Position numbers and translations under genes: made by a program
Part shown: positions 1 to 42,789 of the stretch, one piece after another
How positions within the stretch are numbered: position 1 is the stretch's first letter
How the letters are laid out: every line of letters begins with the position of its first letter
From: Bacteroidales bacterium
GTDB taxonomy: Bacteria; Bacteroidota; Bacteroidia; Bacteroidales; UBA932
Assembly (NCBI GenBank): GCA_017962375.1
Contig: JAGCVJ010000014.1
Span: 1-42,789, forward strand
Length of the DNA stretch: 42,789 bases
Direction of reading: 5' to 3'
Notes under the pieces: generated by a model
Told to the model about the DNA's origin: nothing
Database searches by the model: none
The model's input: the letters and a program-made list of their open reading frames with translations, nothing else

Positions 1-95
1 CTCTATTCAAAGGAATCTAACGCTCTCTTTTTTCAAACCTTGTATTGTTTGCTGCTTGTCTTCATGATGTCAATGAACGGCTCCGTTGCCGAAGC
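1..95 (-). other. Transcribed leader, probably of an rRNA operon beyond the left edge
   Basis: Read on the minus strand this stretch follows two tandem promoters and contains no convincing reading frame. It includes a TTCATTGACAT box, which resembles the antitermination-type leader element upstream of Bacteroidetes 16S genes, and it ends in TTTGAATAGAG at the window edge. The double strong promoter together with this leader fits the start of an rRNA operon transcribed leftward out of the window. The 16S gene itself is not visible, so the assignment is inference. Confidence 0.4.
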
Positions 96-101
96 GGGCT
101 G

Positions 102-132
102 CAAAGGTAGAAACTTTTTCATTCCCTCCAAA
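102..132 (-). promoter_or_regulatory. Leftward promoter P1 (TTTG-N19-TACCTTTG)
   Basis: The complement of 129-132 gives TTTG and that of 102-109 gives TACCTTTG, exactly 19 bases apart. This matches the Bacteroidetes sigma factor consensus (TTTG near -33, TAnnTTTG near -7). It lies in a 25-base repeat (96-120) that recurs at 201-225. Confidence 0.75.
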
Positions 133-206
133 TCTTTTTCAAAATTTTTTTGAAAAATTTTTCGCGGCCCCGGTCCCTCCGCCGCAAATCGCGCGCGAAA
201 GGGCTG

Positions 207-237
207 CAAAGGTAGCAACTTTTTCCGTATTTCCAAA
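207..237 (-). promoter_or_regulatory. Leftward promoter P2 (TTTG-N19-TACCTTTG)
   Basis: This has the same architecture as P1: TTTG from 234-237, 19 bases, TACCTTTG from 207-214, all on the minus strand. The surrounding 25 bases (201-225) match those of P1 (96-120) with one mismatch. Two near-identical promoters 105 bases apart are typical of highly transcribed stable RNA operons. A/T runs between them may act as UP-like elements. Confidence 0.75.
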
Positions 238-310
238 CATCATGCCAAAAAAATCAAAGAAAAATGGAAAATTTCTATACCTATTTATAATAATAAGGGA
301 AAAAACGGCA

Positions 311-338
311 AAAAAAGTGGCCGGAAAAGCCCGGCCAC
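311..338 (-). terminator. Rho-independent terminator of mscL
   Basis: GTGGCCGG (317-324) pairs with CCGGCCAC (331-338) around a six-base loop. On the minus strand the stem is followed by a run of T (complement of 311-316). It lies just after the mscL stop codon. Confidence 0.85.
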
Positions 339-366
339 CCCATAAAACTGATTCCGTTATCGGGAA

Positions 367-798
367 TTATTCTTTCTTCTCCTTGAGAAGGTCTCTGATT
401 TCGGTCAGAAGCTTCTCTTCTGCAGACGGTTCTGCCGGAGCTTCTGGAGCAGCCTCTTCTTCCTTCTTTCTCTTGAGCTTGTTCAGACCCTTGATTACTA
501 AGAAGATAGTGAAGGTAATTATCAAGAACGAAATAATGTAATTGATAAACTGGCCGTATTTGAACAGCACAGCCTCCTTGACAACCTCCCCGTTTTCCAC
601 TACGGCTTCCTTGAGAGTGATTGCCAGAGAAGCGAAGTCCTTGCCTCCGATCAGCACGCCAATGCAAGGCATAATCAGGTCGTTGACAAGGGAATTTACG
701 ATAGCGCCAAACGCTCCGCCGATTACTACAGCAACGGCCATGTCCACGGCATTGCCCTTAACGGCGAATTCCTTGAATTCTTTCAGAAGTTTTCCCAT
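367..798 (-). CDS. mscL: Large-conductance mechanosensitive channel MscL
   Basis: This encodes a 143-residue inner-membrane channel that opens under membrane tension to release solutes during osmotic downshock. The N-terminal amphipathic helix ([11 protein letters not shown]) precedes TM1, which carries the family pattern [20 protein letters not shown] (about 20-40). A periplasmic loop leads to TM2 (about 82-104) and then a charged cytoplasmic tail with an alanine/glutamate-rich linker and a terminal helix. The length is close to the usual 130-150 residues. The ATG at 796-798 fits the conserved N-terminus. The gene is monocistronic with its own terminator. The assignment is secure from the conserved TM1 and N-terminal sequence. 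Confidence 0.95.
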
Positions 799-843
799 GA
801 TTTTTTTGGTTTATTGTTGATAATATGTTTTGTTTCAACGATT

Positions 844-1677
844 TCATTTGATGTACAGAACCTCTCGCCGCATCATTGTCTCAAAATTCACGCTGTACAT
901 TTCGTTAATCAGAATAACCGCTTTTTCCACCGGACTGACAAGTGCCTGCTGAAGAGTGAACTTAGGATTTATCTCCACTATCACAAGCCCGTTTACGCCT
1001 TTGTCGCCAACAACTTGCTGAGCCTCTTCGGAATTGTAAACCACCACCTCGCCTACGGCTTCTGGCTTGAAATCGTTGAAGCTCCTGACAAAGATCTTGC
1101 GGTTGAGAGAGTCTATGGCCAGTATTGGTGTTACACGGTTCGGGTTGAAATACTTGTAGTTGCGGAAAGACTGGTCATCTGTTCCATAGTTGTCCACCAG
1201 CTCGGCCGCCTTCTGGGCCAAGGTAATTCCCGACGCCATATCGGAAAAAGCCATCCTGGTTACAAAAGCCTTTCGTGTAAGGTTGTCGCCGTCAGGGAAA
1301 ACCTGGCTGCTGTTGAAGTCTTCGCCGTCGTTCAGGGTGATGGAAATGATTCCGTTCGGGAAGGATTTTTGAAGCTTCTTTGGAAGGGCCCGGCCGTAAA
1401 GGAACTGGACGCTCTTGATGTTGTCCGCCTTTATGTCGCTGAAGAAAACCAGGATTGAATCCCCTACCATATATGTAGGCATCTTTACGCTGTCGCATTC
1501 CATAATTGCCGAGATGGACAATACGCCATCCACGCCGGAAGAACAGTTGTCATATCTGACACAAAGCACTCTGAGCGAATCTTTTACATCACCTGAAAAC
1601 TGGGCGCGCAGCTCTCCTCCCAACAAGAGGAGAACAAAAGACAAGATGGCTGCGGATATCTTTATTCTGTAAGCCAT
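844..1677 (-). CDS. Exported protein with two TonB-plug-like motifs
   Basis: The predicted protein has 277 residues with a signal peptide (hydrophobic segment about 8-20, cleavage probably after the LRAQ near 26). I chose the ATG at 1675-1677, because the upstream in-frame ATG only adds eight residues before the signal peptide. Two segments, about residues 75-118 and 188-239, each resemble the end of a SusC/TonB plug domain: a D/N-P-x-x-I-x-x-V-x-V-like strand followed by a G-x-x-G-x-I-x-I motif (FPNGIISITLN and GVNGLVIVEINPK). The protein is far too short to be a receptor and no barrel is visible. Function is unknown. Plug-like motifs of this kind also occur in Bacteroidetes signalling and envelope proteins. 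It is divergent from the OPT gene. Confidence 0.7.
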   Translation of the reverse strand: MAYRIKISAAILSFVLLLLGGELRAQFSGDVKDSLRVLCVRYDNCSSGVDGVLSISAIMECDSVKMPTYMVGDSILVFFSDIKADNIKSVQFLYGRALPKKLQKSFPNGIISITLNDGEDFNSSQVFPDGDNLTRKAFVTRMAFSDMASGITLAQKAAELVDNYGTDDQSFRNYKYFNPNRVTPILAIDSLNRKIFVRSFNDFKPEAVGEVVVYNSEEAQQVVGDKGVNGLVIVEINPKFTLQQALVSPVEKAVILINEMYSVNFETMMRREVLYIK

Positions 1678-1698
1678 AGGCACGGTTTCTTGTAAAAG

Positions 1699-1706
1699 CA
1701 AATGTA
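1699..1706 (-). promoter_or_regulatory. Minus-strand -7 element (TACATTTG)
   Basis: The complement of these bases is TACATTTG, a match to TAnnTTTG, 21 bases upstream of the ATG at 1677. No clear TTTG is found 19 bases further upstream, so only half of the promoter is supported. Confidence 0.4.
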
Positions 1707-1771
1707 GTAATTTTATTTTTTAGTAAATTCGCTTTGTATCTGATTTGCAGGAAATCAATAACAAACAAAAT

Positions 1772-3745
1772 ATGTCAGAAGATAAAAATAAAGCGAAGAA
1801 GCCGGAATACAAACCGCTTCTCCAACCTGAAAAAAAGTACAAGGAAGCCACGGCGTACAGCGTGACAATCGGTCTTGTGATGACCATAATCTTTTCTGCC
1901 GCAGCTGCTTACCTTGGACTCAAAGTGGGGCAGGTATTTGAGGCTGCCATTCCTATCGCGATTATAGCAGTGGGCCTTTCAACTGCCATGAAAAGAAAGA
2001 ACGCGCTGGGAGAGAACGTGATCATTCAGTCTATCGGAGCCTGCTCGGGCGGAATTGTGGCGGGCGCAATCTTCACTCTGCCTGCTCTTTACATTCTCCA
2101 GGAGAAATATCCCGAGATTCAGGTGGACTTCATCAAGGTATTCCTCTCCAGCCTTTTGGGAGGCGTGCTCGGAATCTTGTTCCTGATTCCGTTCAGAAAA
2201 TACTTCGTGAAAGAGAAAGATGGAGACTATCCGTTCCCTGAAGCCACCGCCACCACCCAGGTGATCAAGAGCGGCGAAGGCGACAGTGGCGGAGCAAAGC
2301 TGCTGCTGATCAGCGGATTGATCGGAGGTATCTACGACTTCATAGTATCCTCTTTCGGCTGGTGGAGCGAAACCATCTACACCACAGCCACCCACTGGGG
2401 GCAGGTGATCGCCGACAAGACAAAGCTGATGGTCAAATACAATGTTGGCGCAGCTGTTATGGGTCTGGGCTACATCATCGGCCTCAAGTATGCCTTCATA
2501 ATCTGCTGCGGCTCAATGCTCGTATGGTTTGTAATCATACCTCTTATGAGCGCTTTGTGCGGACCTGACACGGTAACCTTCCTCGGCACCACATTCGAAG
2601 GGGTGTCACAGATGGGTCCTGAACTGATATTCAAGACTTACGCAAGGCAGATAGGCATCGGCGGCATTGCCGTAGCGGGCATTATCGGAATCATCAAGTC
2701 TTCCGGAGTCATCAAGTCCGCATTCGGCCTGGCAACCAAGAGCTTCTCCAAGAAGGGCGGAGCTCAGGCTCAGGAAATCAGAACCCAGAGAGACCTTTCC
2801 ATGAAGATTATCGCCTGGGGAGTGATTCTCGCCCTGGCCGCCACTTTCATCTTCTTCTACTTCGGAGTGATTCCAGATGGCAACAAGCTCCTGCTGGCAA
2901 TAATCGCTCTGCTTATTGTCGCGATAATAGCCTTCCTCTTCACGACTGTCGCCGCCAACGCGATAGCGATCGTGGGCAGCAACCCCGTCAGCGGAATGAC
3001 ACTTATGACTCTGATTCTGGGCTCTGTAGTTCTGGTTGCCTGCGGCCTTAACGGAGTTCCCGGAATGGTGGCATCGCTGATTATCGGAGGCGTTGTCTGC
3101 ACCGCTCTCTCTGTTGCGGGAAGCTTCATCACAGACCTGAAGATCGGATACTGGATCGGCAACACGCCTAAGGTGCAGGAAAGCTGGAAGTTCATCGGAA
3201 CCTTGGTGGCAGCCGCTACCGTTGGCGGAGTGATGATTGTGCTCAACAAAACCTACGGCTTTACCGGAGAAGAAGCCCTTGTGGCTCCTCAGGCAAACGC
3301 CATGGCGGCTGTAATCGAGCCTTTGATGAGCGGACAGGGAGCACCGTGGCTGCTGTACGGAATCGGCGCCATCATCGCCCTGATCCTCAACTTCTGCAAA
3401 GTTCCGGCCCTGGCTTTCGCTCTGGGTATGTTCATCCCGATAGACTTGAACCTCCCTCTGCTGGCCGGCGGTGCAATCGCCTGGTATGTAGGCTCAAGGA
3501 GCAAGGACAAGGCCCTCAACGAGGCAAGAGTGAACAAGGGAACCCTGCTTGCCAGCGGATTCATCGCAGGCGGCGCCCTTATGGGAGTTGTCTCAGCCAT
3601 CCTGAAGTTTGCCGGCAAAGATTTCTTTGCCAAGGAATGGGCAGAGACCGGCAGCGCCCAGGCTGTGGCCATCGTGGCTTACCTGGCAGTTGCGGCATTC
3701 CTGATATTCTCGTCGCTGAGAGCAAAAGCCCCTAAGAAAGACTAA
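1772..3745 (+). CDS. OPT-family oligopeptide transporter
   Basis: This is a 657-residue polytopic inner-membrane protein of the oligopeptide transporter family, which imports peptides or related compounds by proton symport. After a short lysine-rich cytoplasmic N-terminus, the first membrane segment contains the family pattern with AAYLGLKVGQVFEAAIP (about 40-60). Many hydrophobic segments follow, including SNPVSGMTLMTL. I chose the ATG at 1772. An upstream in-frame TTG at 1745 would add nine residues with no supporting signal. The gene ends 16 bases before pepT, so the pair very likely forms an operon for taking up and digesting short peptides. Substrate specificity cannot be read from sequence. 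Confidence 0.88.
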   Translation: MSEDKNKAKKPEYKPLLQPEKKYKEATAYSVTIGLVMTIIFSAAAAYLGLKVGQVFEAAIPIAIIAVGLSTAMKRKNALGENVIIQSIGACSGGIVAGAIFTLPALYILQEKYPEIQVDFIKVFLSSLLGGVLGILFLIPFRKYFVKEKDGDYPFPEATATTQVIKSGEGDSGGAKLLLISGLIGGIYDFIVSSFGWWSETIYTTATHWGQVIADKTKLMVKYNVGAAVMGLGYIIGLKYAFIICCGSMLVWFVIIPLMSALCGPDTVTFLGTTFEGVSQMGPELIFKTYARQIGIGGIAVAGIIGIIKSSGVIKSAFGLATKSFSKKGGAQAQEIRTQRDLSMKIIAWGVILALAATFIFFYFGVIPDGNKLLLAIIALLIVAIIAFLFTTVAANAIAIVGSNPVSGMTLMTLILGSVVLVACGLNGVPGMVASLIIGGVVCTALSVAGSFITDLKIGYWIGNTPKVQESWKFIGTLVAAATVGGVMIVLNKTYGFTGEEALVAPQANAMAAVIEPLMSGQGAPWLLYGIGAIIALILNFCKVPALAFALGMFIPIDLNLPLLAGGAIAWYVGSRSKDKALNEARVNKGTLLASGFIAGGALMGVVSAILKFAGKDFFAKEWAETGSAQAVAIVAYLAVAAFLIFSSLRAKAPKKD

Positions 3746-3761
3746 TTAAACATCATTCAAT

Positions 3762-4991
3762 ATGGAAAAAGTACAAGACAAATTCCTCAGATACGTGGGC
3801 GTATGGACCACATCAGACCCTGATGCCACCACAGCTCCTTCTACCGACAGGCAGTTCGACCTTTTGAATATGCTCAGCGATGAGCTCAAGAAGATGGGCA
3901 TAAAGTCAAAGGTTTCTCCAAAGGGAGTGCTCATGGCAACCATCCCTTCAAACGTCAAGGCCAAGAAGGGCGAAAAGCCGCTTCCGGCAATCGGCTTCAT
4001 AGCTCACGTGGACACCGCTCCAGATGCCGAGGGCAAAGACATCAAGCCGCAGATCATCCCTAACTACAACGGCAAGGACATCATCCTCAACAAGGCCAAG
4101 AAAGTGAAGCTTTCCACCGCCGTTTTCCCGGAGCTGAAGACTTTCAAGGGCCAGACTCTGATCACCACGGACGGCACCACTCTTCTGGGAGCCGACGACA
4201 AGGCCGGAGTGGCTGAGATCATGTGCGCCGCAGAATATATGATGGAGCATCCTGAGTTCAAGCACGGAACAATCAAGATCTCCTTCACCCCGGACGAGGA
4301 AATAGGACGCGGAGTGGAGAACTTCTCCGTCAAGGACTTCGGCGCGGACTTCGCCTACACTATGGACGGCGGAGCAGTTGGAGAGCTGGAGTTCGAGAAC
4401 TTCAACGCCGCCTCAGCCAAGATAGAGATCCAGGGCTGCAACATCCATCCGGGCTATGCCAAGGGAAAGATGATCAACGCCATCATCGTGGCAAACGAAA
4501 TCCTCTCGATGCTCCCTCCAAAAGAAAGGCCTGAGCATACCTGCAAGTACCAGGGCTTCTACCACGTTGTGGGCATCAGCGGAAGCGTTGAAAACGCATC
4601 GGTGAGCATCATCATCAGAGACCACGATACCAAGATTTTCAACGCAAGAAAGAGGCTTTTCACAACCATCCAGAACAAGATGGACAAAAAGTACGGCAAG
4701 GGCGTGGTGAAGATTACCGTTAAGGACCAGTACTACAACATGAGAAAGGTTGTGGAGCCTAAGTACTTCATTGTTGAAAGAGCAATCAACGCCATGAAGA
4801 AAGCCGGCATCAAGCCTAAGATCCAGCCGATCAGAGGCGGCACAGACGGCGCAATGCTCTCCTTCAGAGGCCTTCCTTGCCCTAACATCTTTGCCGGCGG
4901 ACTGAACTTCCACGGCAAGCTGGAATACGTCTCCGTAGAAAGCATGGAAAAAGCCACTCAGGTAATCCTCAACATCGCCCAGGCACAGTAA
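3762..4991 (+). CDS. pepT: Peptidase T (tripeptide aminopeptidase)
   Basis: This is a 409-residue cytoplasmic M20 metallopeptidase that removes the N-terminal residue of tripeptides using two zinc ions. The metal and catalytic residues are in place: H82 and D84 in AHVDTAPD, D145 in LLGADDKAG, E179-E180 in TPDEEIGRG, D202 in YTMDGG, and H384 in LNFHGKLEYVS. The length equals that of E. coli PepT (about 408). It follows the OPT transporter by 16 bases, consistent with intracellular hydrolysis of imported peptides. A strong terminator follows. Confidence 0.95.
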   Translation: MEKVQDKFLRYVGVWTTSDPDATTAPSTDRQFDLLNMLSDELKKMGIKSKVSPKGVLMATIPSNVKAKKGEKPLPAIGFIAHVDTAPDAEGKDIKPQIIPNYNGKDIILNKAKKVKLSTAVFPELKTFKGQTLITTDGTTLLGADDKAGVAEIMCAAEYMMEHPEFKHGTIKISFTPDEEIGRGVENFSVKDFGADFAYTMDGGAVGELEFENFNAASAKIEIQGCNIHPGYAKGKMINAIIVANEILSMLPPKERPEHTCKYQGFYHVVGISGSVENASVSIIIRDHDTKIFNARKRLFTTIQNKMDKKYGKGVVKITVKDQYYNMRKVVEPKYFIVERAINAMKKAGIKPKIQPIRGGTDGAMLSFRGLPCPNIFAGGLNFHGKLEYVSVESMEKATQVILNIAQAQ

Positions 4992-5011
4992 TCTTCAGCG
5001 ATACCGAAAAT

Positions 5012-5039
5012 AAAAAAGCCCCTCGCAAGGGGCTTTTTT
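5012..5039. terminator. Bidirectional terminator between pepT and the convergent gene
   Basis: AAAAAAGCCCCT and AGGGGCTTTTTT form a long stem around a CGCA loop. The A and T tracts on the two sides allow it to work for pepT on the plus strand and for the secreted-protein gene on the minus strand. Confidence 0.9.
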
Positions 5040-5060
5040 ATTGACCATGTTTGTATGATT

Positions 5061-6158
5061 TTACCTGTAGTAGATTCCTACTGCGCGGAAGTACCAGCTG
5101 TTGTAGCTTGAGTACACGTACTCGAAGATGGAGTTGCCTACAACATAGTATACTCTTCCGTTGTGAACTATCTCCTCGTAGTCGCTTGGCATGTCGTAGA
5201 GGATTGCTCCGTCTGGCGCGTCAACGACTCTGAGCTCGTAGCTGTTGATTCTTTCATAGAAGTTAGCGTATGAGTCTACGTAGTAGTCTCTGCCGTAACT
5301 CTGTGAATAGTATTCGAAGTCAACTGGATACAGGCTGGTCTCGATGTAGGAGATAGGGATCCTGGTTCCTACTGGAGGCCTGTGCACATTGTAGTATCCG
5401 TATGCGTGCCAGTACCAGATTCCATCCCAGAAGTACATGCTCATTCCGTTTATTCTCACGCGATAGTAGTGGCGCGGACGTGTAGTGAAACGGTAGCCGA
5501 AGTCGTAGTTCACGTGGATAGGTGCCGGACGATGGTAAACCCTGTTGTCGCGGAACGGATTGTAGTTCACGTGACGGTTGTGGTTGTTCCTGTCGAATTT
5601 TGGTGCTGGAGGAAGCTTGGTAGCGGCATCGCCTCCGCGACCGGCATAGTATGTTGCACGAGGACCGTTGTTGTTCGGACGGTTAACATTGCCGTTGTTG
5701 TGCGGCTTGTTGTCCGGACGGTTGGTAATGTTGCCGTTGTTTGGACGGTTAGTCTTGTTGTCCGGGCGGTTGGTTACGTTGCCATTGTTTGGCTTGTTGT
5801 CAGGACGAGAAGTCACGTTGCCAACATTGCTGTTGTTTCTTCCTCTGTCGACACTGGAGTTAGAGTTGCCTCTGGACTGGGTTGACTGACGGTCGGAAGA
5901 AGTGTTTCTGTTGACAGTGGCATTGCGGTTAGAAGAGGAAGTGTTCCTGTTCTGAACAGAGCCGCTGTTGTTGGCCCTTGGCTGTGAAACCTGAGCCTCC
6001 TTCTGCCTCGTGTCAGAGGAACGCTGTGTCGTTGCGGTTGAGCCACCGGAGGTATTCCTCCTGCTGGAAGACTGTGCTGAGGCGGTAGATGAAACCGAAA
6101 CTGTCAGCACTGTTGCCAGGATAGCAACTAAAGCAGTGAAGATGGTGTTGGTTTTCAT
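5061..6158 (-). CDS. Secreted Asn/Arg-rich repeat protein with DUF6515-like C-terminus
   Basis: The protein has 365 residues, starting at the ATG at 6156-6158. An in-frame upstream ATG would put 16 polar and hydrophobic residues before an otherwise ideal signal peptide (MKTNTIFTALVAILATV, cleavage near SASAQ). Residues about 30-170 are low complexity, rich in Ser, Asn and Arg, with imperfect repeats built on NRPDNK and NNGNV. The C-terminal half is aromatic-rich with a YWDG/IWYWHAYGYYNVHRPPVG pattern, as in DUF6515 proteins of Bacteroidetes, followed by two short SH3-like strands (GRVYYVVGNSIFEYV). It is probably periplasmic or surface exposed. Its role is unknown. The gene stands alone between a terminator and the NamZ gene. 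Confidence 0.75.
   Translation of the reverse strand: MKTNTIFTALVAILATVLTVSVSSTASAQSSSRRNTSGGSTATTQRSSDTRQKEAQVSQPRANNSGSVQNRNTSSSNRNATVNRNTSSDRQSTQSRGNSNSSVDRGRNNSNVGNVTSRPDNKPNNGNVTNRPDNKTNRPNNGNITNRPDNKPHNNGNVNRPNNNGPRATYYAGRGGDAATKLPPAPKFDRNNHNRHVNYNPFRDNRVYHRPAPIHVNYDFGYRFTTRPRHYYRVRINGMSMYFWDGIWYWHAYGYYNVHRPPVGTRIPISYIETSLYPVDFEYYSQSYGRDYYVDSYANFYERINSYELRVVDAPDGAILYDMPSDYEEIVHNGRVYYVVGNSIFEYVYSSYNSWYFRAVGIYYR
5690..5830 (-). repeat. Degenerate tandem repeat coding for (N)NGNVTNRPDNK units
   Basis: Four to five imperfect units of roughly 30-36 bases encode variants of GNVTNRPDNKPN. They are visible at DNA level as repeated ttgttgtccgg and cggttggt blocks. The repeat count could vary by slippage. 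Confidence 0.7.
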
Positions 6159-6220
6159 AGCTTTTTGTTTTAAGTGGTTAAACTTTATTACAGATATTAC
6201 AAACACAATGCCAAAAAATT

Positions 6221-7480
6221 TTACTTGTACAGATAGTACTTGCTGCTCTTCTCCTTGAAGGCCTTCTCATCCTTCTCGAAATACTCCTTGATGCTCTCCC
6301 AGGTATAGGTCTTGGAGAAGGTCTTGCGGATGTAGTCTGTGCCGCATACTATATCGAACATGCGGAAGCGTCCCTTGTCGCAGTTTTCAAAGGTCTTCTT
6401 GTCCGGATATAGCTTTGCAAGCTCCTGCATTACAAGGAACTGGATCTCAACAAGACGAGCCTTGGAGTAATCGGTGATGAATACCTGAACTCCCGAGCAG
6501 GACTTGCCCTGCTTCTTGCCGAAGTAAGGAGTTTCGTAGATGGTGCGGAAGCGGATGCCCGGCAGGTTGAGGGCGTTCATTCTCTCGCAGAGTTTCTTGC
6601 CGTCTATCCATTCAGCCACAAAGAGCTGGAAAGGCAGGGTGTAGCCCACGCCTTCTGAAATATAGCCGAGCTCTCCCATAATGCCGCTTACCGGATAATA
6701 GTAGGCATTTACAATCTGAGGCACCTGAGGAGAAGGCAGGATCCAAGGCAGCTTGGTGTCTTCGTAGAGCATGTTTCTGCTCCATCCCTCCATAGGAACT
6801 ACGGTTAGCTTTGCCTGAACGCCGTTCTTGAGCATCTTCTCGCCGTTGAGCATGCGGGCCAGCTCGCCGAGGGTGAGGCCGTAAACATAAGGAATGGAGA
6901 ACTGGCTCACGAAGGAGTGGAAACCTTCTTCAACCAGATTTCCCTCCACCCTTTCTCCGCCAAGCGGATTAGGCCTGTCCAGAACTATGAACTCCTTGCC
7001 GGCCTCGGCGCAGGCTTCCATCATAAGCCCCATGGAGCTTACGAAGGTGTAGCTGCGGCAGCCTATATCCTGTATGTCGAACACCACAGCATCCACGTTG
7101 GCCAGAAACTGAGGAGAAGGCTTGCGGTTCTTGCCGTAAACCGAATAAACCGGAATTCCGGTGGCGGAGTCTTTCTGGTCTTTCACGGCAGCTCCGGCAT
7201 AGATGTCACCCCTGACTCCGTGCTCCGGAGCGTAGAGGGCCACCAGTTTCACGCCCTCAGCGTTGTGGAGAATGTCTATCGTGGAATTCAGCTGGGAATC
7301 CACTCCGGTAGGATTGGTAAGAAGACCTACCCTCTTGCCTTTGAGGACATCAAATCCCCTGTCGCGGAGAACCTCAATCCCCGGTTTTACCTTTTGCTTG
7401 TGAGAGCACTTGTGCTCCTGGGCAACAATCATCGGCGATGCAATCAGCAAAGCCAGAAGAGAAATCAGTATCTTTTTCAT
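6221..7480 (-). CDS. namZ: Exo-beta-N-acetylmuramidase NamZ (DUF1343)
   Basis: This is a 419-residue exported enzyme of the DUF1343/YbbC family. Characterised members in Bacillus subtilis and Tannerella forsythia release MurNAc from the non-reducing end of peptidoglycan fragments. A signal peptide (MKKILISLLALLIASPMIVAQ) is followed by the family landmarks GKRVGLLTNPTGVD, ALYAPEHGVRGD, VFDIQDIGCRSYTF and VLDRPNPLGG, and by HILPSPQ-like WILPSPQVPQ in the C-terminal domain. It is the last gene of a minus-strand operon, 21 bases after the AmpG/MurT-like permease. That placement supports a role in scavenging or recycling MurNAc from the cell's own or foreign walls. No terminator is obvious before the next gene. 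Confidence 0.9.
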   Translation of the reverse strand: MKKILISLLALLIASPMIVAQEHKCSHKQKVKPGIEVLRDRGFDVLKGKRVGLLTNPTGVDSQLNSTIDILHNAEGVKLVALYAPEHGVRGDIYAGAAVKDQKDSATGIPVYSVYGKNRKPSPQFLANVDAVVFDIQDIGCRSYTFVSSMGLMMEACAEAGKEFIVLDRPNPLGGERVEGNLVEEGFHSFVSQFSIPYVYGLTLGELARMLNGEKMLKNGVQAKLTVVPMEGWSRNMLYEDTKLPWILPSPQVPQIVNAYYYPVSGIMGELGYISEGVGYTLPFQLFVAEWIDGKKLCERMNALNLPGIRFRTIYETPYFGKKQGKSCSGVQVFITDYSKARLVEIQFLVMQELAKLYPDKKTFENCDKGRFRMFDIVCGTDYIRKTFSKTYTWESIKEYFEKDEKAFKEKSSKYYLYK

Positions 7481-7501
7481 ATCAGCAATTGTTCTCAGCG
7501 A

Positions 7502-8878
7502 TTATTTCTTTCCGTAAGAAGCGTCAACCTTGCGCTTTGCAAGGAAGGTAACTACCATAGTTGCAACACCGCAGGCCACCACAATCCAGAAGAATGTCTT
7601 ATAGCCCACAGCCATCTGGAGGTCTCCGGCAAAGAAGCCAGGAACCATCATGCTGGCCGCCATAAACGCCGTGCAGATTGCATAGTGCGATGTCTTGAAG
7701 CTGCCTTCCGACAGGTACATCATAAACAGCATGTAAGCCGTGAATCCGAATCCGTAGCCGAACTGCTCAATTGCAATGGCAATGATGATTGCGATAACAT
7801 TAGTCGGCTGGAAGATAGCCAGATAGCAGAATGTCAGACAAGGCAGAATCATGCAGGCGGCCATAGGCCAGAGAGCCTTCTTCAAGCCAACCCTTGAAGC
7901 GTAGATTCCGCCGAGAATTCCTCCGGCAAGAAGAGCTATGACGCCAACCGTTCCGTATGCCACGCCAATGGTTTCGGTAGGAAGTTCCAGTCCTCCTCCT
8001 ATGAACGATCCGTCAACAAGGTTTTCTGTACGGCCGTCTTTGAGGAAAGGCATGATCATCTTTATCAGGAAAGCCTCAGGCAGTCTGTAAAGCAGCATGA
8101 ACGCAATGCCAAGCCATACAAGAGGCTTCTTGAAGAAGGTTGCGAAAGACTGGCCAAAGTCTGACCAAATTCCCTTCTTCTTTCCGTTCTCGTCGTACTG
8201 GATATTCGGCTTGTCGTTCTTGGAACGAGGAATTGCAAATGTGTGGTAAAGAGTTACCAGAGCAAAGATCACGGCGGTAATCACCATAGTCCAGAACCAG
8301 GCGCGAGGAACATCCCCCTTCTTCTCCAGAAGTCCTGCTATGAACACCAGAACGCCCTGTCCGAATACGGATGAAATCCTGTAGAATGTGCTCCTGATTC
8401 CCACAAACGCGCTCTGCTGGTTCTGCGGAAGGGCCAGCATGTAGAAGCCGTCGGCGGCAATGTCGTGAGTAGCTGAAGCAAAAGCAGTTACCAAGAAGAT
8501 TATAAGCGTGGTGTAGAACAGGCTGATGCTTGTGGACTTGCCAGCAATGTCTGCGGCGTCAGGCCTAGGCAGAGTAACCGCCAGCAGGATAAACGCAGCC
8601 GACATCAGAATCTGCATAACCAGTATCCACCATCTCTTTGTCTTCACGATATCCACGAACGGGCCCCAGGCGAACTTGAGCAGCCAAGGCAGATAAAGCA
8701 AGCTGGTGAATCTCGCGTTCTGGTCGTTCGGAACTCCCAGGTTGGTGAACATCAGAACAGAAATTGTGTTCACGATGAAGTAAGGAATTCCCTCGGCGAA
8801 ATAAAGGGTCGGAACCCAGAGCCATGGATTTCTCCTGGTCTCTTTCGCTTGGGCTGAAGGATTGTTCAAACTTTCCAT
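7502..8878 (-). CDS. MFS permease of the AmpG/MurT type
   Basis: This is a 458-residue inner-membrane protein with about 12 hydrophobic segments. The N-terminal sequence LYFAEGIPYFIVNTISV and the following LLYLPWLLKFAWGPFVD match the AmpG-like branch of the major facilitator superfamily, which imports muropeptides or, in Tannerella, MurNAc. Its neighbours are NamZ downstream and a SpoIID/LytB-domain protein upstream (12 bases), so a cell wall sugar or muropeptide is the likely substrate. AmpG and MurT types cannot be separated by eye. The octamer TCAGCGAT abuts the stop codon at 7502. Confidence 0.82.
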   Translation of the reverse strand: MESLNNPSAQAKETRRNPWLWVPTLYFAEGIPYFIVNTISVLMFTNLGVPNDQNARFTSLLYLPWLLKFAWGPFVDIVKTKRWWILVMQILMSAAFILLAVTLPRPDAADIAGKSTSISLFYTTLIIFLVTAFASATHDIAADGFYMLALPQNQQSAFVGIRSTFYRISSVFGQGVLVFIAGLLEKKGDVPRAWFWTMVITAVIFALVTLYHTFAIPRSKNDKPNIQYDENGKKKGIWSDFGQSFATFFKKPLVWLGIAFMLLYRLPEAFLIKMIMPFLKDGRTENLVDGSFIGGGLELPTETIGVAYGTVGVIALLAGGILGGIYASRVGLKKALWPMAACMILPCLTFCYLAIFQPTNVIAIIIAIAIEQFGYGFGFTAYMLFMMYLSEGSFKTSHYAICTAFMAASMMVPGFFAGDLQMAVGYKTFFWIVVACGVATMVVTFLAKRKVDASYGKK

Positions 8879-8890
8879 AATATCTTGATT

Positions 8891-11419
8891 TTAATATTTC
8901 TTCACGATTTCAGCATTCGGGTAGTAGTGGTAGAGGATGGAGTCGTAGCTGTAGCCCTTGGCCCCCATTACGGCGGCGCCAATCTGGCAAAGCCCTACTC
9001 CGTGTCCCCAGCCGGCTCCGTAAAGCTCAAACTTGGCGGGAACTTCATTTAACTCTTCGCTCAGGTACTTGCCTTCGGCATTCAGCCTCTTGGCCACAAA
9101 AGCTGAGCTGTAAAGGTGGCTTGTGCTGAGGATTCTTCTGATTTCAAGTTCCTTGCCTATGATCATAGTCTTCTTTGTGCCCACAATCTTCAGCTTTACA
9201 AGCCTTCCGCTGGTGCCTCTTTCTATCGGGATTAGATTCACTATCTGGCCGAAGTCCTCTCCGCTCTTGGAGTTTACCAAGCTGGAGATTTCCTCCTGAG
9301 TGAACTCAACCTTCCAGCGGTAGAAGTTGGCGGTTTCCTGATCGTAGTTGTTCAGAACCTGAGAAAGGATCACAGCGTCCTTTGTATTGCAGAAAGCGTC
9401 CGGCTCGCTGAAGATCCAGGCCTCGGCCTTGCCCTCGTCGGTAAGGTCCAGGATGGTGGCGGCGTTCTTGCCGTATTTCATCTTGGACGGGTCTTTCTTC
9501 TTGAGAGCCTGAGCCCTGGCCTCAACCTCGGTCTTGGCGCTCTCTTCACTGTCGCGGACAACCTCCAGATAGTCGTAGTGAGTGTCTTCCCAGGCGTTCT
9601 CAAACTCTTCCAGCATGCCGCCGCAGCACTTGTAGAAGCGGGCGTCGCAGATATCGCCCTCGTAGGAGAGGATTTCTCCCCAGGTTTCATCTATGGCTTT
9701 CTTCACGGTTTCCGTGGAAGCGCGGGTAAGGCCCTGGTATCTCTGGCAGTGGTCGTCTGCGCACACGTCAAAGTTGTTGTGGTCATCTCTGTCGTACCAC
9801 TTTATAAGCTCCGGGCAGTTGTGCTCGGTGTTGTCCTTGAGAGTGCAGGATGGCTGCTTCTCCTTTTCCGCATGCTCTATCTGGGCCAGCAGCCAGCTTC
9901 TGGAAATCACGGCGTGAGCCTTGAGAAGATTCTCGTTGGCGGTGGCACTCATCTCTGAAGAGATTACGCTGGTCAGGTAATCCTCCACGCCCAGAATATT
10001 TATCGGGCAGACTGCTCCGTTTTCAACGATGAACTTCAGGCAGCCTTCGAACATCTGGTCTTCCTTCCTTTCCCAGTGGAAGTTCACTCCGATCACCACA
10101 TCGCGGAGCCAGAAAGTGCCGCCGCTCATCTGGTCAACAGGCTCGAAAAGCAGCTCGGAATATTGCTGGCCTTCAAACAGAAGCTTGCCGTCTTCCTCGG
10201 CCAGAGAAACAGTCAGGTCTCCTTCGTAAACAGGGCCCTTAGCGTTTCTTACATCGTTTTTCTCTACCAGGCGGTACTGGCTGTTCAGGGTGAATTTTAT
10301 CTGTGGAGCGTGCATTATGCCCACGCTTACCTGCGGCTGATTTCTCATCTTTCTAATTAGTTTTTCTTCAATATCGTATGAAATGGAAACATCGTCGAAT
10401 ATCTTCTTCACGTCCTTTGCCTGGAGGCGGAGATAATCGTCCTCAACGGGAGTTATAACAAGCCCTCCCATCTCCACGCAGGCGGGGGATATGGTGAAAT
10501 GCTCCGCTCCCTGGGCTATGTAACAAGACGGCCTGAGCTCTCCTCTGGCGAAGAAAGCTATTCTCCAGAAGCCCTTCTCCCACCAGCAGAGCACGTTCAT
10601 CATAGGCTCCCACATTCCGCCTTCCTGGAACTGGTTCTTGTCGGAAGACACTATGTCGTCCGGGTCAAAGCGGCCGTCTCCCCTACCCGTCAAGCCGGAG
10701 AGTATGGAATAAATCTTCCCCACATAGAGTATGGCCATCTTGATTGAGGCAGCGTCTATTACAAACGCTCCACGGGCGTAGTCTGTCAGGTGATAGACTC
10801 TCAGATAGCTGAACGAAACGCAGTCTCCGGGCTTGAAGCTCGGGCCGAAAGAGTGGATAAGCTCTTTCCTGTAATTCTGGAACGACGCCTGAATCGGCAG
10901 CACTCCCTTGTCTCCGGCCTGGAAATGGAAATGATCCGGAACAGACGCTCCGGCATTCGGGCCGTTGTAGAAGACCACATAGTCCGGCATCATCTTGGCC
11001 AGATTCAGCATATCCACCATTCTGGAGGAGTCCAGCTCCTGGCGGGAATGCGTATTGGACTGTATCACAAGGTGATGCCTGAAAATAGGATAAGGGTTCA
11101 CCTGGACCGTGTAGCCCGTGGTGACCCCTTCATACCTTATTCCCGACTGTTCTTTCGGCCGGTTCTCCTTGCAGAAGAAACACTTGCGGTTCTTGATGGT
11201 TTCAGCGTCTATCTGTGCCGTAGACGACACCATCCTGGACGGATTGTACTGCACCTTTATCTCCACCGGCTTTTCGCCTTCATCCAGCGGAAAGGAGCGC
11301 AGCTTCACTCCATCCAGAGCCGCATAGTTGTCCTTTGCCAAAGGCCACCTCTGCATCTGGTCTTTGAACAGATGGTCCAGCGCAGCCTTGTTGAGGACCG
11401 TGTTGCCGAAATACTTCAC
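8891..11419 (-). CDS. Fusion protein: HIT/GalT-like DUF4922 domain plus SpoIID/LytB domain
   Basis: The protein has 842 residues and starts at a GTG (11417-11419), six bases after the upstream glycosyltransferase stop. Residues about 60-330 look like the DUF4922/GDP-galactose phosphorylase-like branch of the HIT/GalT superfamily: a CFFC pair at 80-83, NPYPIFRHHLVI at 108-119, and the nucleotide-transfer signature DHFHFQ at 162-167. Residues about 470-842 form a SpoIID/LytB domain with the catalytic-type glutamate E489 in SSEM, the ALKAxAVxxRS-like LLKAHAVISRSW, the CCGG segment (598-601) and the terminal GWGHGVGLCQIGA (803-815). SpoIID enzymes cleave peptide-free glycan strands outside the membrane, whereas GalT-like enzymes are cytoplasmic. 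No signal peptide is visible. In this operon with NamZ and an AmpG-like permease, a role in wall recycling is inferred; the reaction of the first domain is unknown. Confidence 0.8.
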   Translation of the reverse strand: MKYFGNTVLNKAALDHLFKDQMQRWPLAKDNYAALDGVKLRSFPLDEGEKPVEIKVQYNPSRMVSSTAQIDAETIKNRKCFFCKENRPKEQSGIRYEGVTTGYTVQVNPYPIFRHHLVIQSNTHSRQELDSSRMVDMLNLAKMMPDYVVFYNGPNAGASVPDHFHFQAGDKGVLPIQASFQNYRKELIHSFGPSFKPGDCVSFSYLRVYHLTDYARGAFVIDAASIKMAILYVGKIYSILSGLTGRGDGRFDPDDIVSSDKNQFQEGGMWEPMMNVLCWWEKGFWRIAFFARGELRPSCYIAQGAEHFTISPACVEMGGLVITPVEDDYLRLQAKDVKKIFDDVSISYDIEEKLIRKMRNQPQVSVGIMHAPQIKFTLNSQYRLVEKNDVRNAKGPVYEGDLTVSLAEEDGKLLFEGQQYSELLFEPVDQMSGGTFWLRDVVIGVNFHWERKEDQMFEGCLKFIVENGAVCPINILGVEDYLTSVISSEMSATANENLLKAHAVISRSWLLAQIEHAEKEKQPSCTLKDNTEHNCPELIKWYDRDDHNNFDVCADDHCQRYQGLTRASTETVKKAIDETWGEILSYEGDICDARFYKCCGGMLEEFENAWEDTHYDYLEVVRDSEESAKTEVEARAQALKKKDPSKMKYGKNAATILDLTDEGKAEAWIFSEPDAFCNTKDAVILSQVLNNYDQETANFYRWKVEFTQEEISSLVNSKSGEDFGQIVNLIPIERGTSGRLVKLKIVGTKKTMIIGKELEIRRILSTSHLYSSAFVAKRLNAEGKYLSEELNEVPAKFELYGAGWGHGVGLCQIGAAVMGAKGYSYDSILYHYYPNAEIVKKY

Positions 11420-11425
11420 TCTAAA

Positions 11426-12859
11426 TTATTTCTTCTTGGCGTTCAGTGCAATGCGTGCCTCAAGCTCCCAGGTGCGGATCCTGTCTTTGTAGGTGTTGTT
11501 GGTGTTCTCCTTCTCCACGCTCAGCGATGCATCTGAATTCTCGTCGTGGCGGCGGCAGAAGTAGAGCACGTCGTAGATACGGCCGATCTGGTAGCGGCGG
11601 CTGATTGCCAGTCCTACCGCATAGTCCTCTCCGTAGTTCACGTTAGGGAACATCACCTTTCTTGCAACCGGAGTGAAGAAAGCTCTTGGAGCTCCAAGCC
11701 CGTTGATTCTGAGAGCGTTGTTGCGGCCGTTCTCAGGAGTCCACTCTCTGTGGTCTACCTTTCCTGGAGGCAGCATCTTCAGGTTGATATCGGTGAGCAT
11801 ATAGGAACCGATTACCATAGCGCACTTCTGGGCGTAGAAAGCGTCCACCACTTTCTGCAGGGTGTTCTCGTCTGAGTAAACATCGTCGCTGTCCAGCTGA
11901 ACCGCAAACTTTCCGCACTTAGGATGATGCAGAGCCATATTCCAGGCGCCGCCGACTCCAATGTCCTTTCTGATAGGGATCACGTGTACCAGCCTCTTGT
12001 CCTTGATAGACTTGATGGCCTCGGTTGTTCCGTCCCATGAGTGGCATCTCGGACCGTTCTCCACTACGATAACATTGAACTTGAAGTTTGTCTTCTGTGC
12101 CAGAGCGCTCAGGATAGCGTCCTTGATAGTCTTGACTCTGTTTAGCACCGGAATAACCACTGAAGCCTCATACTCGAACTTCTCCCTTCCGAACGGAACC
12201 TTAGGGAATACAGGAGCAAGATAACCTCCGATATCCTTCAGATGCTGGGTGCAGGCCTTCTCCATCTCCACCTGAACCTCACGGTTGCGAGGATCTACAT
12301 AATCGAACAGCTTCTCGCCGGTCTTTCTTGTATCTTCCTCAATCTCTGAGTACAGATATTCGTTTACGTGAACCAGGCGTCCCTTCTGGCTGACCTTCAG
12401 GCGAAGATCATACAGAGCTGCAAACTTGTAGTCCACCTTCATCCTCTTTACGGCAGCCTTGAGAGCAGATGCCTTGTAAAGCAGAACTGAACCGAAGTCA
12501 AAGTCATTCCTAAGGCTTCCGAACTGATAGTCAATAACTGGCTTGTTGGTCCTTTCCCCATTCATGAAAGCATAGTGGTCTGCATACAGCATTGCGGCTC
12601 CGGTAGCCTCAGCCACCTCCACCATTCTCTCCAGCGCCAGGTATCCCAGGCTGAGAGTTGTCTGCTTCGTGTACAAAAGCACATAGTCGCAGTCTGCCTT
12701 TGCAGCTATCTTTCTCATGGTTGCAGTCAGGGCCATAGGCTCCTTCTTTGCGTCGAGGGTTATAATCTCATTTACCAGAGCGCTTTCCTTCAGGCTCTTG
12801 ACGGTCTTCTCCACCTGCTTCTTCGAGGTGAAAGGAACAAAACAATTGATCTTTGTCAT
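11426..12859 (-). CDS. Glycosyltransferase with a GT2 domain and a second GT-A-like N-terminal half
   Basis: The protein has 477 residues, starting at the ATG at 12857-12859; the open frame extends further upstream but the extra sequence is intergenic in character. Residues about 230-420 form a family 2 glycosyltransferase domain: ASVVIPVLNR at 232-241, the nucleotide-sugar segment VIVVENG, and the metal-binding DSDD at 323-326, with a GEDY acceptor-side motif near 410. The N-terminal 200 residues are also GT-A-like (YVLLYT, MLYADHY, then RNDFDFGSVLLYKA), as if a second, possibly inactive, transferase domain were present. It is the first gene of the minus-strand operon leading to NamZ. The sugar donor is not readable. 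No membrane segment is seen. Confidence 0.8.
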   Translation of the reverse strand: MTKINCFVPFTSKKQVEKTVKSLKESALVNEIITLDAKKEPMALTATMRKIAAKADCDYVLLYTKQTTLSLGYLALERMVEVAEATGAAMLYADHYAFMNGERTNKPVIDYQFGSLRNDFDFGSVLLYKASALKAAVKRMKVDYKFAALYDLRLKVSQKGRLVHVNEYLYSEIEEDTRKTGEKLFDYVDPRNREVQVEMEKACTQHLKDIGGYLAPVFPKVPFGREKFEYEASVVIPVLNRVKTIKDAILSALAQKTNFKFNVIVVENGPRCHSWDGTTEAIKSIKDKRLVHVIPIRKDIGVGGAWNMALHHPKCGKFAVQLDSDDVYSDENTLQKVVDAFYAQKCAMVIGSYMLTDINLKMLPPGKVDHREWTPENGRNNALRINGLGAPRAFFTPVARKVMFPNVNYGEDYAVGLAISRRYQIGRIYDVLYFCRRHDENSDASLSVEKENTNNTYKDRIRTWELEARIALNAKKK

Positions 12860-12901
12860 AATATCTGATGTATAATTATTCTTCCTTTTTTGAACAAAGT
12901 T

Positions 12902-12965
12902 CAAAGATAAGAAAAATAGGCGTAAAACCCTACAGGCAGATATTCCGCCCAGATTCTTAAATTTG
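12902..12965. promoter_or_regulatory. Divergent -7 elements between the GT2 operon and the M1 peptidase
   Basis: On the minus strand 12902-12909 reads TATCTTTG, upstream of the GT2 start at 12859. On the plus strand 12958-12965 reads TAAATTTG, upstream of the peptidase ATG at 12991. Both match TAnnTTTG, but neither has an obvious TTTG at the standard distance. The palindrome TTATCGCGAT (12981-12990) directly touches the peptidase ATG. Confidence 0.5.
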
Positions 12966-12990
12966 TACAGCAAATGATTTTTATCGCGAT

Positions 12991-15717
12991 ATGAAAAGAT
13001 TCCTCTCCCTTGCTCTGACACTCCTTCTTGCCTCAGCGATATCCGCCCAGAACAAGATACCCGTAGAACCCGGTGTGTCCAAAGCCCTTGCGGAGTTCCG
13101 TTCTTCTCATATCAGCAATCTCAGTTACGCTCTTCATTTTGATTTTACTCCGGACATTGTCACTCTCAATTCAGTCCTGATGACTTTCGACTTCAAGAAA
13201 GACTCCGAAGAAGACCTCCAGATAGATTGCTGTGTAGGCGCCATGGATTGTCTCTGGGGAAAGGCACATTTGATCATTAATGGTCAATCGTACACACTCA
13301 AACACATAGATGAACATATAATTGTTCCGGCCAGAATACTTTCAGACGGAACAAACTCCATTTGGATTTCTTTCAGGGGTCCTGAACTTAATGAAAGGGA
13401 AGACTATCTGTACACCCTCAACGTTCCGGCCAATGCCAGAAAACTATTCCCTTGCTTCGACCAGCCTGACCTGAAAGCATCTTTCGAACTCTCCCTCACG
13501 ATACCAGAAGACTGGAAAGCCATAAGTGCCGGAAAACAAGTCAAAAAGAAATGGAATGGAACAACCATTGGAAAAATTCGCAAAAGAAAGCCCGACAAAA
13601 ACCAAAAGGATGTTTTCTTCGAGAAAACCGAGCATATCCCAACCTATCTGTTCTCCTTTGTTGCCGGCAAGTTCGAGGAATATATTGATTCTCGCGACGG
13701 GATGGAAATCAAGTGTCTGTATCGCGAAACAGATTCCGCAAAGGTTGCCCAGCTGCCTCAGATAATGGACCAGGTCCGCCACTCCATAAAATGGATGGAG
13801 AACTATACCGGAATACCGTTCCCTTTCCCTAAGCTGGACTTTGTGATTCTGCCTGGATATCAGTTCGGAGGAATGGAGCACATAGGCGCAATCCAGTTCA
13901 ACGACAAGCGCATGTTCCTGGAAAAGAACCCTACCCAGGATCAGCTGCTTTCAAGGGCTGAACTCATTGCCCACGAAGTTTCTCACATGTGGTTCGGAGA
14001 CCTTGTTACCATGAAATGGTTTGATGATGTCTGGACCAAGGAAGTGTTTGCAAACTATATGGCCTCAATGATTGTGGCCGAGCAGTTCCCGGACATAAAC
14101 CACAATCTGAACTTCATCCGCAACTATCATATTTCGGCCCTTGAGGAAGACCGCACAGACGGCTCTCATCCTATTGCCCAGAGTCTTGACAACCTGAAAG
14201 ATGCAGGTCTTCTATACGGCAACATAATCTACAAGAAAGCCCCCATCGTGATGAGAAAACTCCATCAGCTGATGGGAGACGAGCCATTCAGAACAGGACT
14301 CCAGAAATACCTCAAGAAATTCTCCTATTCCAACGCCACCTGGGATGACCTTATAGACATCCTCAGCGATGAAGCACCAGATGCCAACCTCAAAGCCTTC
14401 TCACAAAGCTGGGTGAAAGAACGCGGCTGCCCGACAATTTTCAGCGACCTGTCCAATGGCGTTCTGACCGTCACTCAAAAGGACATACAAGGAACCAAAG
14501 CCTACAGAAAACTCCTTTCAGACATAACCGGCATTGAGCAAACGGAAAGAGACATCGTATGGCCTCAGACTATTGATAATCACATATATTATAATCCGCA
14601 CTCCCTTGGCTGGCATATACTCTACGATGAAAAAGAAGTCTTTGTCTATATGGACAAGCTGTCCAAAACTATCGAGTTGTCCAGCAAGTACGGTCCTGTC
14701 AGAAAGTATGGTTTTAAAAACTATTTCAAAAAAGGGTTTCCAAATTACGATGGCACTGGCTATGGAAGGTTCTCATTAAGCCAAGAGCTAACAAACACAC
14801 AAATCCCATTGTTTTTATATAAAGAAGAACCGCGTCTTTCACAATTGATGAACATTTATGAGAATGTTTTGATGCATAACATATCGGCAGACAGGGCGGC
14901 TAATGTCTTTGTTGATGAAATCAAAAATTGGAGTGAGCCCCTGCTGGCTTCTTCAGCAGCAGATTATCTTTCTTCTTTGATGAACTTATGTGAGAATCAA
15001 AAAGATATTCAAGAATCTCTATTGGCCATACGTAATTTAACAGGCTATAGTTTAGCCAAGCAAAAAGCGCTCAGGATTCTCATAAGCAAAGCCACGGAAA
15101 AAGATATCGTTGAAAAACTTTATGACATCTGGAAAGAGCAGAGCGAGCCGCTTCTCAACCAGAGTGACTATATCAACCTTTCCTATCAGCTGGCTATCCG
15201 TTATCCTGACAAGTGGAGGGAGATTCTGGATGAGCAGCTTTCCAGGTTAGACAATCCGGACAAAAGGAAAGAGTTTGAGTTCGTGAGCAGGGCCTGCAAT
15301 CCTGATCCGAAGAAGCAGGACGAACTGTTTGCCGAATTGCTTGAGCCTAAGAACCGCAAGATTGAGCCGTGGGCGCTTAGCGTGCTGTCGCTGCTGAACC
15401 ATCCGCTTAGGGAACCTGAAAGCAACCGCTTCATCCGTCCGGCTCTGGACGAACTGCTTGAGGTGCAGCAGACAGGAGACATCTTCTTCCCGAAAAACTG
15501 GTGCACATCTCTGCTCTCAGGCCACCGCAGTCCTGAAGCCCGTCAGATTCTTCTGGACTTCCTGAAAGAGCAACTCATTCTGCAGAAGCAGGCAGGGCGA
15601 CAGAATAAGCAAAACAACAAGGCGTCTGAATCCGGTGAGTCAAAAGCCCCGATTCCTCAGCCTCTGCTTAACAAACTGCTTATGGCTAGTTATTTCCTTC
15701 TAAACTCAGGAGAATAG
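12991..15717 (+). CDS. Exported M1-family zinc aminopeptidase
   Basis: The protein has 908 residues with a signal peptide (MKRFLSLALTLLLASAISAQ). The M1 fold is shown by YLFSFVAGKF (219-228), the exopeptidase motif GGMEH (293-297, in place of GAMEN) and the zinc site HEVSH (328-332) followed 18 residues later by E351. The canonical NE pair before the helix is here KE. Such enzymes remove N-terminal residues from peptides, here in the periplasm or outside the cell. The C-terminal half is helical. Bases about 14540-15130 (residues about 515-713) are visibly richer in A/T and in AAA, ATT and TAT codons than both flanks, suggesting a mosaic segment. A perfect terminator follows. Confidence 0.9.
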   Translation: MKRFLSLALTLLLASAISAQNKIPVEPGVSKALAEFRSSHISNLSYALHFDFTPDIVTLNSVLMTFDFKKDSEEDLQIDCCVGAMDCLWGKAHLIINGQSYTLKHIDEHIIVPARILSDGTNSIWISFRGPELNEREDYLYTLNVPANARKLFPCFDQPDLKASFELSLTIPEDWKAISAGKQVKKKWNGTTIGKIRKRKPDKNQKDVFFEKTEHIPTYLFSFVAGKFEEYIDSRDGMEIKCLYRETDSAKVAQLPQIMDQVRHSIKWMENYTGIPFPFPKLDFVILPGYQFGGMEHIGAIQFNDKRMFLEKNPTQDQLLSRAELIAHEVSHMWFGDLVTMKWFDDVWTKEVFANYMASMIVAEQFPDINHNLNFIRNYHISALEEDRTDGSHPIAQSLDNLKDAGLLYGNIIYKKAPIVMRKLHQLMGDEPFRTGLQKYLKKFSYSNATWDDLIDILSDEAPDANLKAFSQSWVKERGCPTIFSDLSNGVLTVTQKDIQGTKAYRKLLSDITGIEQTERDIVWPQTIDNHIYYNPHSLGWHILYDEKEVFVYMDKLSKTIELSSKYGPVRKYGFKNYFKKGFPNYDGTGYGRFSLSQELTNTQIPLFLYKEEPRLSQLMNIYENVLMHNISADRAANVFVDEIKNWSEPLLASSAADYLSSLMNLCENQKDIQESLLAIRNLTGYSLAKQKALRILISKATEKDIVEKLYDIWKEQSEPLLNQSDYINLSYQLAIRYPDKWREILDEQLSRLDNPDKRKEFEFVSRACNPDPKKQDELFAELLEPKNRKIEPWALSVLSLLNHPLREPESNRFIRPALDELLEVQQTGDIFFPKNWCTSLLSGHRSPEARQILLDFLKEQLILQKQAGRQNKQNNKASESGESKAPIPQPLLNKLLMASYFLLNSGE

Positions 15718-15755
15718 CCCTGCCGCTTATTTATCTGTTTCTCAGCGATTTAAAC

Positions 15756-15789
15756 AAACATCCTCCCTTGATTTTCAGGGAGGATGTTT
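15756..15789. terminator. Bidirectional terminator, 13-bp perfect stem
   Basis: AAACATCCTCCCT (15756-15768) pairs perfectly with AGGGAGGATGTTT (15777-15789) around an eight-base loop. It separates the convergent M1 peptidase and porin genes. Confidence 0.85.
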
Positions 15790-15831
15790 AAGTATTCCGC
15801 TAATTATCAAGCCGTTAAGCGGCACAGGCTT

Positions 15832-16947
15832 TTAGAACTTGACGGTCAGCTGAACGTATACGCAGTTCTTGTCCTGGAAGCCGCCGTTAAGCTGGCGGTA
15901 AGTGTAATTGAGCTTAAGGTCCAGGTTTTTAATTGGAGCATAGGTGATACCTGCGGTATAGTCCATCTCGTTGATTTTCTTGGAGTCTGTATCCTCGTCC
16001 ATGTAGTCATACCTTGCCACCAGTCTCCAGTGGTCGGAGAGGTTTGCTCCTGCGGCAAAGTATCCACCAATGCTCTTGATGCCGCCAGGGATGTTACCGG
16101 TCTTTCCGCCGATGAGCTCAGCTCTGGTAAATCCCCAGTTGTCAACGTAGGAGAAGCCGCCGCCGTAGCGGTGCATCTTCAGGTATTTGTCAGTGTCCTG
16201 AGGTATCAGCTTCTGGGTGGCGTCATCGAATGTAGGATAAGCACCTTCACCCCTCTGGAAGTATCCAAACAAAGAAAGAGGCTTTATAGGGTTGATAATC
16301 AGACGGCCAACTATGTCCTTACTCTTGTTGTTGTCCGTGGTGTTGAGCTTGTAGCCGTTGAAGATGGCCAGCTCATAGTTGATGATGCTGAATCCGTCGC
16401 GGTGAAGAGCGCTTCCGAGGAAGGAGAATCCAAGGTCTCGTCCTGATGCGGAAAGTCCGCAGATATCCTGGTCGCTCATCCTGGCAAGCCTCTGGACTGC
16501 GAGAGAGTAATTGATGAACTCCAAAGTGGTAGGACTCCTCATAGAGTTTTCCCAGGTGAGAGGGCTCTTGAACTGTCCGAATTTCATACCGAACTCCTTC
16601 ACAGGCATATAGGTTGCAAACGCGTCTATAACCTTTGGAGTTCCTGCAAACGCAAACTGGAGTTTGTAGTCTACGCTTCCGTAATCTCCCTTGTAGAGGT
16701 TTCCGGCAAGAGTAAGGTTCACGTTCTTGATCTTGAAGGTGGAAGTTCCGGCATCGTTCCAGTCATATCCGCCGATCAGGTATCCGCTTGGGGTAATATA
16801 TCTGCTGATCTTGTCCCAGGAAGATGTTCTTGTCTTTACAGTATTCTCCAGGGAAGCTACCCTTTCCTCAAGACTCTTGGTCTCGTTCTGTGCAAAAGAG
16901 GCCGCACTAATCAAAATGGCAACAGCGGCCAAAAACAGTTTTTTCAT
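15832..16947 (-). CDS. OprO/OprP-type outer-membrane porin
   Basis: The protein has 371 residues. A signal peptide (MKKLFLAAVAILISAASFAQ) is followed by a short coiled-coil segment (SLEERVASLENTVK) of the kind that precedes trimeric porins, then a chain of amphipathic beta strands and the terminal phenylalanine (QLTVKF) needed for outer-membrane assembly. KLQFAFAGTPKVIDAFATY and FGMKFGQFKSPLTWEN match the phosphate-selective porin family. Loop lysines that would define phosphate specificity cannot be judged by eye, so only anion-type porin is supported. The gene appears monocistronic, with a TATCTTTG element at 16995-17002 (minus strand) and an ATCGCGAT palindrome at 16973-16980. Confidence 0.85.
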   Translation of the reverse strand: MKKLFLAAVAILISAASFAQNETKSLEERVASLENTVKTRTSSWDKISRYITPSGYLIGGYDWNDAGTSTFKIKNVNLTLAGNLYKGDYGSVDYKLQFAFAGTPKVIDAFATYMPVKEFGMKFGQFKSPLTWENSMRSPTTLEFINYSLAVQRLARMSDQDICGLSASGRDLGFSFLGSALHRDGFSIINYELAIFNGYKLNTTDNNKSKDIVGRLIINPIKPLSLFGYFQRGEGAYPTFDDATQKLIPQDTDKYLKMHRYGGGFSYVDNWGFTRAELIGGKTGNIPGGIKSIGGYFAAGANLSDHWRLVARYDYMDEDTDSKKINEMDYTAGITYAPIKNLDLKLNYTYRQLNGGFQDKNCVYVQLTVKF

Positions 16948-17039
16948 AAATATCTTTGTCTAAAAATTTATTATCGCGATGAGCATAACAGCCGCAAAGA
17001 TAATAAAATTTTATACAGTACGATGTTTTACTATTTCTT

Positions 17040-17972
17040 TTACTCGCTCAGGTCCGGAAGGATACCCTCTTCCATCGTCGACTGGAATTCTTCCTCGGTC
17101 GGGTAGCTTACACAAATCCTTCTCTTCAGATTGTCCCACGACTGGAACTCAAACTGAATCTCCCCTATATCGTCCAGGAACAGTGATATCCATCTCTCCT
17201 TAGGCTTGAGCTCCTTCTTTTCAAAGTCAAAACCTGCATTAAGTGTGACCCTGATTGCCGGATACTTGTCGGTTGCCTTTGTAGTGAAAACCCAGTTGTA
17301 ACCTTCAGAATAAACTTGCTCATAATCTGAGAGAGGGACCATCTCGAGCACAACATCATTCTCCCCGCCGCTGAAAGTTATCTTATTGTCCTTGATAACA
17401 ACACGGTTTACCGGCCACAGGAAAGACGGAATTTCAGAAGAATCCTTGCGGTAAATGTTATAGAACTTGGCGTTCTCCATCAAAAGTTCCGGGAACGGCT
17501 TGGACTCGGGATAGTTAGCAAACATCCGCCTCTGGAGATCAAACTCATTCTGGATTTGGAAGTAATGCCCCTCCTTGGTCTTTAAGATGAAACGGTCCAT
17601 ATCCCACTGTCTCTTTTCCCCGAAAATTTCCGTCCTGTATTTATCCACGACAATAGTGTCGCAAGGCAGAGAAGTTTCTCCCTTTCCGGACACGATAAAG
17701 TTCCATATGTACTTTTGAATTTCAACCGTCTCATAGCTCTTTTCCTTGTCTATGATGTAAGTGCTGCAAACGCTGTCCTTAACCACAACAATGCTGTCGG
17801 GATAAATTGTCGCCGACATATTGAATGGACTCTGTGTATAGATTCTTTCAAGCTGCAGGGCAATACCCTTATCGCTCTCGTTCTCAGCCTGGTTCCCGGT
17901 TTCCTGGCCGTTCTCGCCGCCGCGGCAGGAAAACAGCGCCAACGCCAAAGCCGCTGCTAACAGTTTTTTCAT
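17040..17972 (-). CDS. Putative lipoprotein of unknown function
   Basis: The protein has 310 residues with a lipoprotein signal peptide: MKKLLAAALALALFSC, the lipobox being LFSC with the acylated cysteine at residue 16. An acidic, Asn/Glu-rich linker follows. The rest is beta-rich with many aromatic residues and no motif that I recognise. It lies 12 bases downstream of another exported protein (17985-18539), so the two may be co-transcribed and act together in the envelope. Confidence 0.7.
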   Translation of the reverse strand: MKKLLAAALALALFSCRGGENGQETGNQAENESDKGIALQLERIYTQSPFNMSATIYPDSIVVVKDSVCSTYIIDKEKSYETVEIQKYIWNFIVSGKGETSLPCDTIVVDKYRTEIFGEKRQWDMDRFILKTKEGHYFQIQNEFDLQRRMFANYPESKPFPELLMENAKFYNIYRKDSSEIPSFLWPVNRVVIKDNKITFSGGENDVVLEMVPLSDYEQVYSEGYNWVFTTKATDKYPAIRVTLNAGFDFEKKELKPKERWISLFLDDIGEIQFEFQSWDNLKRRICVSYPTEEEFQSTMEEGILPDLSE

Positions 17973-17984
17973 GGCTGTCTTATG

Positions 17985-18539
17985 CTACTTGTTTTCAGGA
18001 AGTTCAAAAAGAGCCGGGTCTATAGGAATGCCCACTTCCAAATTAGAAATCGTCTGAACTACAGTAAAATCCCCTGCTCCCACTTCTGTACGGATAGGAA
18101 GGCCATGCCAGATCCAGACTTTTGCATCCGCCGTAATCCCGTTCTCTGTCTTCTGGAAGGTGTAGACATCACACTCATAGCCGTCAACCGTTTCTTTGTC
18201 GAGCTTTTTGATATCGTATTGCTCAATCACGTCAGGAGTCAGATTATTGAAGTTGACAGTCTGGCTGGAAGGAACCTCACGAAACTGCGGAGAAATCATA
18301 TACATCTTGTCATTTATCTTGATGGTGACTACCTTCTCCCCCATTACCACCATTTCAGTTCTGCTGCGAGCCCCGTAATCAATGAACCAGCCTTCAGAAA
18401 CAATCTTCATAGGCCCCATATCCATTGTCATGGTATAATGTCCGGTCTCATCTTCGCTCAGACGGCCCAGCCCATTGTCCTGGGCAAAGCCAATAACAGG
18501 CAGCAATGCCAGGGCGATTAAAGTCAAAAGTCTTTTCAT
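17985..18539 (-). CDS. Secreted DUF4412-like protein
   Basis: The protein has 184 residues starting at the ATG at 18537-18539; the open frame also has a TTG nine bases upstream, which I did not use. A signal peptide (MKRLLTLIALALLPVIGFAQ) precedes a beta-rich body with the layout of DUF4412/LolA-like periplasmic proteins: KIKINDKMYMISP, then GYECDVYTF and AKVWIWHGLPIRTEV, a pattern seen in proteins that bind lipid-like molecules. The function is unproven. A full promoter match lies 30 bases upstream. Confidence 0.7.
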   Translation of the reverse strand: MKRLLTLIALALLPVIGFAQDNGLGRLSEDETGHYTMTMDMGPMKIVSEGWFIDYGARSRTEMVVMGEKVVTIKINDKMYMISPQFREVPSSQTVNFNNLTPDVIEQYDIKKLDKETVDGYECDVYTFQKTENGITADAKVWIWHGLPIRTEVGAGDFTVVQTISNLEVGIPIDPALFELPENK

Positions 18540-18568
18540 CTCTGTCAATATTTACAGTTTGCAAAAGA

Positions 18569-18599
18569 CAAAGATAACAAAAACCTGCGGTAGTACAAA
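18569..18599 (-). promoter_or_regulatory. Promoter TTTG-N19-TATCTTTG
   Basis: On the minus strand TTTG (18596-18599) and TATCTTTG (18569-18576) are exactly 19 bases apart, a full Bacteroidetes promoter match upstream of the secreted protein at 18539. Confidence 0.7.
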
Positions 18600-18620
18600 C
18601 TATGATAGTAAACTGTTTTA

Positions 18621-19169
18621 CTAATAGATAGCCAGCCCTATCAGGCCGCCGGCTATAATAACCCAGATCGGGTTCACTTTGAAGAACTTGCAGCTTATAA
18701 ACGCTCCGGCAAGAAGCAGCCAGCTGCTCCAGTGGAAGAAGTTCTGAGGCGTTATCAGGATTCCGGCTGCGGCGGCTATCATTCCTATAACCACAGGCCT
18801 TATTTCTTTCATCAGCGACCGGAAAAGGTCGCTCTTCTTTACCCTCTCATACAGGCGGCAGATAATCAGCACCAAGATGAACGACGGAAGCACCACCGCA
18901 AATGTTGCCAGCGCAGACCCTCCTACACAGGCCCACTCGCTGTAGCCTAGATTGTGGGTAACCGTGTAGCCCACGTACGTTGCAGTGTTGATGCCCACCG
19001 GCCCCGGCGTAGCCTGGGAAATGGCCACAATGTCAGTGAACTGCTCGGCTGTAATCCAGGCATGCTCTGTAACCACCTCGCTTTGGATAAGGCTGAGCAT
19101 GGCATATCCGCCGCCGAAGGTGAATATTCCAATCAAAAGAAACGTCCAGAAAAGCTCCAGGAAAATCAT
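18621..19169 (-). CDS. Chromate transporter ChrA half, second subunit
   Basis: This is a 182-residue membrane protein of the short-chain ChrA family. It carries the signature TFGGGYAMLSLIQSEVV at about 17-33 and the ATPGPVGINTATYVGY segment, followed by three to four membrane helices. Short ChrA proteins occur in pairs that together correspond to one full-length ChrA and are linked to chromate efflux. The start codon overlaps the stop of the upstream half by four bases (19166-19169), which implies translational coupling. The natural substrate in an anaerobe is uncertain. Confidence 0.85.
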   Translation of the reverse strand: MIFLELFWTFLLIGIFTFGGGYAMLSLIQSEVVTEHAWITAEQFTDIVAISQATPGPVGINTATYVGYTVTHNLGYSEWACVGGSALATFAVVLPSFILVLIICRLYERVKKSDLFRSLMKEIRPVVIGMIAAAAGILITPQNFFHWSSWLLLAGAFISCKFFKVNPIWVIIAGGLIGLAIY

Positions 19170-19759
19170 ACGTCGCCCTCCTTCTCATTATGCTCAGAAC
19201 CTTTCTGCTGTTGTCTGTTTCTCTGCTGAACATACCTTGCGCAGAAGAAGCAGGCGAAGAACACCAGCAGAATGTATATCGGCGACACCTTCAAAAAGAT
19301 AATCAGCGCGGCCGTTGCCACAGCCACTATCGCCCTCCAGATGTTCAGGTGAGACCTCTGGATCATGTCCACCACCGGCACGGCAATCAGCGCCACCACC
19401 ACCGGACGGATTCCCTTGAAGATCTTGTCTACATATACATTATCGCGATAACCCGCAAAGAACAGCGCTATAGCCAGTATGATCAGAAACGACGGCAGGG
19501 CAGTGCCGATTGCGGCAGCCACGCTTCCTATCCTGCCCCTCATCCTGTAGCCTGCAAAAATGGAGATGTTCACCGCCAGAAGCCCGGGGCTGCTCTGGGC
19601 TATGGAAAGGATGTCGTAGAACTCGTCCGCCTCCATCCATTTGCGCTTCTGCACCACTTCCCTGTCAATTAGCGGAATCATTGCATAGCCGCCTCCCAGG
19701 GTGAATAATCCCACCTTGGAAAACACGGCCGCAAGCTCCCACAGACTGACTTTCTTCAT
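19166..19759 (-). CDS. Chromate transporter ChrA half, first subunit
   Basis: This is a 197-residue membrane protein homologous to its downstream neighbour, with LFTLGGGYAMIPLIDREVV at about 18-36 and SSPGLLAVNISIFAGYRM. It has about five hydrophobic segments and a short basic C-terminal tail. It is the first gene of the ChrA pair. A TAATTTTG element on the minus strand at 19795-19802 is a possible -7 box. An ATCGCGAT octamer lies inside the gene at 19442. Confidence 0.85.
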   Translation of the reverse strand: MKKVSLWELAAVFSKVGLFTLGGGYAMIPLIDREVVQKRKWMEADEFYDILSIAQSSPGLLAVNISIFAGYRMRGRIGSVAAAIGTALPSFLIILAIALFFAGYRDNVYVDKIFKGIRPVVVALIAVPVVDMIQRSHLNIWRAIVAVATAALIIFLKVSPIYILLVFFACFFCARYVQQRNRQQQKGSEHNEKEGDV

Positions 19760-19840
19760 ACGCGCAAAACTATTACAAGTCCATTAAAGCAGCTCAAAAT
19801 TAGCAAAAAGCGCCGCCGCTTAAAAGTTTTCGAAAAAAAT

Positions 19841-19871
19841 TTTGCACAAATGGAAAAAACATTTACCTTTG
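19841..19871 (+). promoter_or_regulatory. Promoter of the tRNA-Ile/tRNA-Ala unit (TTTG-N19-TACCTTTG)
   Basis: TTTG at 19841-19844 and TACCTTTG at 19864-19871 are separated by exactly 19 bases. This is the same architecture as the putative rRNA promoters at the left edge. It lies about 57 bases before tRNA-Ile. Confidence 0.8.
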
Positions 19872-19927
19872 CAACCCCATTGAAACAGATGTGGGTGTCA
19901 GATCATTCTGGCAGACTTGTTGAATAT

Positions 19928-20002
19928 AGGCTCGTAGCTCAGTTTGGTTAGAGCACCACACTGATAATGTGGGGGTCCGCGGTTCAAATCCGCGCGGGCC
20001 TA
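19928..20002 (+). tRNA. tRNA-Ile (anticodon GAT)
   Basis: This has a complete cloverleaf: acceptor AGGCTCG pairing with CGGGCCT (one G-U), a D arm GCTC/GAGC, an anticodon stem CCACA/TGTGG with loop CTGATAA, and a T stem CGCGG/CCGCG with loop TTCAAAT. CCA is not encoded. It is followed after six bases by tRNA-Ala. Confidence 0.96.
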
Positions 20003-20008
20003 CAGATT

Positions 20009-20082
20009 GGGGGACTAGCTCAGTTGGCTAGAGCACCTGCTTTGCAAGCAGGGGGTCAAGGGTTCGACTCCCTTGTTCTCCA
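20009..20082 (+). tRNA. tRNA-Ala (anticodon TGC)
   Basis: This has a cloverleaf with acceptor GGGGGAC pairing with GTTCTCC (two G-U pairs), anticodon stem CCTGC/GCAGG with loop TTTGCAA, and a T stem AAGGG/CCCTT with loop TTCGACT. CCA is not encoded. The pair Ile-Ala usually sits in rRNA spacers; here it stands alone with its own promoter. The 3' end borders an AT-rich island, so this tRNA is a candidate integration target. Confidence 0.96.
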
Positions 20083-20089
20083 CAAAAGA

Positions 20090-20133
20090 AACGGCGTAAT
20101 TTGATAAGAATCAATCAGTTATGCCGTTTTTCT
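20090..20133 (+). terminator. Terminator after the tRNA pair
   Basis: AACGGCGTAA (20090-20099) pairs with TTATGCCGTT (20119-20128), including one G-U pair, and is followed by a T-rich tail. It lies just after tRNA-Ala. Confidence 0.7.
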
Positions 20134-20166
20134 TATGCCCAACCACCCAAAAAACCACCCATTTTT

Positions 20167-20517
20167 TCACCTCTTACACCTCACATTTGCCAATAAATCG
20201 GGATGCTCTTTTAGGTATTTATCTAACTTTTCACGGTTGAACTTCCAACACTTTCCAACCATATATTGAACGCCTATGTCTTTAAGAACCCCCTTACTGA
20301 TGATACCAAAAGCCATACTCTTACTACAACCAAGATAATCAGCCAATCCCTGTGTTCCGCTTATTACTTTTACTTCCTCAACAACGTTTGACTTATCTTC
20401 CTTTTCTTCGGGCTGAGGCTGCTCTACTAATGGCTGAGGGTTGCTTACGCTTTCAATAATGCTTGGTGATTGGGTAAAGCAAACTCCCTTTATCTCTTCG
20501 TCTCTCCATGTTTTCAA
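20167..20517 (-). CDS. DUF3853-like excisionase/helix-turn-helix protein
   Basis: The protein has 116 residues. The N-terminal half is a variable Pro/Glu/Gln-rich linker. The C-terminal half (about 52-110) resembles DUF3853/excisionase-type winged helix domains of Bacteroidetes mobile elements: GTQGLADYLGCSKSMAFGI for the recognition helix region, then VQYMVGKCWKFNREKLDKYL. Such proteins bind att-site DNA and steer excision. It is the leftmost gene of the island, near tRNA-Ala. An 80-base piece of its 3' part recurs at 21524-21599. Confidence 0.75.
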   Translation of the reverse strand: MKTWRDEEIKGVCFTQSPSIIESVSNPQPLVEQPQPEEKEDKSNVVEEVKVISGTQGLADYLGCSKSMAFGIISKGVLKDIGVQYMVGKCWKFNREKLDKYLKEHPDLLANVRCKR

Positions 20518-20580
20518 CTTTTTGGCAACTACCTACTATTTATGGTTTATCAAGAATAATCAGTATAAACACTTAAAACT

Positions 20581-20826
20581 ATGGTACAACCAACACGAAA
20601 GCAGGAAACACAGGCAACGCAACCTCAGCAGAAGGAAAAAGTCTATAAACGCACATCAAAGAAGATGTCGCCTCAGCAGAAGGAAAAGATAAGGCAAAGT
20701 TTAAAAAGGTTTAATCAATTGCACCCCCGTTCTGATTCCTACCGAAAAAAAATAAGCGATGGGTGTAAGAAATATTGGGATGCCTTGGGGCAGAAAGATG
20801 AAACCAAGATAGAGGATTTGATTTAA
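20581..20826 (+). CDS. Small basic protein with NUMOD3-like repeats
   Basis: The predicted protein has 81 residues, rich in Lys, Gln and Arg. Two short segments, SPQQKEKIRQSLKRF and DSYRKKISDGCKKYW, resemble the NUMOD3 DNA-binding helix found next to homing nuclease domains. No nuclease domain is present. It runs opposite to its neighbours and ends just before a terminator hairpin. It could be a DNA-binding accessory of the island or a remnant. Confidence 0.5.
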   Translation: MVQPTRKQETQATQPQQKEKVYKRTSKKMSPQQKEKIRQSLKRFNQLHPRSDSYRKKISDGCKKYWDALGQKDETKIEDLI

Positions 20827-20833
20827 AAGAAAA

Positions 20834-20863
20834 TGGCTCAGGGGTTATTCCTGAGCCACTTTT
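20834..20863. terminator. Terminator between convergent island genes
   Basis: TGGCTCAGG (20834-20842) pairs with CCTGAGCCA (20850-20858) around a seven-base loop, followed by CTTTTT on the plus strand and by an A-rich side that serves the minus-strand WG-repeat gene. Confidence 0.8.
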
Positions 20864-21456
20864 TAATCAATATTCCAATATGCACTTGGGTCTCCTTCAA
20901 AGGCATCATCTATATCATCTGCATCAAGCCCCATATAATCATAGTTAATCCTTTCCTCAAATGGGTCGTCATAATAATCAGGTTCAGTATCATTTACCTC
21001 ATAATCACGATAAGTCTGCCTTGGATGATATGATGCATGTTCTACAAAAGCAGGATTTAAATCTTTAAAATACACTAATGAGGAAACACCATCTTTGACG
21101 ACTTTTGTTGAATTACGCCCTTTGTTATAAAACTTCCAAATATCATCATAGACAACAGGTAAGACCTCTTCTCCATTTTCATTGATAATACCCCATTTTT
21201 CTTCTTCATTTTTGACGTTTCTCTGTTGAGAGGTTTCTCCATCTAATGGAACCCATGCTATTATCTCCCAAGCATCTCCTTTTTTTACCCTTGCAAGGCC
21301 TTGTTCAAAACCATCGATATATTGGTATTTTCCAAAAGGAACAATAGTATTACCACTACTATCAATTACGGAGTATTCATCCCACCCTCTTCTCAGGAGA
21401 GTAATGCTGCCATAATGATGTTCCTCATTAAAATTAATCGGTTGAATTGGTCTCAT
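20863..21456 (-). CDS. WG-repeat protein
   Basis: The protein has 197 residues. One clear WG repeat (EKWGIINENGEEVLPVVYDDIWKFYN, cited here in part as KWGIINENGEEVLP) follows a degenerate one (DEYSVIDSSGNTIVPFGKYQYIDGF). The C-terminal 50 residues are very acidic (DPFEER, DADDIDDAFEGD). There is no signal peptide, so it is probably cytoplasmic. WG repeats form beta structures and are widespread in Bacteroidetes; the function is unknown. The start is supported by AGGAGG about eight bases upstream, unusual for this phylum. Its leader resembles that of the zinc-ribbon gene at 22377. Confidence 0.7.
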   Translation of the reverse strand: MRPIQPINFNEEHHYGSITLLRRGWDEYSVIDSSGNTIVPFGKYQYIDGFEQGLARVKKGDAWEIIAWVPLDGETSQQRNVKNEEEKWGIINENGEEVLPVVYDDIWKFYNKGRNSTKVVKDGVSSLVYFKDLNPAFVEHASYHPRQTYRDYEVNDTEPDYYDDPFEERINYDYMGLDADDIDDAFEGDPSAYWNID

Positions 21457-21523
21457 ATTGATACCCTCCTGTTTTGTGTCAAGTTTATCAATGGATATAT
21501 TTTGATAGTTGTATTAGTTTCAA

Positions 21524-21599
21524 TCTTTTAGGTATTTGTCTAACTTCTCACGATTGAACTTCCAACACCTTCCAACCATATAACGCCTATGTCTTTAAG
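21524..21599 (-). pseudogene. Fragment of a DUF3853-like gene
   Basis: These 76 bases match 20207-20286 of the DUF3853-like gene at most positions, with a four-base gap (TTGA missing) that breaks the frame. It encodes a remnant of the KCWKFNREKLDKYLK end of the protein. It shows that two related elements, or one duplication, contributed to this island. Confidence 0.75.
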
Positions 21600-21609
21600 C
21601 CCCCTTTTC

Positions 21610-22377
21610 TTATGATTTATTCTTATTTACCCATTTTATGCCCTTAACAACATATCGTCCGACTATTGTAGTCAAAAGGAAAATGATGCCCCATCGCTTT
21701 GCGATATCCCCAAGTTCTGAATAGAAACACTCCAACCTCATATCTTTAAGCGTTCTCCCGTTTTCAATTCCTGTATAATAATCTCCAAGACTGCTATCAT
21801 AAACAGAAAAGTTATCAAAACTATCCCCTAAATCATTGCAATACCTATAAATACAGAACACTGCCAATAATATAAAAAGTAATAATGCAGAGAGTCCTAT
21901 CATCTTTAAATTAGCTCTAAACTCGTTTACAATGGTATTTGCAACTTTGTGCTTATTAGGAGTGGGGGGATTGGCATAATTCCTTTGACTTAGTGCATTG
22001 TTTGGAAAAGATGCATTGGGGGGACTTAATTGAGCATCATAAACTTCCAACTCACTCTCAAAGAAAACAGCACCTGTATCTGTTTTATAGGTTGGCACAT
22101 CGCCATTGAAGATAATCTCTTTTATAGAGCATTGTTTTCCTGTATCTATAATAGAAACAAGTTGTCCGATATGATACAATGCTTTTCTGCGCCCATAAGA
22201 ATAAGAGTGGTGTTCTTCTTTATGATGGGTGGGGCAATCTTCTGCTTCTTTATGATATTTGGAACTATCTCCCGATTCTTTACGAAAGTTCGAACTATCT
22301 TCTGCTAATCGTTTTCCACAATGTTGGCAAAATACAGAATCATCATCTATTTTATTCCCACAATATTTACAAAACAT
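21610..22377 (-). CDS. Zinc-ribbon membrane protein
   Basis: The protein has 255 residues and begins with a double CxxC zinc ribbon (MFCKYCGNK, then FCQHCGKRL). A short imperfect tandem repeat of Ser/Lys/Glu/His-rich units follows (residues about 26-56), then a small beta region (YHIGQLVSIIDTG), a linker, a membrane segment at about 160-178 (MIGLSALLLFILLAVFCIY) and a second near the C-terminus (IIFLLTTIVGRYVV). The function is unknown. The leader has AGGGGAG before the ATG at 22375-22377, matching the leader style of the WG-repeat gene. It is the rightmost clear gene of the island. Confidence 0.65.
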   Translation of the reverse strand: MFCKYCGNKIDDDSVFCQHCGKRLAEDSSNFRKESGDSSKYHKEAEDCPTHHKEEHHSYSYGRRKALYHIGQLVSIIDTGKQCSIKEIIFNGDVPTYKTDTGAVFFESELEVYDAQLSPPNASFPNNALSQRNYANPPTPNKHKVANTIVNEFRANLKMIGLSALLLFILLAVFCIYRYCNDLGDSFDNFSVYDSSLGDYYTGIENGRTLKDMRLECFYSELGDIAKRWGIIFLLTTIVGRYVVKGIKWVNKNKS

Positions 22378-22469
22378 TTTTGTTGCTCCCCTGTTTGTGT
22401 TATTCTTATCTATTGTTTTAACCTTTTAGATTAAATGAACACCAGAAAAAAATTGCTATATGGTTAGTG

Positions 22470-22565
22470 TTATTCCCCGATCGCCTGAATGAACTTCTTT
22501 ATAACAATCCTTGAACTCACCAGGAATAGCCCTTCTCTGTACTTCCTCTTGATAAGCCTAGGCAT
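22470..22565 (-). CDS. Possible 31-residue peptide or C-terminal gene remnant
   Basis: On the minus strand an ATG at 22563-22565 opens a frame reading MPRLIKRKYREGLFLVSS and ending in FIQAIGE. The composition is protein-like, and the same frame is open a little further upstream to a stop near 22596. It lies between the DUF308 gene and the island. It may be the tail of a gene truncated at the island boundary, or chance. Confidence 0.25.
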   Translation of the reverse strand: MPRLIKRKYREGLFLVSSRIVIKKFIQAIGE

Positions 22566-22588
22566 ACTTCCATAGAAGGCCTCAGCGA

Positions 22589-23311
22589 TTACTCTTCGTT
22601 AAGGTCTTCCTGAGCATACGTCTCGTCTTCGGCCTCCGGGGTTTCAGCGATGTCTTCTGACGCCTCAGGTGCATAAGTTTCCGGCTCGGAAGGTTCATAT
22701 TCAGGCTCGTCCGGCTCGATTGCCTCAACCACAATGTTCTGCTGATTCTGCTTCATCTGCTCGGCCTCAGCCTGGGCAGCGGCCTGGAGCCTCTTTGCAA
22801 GAGCCCTGACCTTGATGGACATCCAGATTTCGGAAGCGCCCAGCAGCATAAGGCAGATGCCGAAGATTATGCAAAGGACGGAGATGTTGTACCTAGGGAA
22901 GAAGCAGAATACAATGCCGGCCACAAAGATCAGAGCAGGAACCAGGAAGAACCAGAACCTGTCTTTGATGCCCTTGGAGTTGCGAACGGAAACCACCAGC
23001 TGAAGCAGCCCGTACAAAGCCAGCAGAATACCCAGCACAAAACCGATGAACTCCATGAAGAAACTCGTCTTGAGCAGCAGGAACAGGCCGACAACCAGAA
23101 ACAGGACTGCACTGGCTATGGAAATCAGGCTCATCCCCTTCAGATCAACGTAAGAGTTAGTGGCCAAGCCGTAAACCACGGTGATCACGGAAGAAAGAAT
23201 CAGGAAAACGCCCAGAGCCTTGAGCAGAATCTCGCCAGCCTGGGTGGACCATATTACAAGGCAAAGACCTACGAGGAAAACGAAAAGTCCTCTAATGACA
23301 CTTCTTAGCAT
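22589..23311 (-). CDS. DUF308 (HdeD-like) membrane protein
   Basis: The protein has 240 residues. The first 160 form six membrane helices in hairpins (FVFLVGLCLVIWS, GVFLILSSVITVVYGL, SAVLFLVVGLFLLL, GFVLGILLALYGLL, ALIFVAGIVFCFF, CIIFGICLMLLGASEI), the DUF308/HdeD layout. The C-terminal 80 residues are a long acidic Glu/Pro-rich tail, probably cytoplasmic and disordered. HdeD relatives are linked to acid stress in enterobacteria, but this cannot be transferred here. The start is nine bases from the stop of the upstream GT2 gene, so they are probably co-transcribed. TCAGCGAT abuts its stop codon. Confidence 0.8.
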   Translation of the reverse strand: MLRSVIRGLFVFLVGLCLVIWSTQAGEILLKALGVFLILSSVITVVYGLATNSYVDLKGMSLISIASAVLFLVVGLFLLLKTSFFMEFIGFVLGILLALYGLLQLVVSVRNSKGIKDRFWFFLVPALIFVAGIVFCFFPRYNISVLCIIFGICLMLLGASEIWMSIKVRALAKRLQAAAQAEAEQMKQNQQNIVVEAIEPDEPEYEPSEPETYAPEASEDIAETPEAEDETYAQEDLNEE

Positions 23312-23320
23312 ATCTTTAAA

Positions 23321-24250
23321 CTATTTATTGTTTTCTTTTGAAAACTTGAACTTGGCGTCCTTTTTCACCTTGTGCCGGTTGACAAGGTACAGCCCCCATC
23401 CGAAAGGAAGAGCCAGAATGGTGAGCAGTTTCTTCGGCGATTCCTTAATGAAGCGCTTGTTGCCGCTTCTGATGGAGTGGCTCACATAGTGGACATTGAC
23501 CATGAAACGGCGCTTGAGGCTCTTGGCGTGCTGCATGTCGTACTTGCGGAAATGCGCCATGCCCTTGGGGTTGTTCCAGTACTGCTTCCACATGCTGAAC
23601 GACGAGCCTTCCATCTGGTAGTCCACGTTCACCATCACCTGGTTGCACACCAGCAGCTTGTAGTCCTCGTCTATCATGTTGTACAATAGAGCAAGCCCCA
23701 CATACTTTTCTCCCTCGAACAGCGGGTACGGCGGGTATTTCCTAACCACTTCCGTCCTGTAAACCAGCTTCTTGTCGCCCGAGCCGCCCAGCACCTCATA
23801 GTAATCGCGGAGAGTGGTCTCCTTCAGCCCCTGAGGAAACTCCGCCCCTATCACCTTGCCGGAGGTGTCAGCGTCCAGGCCTATGATTCCCGCAATGCGG
23901 TCCTTGTCTTCATCGCGATAATTTTCCTTCCAGAAAGACACGATCTTCTCCACTGCGTCGTCCGGCATATAGTCGTCGGAGTCTATGCAGACATTAAGCT
24001 CTGTTGAAATGTTGGCGTATGCGGTGTTGTGCGCCCCGTGCATGCCCTGGTTCTTCTGCCAGATGTAGCGGATTGGAATCTTTCCCTCAGCCGCCCAGCC
24101 TTCCACCAGTTCCCTTGTGTTGTCCGAAGACCCGTCGTCCACCACCAGCCACTCAAAGTCCTTGCAGGTCTGCCTGAGCAGGCTCTCGTAGGTCCTCCCG
24201 ATGGTGTGGCCCCTGTTGTATGCCGGAGTAAAAACCGTGAGCGTCTTCAT
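23321..24250 (-). CDS. Family 2 glycosyltransferase
   Basis: This is a 309-residue enzyme with a complete GT2/GT-A core: TVFTPAYNRGHTIGRTYESLLRQT at the N-terminus (cited in part as FTPAYNRGHTIGR), WLVVDDGSSDNT at 34-45, and the metal-binding DSDD at 90-93 in NVCIDSDDYMPDDA. The C-terminal 80 residues are basic and contain a short hydrophobic stretch (LLTILALPFGWGLYLV) that may attach the enzyme to the membrane. The donor and acceptor are unknown; surface polysaccharide synthesis is the usual role. It lies upstream of the DUF308 gene. Confidence 0.88.
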   Translation of the reverse strand: MKTLTVFTPAYNRGHTIGRTYESLLRQTCKDFEWLVVDDGSSDNTRELVEGWAAEGKIPIRYIWQKNQGMHGAHNTAYANISTELNVCIDSDDYMPDDAVEKIVSFWKENYRDEDKDRIAGIIGLDADTSGKVIGAEFPQGLKETTLRDYYEVLGGSGDKKLVYRTEVVRKYPPYPLFEGEKYVGLALLYNMIDEDYKLLVCNQVMVNVDYQMEGSSFSMWKQYWNNPKGMAHFRKYDMQHAKSLKRRFMVNVHYVSHSIRSGNKRFIKESPKKLLTILALPFGWGLYLVNRHKVKKDAKFKFSKENNK

Positions 24251-24287
24251 ATCATTTCAATAGCAGAGTAAAGATACAACATTTTTC

Positions 24288-24464
24288 TCAACGGCCGAGA
24301 ATCTGCTGCAGCTGGCGCTTGGCACTCTTGCGGTCATACTTCTTCTTGCTCTTGGCTATACGCGTAGGACGCGTGGAGATCAGCTTCCCGAACTTCTCGA
24401 TCTCCAGCTGACGGTCCACAGCCTTGACCGCCTGTATCACAGATTTTTTCTTAATCTTTTTCAT
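24288..24464 (-). CDS. 58-residue very basic protein
   Basis: The start codon overlaps the stop of the upstream gene as TAATG (24464 shared), so translation is likely coupled. The protein reads MKKIKKKSVIQAVKAVDRQ at the N-terminus, then ISTRPTRIAKSKKKYDRKSAKR, with about one third Lys and Arg, an amphipathic first helix and no membrane segment. It is probably nucleic-acid binding or ribosome associated. Short proteins with a similar RPTRxxKSKKxYxRK core occur in Bacteroidales to my recollection, but no function is known. Confidence 0.7.
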   Translation of the reverse strand: MKKIKKKSVIQAVKAVDRQLEIEKFGKLISTRPTRIAKSKKKYDRKSAKRQLQQILGR

Positions 24465-25288
24465 TATCGCTGAAGAAGACTGTCCAGCATCTGCTTGTAA
24501 GGCTTCATGGTTTCAAGGCTGTCCGGATTCAGCAAGCCTCGTTCCAGGTTTTTATACGGATCTTCATCTACATCAAGATCCATCTTGTCCTTCATCTGAT
24601 CCGTAAAGTCCATAACTTCTTTTTCGGAGATGTTCATAAGCTGCATATTGATGCGGTTCATCTGCCTGTAAGTTATGGCATTGCCCTCAAACCACACAGC
24701 CATGGAGTGAAGCCTGTTCAGATACATGCGCATTTCATGGTCTTTCAGCAGCCTGTTTATCAGGTGGTCGGAGTTCTGTTCCGCTTCTTTCTGCACTCTG
24801 AGGAACATAGTCTCCGCATCTTCCACCTGGCGGTTCCAGTAGTCTTCCAGCCAGTTCATGTTGGAGAAGCAGTCCCCTACGTTGTCTATGAACCGGAAGT
24901 TGCCCATGTTCTTCCACGTGTCCATATTGCTGCTGAAGATGCTTTCGGCTGTCTTGTCGTGAGAAAGAACCTGCAGGAATATCACCTCCCTGATCGGCTC
25001 TGAGAAATATGCCGGGTCCGCCTTCTTCACATCCTCTTCCGGAAGGCTCAGCAGCCAGGCCGCAACCGTGTCCTTGCGGGCCATAACCTTGGCCATGTTC
25101 TCCAGGCTCCTTGCATAATCCTCAATGTTGCTCATCACCATCAAAGCCGTCATCTTGCGGTCTTTCACCCTCTTGCAGCTGTCCACCAGCGCCGCCGTAC
25201 CAAACGTGAACACAATGGAAATGGTGGTGGCAAGGCATATCTTTATGAACTCTTTCCACCAGGTTTTTGTTTTGCTGATTTCTCCCAT
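24464..25288 (-). CDS. Membrane-anchored protein of unknown function
   Basis: The protein has 274 residues with one membrane helix near the N-terminus (FIKICLATTISIVFTFGTAALVD, about 14-36), after which the rest is predicted to be helical and mostly periplasmic. The helical body is rich in Met, Asp and Asn (TALMVMSNIEDYARSLENMA). No catalytic motif is visible. The general design, a short cytoplasmic tail, one helix and a helical bundle, occurs in Bacteroidetes DUF6090-type proteins, but I cannot confirm that. It is followed with overlap by the 58-residue basic protein. An ATCGCGAT palindrome lies 17 bases upstream of the ATG. Confidence 0.65.
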   Translation of the reverse strand: MGEISKTKTWWKEFIKICLATTISIVFTFGTAALVDSCKRVKDRKMTALMVMSNIEDYARSLENMAKVMARKDTVAAWLLSLPEEDVKKADPAYFSEPIREVIFLQVLSHDKTAESIFSSNMDTWKNMGNFRFIDNVGDCFSNMNWLEDYWNRQVEDAETMFLRVQKEAEQNSDHLINRLLKDHEMRMYLNRLHSMAVWFEGNAITYRQMNRINMQLMNISEKEVMDFTDQMKDKMDLDVDEDPYKNLERGLLNPDSLETMKPYKQMLDSLLQR

Positions 25289-25341
25289 ATCTCAAATACT
25301 TTTTATCGCGATAATACCGCCCACAAAGATAAGCATCTGGC

Positions 25342-25375
25342 ATAAAAAAACGCTCCCGAAATAATCGGAAGCGTT
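25342..25375 (-). terminator. Terminator AACGCTTCCGA-loop-TCGGGAGCGTT
   Basis: AACGCTCCCGA (25349-25359) pairs with TCGGAAGCGTT (25365-25375) apart from one mismatch. On the minus strand a T run follows. The stem is nearly identical to the terminator of tRNA-His at 27728-27754. Confidence 0.8.
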
Positions 25376-25448
25376 AAATAAAAACCGAAGGGGATAGAGT
25401 AGAGTCTACCTTTCGGCGAAGGTTAAGTCTCAACTATCACAAATACCT

Positions 25449-25580
25449 CTAATATCTGCGATAGTGACTACGTACCTTCTGAATATGGCCATTTCGGATG
25501 CGTTTATACGCTCTTACTTTGACTTTTTTGTCAACTACAACCCTAACGGTGAGTTGAACCAATCGGGCACTTTGCTTCAT
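25449..25580 (-). CDS. 43-residue basic protein
   Basis: The ATG at 25578-25580 starts MKQSARLVQLTVRVVVDKK, continuing to KVRAYKRIRNGHIQKVRSHYRRY. Arg and Lys make up about a third, in the alternating VKVRxxxRxRNGxxxxVRxHxR style of short Bacteroidales proteins. It sits in a self-contained transcription unit with a promoter (25726-25756), a 140-base leader with a hairpin, and a terminator (25349-25375). Function is unknown. The region could alternatively be mainly a structured RNA. Confidence 0.55.
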   Translation of the reverse strand: MKQSARLVQLTVRVVVDKKVKVRAYKRIRNGHIQKVRSHYRRY

Positions 25581-25655
25581 GTTAAATAGATTATAAATTC
25601 GAAGTCGTAAACAAAGGCCTCCCTGTTTCAGCACCTCCCCCTCGGTTAGTTTCTA

Positions 25656-25692
25656 AAAACAAACAGACACCCATTTAGAGGATAGATGTCTG
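25656..25692 (-). promoter_or_regulatory. Leader hairpin followed by T-rich run (possible attenuator)
   Basis: On the minus strand CAGACA (complement of 25687-25692) pairs with TGTCTG (complement of 25664-25669), and the stem is followed by TTTGTTTTT. It lies between the promoter and the small basic protein. The short stem makes attenuation a weak inference. Confidence 0.35.
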
Positions 25693-25725
25693 TCTGATTT
25701 TCCTTCGAAAATCTATTTAACACTG

Positions 25726-25756
25726 CAAATATATATAAACCTTACAAAACAACAAT
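25726..25756 (-). promoter_or_regulatory. Promoter ATTG-N19-TATATTTG
   Basis: On the minus strand ATTG (25753-25756) and TATATTTG (25726-25733) are 19 bases apart. It drives the 43-residue protein unit leftward. Confidence 0.65.
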
Positions 25757-25873
25757 ACTTTCCAATAAAATACAATAAATAACTTTTTGTATATTATTAA
25801 CATCTTTTAACATCTTTTCTTTGGTGCAGCTCTAAAGACGTGCTAAATTTGCCTTAGAAAAACATCAACGATC

Positions 25874-26749
25874 ATGAAGAACTTTGAAAACCTAAAAGCG
25901 ATTCTGGAATCATTTGAAAATAATCGCGATGAAAAGAAAAAAGACCTAGACGATTTGCTCGTAAAAAAGAAAAACAAAGAAATCTGCGAAATGCATTTTA
26001 GAGAAAAATATGCCGACGTCATTGGAGAATGCTTCAAACCTTGCGCTGAAAAGATTCTTGCCGGACATTTTGAAGTAACTGATATAGCCGGGAATAAAAG
26101 AGAGATCCATCCTACAGTGCTTGAATTATACTACCACGAAGAAGATGATGGTACTAATGATATTCGCTTTAAGGATCCAATTATGTATCACACCAACGAC
26201 AGGAAGATCTACGATTTCTATAAAAACGAAGAATACTTAAAAGAACATTTCGTCGATTCTATTAAAAAGAGAAACAAAAAAGATCTAATAGAACAGATCA
26301 AGTACTACGCGGACAGGAATAATTTAATCTCTGAAATACCATACTTCCCAGTAGGCAGTCTCAACCCACATACATCGGGGATTGATATAACTTTCGAGAA
26401 TCCCAAAGAGAAATACCGCGCTGCTTGCCTTATCCGTGAATACTATATTAAAGTTGGAAACACTGAGTGTCATATTAAGAATTCTACTGATATTTACGAT
26501 GATATGCTCATTAACGGGATTCTCTTGGATAATAACGTAGAATGGATTGAATGGAAAGATGGAGAATCAAACACAATTGTTTTAGAAGAAGATAAAAGAA
26601 AGAATGTGTGCGCATACGAAAAATACAATGACGAGCCTGAGCTTTGGCAGAAGAAAATAAAAGAAATAGATGCTAAAGGCAAACCCGTTTATGAGAAATG
26701 CCCCTTTAACTGGCAGTTCCGCATAAAGAATCCCCAAAATAATAATTAG
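25874..26749 (+). CDS. AT-rich gene for an unknown 291-residue protein
   Basis: The predicted protein is soluble, with a charged helical N-terminus (NRDEKKKDLDDLLVKKKNK, possible coiled coil) and a mixed alpha/beta body. A central stretch, VLELYYHEEDD, IMYHTND, then YFPVGSLNPHTSGIDITFENP, loosely recalls the layout of DNA-3-methyladenine glycosylase-like proteins, but no catalytic residue can be assigned. Codon use is much richer in A/T than in the neighbours, so it was probably acquired by transfer. It ends five bases before the deiminase-family gene and probably forms an operon with it. An ATCGCGAT octamer lies at 25923. Confidence 0.6.
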   Translation: MKNFENLKAILESFENNRDEKKKDLDDLLVKKKNKEICEMHFREKYADVIGECFKPCAEKILAGHFEVTDIAGNKREIHPTVLELYYHEEDDGTNDIRFKDPIMYHTNDRKIYDFYKNEEYLKEHFVDSIKKRNKKDLIEQIKYYADRNNLISEIPYFPVGSLNPHTSGIDITFENPKEKYRAACLIREYYIKVGNTECHIKNSTDIYDDMLINGILLDNNVEWIEWKDGESNTIVLEEDKRKNVCAYEKYNDEPELWQKKIKEIDAKGKPVYEKCPFNWQFRIKNPQNNN

Positions 26750-26754
26750 CACCT

Positions 26755-27645
26755 ATGATATCAGATATTGATTGCAACAGGGTTTATTACTCTGCCAAGT
26801 TACCGGAGGTTTGCCCAAAAACATTCCGGAGCGTAACGGCAATCCTGAACAAATATGGAGTGCCGCATTCGGGGCTTGTGGGCACTAAGGACATCTGGGT
26901 CAGGGACTTTATGCCGATTCAGACCATTGGAGGCGCGTTTCTGAACTATACCTATATGCCGGATTATCTCCGCGATGACAAACAGTATGTTCATTCGATA
27001 AGTGACCCTGTGGAAGTCTGTAAGGCGAATGACATCCCCGCAGAAGGCTATTTTGACTGGATCCGCCTTGACGGAGGAAATGTGGTGTATTTCGGGCGAA
27101 GTGCCATTATGACATCAAAGGTGTTGGAAGAGAATCCCGGCACCCCTCCGTCCTTTCTGCTGGAGCGTCTGGAGAAAATGCTGGAGGCAGAGATTATTCT
27201 GCTTCCATGGGATGTCAACGAAGAATTCGGCCACGCAGACGGAATCGTGAGATTCGTAGACTCAGACACCGTTATCATGACCAACTACAGCCAGTTCGAC
27301 AGGAAGATGGCAGACAGGTTCCGCAACATTCTCAAGGCCAACTTCAAGAATGTTCACGAACTCCACTTCAACGTCAAAAACCTTAACGAAAACAGCTGGG
27401 CCTACATCAACTGGCTCCAGACAGACAAAGTGCTCGTGCTGCCGGCATTCGGTATCGCTGAGGATGAACAGGCCTTCCAGCAGATTGAAAGATGGATGCC
27501 TGAATACAAAGGACGAATAGAAATGGCAGACGCCACAGACCTTATCATGCACAAAGGCTGCCTGAACTGCGCCACCTGGACAATAAACAGTAATCCTTGT
27601 GCAGAAGAAGTACCAAAACAAAAGCAGGCATCTCTACACTTTTAA
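26755..27645 (+). CDS. Agmatine/peptidyl-arginine deiminase-family protein, short form
   Basis: The protein has 296 residues with the PAD_porph/AguA fold signatures: TKDIWVRDFMP (44-54), RLDGGNVV (104-111), EFGHADGIVRF (157-167) and HKGCLNCATW (266-275), where C269 aligns with the catalytic cysteine and H160 with the general base. Members hydrolyse a guanidino group to a ureido group (agmatine to N-carbamoylputrescine, or protein arginine to citrulline). It is shorter than typical agmatine deiminase (about 340-370 residues), and a second cysteine (C272) sits next to the nucleophile. No signal peptide is present, so it is probably cytoplasmic. It is co-oriented with the AT-rich unknown gene upstream. 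Confidence 0.82.
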   Translation: MISDIDCNRVYYSAKLPEVCPKTFRSVTAILNKYGVPHSGLVGTKDIWVRDFMPIQTIGGAFLNYTYMPDYLRDDKQYVHSISDPVEVCKANDIPAEGYFDWIRLDGGNVVYFGRSAIMTSKVLEENPGTPPSFLLERLEKMLEAEIILLPWDVNEEFGHADGIVRFVDSDTVIMTNYSQFDRKMADRFRNILKANFKNVHELHFNVKNLNENSWAYINWLQTDKVLVLPAFGIAEDEQAFQQIERWMPEYKGRIEMADATDLIMHKGCLNCATWTINSNPCAEEVPKQKQASLHF

Positions 27646-27721
27646 ATGTTTTGATACCTGCTACTTGCTCTCTAACTAACGTTACTCACATGACACTGCA
27701 AATATAGATAAAACTTCGATG

Positions 27722-27754
27722 AAAAAAAACGCTCCCGAAGTGATCGGAAGCGTT
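27722..27754 (-). terminator. Terminator of tRNA-His
   Basis: AACGCTCCCGA (27728-27738) pairs with TCGGAAGCGTT (27744-27754), followed on the minus strand by a run of T. It is nearly identical to the stem at 25349-25375. Confidence 0.85.
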
Positions 27755-27759
27755 GGGAG

Positions 27760-27834
27760 GGTGGCTGGCGGGTCTCGAACCCGCGACCTCCAGAGCCACA
27801 ATCTGGCGCTCTAGCCAACTGAGCTACAGCCACC
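27760..27834 (-). tRNA. tRNA-His (anticodon GTG)
   Basis: On the minus strand the acceptor GTGGCTG pairs with CAGCCAC. The anticodon stem CCAGA/TCTGG carries loop TTGTGGC, and the T stem GCGGG/CCCGC carries loop TTCGAGA. The extra G at position -1 (27834) and C73 (27760), hallmarks of tRNA-His, are both present. CCA is not encoded. Confidence 0.96.
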
Positions 27835-27907
27835 ATATATGTCGAAAGCCTTACGGCTGGAGCCGGCGGCGGCACAATTCTCAGCGATGCCGATTCCGTC
27901 GGGGTTG

Positions 27908-27938
27908 CAAAGATATAATCTTTTTGGCAATATGCAAT
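27908..27938 (-). promoter_or_regulatory. Promoter of tRNA-His (ATTG-N19-TATCTTTG)
   Basis: On the minus strand ATTG (27935-27938) and TATCTTTG (27908-27915) are 19 bases apart, about 74 bases upstream of tRNA-His. The segment between holds a TCAGCGAT octamer (27881). Confidence 0.7.
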
Positions 27939-27968
27939 TACATTTTCCACAAAGTTGCAAGTATTCCT

Positions 27969-27998
27969 TTTGTTATCGGCAATCTTTTGCTAACTTTG
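27969..27998 (+). promoter_or_regulatory. Promoter of the carboxyltransferase gene (TTTG-N18-TAACTTTG)
   Basis: TTTG at 27969-27972 and TAACTTTG at 27991-27998 are 18 bases apart. They lie about 50 bases upstream of the ATG at 28050 and are divergent from the tRNA-His promoter. Confidence 0.6.
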
Positions 27999-28049
27999 AG
28001 AATTGTTAAAATGACGAAACACATCGAATCTAATTCATTTTAAAACTAT

Positions 28050-29831
28050 ATGGCAAGAGAAATAAAATTCTCCCTTCTATACAGGGACATGTGGCAGTCT
28101 TCCGGCAAATATGTGCCGAAAGTGGCTATGCTAAAGGAGATTGCACCGGTAATCATCGAAATGGGATGCTTTGACCGTGTTGAATCCAACGGTGGTGCCT
28201 TCGAGCAGGTGAACCTCCTTTTCGGAGAGAATCCTAACAAGGCGGTAAGAGAGTGGACAGCTCCGTTCAACAAGGCGGGCATACAGACCCACATGCTTGA
28301 AAGAGGTCTGAACGCGCTGAGAATGTTCCCGGTTCCGGACGATGTAAGAGCTCTGATGGCTAAGGTAAAGAAAGCCCAGGGAACCAACATCATGCGTTCT
28401 TTCTGCGGACTGAACGACCACCGCAACCTCAAGGGTTCCGTTATCCACGCAAAGGAAGCCGGTATGATTGCTCAGGCAGCGTTGAGTATCACCTACTCGC
28501 CTATCCACACCGTTGAGTACTACATGGGCGTAGTGGACAAGGTTGTAGAGTACGGCGCAGACGAGATCTGCCTCAAGGATATGGCCGGCATCGGACGTCC
28601 TGCATTCCTGGGAAGGCTCGTTAAGGCCATCAAGGACAAATATCCTCACATCAAGGTGCAGTACCACGGACACTCAGGACCTGGATTCAGCGTAGCTTCC
28701 ATGCTGGAAGTTGCACGTGCAGGCGCCGAGTACATCGACGTGGCAATGGAGCCGCTGAGCTGGGGAAAGATTCACCCGGACGTAATCACCATCCAGGCAA
28801 TGCTCAAGGATGCCGGATTCCTGGTTAAGGACATCAACATGAACGCCTATATGGAGGCAAGAGCTCTTACCCAGAAGTTCATCGACGATTTCCTCGGCTA
28901 CTGGATCGCTCCTGGCAACCACCAGATGAGCTCCCTTCTCGTAGGCTGCGGACTTCCTGGCGGAATGATGGGCTCCATGATGGCAGACCTCAAGGGCTTC
29001 CAGGGCGCAATCAACGCATCGCTGAGAAACCAGGGAAAGAAGGAACTGGATATCAACGAACTGGTTGTGATGCTGTTCCAGGAGGTAGAGTATGTATGGC
29101 CTAGACTGGGTTATCCGCCATTGGTTACTCCGTTCAGCCAGTACGTGAAGAACACCGCACTGATGAACCTGATGCACATGCTCAAGGGCGAGCCTAGGTG
29201 GAAGACCATAGACAAGGATACCATGAACATGATCCTTGGCAAGATGGGCAAGCTGCCAGGCGAGCTGGCTCCTGAAATCAAGGAGATTGTTAAGCAGAAG
29301 GGCCTTGAGTTCTACGAGGGCATTCCTCAGGACGCATTCCCTGATGATCTGCCTCGCTTCATCAAGATGATGGAAGAGGAAGGCTGGGACAGAGGCCAGG
29401 ACGACGAGGAACTCTTCGAGTTTGCAATGCACGAGACTCAGTATCGCGATTACAAGAGCGGCATCGCAAAGCAGAGGTTCGAGAAAGAGCTGGAAGCCAA
29501 CCGCGCAAAGGCAGGCGCTCCTATCGTCATCACCCGTCCTGTTCTGGAAGTTCCGGCATTCGACGTGGAGAAGATCATGGCCAAGTATCCGGACGCCAAG
29601 CCGGTACACGCTACCGTAAAGGGCGAGGTTGTATGGCAGTATGACGTAGAGGACAAATCTTCTGCACCTGTTGAAGGCAGCGATGTGAAGATGGGCCAGA
29701 CACTCTGCTACGTGCAGGCATTCTACGGAATGGAAGAAATTATCAGCCCGGCAGACGGCAAGCTGGTTGCCATCATGGCTCAGCAGGGCCAGAAGGTTGT
29801 AAAGGACGAGATCATCGCCTTTGTTCAGTAA
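28050..29831 (+). CDS. OadA/PycB-like carboxyltransferase with a lysine-less biotinyl domain
   Basis: The protein has 593 residues. Residues about 5-290 form the DRE-TIM-type carboxyltransferase barrel: LYRDMWQS (10-17, in place of the usual RDAHQS), CGLNDHRNL, the active-site lysine region CLKDMAG (K176) and the metal site HGHSG (H206, H208). Residues about 300-480 match the conserved helical carboxylase domain (LVGCGLPGGMMGSMM). The C-terminal 80 residues are a biotinyl/lipoyl-type domain, but the EAMKM site reads QAFYGM: Y559 stands where the biotinylated lysine belongs. In the family such proteins decarboxylate oxaloacetate or carboxylate pyruvate on biotin. This one either uses a separate biotin carrier or does something else. 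No biotin carboxylase, carrier or membrane decarboxylase subunit lies beside it. Confidence 0.85.
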   Translation: MAREIKFSLLYRDMWQSSGKYVPKVAMLKEIAPVIIEMGCFDRVESNGGAFEQVNLLFGENPNKAVREWTAPFNKAGIQTHMLERGLNALRMFPVPDDVRALMAKVKKAQGTNIMRSFCGLNDHRNLKGSVIHAKEAGMIAQAALSITYSPIHTVEYYMGVVDKVVEYGADEICLKDMAGIGRPAFLGRLVKAIKDKYPHIKVQYHGHSGPGFSVASMLEVARAGAEYIDVAMEPLSWGKIHPDVITIQAMLKDAGFLVKDINMNAYMEARALTQKFIDDFLGYWIAPGNHQMSSLLVGCGLPGGMMGSMMADLKGFQGAINASLRNQGKKELDINELVVMLFQEVEYVWPRLGYPPLVTPFSQYVKNTALMNLMHMLKGEPRWKTIDKDTMNMILGKMGKLPGELAPEIKEIVKQKGLEFYEGIPQDAFPDDLPRFIKMMEEEGWDRGQDDEELFEFAMHETQYRDYKSGIAKQRFEKELEANRAKAGAPIVITRPVLEVPAFDVEKIMAKYPDAKPVHATVKGEVVWQYDVEDKSSAPVEGSDVKMGQTLCYVQAFYGMEEIISPADGKLVAIMAQQGQKVVKDEIIAFVQ

Positions 29832-29874
29832 GGGCTATGGTGCCTTGTAAGGCGCTAATGTTCAACCATATGCC

Positions 29875-29910
29875 AAAAGCACCCCTCTTTTTCCGAGGGG
29901 TGCTTTTTTG
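29875..29910 (+). terminator. Terminator of the carboxyltransferase gene, inside a larger inverted repeat
   Basis: AAAAGCACCCCTC (29875-29887) pairs with GAGGGGTGCTTTT (29895-29907) with T6 following. It is flanked by an outer 11-base inverted repeat, GGGCTATGGTG at 29832-29842 and CACCATAGCCC at 29940-29950. Confidence 0.9.
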
Positions 29911-29953
29911 TACTTGCTATAAATCAGTAGTTTATGGAACACCATAGCCCCAT

Positions 29954-30817
29954 CTAAACCTGCTTTCCATTAACGTAGAGGCAGATGCCAGTGTTCAGGC
30001 GGCGGTTGAGAGCCTTGGCGTCCATCTCGAAGTAATGGATCGGGAAGAGGTTCTTAGGCCTGATGAGGTTGGCGGCCTTGATAAAGTCGTCATCGCTCAT
30101 GGTGTAAGGGAGGTTCTTCGGCAGGAAAGCCACATCAATTTCGCCCTGAAGGAACTGCGACCAGGAATGAGCCCTCACAGCTCCCGGAGCCAGCTCGTTC
30201 ATTTCAGGAATTGGCTCGGTATCGCCGGCAAAGTAGATGTCAAAACCCTGCATCGAGATCAGGTAGCCGTTGCCCTCTCCCTTGATGTGGAACGGATGGC
30301 CGTTGCTTCTCTTGTAGTTGATGTTGTAGGCAGGTATTGCGGTAATCGTGAGCCCGATGGAAGAAATGGCATCGCCGTTCTCCAGCGTCACAACCTTGCA
30401 GTGGCGCAGCTTAGGAATGTTCAGCATGCTTACCAGGTTGGTGGAAGGATCCACGTTCAGAGGATTGTTGTCCAGGTCCAGCTTAGGAAGAAGTTTACCG
30501 TCCGGGCCTTTGGCTGTGCCGGCCTTCATCGCCAGAAGGTCATTCTCCAGAACGGTCCTAACGCCGCGGCTCACGATGAACGTGGTGTTAGGCATCGCGA
30601 TCTCTTCAATGGCCTTGGTGTCGTAGTGGTCTGTATGAGCGTGAGTGAGCAGAATCAGGTCTGCCTTCTTGCATCCGGTATAGTCGAAAAAATCTGAGCA
30701 AGGGTCCACATAGATATGCATCCCCTCCCACTCCATATGCACGCATCCGTGAGCCAGATGCTCGAAATTGACTAGCCCCATAGGGGTGTAGAACGAATTG
30801 TAAACTCCTGTTTTCAT
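29954..30817 (-). CDS. Metallo-beta-lactamase-fold hydrolase (UPF0173/UlaG-like)
   Basis: This is a 287-residue cytoplasmic protein with the metal signature HAHTDH (59-64) in ILLTHAHTDHYDTKAI, an earlier GCVHMEWEGMHIYVDP strand pair, FAGDTEPIPEM for the bridging aspartate and a late histidine in FPIHYFEMDA. It belongs to the UlaG/UPF0173-type metal-dependent hydrolases, whose substrates are mostly unknown. It has an insertion of about 60 residues (about 95-155) compared with the smallest members. It is convergent with the carboxyltransferase gene and probably monocistronic, with a TCAGCGAT octamer 27 bases upstream of its start. Confidence 0.82.
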   Translation of the reverse strand: MKTGVYNSFYTPMGLVNFEHLAHGCVHMEWEGMHIYVDPCSDFFDYTGCKKADLILLTHAHTDHYDTKAIEEIAMPNTTFIVSRGVRTVLENDLLAMKAGTAKGPDGKLLPKLDLDNNPLNVDPSTNLVSMLNIPKLRHCKVVTLENGDAISSIGLTITAIPAYNINYKRSNGHPFHIKGEGNGYLISMQGFDIYFAGDTEPIPEMNELAPGAVRAHSWSQFLQGEIDVAFLPKNLPYTMSDDDFIKAANLIRPKNLFPIHYFEMDAKALNRRLNTGICLYVNGKQV

Positions 30818-30888
30818 ATCACATTTTTGTTTCTTGTTTCTTTTCAGCGATTATAAAGTTACGCTTTTTTTCCAAGAATCCAAAACCG

Positions 30889-32880
30889 CTACAGACTGAA
30901 TTTGACTCCGGCCATGAACCAGAAGCCAGGCTGGGGGATTGCTCCGTGGTCGAAGTATGTGATATCGGTGAGGTTGTTGCCTTCTACATAGAATGTATAG
31001 TCTTTCCACCTGTAGGCAAGGCGGGCATCTACTATGCCGTACGGCTTGTAGCCTTTGACTTCTCCGGATGTGCTGGTGAACGTTCCCACACGGTCCTGGA
31101 ACCTGTAGAAGAGGCTGAGGGTAAGGTCCGGAACGATATCGACATCCGCACTGGCCACAAACTTATGCCTCAGATACTCCAGGGTGTACATGCTCTGAAT
31201 GCCGGACGTCTCGCGGGTTTTCTGGTCGATGTAGCTGTAGGCCAGATTCACTCTCTTGAGATTGAAGACTCTGGAGTGGAACTGTGGAGTCCAGGATGTC
31301 TGGAGCAGGATTCCGGTGGACTTTATCTTTCCGAAATTCACGGACTTCCAGATGGCTTCTTCGCCGTCTTCGGTGCTGCGGATCCAGTCTATGAGGTTGG
31401 TCATCCGGTTGCGGAAAACGCTGGCGGAGGCTGTAACCGTCGCTGAGGAGAACCTAAGTCCCCCTTCCAGAGCCTTTACCTCCTCAGGCTTGAGGTGCTT
31501 GTCAGCCTTGTGGCCGCCCACGGAATAGTACAGCTCGGTTACTGACGGCATCCTCAGCGATGAGTTATAGGAAGCGAACAGGCGCAGACGATTGTCTCCC
31601 CGTTTCAGAAGGGCCAGTGAAAGGTCGGCGGAAGGATAGACTTTCATATCCATCTCCGCCCAGCTGTTCTTTATGGCAAGCAGGGCGGCGGAAACGGTGA
31701 ACCTTTCGGTTATCACATTGTGTTCCAGGAAGAAGCTCGTGTTGGTTCGGTTGAGGCCGAACTCGTAGTTGCGGTCCGTTCCCCTGATATGTTTCGGCTT
31801 GTCCAGAGGCTCGCCGAGGTTTCCGCTGACAAGGTCCTCGTTGCGGATTTCTCCGCCGAAAGCCGTGGTTCCTCCCACCCACTTGAAGTAGTTGTTCAGG
31901 TTTGCGCCGTAGACATTGGTCTTGTGATAGTTGAACGGATAGGCTTCCGGATTGTCACGGAAGAGTTCAAAACGGTCGTTGGTATGGTTCCAGTACAGGG
32001 ACGGGCTTATCGTGATCCTTCCCTTGACATTATGGGCCTTTACGGCGGTAAAACTCTTGAAGGTGTGCTCGAACTGCTCGTCGTAAGCGGCCGCGTAGAA
32101 ACGGTTGGAACCCCAGTCCTTGTTGCTCACTCCGGCATACCAGTTCACCTGGACGTCATCATCCCTGAATTCTCCCTCGTAGAAAGCCTTCAAGGCCTTG
32201 TAGTCGCTGTTAAGATGCCCTTCCCTGCTTCTGGAATAACCGTCACTACGGGTATAGGACGCGGAAAGGGAGTTCTTGAAGGAATTGCTCCCTGGAGTTT
32301 TCCTAAAGCCGGCAAAGTCATATTTCGCACCCACGCTCAGATAGCCGTACGATCCGGTTTCAGCATTTACCAGAAGGCGGTTGACGTCTGAAATGCGGGT
32401 CCTCACGTTTACCGCCCCCAGCAGTGATGAACTGCCGGTAATCTTCCCAGACGGGCCTTCCAGGATGTCTATTCCATCCACCTGAAGCACTATGAACGGA
32501 AGGTCGAAGGAATTGTGCGCTGTCTGCGGATCGGATATGTTGATGCCGTTGAGAAGGATTGCCGCCTGCTCGCTGTTTCCGCCCCGGATGCCCACATCGG
32601 TCTGTGCCCCTATCGGCCCTCTCTGCCTGACATCGATGCTGGCTGAGTACTTCAGCAAATCGTTTATGCTCTGCGACGGAGAATTGCCTATTGCGGCAGC
32701 GTTCAAGGAAGAAACCATCCTCGCCTGCTTATGCCAGACTATCGGCACTCTGGAAGCCAGAACGCTGATCTCGTTCAGAGAAATCGTTGTCGTATCCTGA
32801 GCCGCCGCACCTGACATCGAAGTCAAGCTCATCGCGGAGGATAATATGCTTATTACAAATGCTTTATATAAAGCGTTCAT
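30889..32880 (-). CDS. BtuB-like TonB-dependent outer-membrane receptor
   Basis: The protein has 663 residues, starting at the ATG at 32878-32880 with a signal peptide (MNALYKAFVISILSSAM, cleavage near GAAAQ); an upstream in-frame ATG was rejected. The TonB box region TISLNEISVLASR is followed by a plug domain with INDLLKYSASIDVRQRG, GIRGGNSEQAAILLNGI and GIDILEGPSGKITGSSSLLGAVNV (key residues only), a pattern shared with Bacteroidetes BtuB proteins. The rest is a 22-strand barrel ending in F-S-L. The ligand is probably a cobalamin-type compound, but no B12 riboswitch box is visible upstream and no partner lipoprotein or ABC transporter is adjacent. A TATTTTTG element lies at 32906-32913. Confidence 0.85.
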   Translation of the reverse strand: MNALYKAFVISILSSAMSLTSMSGAAAQDTTTISLNEISVLASRVPIVWHKQARMVSSLNAAAIGNSPSQSINDLLKYSASIDVRQRGPIGAQTDVGIRGGNSEQAAILLNGINISDPQTAHNSFDLPFIVLQVDGIDILEGPSGKITGSSSLLGAVNVRTRISDVNRLLVNAETGSYGYLSVGAKYDFAGFRKTPGSNSFKNSLSASYTRSDGYSRSREGHLNSDYKALKAFYEGEFRDDDVQVNWYAGVSNKDWGSNRFYAAAYDEQFEHTFKSFTAVKAHNVKGRITISPSLYWNHTNDRFELFRDNPEAYPFNYHKTNVYGANLNNYFKWVGGTTAFGGEIRNEDLVSGNLGEPLDKPKHIRGTDRNYEFGLNRTNTSFFLEHNVITERFTVSAALLAIKNSWAEMDMKVYPSADLSLALLKRGDNRLRLFASYNSSLRMPSVTELYYSVGGHKADKHLKPEEVKALEGGLRFSSATVTASASVFRNRMTNLIDWIRSTEDGEEAIWKSVNFGKIKSTGILLQTSWTPQFHSRVFNLKRVNLAYSYIDQKTRETSGIQSMYTLEYLRHKFVASADVDIVPDLTLSLFYRFQDRVGTFTSTSGEVKGYKPYGIVDARLAYRWKDYTFYVEGNNLTDITYFDHGAIPQPGFWFMAGVKFSL

Positions 32881-33068
32881 AAATACTGCCGTAAAATTTA
32901 AGTCCCAAAAATACAAAAATTTCTTGTAGCGAGGAAAACCATCGGAAACGATACGACAGATGGGTGATGTAATCTCAGAAGCATCAGCACGTTAGGCGAG
33001 TATCACCGGGTTTCCTATGATTGCTTCAATATCGTTTTTTTTCATTCATTTTTGCTGGTTCTATCTCG

Positions 33069-33082
33069 TTTTTGTCCCGTTT
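33069..33082 (+). repeat. Left copy of 14-base direct repeat TTTTTGTCCCGTTT
   Basis: The identical 14 bases occur at 36000-36013, where an extra partial copy follows in tandem (36011-36022). The two sites bracket the accessory patch of ATPase remnant plus variable lipoprotein. Confidence 0.6.
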
Positions 33083-33142
33083 GTATTATATTTGCGTCGG
33101 TGGTTTAACTACTTGATACACAATATATTAACATCGGCAACA

Positions 33143-33838
33143 ATGCGAAAGTTCTTCTCCGAGGAATGTGGCAAGCGGATTCCCCAGGCGGTTGTCCGCT
33201 GCGTCCTCTTCAAGGGAACGAATAAGGTCCACATCATTGATTTCAAGACCATCGGAGGCCCGCTCCTCAGCCAGTACAATGAGACTACCAAATGGCTGAA
33301 ACAGCGTCTTGCCGTCGAATACATAATGGACGGCTTCAATCCCCGTATCGAGAAATGGGAGATTCCATTAGACGCTATAAAAGAAGCACTTACAAACTCG
33401 ATTTGCCATCGCGATTATTACGACACTGCCGCCAATATCATGGTGGAGTTATACGATGATCGGCTGGAGATTACCAATCCGGGCGGCCTGCTTCCTGTTG
33501 TGGCCAGGAACTTCGGCCATATGAGCAAGTCCCGTAATCCGAAGGTGTTCGAACTCTTTACCCGGATGGATCTGGTCGAGAAAGTCGGCTCCGGCATTCC
33601 GAGAATGGCTGACCTGATGAAGGAAGCCGGACTTCCGACACCGGAATTCCGGACTGAAGGTTTCTTCTCGACGGTTCTTTACAAGAGAAAACCGACATCA
33701 TCTCAAAATGTCGGAGAAAATGTCGGAGAAAAGACAGAGAAAACCCTTAAAGGAAAGGAAAAAAGAAAGCAGGATATCCTTAGCCTTATGCGTTCTGACC
33801 CTAGAATATCCTCTGCAGAATTGGCATACGCAGTCAGC
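33143..33838 (+). pseudogene. Truncated AlbA/Schlafen-type ATP-binding protein
   Basis: From the ATG at 33143 the frame encodes the middle and late parts of a RecG-like/AlbA_2 ATP-binding protein: RIPQAVVRCVLFKGT, then the GHKL-type segments DAIKEALTNSICHRDY, LEITNPGGL and VEKVGSGIPRMADLM. The normal N-terminal AlbA DNA-binding domain (about 150 residues) is missing. The C-terminal winged helix breaks off after DPRISSAELAYAV at about 33838; beyond this the frame runs antisense into the lipoprotein gene. Both ends therefore look truncated. A TATATTTG element (33087-33094) precedes it. Intact homologues are often regulators or defence-related ATPases. Whether the stump is expressed is unknown. 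Confidence 0.7.
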
Positions 33839-33839
33839 A

Positions 33840-33869
33840 GGCTTGCCGGGCTGATAGCCCATGCAAGCC
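33840..33869 (-). other. Two-tier hairpin directly after the variable lipoprotein stop codon
   Basis: GGCTTGC (33840-33846) pairs with GCAAGCC (33863-33869), and inside it GGGCT (33848-33852) pairs with AGCCC (33856-33860) around GAT. It starts two bases after the stop codon on the minus strand and lacks a T tract, so it is not a typical terminator. A hairpin or cruciform just downstream of the variable region is a known feature of diversity-generating retroelement targets. Confidence 0.65.
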
Positions 33870-33871
33870 GT

Positions 33872-35215
33872 TTATTCCGTGACGGGACGCACGGGCTGAC
33901 CGTAGTAGCGGCTGTAGCTGCTACTGCGGGCAGCTCCGGAATCGAAGTACACGCGCCAGGCGTAGTCTGACCCGCGGAGGGAGGAAGACCAGTAGTAGCC
34001 GCGGGAGCCCGCATAGCCGAGGTCGGTATCGAGCCGGAAGCCAGCGGCGGGAAGGAAGAGGGTTTTGCCGTTGCCGGTAAACTTATAGCCGTTGACGCCT
34101 TCGTAGGTCACCCATTCCTTTGACAGGGCCAACAGTGCATTCATCTCCGCGTTCGTCGGCATACGCCAGCTGCCGCCCCAGTTGGCGTTGGCGGCGTCAT
34201 CCTCGAGGTCAAGGACCGTCTTGCCACCATCTATGTTATATTTGGTGAAGGTAAAACCGCCGTCCGAGGTGTCGAAATAGTTTGACCAGTCGCTCTTGTA
34301 GTCTGTTTTCGTGGTGGTCTCGCCCCAGGCGAAGTAGTCGCCGTAGTCCTGCGGATTGGCGGCGCCCACATTGCAGGTGGCCCATTTGATTTTCTTGCCG
34401 CCGACGACAATGCCCAGGTCCACGTATTCACGCATCTTGAGGGTGGACTGGTAGTAGGACCCGGCCGCAAAACTTACGCTGAGTTTTGCACAAGTGTAAG
34501 TCCTGTCGCTGCCGTCCGTGGCATCGAAGCTGACCTTTTCTCCCGATACGGCAGGGAGGGCGGCGTAGAGCACATCCGTTGCCGCAGCAGGGGTGATGAC
34601 ATAGTCCTGCGTACCGATGGTAACGGTGAGCGGTTTCGCGCTGATAACCGTCGTGCCGTCGGCCCCGCGGACCGTGAACTTGAAGATGGCGAACTGGTTG
34701 GTGAGGGATACGCTGCCGCCGAGGGTGGCTGTGCCGTCAACCTTCAGCGTGCCGGTGCCCTTGCGTGCGTCATACTTCTCCGCGATACTGCCCTCTCCCG
34801 TAAGCAGACCGTTTTGGGCGTAAAGGAGGTCAGCCTTTATGTTTCCCGTAGTGCCGTCTGCAGCTGAAGACGGGTAAATGATGGTTACGGCATCGCCGTC
34901 AGCGGGAGTGCCGGTAATGGTACCGGAGATGGTGGCGGAGCCGCCGCTGACGGAACTGACCGTCATCTCATCGCTGACGCCGTTGTGAATCAGGGCGACT
35001 TTCTCGCCTTCGGCCCATGAAGCCGTGATGGTGCTGCCGTTCTCGGCGAGAGCCTTGGTGGCGGCGTTGTCACCGAGGCTGACGGTGGCGGAGAAGGGGA
35101 TGCCGTCGGCCATACCGACGGGCTGGTCGATAGTTTCAATCTTGTTACAGGCAGAGAGCGCAAGCAGCAGGGTTGCGATTCCGAATACTGTTTTCTTCAT
35201 GGTCTTGTCCTCCAT
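33872..35215 (-). CDS. Lipoprotein with FISUMP/C-type-lectin-like domain, candidate DGR variable protein
   Basis: The protein has 447 residues (ATG at 35213-35215; the internal ATG at 35198-35200 is an alternative). The lipoprotein signal ends in LLALSAC with the lipidated cysteine at 23. Residues about 30-255 are a beta-rich Thr/Ala/Gly domain like fimbrillin-type surface proteins. Residues about 275-447 are a FISUMP domain with YVDLGIVVGGKKIKWATCNVG, GDYFAWGET, WRMPTNAEMNALL and a C-terminus GYYWSSS...VRPV. In the last 42 residues most exposed positions use NNC or NNT codons (CGC, GAC, TAC, GCC, AGC), the pattern left by adenine mutagenesis of AAC-rich templates. Composition is GC-rich. It is likely exported to the surface and used for binding. 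Confidence 0.75.
   Translation of the reverse strand: MEDKTMKKTVFGIATLLLALSACNKIETIDQPVGMADGIPFSATVSLGDNAATKALAENGSTITASWAEGEKVALIHNGVSDEMTVSSVSGGSATISGTITGTPADGDAVTIIYPSSAADGTTGNIKADLLYAQNGLLTGEGSIAEKYDARKGTGTLKVDGTATLGGSVSLTNQFAIFKFTVRGADGTTVISAKPLTVTIGTQDYVITPAAATDVLYAALPAVSGEKVSFDATDGSDRTYTCAKLSVSFAAGSYYQSTLKMREYVDLGIVVGGKKIKWATCNVGAANPQDYGDYFAWGETTTKTDYKSDWSNYFDTSDGGFTFTKYNIDGGKTVLDLEDDAANANWGGSWRMPTNAEMNALLALSKEWVTYEGVNGYKFTGNGKTLFLPAAGFRLDTDLGYAGSRGYYWSSSLRGSDYAWRVYFDSGAARSSSYSRYYGQPVRPVTE
33875..34000 (-). other. Putative DGR variable region (VR)
   Basis: This segment encodes the C-terminal GYYWSSSLRG through GQPVRPVTE. Conserved anchors (YYWSSS, VYF, GQPVRPV) alternate with positions filled by NNC/NNT codons. 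It lies at the extreme 3' end of the gene with a hairpin immediately beyond, as in known DGR targets. No template repeat or reverse transcriptase is found in this window. Confidence 0.5.
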
Positions 35216-35218
35216 TTG

Positions 35219-35350
35219 CTAAAATTCAAGCGGATCGCCGCCATTGTTGTAATCATCAGGGTCCGTGAGGCTGCCGCAGATGACACCCTCGGTCTTCACC
35301 TCGAAGATGTACACTTCGGGTGAGATGTAGTACTGTTTCTCTTGTTTCAT
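35219..35350 (-). CDS. 43-residue peptide preceding the lipoprotein
   Basis: The ATG at 35348-35350 starts MKQEKQYYISPEVYIFEVK, continuing with TEGVICGSLTDPDDYNNGGDPLEF; an alternative ATG lies two codons upstream. The layout (K/Y-rich start, I-S-P-E, E-G-V-I-C-G-S, acidic Asn/Gly/Asp tail) is typical of short Bacteroidales proteins found upstream of surface lipoproteins. Its stop is three bases from the lipoprotein ATG, so the two are co-transcribed. Function is unknown; the single cysteine may matter. Confidence 0.7.
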   Translation of the reverse strand: MKQEKQYYISPEVYIFEVKTEGVICGSLTDPDDYNNGGDPLEF

Positions 35351-35533
35351 AAGCATATGTGTTTGTAATTTATATCCGTTCATGCACACGAAAAACCACA
35401 CGGAATCCCTTCCAGGACCGCGTTCGACACATATAAGTTATTGACTATAAGGAAATTTCTGCCCCATTCCCCGCACTAAAGATGCACGGCAGGACCTATG
35501 GATTGAAATGGGGGCAAAGAATTGATGCATACG

Positions 35534-35564
35534 CAAATATAGCAATTCTGTCAATAGATTCAAT
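35534..35564 (-). promoter_or_regulatory. Promoter of the peptide-lipoprotein operon (ATTG-N19-TATATTTG)
   Basis: On the minus strand ATTG (35561-35564) and TATATTTG (35534-35541) are 19 bases apart. The predicted leader of about 175 bases contains an inverted repeat (TGCCCCATT near 35460-35468, AATGGGGGCA near 35507-35516). Confidence 0.65.
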
Positions 35565-36115
35565 CCAAAACGCCACTTTTGCCGACATTTTTGGAAGTCG
35601 TTATGGCAACTGTGATTGAACCCTGACGGCAAACCAGATGTACAAAGGAAGCCCCGGAAACGTGTAATCCGGGGAGACCACAGTGGCGCATAGTATGGTG
35701 AGATTGAGGACGTGACAGAGCCGTCAGTTGTCCAATCCCGGAAGAAGTGACACGGCAAAACGAATGGCCGGCGAAGAAGTCCAGTCTTGTACAATACCCT
35801 ACGGGAAAGATGGCAACACTGGAATCAGGTTTGCCATCAAAAAAAAGTGAAAAAAATTTTCAACTCTTTCTTGGAATGGTGGAATCTTATTCGTCCTCTT
35901 GCTTGTGACGTGACAAAGTGTTATATTTGTGACTGAAGGATGCATATGTAATCTGAGCGGGGCATCCGGACAGACGGCTCTTTGATTTGATAAATCTGAT
36001 TTTTGTCCCGTTTTTGTCCCGTCATCATTGGGGGCAAACGGAACAGAGCGCTGTAAGAAATTGATTTACTTCTTATTCCCTGCTATCCCTCTTCTTTTCT
36101 GGCAGGAAGCAAAAA
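35565..36115. other. Non-coding stretch with decayed reading frame and right-hand direct repeat
   Basis: I see no intact gene here. One plus-strand frame from about 35619 to the TGA at 35932-35934 has protein-like content but is broken by stops at 35691 and 35748, so it may be a decayed gene or a structured RNA with a CCCCGGAAACGTGTAATCCGGGG hairpin (35652-35674, key stem CCCCGG/CCGGGG). A plus-strand TATATTTG lies at 35922-35929. The 14-base repeat TTTTTGTCCCGTTT (36000-36013) matches 33069-33082. Confidence 0.45.
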
Positions 36116-36120
36116 GATAC

Positions 36121-36148
36121 AAAAAAAAGGGCTCCAAATCTGGAGCCC
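36121..36148 (-). terminator. Terminator of the pyruvate:ferredoxin oxidoreductase gene
   Basis: GGGCTCCA (36129-36136) pairs with TGGAGCCC (36141-36148) around AATC, and the minus strand continues with eight T residues. Confidence 0.92.
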
Positions 36149-36169
36149 CTTCTGATTAGCTTGAGCTGT

Positions 36170-39100
36170 TTACTTGCCTGCAAGTTTCTTGTAGCCCTCG
36201 TAGCGGAGTTTAGCATACTTCTCGGTGAGTGAGAAGAGCTCCTCTGCTTCCTGAGGGAAGGTCTTCAGAAGGGAAGCGTATCTTACCTCGCCCTTGATGA
36301 AGTCCTGGAACTTGCTCCAATCCGGCTCCTTGCTGTCCAGAGTGAACGGATTTGTTCCTTCCGGAGCGTCCGGGTTGAATCTGTACAGATGCCAGTATCC
36401 GCACTCAACGGCCTTCTTCTCCTCCAGCTGGGAGTGTCCCATTCCGGCCTTAAGACCGTGGTTGATACAAGGAGCGTAGGCAATGATCAGAGATGGGCCG
36501 TCGTGAGCCTCAGCCTCTTTCAAAGCGTTCAGATACTGTGCCTGGCTAGCACCTGTAGCTACCTGAGCCACATATACATAGCCATAGCTCATAGCCATCA
36601 TTCCGAGATCCTTCTTGCGGATCTTCTTTCCGCTGGTTGCAAACTTGGCAACAGCTCCTGCAGGAGTACTCTTGGATGACTGTCCGCCGGTGTTGGAGTA
36701 AACCTCGGTGTCAACAACCAGAACGTTCACGTTCTCGCCGGAAGCAAGTACGTGGTCCAGTCCGCCGTAGCCGATGTCATATCCCCAGCCGTCTCCGCCG
36801 ATGATCCACTGAGAGCGAGGGATGATGCAGTCTATGTACTCTGCGATGCCTTTGCAGTGAGGGCACTTGCAGTCCTTCAGAGCAGCTGGCAGAGCCTCTG
36901 CAATCTCCTTGCATACAGCAACGTCTCTCAGGTTCTCGAGCCATCTGGTGAGCAGATTCTTAACTTCCTCCGAGCATTTTTCGTCAGCGATAGCTGCCTT
37001 AGCCCTGTCTTCCAGAGTTGCACGCAGTCTTGCAAAGCCGAGCCTCTGGCCCAGACCGAATTCCGCGTTGTCCTCAAACAGTGAGTTAGCCCAAGCCGGT
37101 CCTCTTCCGTGGCGGTCCTTGCAGTAAGGAGATGCTGGGAAGCTTCCGCTGTAGATGGATGTACATCCGGTAGCGTTGGCAACCATCATCCTGTCGCCGA
37201 AGAGCTGAGAGATCAGCTTGATGTAAGGAGTTTCGCCGCAGCCTGCGCAAGCGCCGGAGAACTCGAACAGAGGCTGAGAGAACTGGGATGCCTTGATGTT
37301 GGAATCCTTCTTCATAACCTCGTCCTTGTAGCCGATCTTGCTGTGCAGCCAGTCGAATGCCTTCTGCTGTGCGGCCTGAGTGTCTGCAGGCTTCATAACC
37401 AGAGCCTTTTCCTTTGCAGGACATACGTCGGCGCAGTTTGCGCAGCCCGTACAGTCTGCCGGATCTACCTGCATCACAAACTTGTAGTCCTTGAGGTTGG
37501 CCTTGCCGTCTGCGGTCTTCAGGCCACGGAGAGCGGCCTTAGGGGCCTTCTCAATCTCCTCTTCCTTGAGCAAGAACGGACGGATTGCAGCGTGCGGACA
37601 GATAGTGGCGCACTGGTTGCACTGGATACAGTTTGCAGGGTTCCATTCAGGAACGTGAGTGGCAATTCCTCTCTTCTCGTAAGCGGCGGTTCCGGCCGGA
37701 ATGGTGCCGTCAGGGAAGTTCTGGAATGCAGATACAGGCAGGTCGTTGCCGCACTGAGCGTTCACAGGGTCTGCAATCTGCCTTACCCAATCCGGAGCCA
37801 GGCGGTTGTAGCTGTCTGGAACAAACTTGCTGGCGCTAAGGTTCTTCCACTCGAACGGAATCTCCACCTTGGTGTACTCGCCTCCACGGTCAACAGCGGC
37901 GTAGTTCATCTTGACGATGTTCTCGCCCTTCTTGCCGTAGCTCTTGTCTATCATCTTCTTCATCTCCTTAACGGCATCCTCGTAAGGAATAATGCCGGTA
38001 ATCTTGAAGAATGCAGACTGGAGGATGGTATTGGTGCGGTTGCCCAGACCAATTTCCTCGGCGATCTTGGTGGCGTTGATAATGTAGAAGTTAAGCTTCT
38101 TGCTAACGATCTGGTACTTGATGAAGTCCGGCAGCCTCTTCAGAGTCTCCTCTGTATCCCAGAGGCTGTTCAGCAGGAAGGTGCCTCCCTTCTTGATTCC
38201 TCTCAGAACGTCATACTTTGTCAGGTATGAAGGCACATGGCAAGCCACGAAGTCCGGAGTGGAAACAAGGTAAGGAGAGTTAACAGGATTGTCGCCGAAC
38301 CTAAGGTGAGAGCAAGTGAATCCGCCAGATTTCTTTGAGTCGTAGTCAAAGTAAGCCTGGCAGTATTTGTCTGTAGTTCCGCCGATTATCTTGATGGTGT
38401 TCTTGTTTGCGCCAACGGTTCCGTCTGAACCCAGTCCGAAGAACTTGAGCTCGTAGGTACCCGGCTTTGCAAGAGAGATCTCCTCCTTCTGAGGAAGGGA
38501 GAGGAACGTAACGTCATCAACGATACCGATGGTGAAGGAGTTCTTAGGCTCCTTTGCCTTGAGGTTCTGGTATACGGCCAGAATCTGCGCAGGAGAAGTG
38601 TCCTTTGAAGACAGGCCGTAGCGGCCGCCCACGATCTTCACCTTGCCGGCGAAGTCTGTGTCGGCCAAAGCGCTCTTTACGTCAACATACAAAGGCTCGC
38701 CAACTGCTCCCGGCTCCTTGCAGCGGTCCAGAACAGCGATCCTCTTGGTGCTCTTAGGCAGAGCCCTGAGGAAATACTGGGTGCTGAAAGGCCTGTACAG
38801 CCTTACGACAACAACACCCACTTTCTCGCCCTTGCCTACAAGGTAGTCCACAACTTCCTTTACGGTATCGGTGACAGAACCCATAGCGATAACCACTCTC
38901 TCAGCCTCTGGATCTCCGAAGTAGTCGAAAGGCAGATAGTGGCGGCCGGACAGTTCACCGATCTCGCCCATATAGCGAGCCACGATGTTAGGAACCTCAG
39001 TGTAGTACTGGTTCCTGGCCTCGGTCTCCTGGAAATAAACGTCTGCGTTCTGGGCAGTGCCCTTGGTTACAGGGGCGTTAGGGTTGAGAGCCCTCTTGCG

Positions 39101-39715
39101 GAAAGCGGCCAGAGCCTTGGTGCTGACCATCTTCTTCAGTCCCTCTTCCGGAAGCACCTCAATCTTCTGGATTTCGTGAGATGTACGGAATCCGTCAAAG
39201 AAATGAACGAACGGAATTGAAGACTTGATAGTTGAAAGATGAGCAACTGCGGCCATGTCCATAGCCTCCTGCACGCTTGCGGAAGCCAGCATTGCAAAAC
39301 CGGTCTGGCGAACGGCCATAACGTCCTGCTGGTCTCCGAAGATACTCAGAGCGTGAGTTGCAAGGCTTCTTGCAGTTACGTGAAATACTGCAGGCAGCAT
39401 CTCTCCCGCAATCTTGTACATGTTAGGGATCATCAGCAGCAATCCCTGTGATGCTGTAAATGTTGAAGTAAGTACACCTGCCTGAAGGGAACCGTGTACA
39501 GCTCCGGCGGCGCCTGCCTCACTCTCCATCTCGATAACCTTAACGGTTTCGCCGAAAAGGTTCTTGCGGCCAAATGCAGACCATTCGTCCACATGCTCGG
39601 CCATAGGAGATGAAGGTGTGATAGGATAGATGGCTGCAAGCTCGCTGAACAGATAAGCTACGTGAGCGGCTGCCTGGTTTCCATCGCAGGTGAGAAACAC
39701 TTTTTCTTTTGCCAT
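36170..39715 (-). CDS. nifJ: Pyruvate:ferredoxin (flavodoxin) oxidoreductase, single-chain
   Basis: This is a 1181-residue cytoplasmic enzyme that converts pyruvate and CoA to acetyl-CoA and CO2 while reducing ferredoxin, central to anaerobic energy metabolism. Domains in order: N-terminal TPP-pyrimidine domain with YPITPSSPMAE (30-40); CoA-binding and linker regions; two 4Fe-4S clusters from C696, C699, C702, C706 and C755, C758, C761, C765; and the proximal cluster from C823, C826, C851 and C1083. The TPP-pyrophosphate motif GDGWGYDIG starts at 974. The length is typical for the fused form (about 1170-1200). It is monocistronic with a strong terminator. Confidence 0.97.
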   Translation of the reverse strand: MAKEKVFLTCDGNQAAAHVAYLFSELAAIYPITPSSPMAEHVDEWSAFGRKNLFGETVKVIEMESEAGAAGAVHGSLQAGVLTSTFTASQGLLLMIPNMYKIAGEMLPAVFHVTARSLATHALSIFGDQQDVMAVRQTGFAMLASASVQEAMDMAAVAHLSTIKSSIPFVHFFDGFRTSHEIQKIEVLPEEGLKKMVSTKALAAFRKRALNPNAPVTKGTAQNADVYFQETEARNQYYTEVPNIVARYMGEIGELSGRHYLPFDYFGDPEAERVVIAMGSVTDTVKEVVDYLVGKGEKVGVVVVRLYRPFSTQYFLRALPKSTKRIAVLDRCKEPGAVGEPLYVDVKSALADTDFAGKVKIVGGRYGLSSKDTSPAQILAVYQNLKAKEPKNSFTIGIVDDVTFLSLPQKEEISLAKPGTYELKFFGLGSDGTVGANKNTIKIIGGTTDKYCQAYFDYDSKKSGGFTCSHLRFGDNPVNSPYLVSTPDFVACHVPSYLTKYDVLRGIKKGGTFLLNSLWDTEETLKRLPDFIKYQIVSKKLNFYIINATKIAEEIGLGNRTNTILQSAFFKITGIIPYEDAVKEMKKMIDKSYGKKGENIVKMNYAAVDRGGEYTKVEIPFEWKNLSASKFVPDSYNRLAPDWVRQIADPVNAQCGNDLPVSAFQNFPDGTIPAGTAAYEKRGIATHVPEWNPANCIQCNQCATICPHAAIRPFLLKEEEIEKAPKAALRGLKTADGKANLKDYKFVMQVDPADCTGCANCADVCPAKEKALVMKPADTQAAQQKAFDWLHSKIGYKDEVMKKDSNIKASQFSQPLFEFSGACAGCGETPYIKLISQLFGDRMMVANATGCTSIYSGSFPASPYCKDRHGRGPAWANSLFEDNAEFGLGQRLGFARLRATLEDRAKAAIADEKCSEEVKNLLTRWLENLRDVAVCKEIAEALPAALKDCKCPHCKGIAEYIDCIIPRSQWIIGGDGWGYDIGYGGLDHVLASGENVNVLVVDTEVYSNTGGQSSKSTPAGAVAKFATSGKKIRKKDLGMMAMSYGYVYVAQVATGASQAQYLNALKEAEAHDGPSLIIAYAPCINHGLKAGMGHSQLEEKKAVECGYWHLYRFNPDAPEGTNPFTLDSKEPDWSKFQDFIKGEVRYASLLKTFPQEAEELFSLTEKYAKLRYEGYKKLAGK

Positions 39716-39967
39716 GTTATTTAAGTTTATATCCTTTAATTAAGATTTCTGTATAAAATCCAGCCAAAAAGCATCCAATGGCCGCCGCCAAAGGCGCCCA
39801 TCGATGCCTAAAAGACCATTAACACCCTGTTATTGAAAGCGTTAGCCTCAAAAACGTCCAATAATAGTCGCCTCAAAGTTAGCAATTAAAAAGGGGGAAA
39901 GCAAACAATAATCCGCGAATAACTCAAACAAAGAGCTCGCAGCTCTTGCACTCACGCCCGGAAACGA

Positions 39968-40912
39968 TTACTGAAGCCCCTTGATGAGAGTTTCTGCCGG
40001 AGCAAGCTTCTTTGCAAGACCCTGCAGAACGGCTCCAGGACCCAGCTCCACAAACTCGCTGGCCCCGTCCTCCACCATTTTCTCAACGATGTAAGACCAC
40101 TTGACCGGACTGGTCAGCTGGATAAGGAGGTTCTTCTTGATTTCCTCAGGATCTGTATGCGGCATAGCGTCTACATTCTGGTAAACAGGGCAGATCGGCT
40201 TCACGATAACTGCCTTCTCAATTGCCTCGGCGAGCTCAACTCTTGCAGGATCCATCAGCGGCGAGTGGAACGCTCCGCCAACGGCCAGAGGAATCACCCT
40301 TCCGCCCTTTTCCTTCAGAAGAGCGCCAGCTGCTGCAACGGCGTCGATATCTCCGCTGATAACCACCTGTCCGTGGGAGTTGTAGTTTGCGGCAACCACT
40401 ACGCCGGCATTGCCCTTAGAGGAAACCTCTGCGCAAGCCTCTTCAATCACCTTGTCCTCCAGCTTCAGCACGGCTGCCATAGTGGACGGCTTCAGCTCGC
40501 AGGCCTTCTGCATTGCAAACGCACGCTTTGCCACCAGCTTCAGACCCTCCTCAAAGCTCAGGGCCCCTGCAGCTGTCAGAGCAGAGAATTCGCCGAGAGA
40601 ATGCCCTGCCACCATATCCGGATCAAAGCCAGGAATGCCGGCCTCAGCGGCTTTCTTCCTGAATTCACTCTCCGGAGCGCACTCCGAAAGGCACTTTGCC
40701 AAAACAACTGAATGTATGAAAATAGCAGGCTGGGTAACCTTTGTCTGCTTGAGGTCCTCTGCGCTTCCGGTAAACATCACGTCAGATATCCTCCATCCCA
40801 GAATCTCATTGGCCTTTTCAAACAGATCATGGGCAAGAGCCTCGCTTTCATAGAGTTCCTTACCCATTCCGGTAAACTGGGCACCCTGGCCCGGAAATAC
40901 AAATGCTTTCAT
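39968..40912 (-). CDS. fabD: Malonyl-CoA:ACP transacylase FabD
   Basis: This is a 314-residue cytoplasmic enzyme that moves the malonyl group from CoA to acyl carrier protein for fatty acid synthesis. The N-terminus FVFPGQGAQFTGMG, the nucleophile motif GHSLGE (S105) and the second catalytic histidine in AFHSPLM (H216) are all present, as is QPAIF at 61-65. The length is close to the usual 305-315. It stands apart from other fab genes. A TATCTTTG element (40940-40947, minus strand) lies 28 bases upstream, overlapping the divergent promoter of tRNA-Arg. Confidence 0.96.
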   Translation of the reverse strand: MKAFVFPGQGAQFTGMGKELYESEALAHDLFEKANEILGWRISDVMFTGSAEDLKQTKVTQPAIFIHSVVLAKCLSECAPESEFRKKAAEAGIPGFDPDMVAGHSLGEFSALTAAGALSFEEGLKLVAKRAFAMQKACELKPSTMAAVLKLEDKVIEEACAEVSSKGNAGVVVAANYNSHGQVVISGDIDAVAAAGALLKEKGGRVIPLAVGGAFHSPLMDPARVELAEAIEKAVIVKPICPVYQNVDAMPHTDPEEIKKNLLIQLTSPVKWSYIVEKMVEDGASEFVELGPGAVLQGLAKKLAPAETLIKGLQ

Positions 40913-40930
40913 TATCTATACGGTTTTAGT

Positions 40931-40964
40931 ATTGGGCGACAAAGATAAGAATTTTATACCTTTG
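40931..40964. promoter_or_regulatory. Back-to-back promoters for fabD and tRNA-Arg
   Basis: On the plus strand TACCTTTG (40957-40964), with ATTG 22 bases upstream (40931-40934), precedes tRNA-Arg by nine bases. On the minus strand TATCTTTG (40940-40947) precedes fabD. The two overlap within 35 bases, so their transcription could interfere. Confidence 0.6.
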
Positions 40965-40973
40965 CACCACAAA

Positions 40974-41045
40974 GCCCCCGTAGTTTAACGGATAAAACGA
41001 TGGATTCCGGTTCCATTGATAGGCGTTCGATTCGCCTCGGGGGTA
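40974..41045 (+). tRNA. tRNA-Arg (anticodon CCG)
   Basis: The acceptor GCCCCCG pairs with CGGGGGT (one G-U). The anticodon stem ATGGA/TCCAT carries loop TTCCGGT, and the T stem AGGCG/CGCCT carries loop TTCGATT. CCA is not encoded. Confidence 0.95.
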
Positions 41046-41076
41046 CAAAAAAAGGCTGTTGAACACAGCCTTTTTT
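41046..41076. terminator. Terminator after tRNA-Arg, also serving the DUF362 gene
   Basis: AAAGGCTGT (41051-41059) pairs with ACAGCCTTT (41065-41073) around a five-base loop, with A and T runs on the two sides, so it can act in both directions. Confidence 0.88.
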
Positions 41077-41095
41077 CTTTTCGTCTCCCCAAAAC

Positions 41096-42178
41096 CTACT
41101 GGACAAACGGCTTCAGGTCCTTGGCAGCCTCGGCGGCGGTGATTTCCTTTCCGCCGTTGTCAAGGTCGATGAGCTTATAGCGGGTATTGCCCATTCCAAG
41201 CTCCTTCATGTAGGAGAGCTGCCTCAGTCCGTGGCGGGTTTCCATACGCTCCACCATCGCCGCATGCTCTTCCGCTGTCATGGCGTAGATGATGTCCACG
41301 CAAGCCTGGTCAACTGCCAGGATGTCCCTGGATGAAAGGATTCCCACGTTTGGAGTAACCACAGGCTCTGCCGCAACGCCCTCGCAGTCGCAGGAAACGG
41401 ACATGTTGCGCATCACGTTAACGTATGTCACGTGCTTGCCGAAGTGGTCTATCGTAGCCTTGGTGGACTCTGTCATCCTTTCCATAAACTCTTCCTCAGC
41501 GATGCTCCACTGGTCGTCTGACCCCTTTACGGTATGTATCCAGGCCTTTCCGACCCTGCCGTCCGCACAACCGATTCCGATGTTCTTGTTGCTGCCGCCA
41601 AAACCGCCCTTGGTATGGCCCTTGAAGTGAGTCAGCGCTACCATGCTGTTGTAGTTCAGAAGATTCTTTCCTACTGACATCTTCGTAAACCACTTTCCTC
41701 CATTGACCGGAATAGTAACGGTATCTTGCTCATCGATAATGTCTACCGGACAGAATGTCCAGCCGTTTACTTCCAGAGTCTTGCGGTGCTGCTCAGTTGT
41801 GTAGCGGTCGCCTTCATAATAAGTGTTGGTCTCAATGATGGTTGCGTCTTTGAGATCTTTTTCCAACAAAGCTTTCACCCACTCCCTTGGTATGATATTA
41901 GGGCCGTTCTGCTCACCGGTATGGAGCTTTACGGCAACTTTTCCCGTTATATCTCCGCATACCTGCTCGTATGCCTTGATCAGTCCCTCAGCAGACAAAT
42001 CGCGAGTAAAATACACTACAGACTCCTCTCCCGTCCTCTCCTCATATGGTACATACTTGTTGCCGTCTGTTCCTGCAACAGGAGTCTTAGGTTCTGTCTC
42101 CTGGGCGTTTCCGCCTCCGCAGCCAGTTGCAACTGCGGCGCAGAGCATCATCGCTCCAAAACAATGTCTCATTTTCAT
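41096..42178 (-). CDS. DUF362-domain lipoprotein
   Basis: The protein has 360 residues (ATG at 42176-42178; the frame has an ATG five codons upstream). The lipoprotein signal MKMRHCFGAMMLCAAVATGC ends in a lipobox with GGG after the cysteine. The DUF362 core follows: KVAVKLHTGE, a strand with DATIIETNTYY, the segment THFKGHTKGGFGGSNKNIGIGCADGRVGK (key residues GFGGSNKNIGIG), and ILAVDQACVDIIY. DUF362 proteins are often joined to ferredoxin domains, but here the usual CxxCxxCxxxC cluster is absent, though a CDCEG pair is present. The role is unknown. The gene starts 24 bases after the nuclease gene stops and may be co-transcribed with it. Confidence 0.85.
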   Translation of the reverse strand: MKMRHCFGAMMLCAAVATGCGGGNAQETEPKTPVAGTDGNKYVPYEERTGEESVVYFTRDLSAEGLIKAYEQVCGDITGKVAVKLHTGEQNGPNIIPREWVKALLEKDLKDATIIETNTYYEGDRYTTEQHRKTLEVNGWTFCPVDIIDEQDTVTIPVNGGKWFTKMSVGKNLLNYNSMVALTHFKGHTKGGFGGSNKNIGIGCADGRVGKAWIHTVKGSDDQWSIAEEEFMERMTESTKATIDHFGKHVTYVNVMRNMSVSCDCEGVAAEPVVTPNVGILSSRDILAVDQACVDIIYAMTAEEHAAMVERMETRHGLRQLSYMKELGMGNTRYKLIDLDNGGKEITAAEAAKDLKPFVQ

Positions 42179-42202
42179 ATCATCTGGCCACATTCAAATC
42201 TC

Positions 42203-42789
42203 CTAGAAACTCTTGAACGAATCCCAGTCCGTGTTATTCTTAACCGAAGCGGCTATGTCATACGGAAGGTTGACGAAGAAGTTGAAACCTGTCCACGCTT
42301 CTATCTGGCTGACGCTCTTCCTGTATGCGGAGTTGGAATAATCCTGGGTAGTGTACTGCTTGTGCTCATACCAGAATCCTATAGTCTTGGCGGATGTGAT
42401 GGTATTTCCGCTTCTCTTGACCTTGAGCAGAACCTTCCAGTAGTAATTCGGAACCGGAGCTCTCTTGGAGTCATGCTGAGGCTGGATGTAGCTGATGGTC
42501 TCGCTGCCGCCTACCTTGCGGAAACATGCTCCTGTTACTACATAGACGGTATCCTTTACAGACTCTCTTACACCGTCTTCCAGCTTGCCCCAGATGTATC
42601 CGTTGAAACGGTTCTGGATCTGAGGAGTAGAATTGGTTGCATAGTAGGTCTGCGACTGCATGGTGCCGTTGTTTGAACGGTCTGCATTAGGAATCTGGTG
42701 ACCTCTTGCATATAAGTCTGACGGATTTGCATTAGGAACGTTTACTCCATAGCTGCCGCTCCAGACATTGATCTGCAGGTTCTTGTCAA
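42203..42789 (-). CDS. DNA/RNA non-specific endonuclease (NUC1 family), 5' end outside the window
   Basis: About 195 C-terminal residues are in view, and the frame stays open to the window edge. The active-site region reads LYARGHQIPNADRSNN (the DRGH motif, here ARGH, with the catalytic histidine kept). The magnesium-site asparagine region TNSTPQIQNRFNGYIWGKLED follows, and the family end IEAWTGFNFFVNLP closes the domain. Such enzymes cut DNA and RNA without sequence preference and in Bacteroidetes are usually exported. The N-terminus, and so any signal peptide, lies beyond position 42789. The Asp-to-Ala change in DRGH is noteworthy. Confidence 0.85.
   Translation of the reverse strand, partial: DKNLQINVWSGSYGVNVPNANPSDLYARGHQIPNADRSNNGTMQSQTYYATNSTPQIQNRFNGYIWGKLEDGVRESVKDTVYVVTGACFRKVGGSETISYIQPQHDSKRAPVPNYYWKVLLKVKRSGNTITSAKTIGFWYEHKQYTTQDYSNSAYRKSVSQIEAWTGFNFFVNLPYDIAASVKNNTDWDSFKSF

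Follow-up and report, generated by a model that had tools for sequence, protein, structure and literature searches.

The window analyzed here, a stretch of 42,789 nucleotides from the genome of a Bacteroidales bacterium (G000), contains a putative lipoprotein gene whose C-terminal end resembles the targets of diversity-generating retroelements (DGRs), and the question arises whether this end was written by such an element and, if so, where the element is. The CDS (33875..35200, minus strand; stop codon at 33872-33874) encodes 442 amino acid residues, and its C-terminal end reads YYWSSS...GQPVRPVTE, in agreement with the preliminary description of this DNA. A Pfam search (E up to 1) assigned the C-terminal domain to Lcl_C (PF07603; E 4e-8) with 34.0 bits, just under the cut-off of 34.9, and returned no match to Fib_succ_major. 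Of the proposed identity as a "FISUMP lipoprotein", the lipoprotein part was retained on the basis of a lipobox-like N-terminus recognized by eye (LLALSACNK), while the Pfam lipobox model scored 12.6 bits, below its cut-off of 20, and a FISUMP model was returned neither by NCBIfam nor by any other library search, and we keep "FISUMP-like" as a presumptive label. PDB sequence searches with the lipoprotein gave zero matches; the C-terminal domain may adopt a C-type-lectin-like fold that serves surface ligand binding. The short peptide gene described previously, an ORF of 45 amino acid residues from ATG (35222..35356, minus strand), is located directly upstream, and its homologues sit just upstream of the related genes at L146 and L147 (65% and 59% identity, respectively). 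The co-transcription of the two genes, which had been stated as a fact, is plausible. Members of this small peptide family (EVKTEGVICGSLTDP...) were found near such lipoprotein genes in the window (35222-35356) and at L146, L147, L019, L026, L092, and L149.

The composition of the last 42 codons, in which NNC/NNT codons had been reported to be enriched, was of no use as evidence for a DGR. NNC codons accounted for 26 of these 42 codons (62%), against 54% in the whole gene, and 123 of the 401 sliding windows of the gene, the last 42 codons included, reached the same number. Since this level is usual for the lipoprotein gene, the argument from composition fails; the preliminary description recognized the type of gene correctly, though in part for wrong reasons. 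The position of the proposed target at the C-terminus was retained, but its extent was not: the DGR-type variable repeat covered 58 codons (33881..34054, minus strand; residues 383-440, LPAAG...VRPV), further upstream than the last 42, when codons were aligned with TR305, the template repeat of a related DGR in G305. Its boundaries were inferred from the templates at L294-L296 and from the segment 33824-34059, which is common to the window and L255.

More informative was the comparison with the closest full-length homologue, L146 (RUG13929; genome G258; 79% in the best segment). In the N-terminal 284 columns, differences at the first, second, and third codon positions numbered 12/10/58, which is the ordinary picture of purifying selection, whereas the corresponding values in the last 60 codons were 14/17/5, where replacements numbered 23 and synonymous changes 2 (Fisher p 3e-9 for the codon-position ratio of the two parts). 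Columns 200-284 of the same pair were nearly change-free (0/1/2), and recent recombination could therefore account for part of the third-position deficit. When the differences between the window and L146 were projected on TR305, 27 of the 51 A sites and 8 of the 123 other sites were affected (p 4e-11); this test used a foreign template and a pair of homologues, and thus is a proxy for a test with the repeat's own template. TR305 itself differed from the window repeat at 32 of the 123 non-A sites and is therefore not its own template. An excess at A sites was also found against L147 and L255 (p 1e-10 and 8e-8, respectively), and each of these pairs had 14-15 third-position differences. Because the codons with A in the template are probably those of exposed loops, selection alone could choose the same sites. 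The part of the pattern between the window and L146 that selection leaves unexplained is the low third-position change, to which recombination may contribute. These comparisons supported the view that the C-terminus differs from that of its closest homologue as DGR retrohoming would predict. Gene conversion from paralogues was rejected as a source: four paralogues in the same genome were 35-41% identical to the lipoprotein at the protein level, and no donor DNA for the repeat was found there.

DGRs with this type of target were present in related genomes. In G007, which belongs to the same genus, we found a reverse transcriptase (RT) with GLPIGNLTSQ and YVDD, which we take to be DGR-type motifs; an AAC-rich template lies directly upstream, its frame reads SSSLNSSNPNNAYNLNFNSSNVNPQNNNNRYNGFTVRPVSA, and the contig ends inside this template. 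A like gene on contig C62 of this genome was tried as the target of this template repeat and gave no match. When the RT was used as a query, 2 of the 39 genomes of the genus matched, namely, G007 itself and G002, which carried a different DGR. The latter (L106) adjoins a phage-type amidase gene (recognized by eye) and has a DUF1566-like target together with a template. Genomes with lipoprotein homologues were searched for RT in two sets (67 in all, with 9 in both, including G000, G258, and G259): the search with the RT of G007 gave a match in 10 of 35, and that with an RT profile in 13 of 41. The loci of these matches were screened for templates by N-rich reading frames only, and hence templates of other make-up would be missed. 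The RT adjoined a template such as FLPAAGNRNDSSLNNAGSNGNYWSSSLNTDNPNNAWNLNFNSDNYNMNNNNRNYGLTVRPV in G295 (Lentimicrobiaceae), G305 (Bacteroidales), and G322 (Paludibacteraceae). Inside the repeats of these three genomes, the nearby target departed from its template at 17, 24, and 27 adenines, respectively, whereas differences at other bases numbered 0, 1, and 0.

The DGRs at L294, L295, and L296 consisted of a variable repeat, a template repeat, an RT gene, and a gene with weak similarity to MutS_I (under the curated cut-off); L294 additionally carries bAvd. The window gene had the same layout of the variable repeat, from the AG of PAAG to SVR, with the N codons at the same sites, and its C-terminus was alignable with the template-encoded C-termini of the DGRs in relatives; it differed in that none of a template repeat, RT, or accessory gene was found for it. 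Its previous assignment to the DGR targets was thus borne out as to type, since template repeats of this kind adjoin DGR RTs in four related genomes and the substitution pattern fits. Where a genome had such a DGR, genes of this kind that are not adjacent to the RT (L199, L223, L187, and L213) were examined as copies of the local template and rejected, with 44, 65, 70, and 64 non-A mismatches, respectively (ungapped). N-rich template-like frames of other make-up (NNANANGGVSYANANN and similar) were also observed near RT matches at L231, L298, L299, L306, and L309.

A wider survey was based on 86 distinct C-termini gathered by motif, from which 16 disjoint pairs were kept (identity of 65% or more across a minimum of 110 amino acid residues); the pair of the window and L146 was computed separately and is outside the 16. 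An excess of first- and second-position changes in the variable repeat (p < 0.01) was found in 11 of the 16 pairs, which are not 11 independent events because pairs share ancestry within groups. The totals for first-plus-second versus third positions were 478/611 upstream and 493/187 in the variable repeat. The pattern was absent in five pairs, and not every such gene has therefore been diversified in a DGR-like manner. If diversifying selection of the ordinary kind had acted on an exposed lectin-like loop, in a large family of paralogues and with no retroelement, some members would be static or have ordinary codon-position ratios, and such members exist among these five: G000 C8 and its G016 orthologue differed by one replacement in 41 codons, and the same-genus pair L286-L289 gave 22/16 in the variable repeat and 21/22 upstream. 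On the other hand, L172-L203 (30/3 in the repeat and 18/40 upstream) and L194-L217 (38/6 and 18/35) combined the first- and second-position excess with fewer third-position changes than upstream, and this deficit counts against selection because positive selection alone leaves synonymous change in place. We consider selection without a retroelement to be a very improbable origin of the repeat. Among the 16 genomes of the 11 pairs, eight (G280, G289, G300, G301, G307, G313, G316, and G323) gave no RT match.

The hairpin reported two bases past the stop codon, with tiers of 7 and 5 bp, is real: an inverted repeat capable of forming a hairpin or cruciform (33840..33869, minus strand; 3-nt loop) had a folding energy as DNA of -12.6 kcal/mol (z -3.7), and none of 200 shuffled sequences was as good. 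It resembles retrohoming hairpins, to which it had been likened, in some points and differs in others. The hairpin/cruciform of phage DGRs has a stem of 7-10 bp and a 4-nt GRNA loop, 4-34 bp after the variable repeat, in the portion of the report available (PMC3240598). As in the target site of BPP-1 (IMH and hairpin), the window has a GC-rich 7-bp stem just past the variable repeat and after the stop codon, 11 nt after VRPV; a 3-nt loop instead of the 4-nt GRNA loop and the additional inner 5-bp stem set it apart from the published description (PMC3240598). Furthermore, no like hairpin directly followed the stop codon of the three DGR targets beside templates.

Of 310 loci, only the ones that cover the window site or the L255/L291 site matched the hairpin. 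At L255, in G259, a similar domain closes a Big_2 protein whose N-terminal half is unrelated. Its DNA matched that of the window across the whole repeat, the stop codon, and the hairpin, as far as 33824; the common post-stop segment thus corresponds to 33824..33871 (minus strand). The 45 nt after the stop codon were identical at 39 positions in the two loci (the average for the 2211 pairs formed by 67 flanks was 14), and identity fell to 24/45 at +140 to +185. Conserved post-stop sequences also occurred in groups without the substitution pattern (L002/L024, 42/45; L284/L286/L289, 37-44/45). A second group (L168, twice, L193, L194, L216, and L217) shared another post-stop segment with 36-44 of 45 nt identical in 15 pairs, which is a second candidate cis element; downstream of it most pairs diverge, and L168-L216 remains at 35/45. 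In G258, a palindromic repeat is located just past the lipoprotein stop (L146, 3600-3700), with 27 further matches in the genome, some weak and some two per place.

The hairpin may be no more than a transcription terminator carried along by the 3' end of the gene. It lies directly after the stop codon, where terminators sit, those of Bacteroidales often lack a clear T tract, and the sequences after the stop codons of L146 and L147, in which this hairpin is absent, have other folds. By contrast, L255 has a second hairpin with a T-rich tail 38 bases beyond the shared one, so that the first would be redundant as a terminator; a scan of 33000-36100 listed two terminator-like sites, neither at the hairpin; and the segment shared by the window and L255 takes in the hairpin and ends soon after it. 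This function is accordingly a real possibility toward which we do not incline, and it is a question separate from the origin of the repeat.

The gene resides on an insert of 3.19 kb (32920..36112), together with the peptide ORF and a probable gene remnant. The insert is flanked by A-rich repeats of 13 nt (32907..32919 and 36113..36125) with one mismatch between them, and both insert ends mapped to the same 13 A-rich nucleotides of L132. In G016 and G026, the TonB-type and pyruvate oxidoreductase genes (named by eye) adjoin, and 32920-36112 is absent. No DNA match to the insert was found between these two genes in 13 relatives, that is, 13 of the 14 other genomes of the genus with the TonB-type gene (G025 was left out). 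The remaining ORF (33143..33970, plus strand) contained a HATPase_c_4 domain (Pfam E 2e-23); the recognizable similarity, including a weak winged-helix start (HTH_24; E 0.02, under the cut-off), ends at approximately 33826, the point at which the segment common to L255 and the window starts, and the frame runs antisense into the hairpin and the variable repeat. It is probably the remnant of a truncated gene. No recombinase was recognized by eye within the insert. Repeats of TTTTTGTCCCGT near both ends (33059-33080 and 35990-36022, the latter also delimited as 36000-36022) found no support as recombination sites; a 23-nt tandem pattern of TTTTTGTCCCGT, with up to 2 mismatches, had one occurrence in the 39 genomes of the genus. 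The empty sites suggest that the lipoprotein gene was acquired by horizontal transfer.

As for the DGR itself, the absence of an RT, Avd, or template repeat from the window, as stated previously, was confirmed: for the RT and accessory proteins from four relatives, tblastn gave no match there, and the accessory proteins of L294-L296 matched neither in the window nor at the examined loci of G000. The search proposed for the whole genome gave the same outcome in the available assembly (2.17 Mb, 18 contigs, estimated to be 87.4% complete). No RT was detected by RVT_1, by the DGR RT of G007 (L078), or by a seven-row RT profile; the variable repeat had no near-copy besides itself (the best other match was 35 bp at 80%); and the template repeat of G007 had no match. 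Neither the RT nor the template repeat of a complete DGR locus was thus found in this approximately 87% complete assembly, and, as to the previous designation as a remotely served target, service by this genome at present was not supported. This is the first of the two outcomes that had been named as refuting the proposal; the second, a lack of strain variation concentrated at the NNC codons, has its nearest counterpart in the comparison of homologues, which points in the opposite direction. With the L146 repeat as a query, no template was found in G000, G258, or G259. In viral contigs, neither the lipoprotein nor the RT of G007 had a close relative, and the hairpin had no copy, and plasmid and phage collections gave only RT relatives with less than 60% identity (143 and 101 records, respectively).

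A DGR in the same cell might still be rewriting the repeat, from a prophage or plasmid that was not binned or from a stretch of the genome that is missing in the assembly. The incompleteness of the assembly leaves room for it; the template repeat of G007 sits at a contig end, so that a DGR locus can break an assembly; and a large DGR survey, according to the part of the report available, could not detect remote targets (PMC8144416). Against this, searches by family, protein, and profile all failed to find an RT in the 18 contigs, and the assemblies of the two closest homologues yielded no DGR RT either (no match in G258, and one RT match without the DGR motif in G259). The gene is also assembled inside a 175-kb contig, from which the population is perhaps not strongly mixed here. 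We regard an active remote target as unlikely.

We therefore favor, as fairly likely, the reading that the 58-codon C-terminus is a variable repeat written by a DGR and acquired horizontally, an orphan without its DGR. An error-prone RT would have copied an AAY-rich template repeat, randomizing adenines, and the mutated cDNA would have replaced the variable repeat in past mutagenic retrohoming, a step that the hairpin downstream of the stop codon may have guided. This writing would have taken place before or outside the present genome, and the gene would have arrived on the 3.2-kb insert without an RT, template repeat, or accessory gene. Its present binding site is thus probably frozen; the exception would be service by a DGR that the assembly does not contain, in the missing part, a prophage, or a plasmid. 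In short, the window gene looks like a borrowed or abandoned DGR target.

DGR targets with such domains and targets without an RT are both already in print (PMC4159848, PMC4891356, and PMC4372165). DGR targets with DUF1566 and Fib_succ_major domains have been described in human microbiomes, including lipoproteins, one of them with Mfa2 plus Fib_succ_major domains (PMC4159848). These are similar to the window gene in their related domain types and as lipoproteins, but in the portion of the report available they were found with template repeats, whereas neither an RT nor a template repeat was found in the assembly of the window genome, and the window protein matched Lcl_C instead of Fib_succ_major. 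DGR targets without an RT have been described in isolates of Treponema denticola (PMC4891356), as have DGR fragments that lack an RT in Nanoarchaeota (PMC4372165); like the window gene, these are variable-repeat targets in genomes or at sites without an RT, and they were read as remnants or as remotely served. As far as the available text of these two reports goes, the window gene differs from them in that it lies on a small insert that sister species lack, and in that its repeat plus hairpin recurs in a different genome, where the gene has a different N-terminal half. A full-text search of the literature on DGRs with FISUMP, Fibrobacter succinogenes major, or DUF1566 domains, which most subscription journals lay outside, showed no description of the present case.

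A broader proposal is rather doubtful: Bacteroidales may hold a mobile pool in which a module of variable repeat plus hairpin moves between proteins and genomes on small inserts, while the mutating machinery resides elsewhere (a prophage, plasmid, or another lineage) and would serve these targets only if the two come together in the same cell. Since 11 of the 16 pairs were DGR-like and eight of the 16 genomes concerned had no RT match, the number of diversified proteins counted so far in Bacteroidales of the gut and rumen may be too low. The window gene, an orphan target with a hairpin on an insert whose site is empty in sister species, is a clean test case, in which two views of RT-less targets, as fossils or as targets with a remote supply, can be put to the test.
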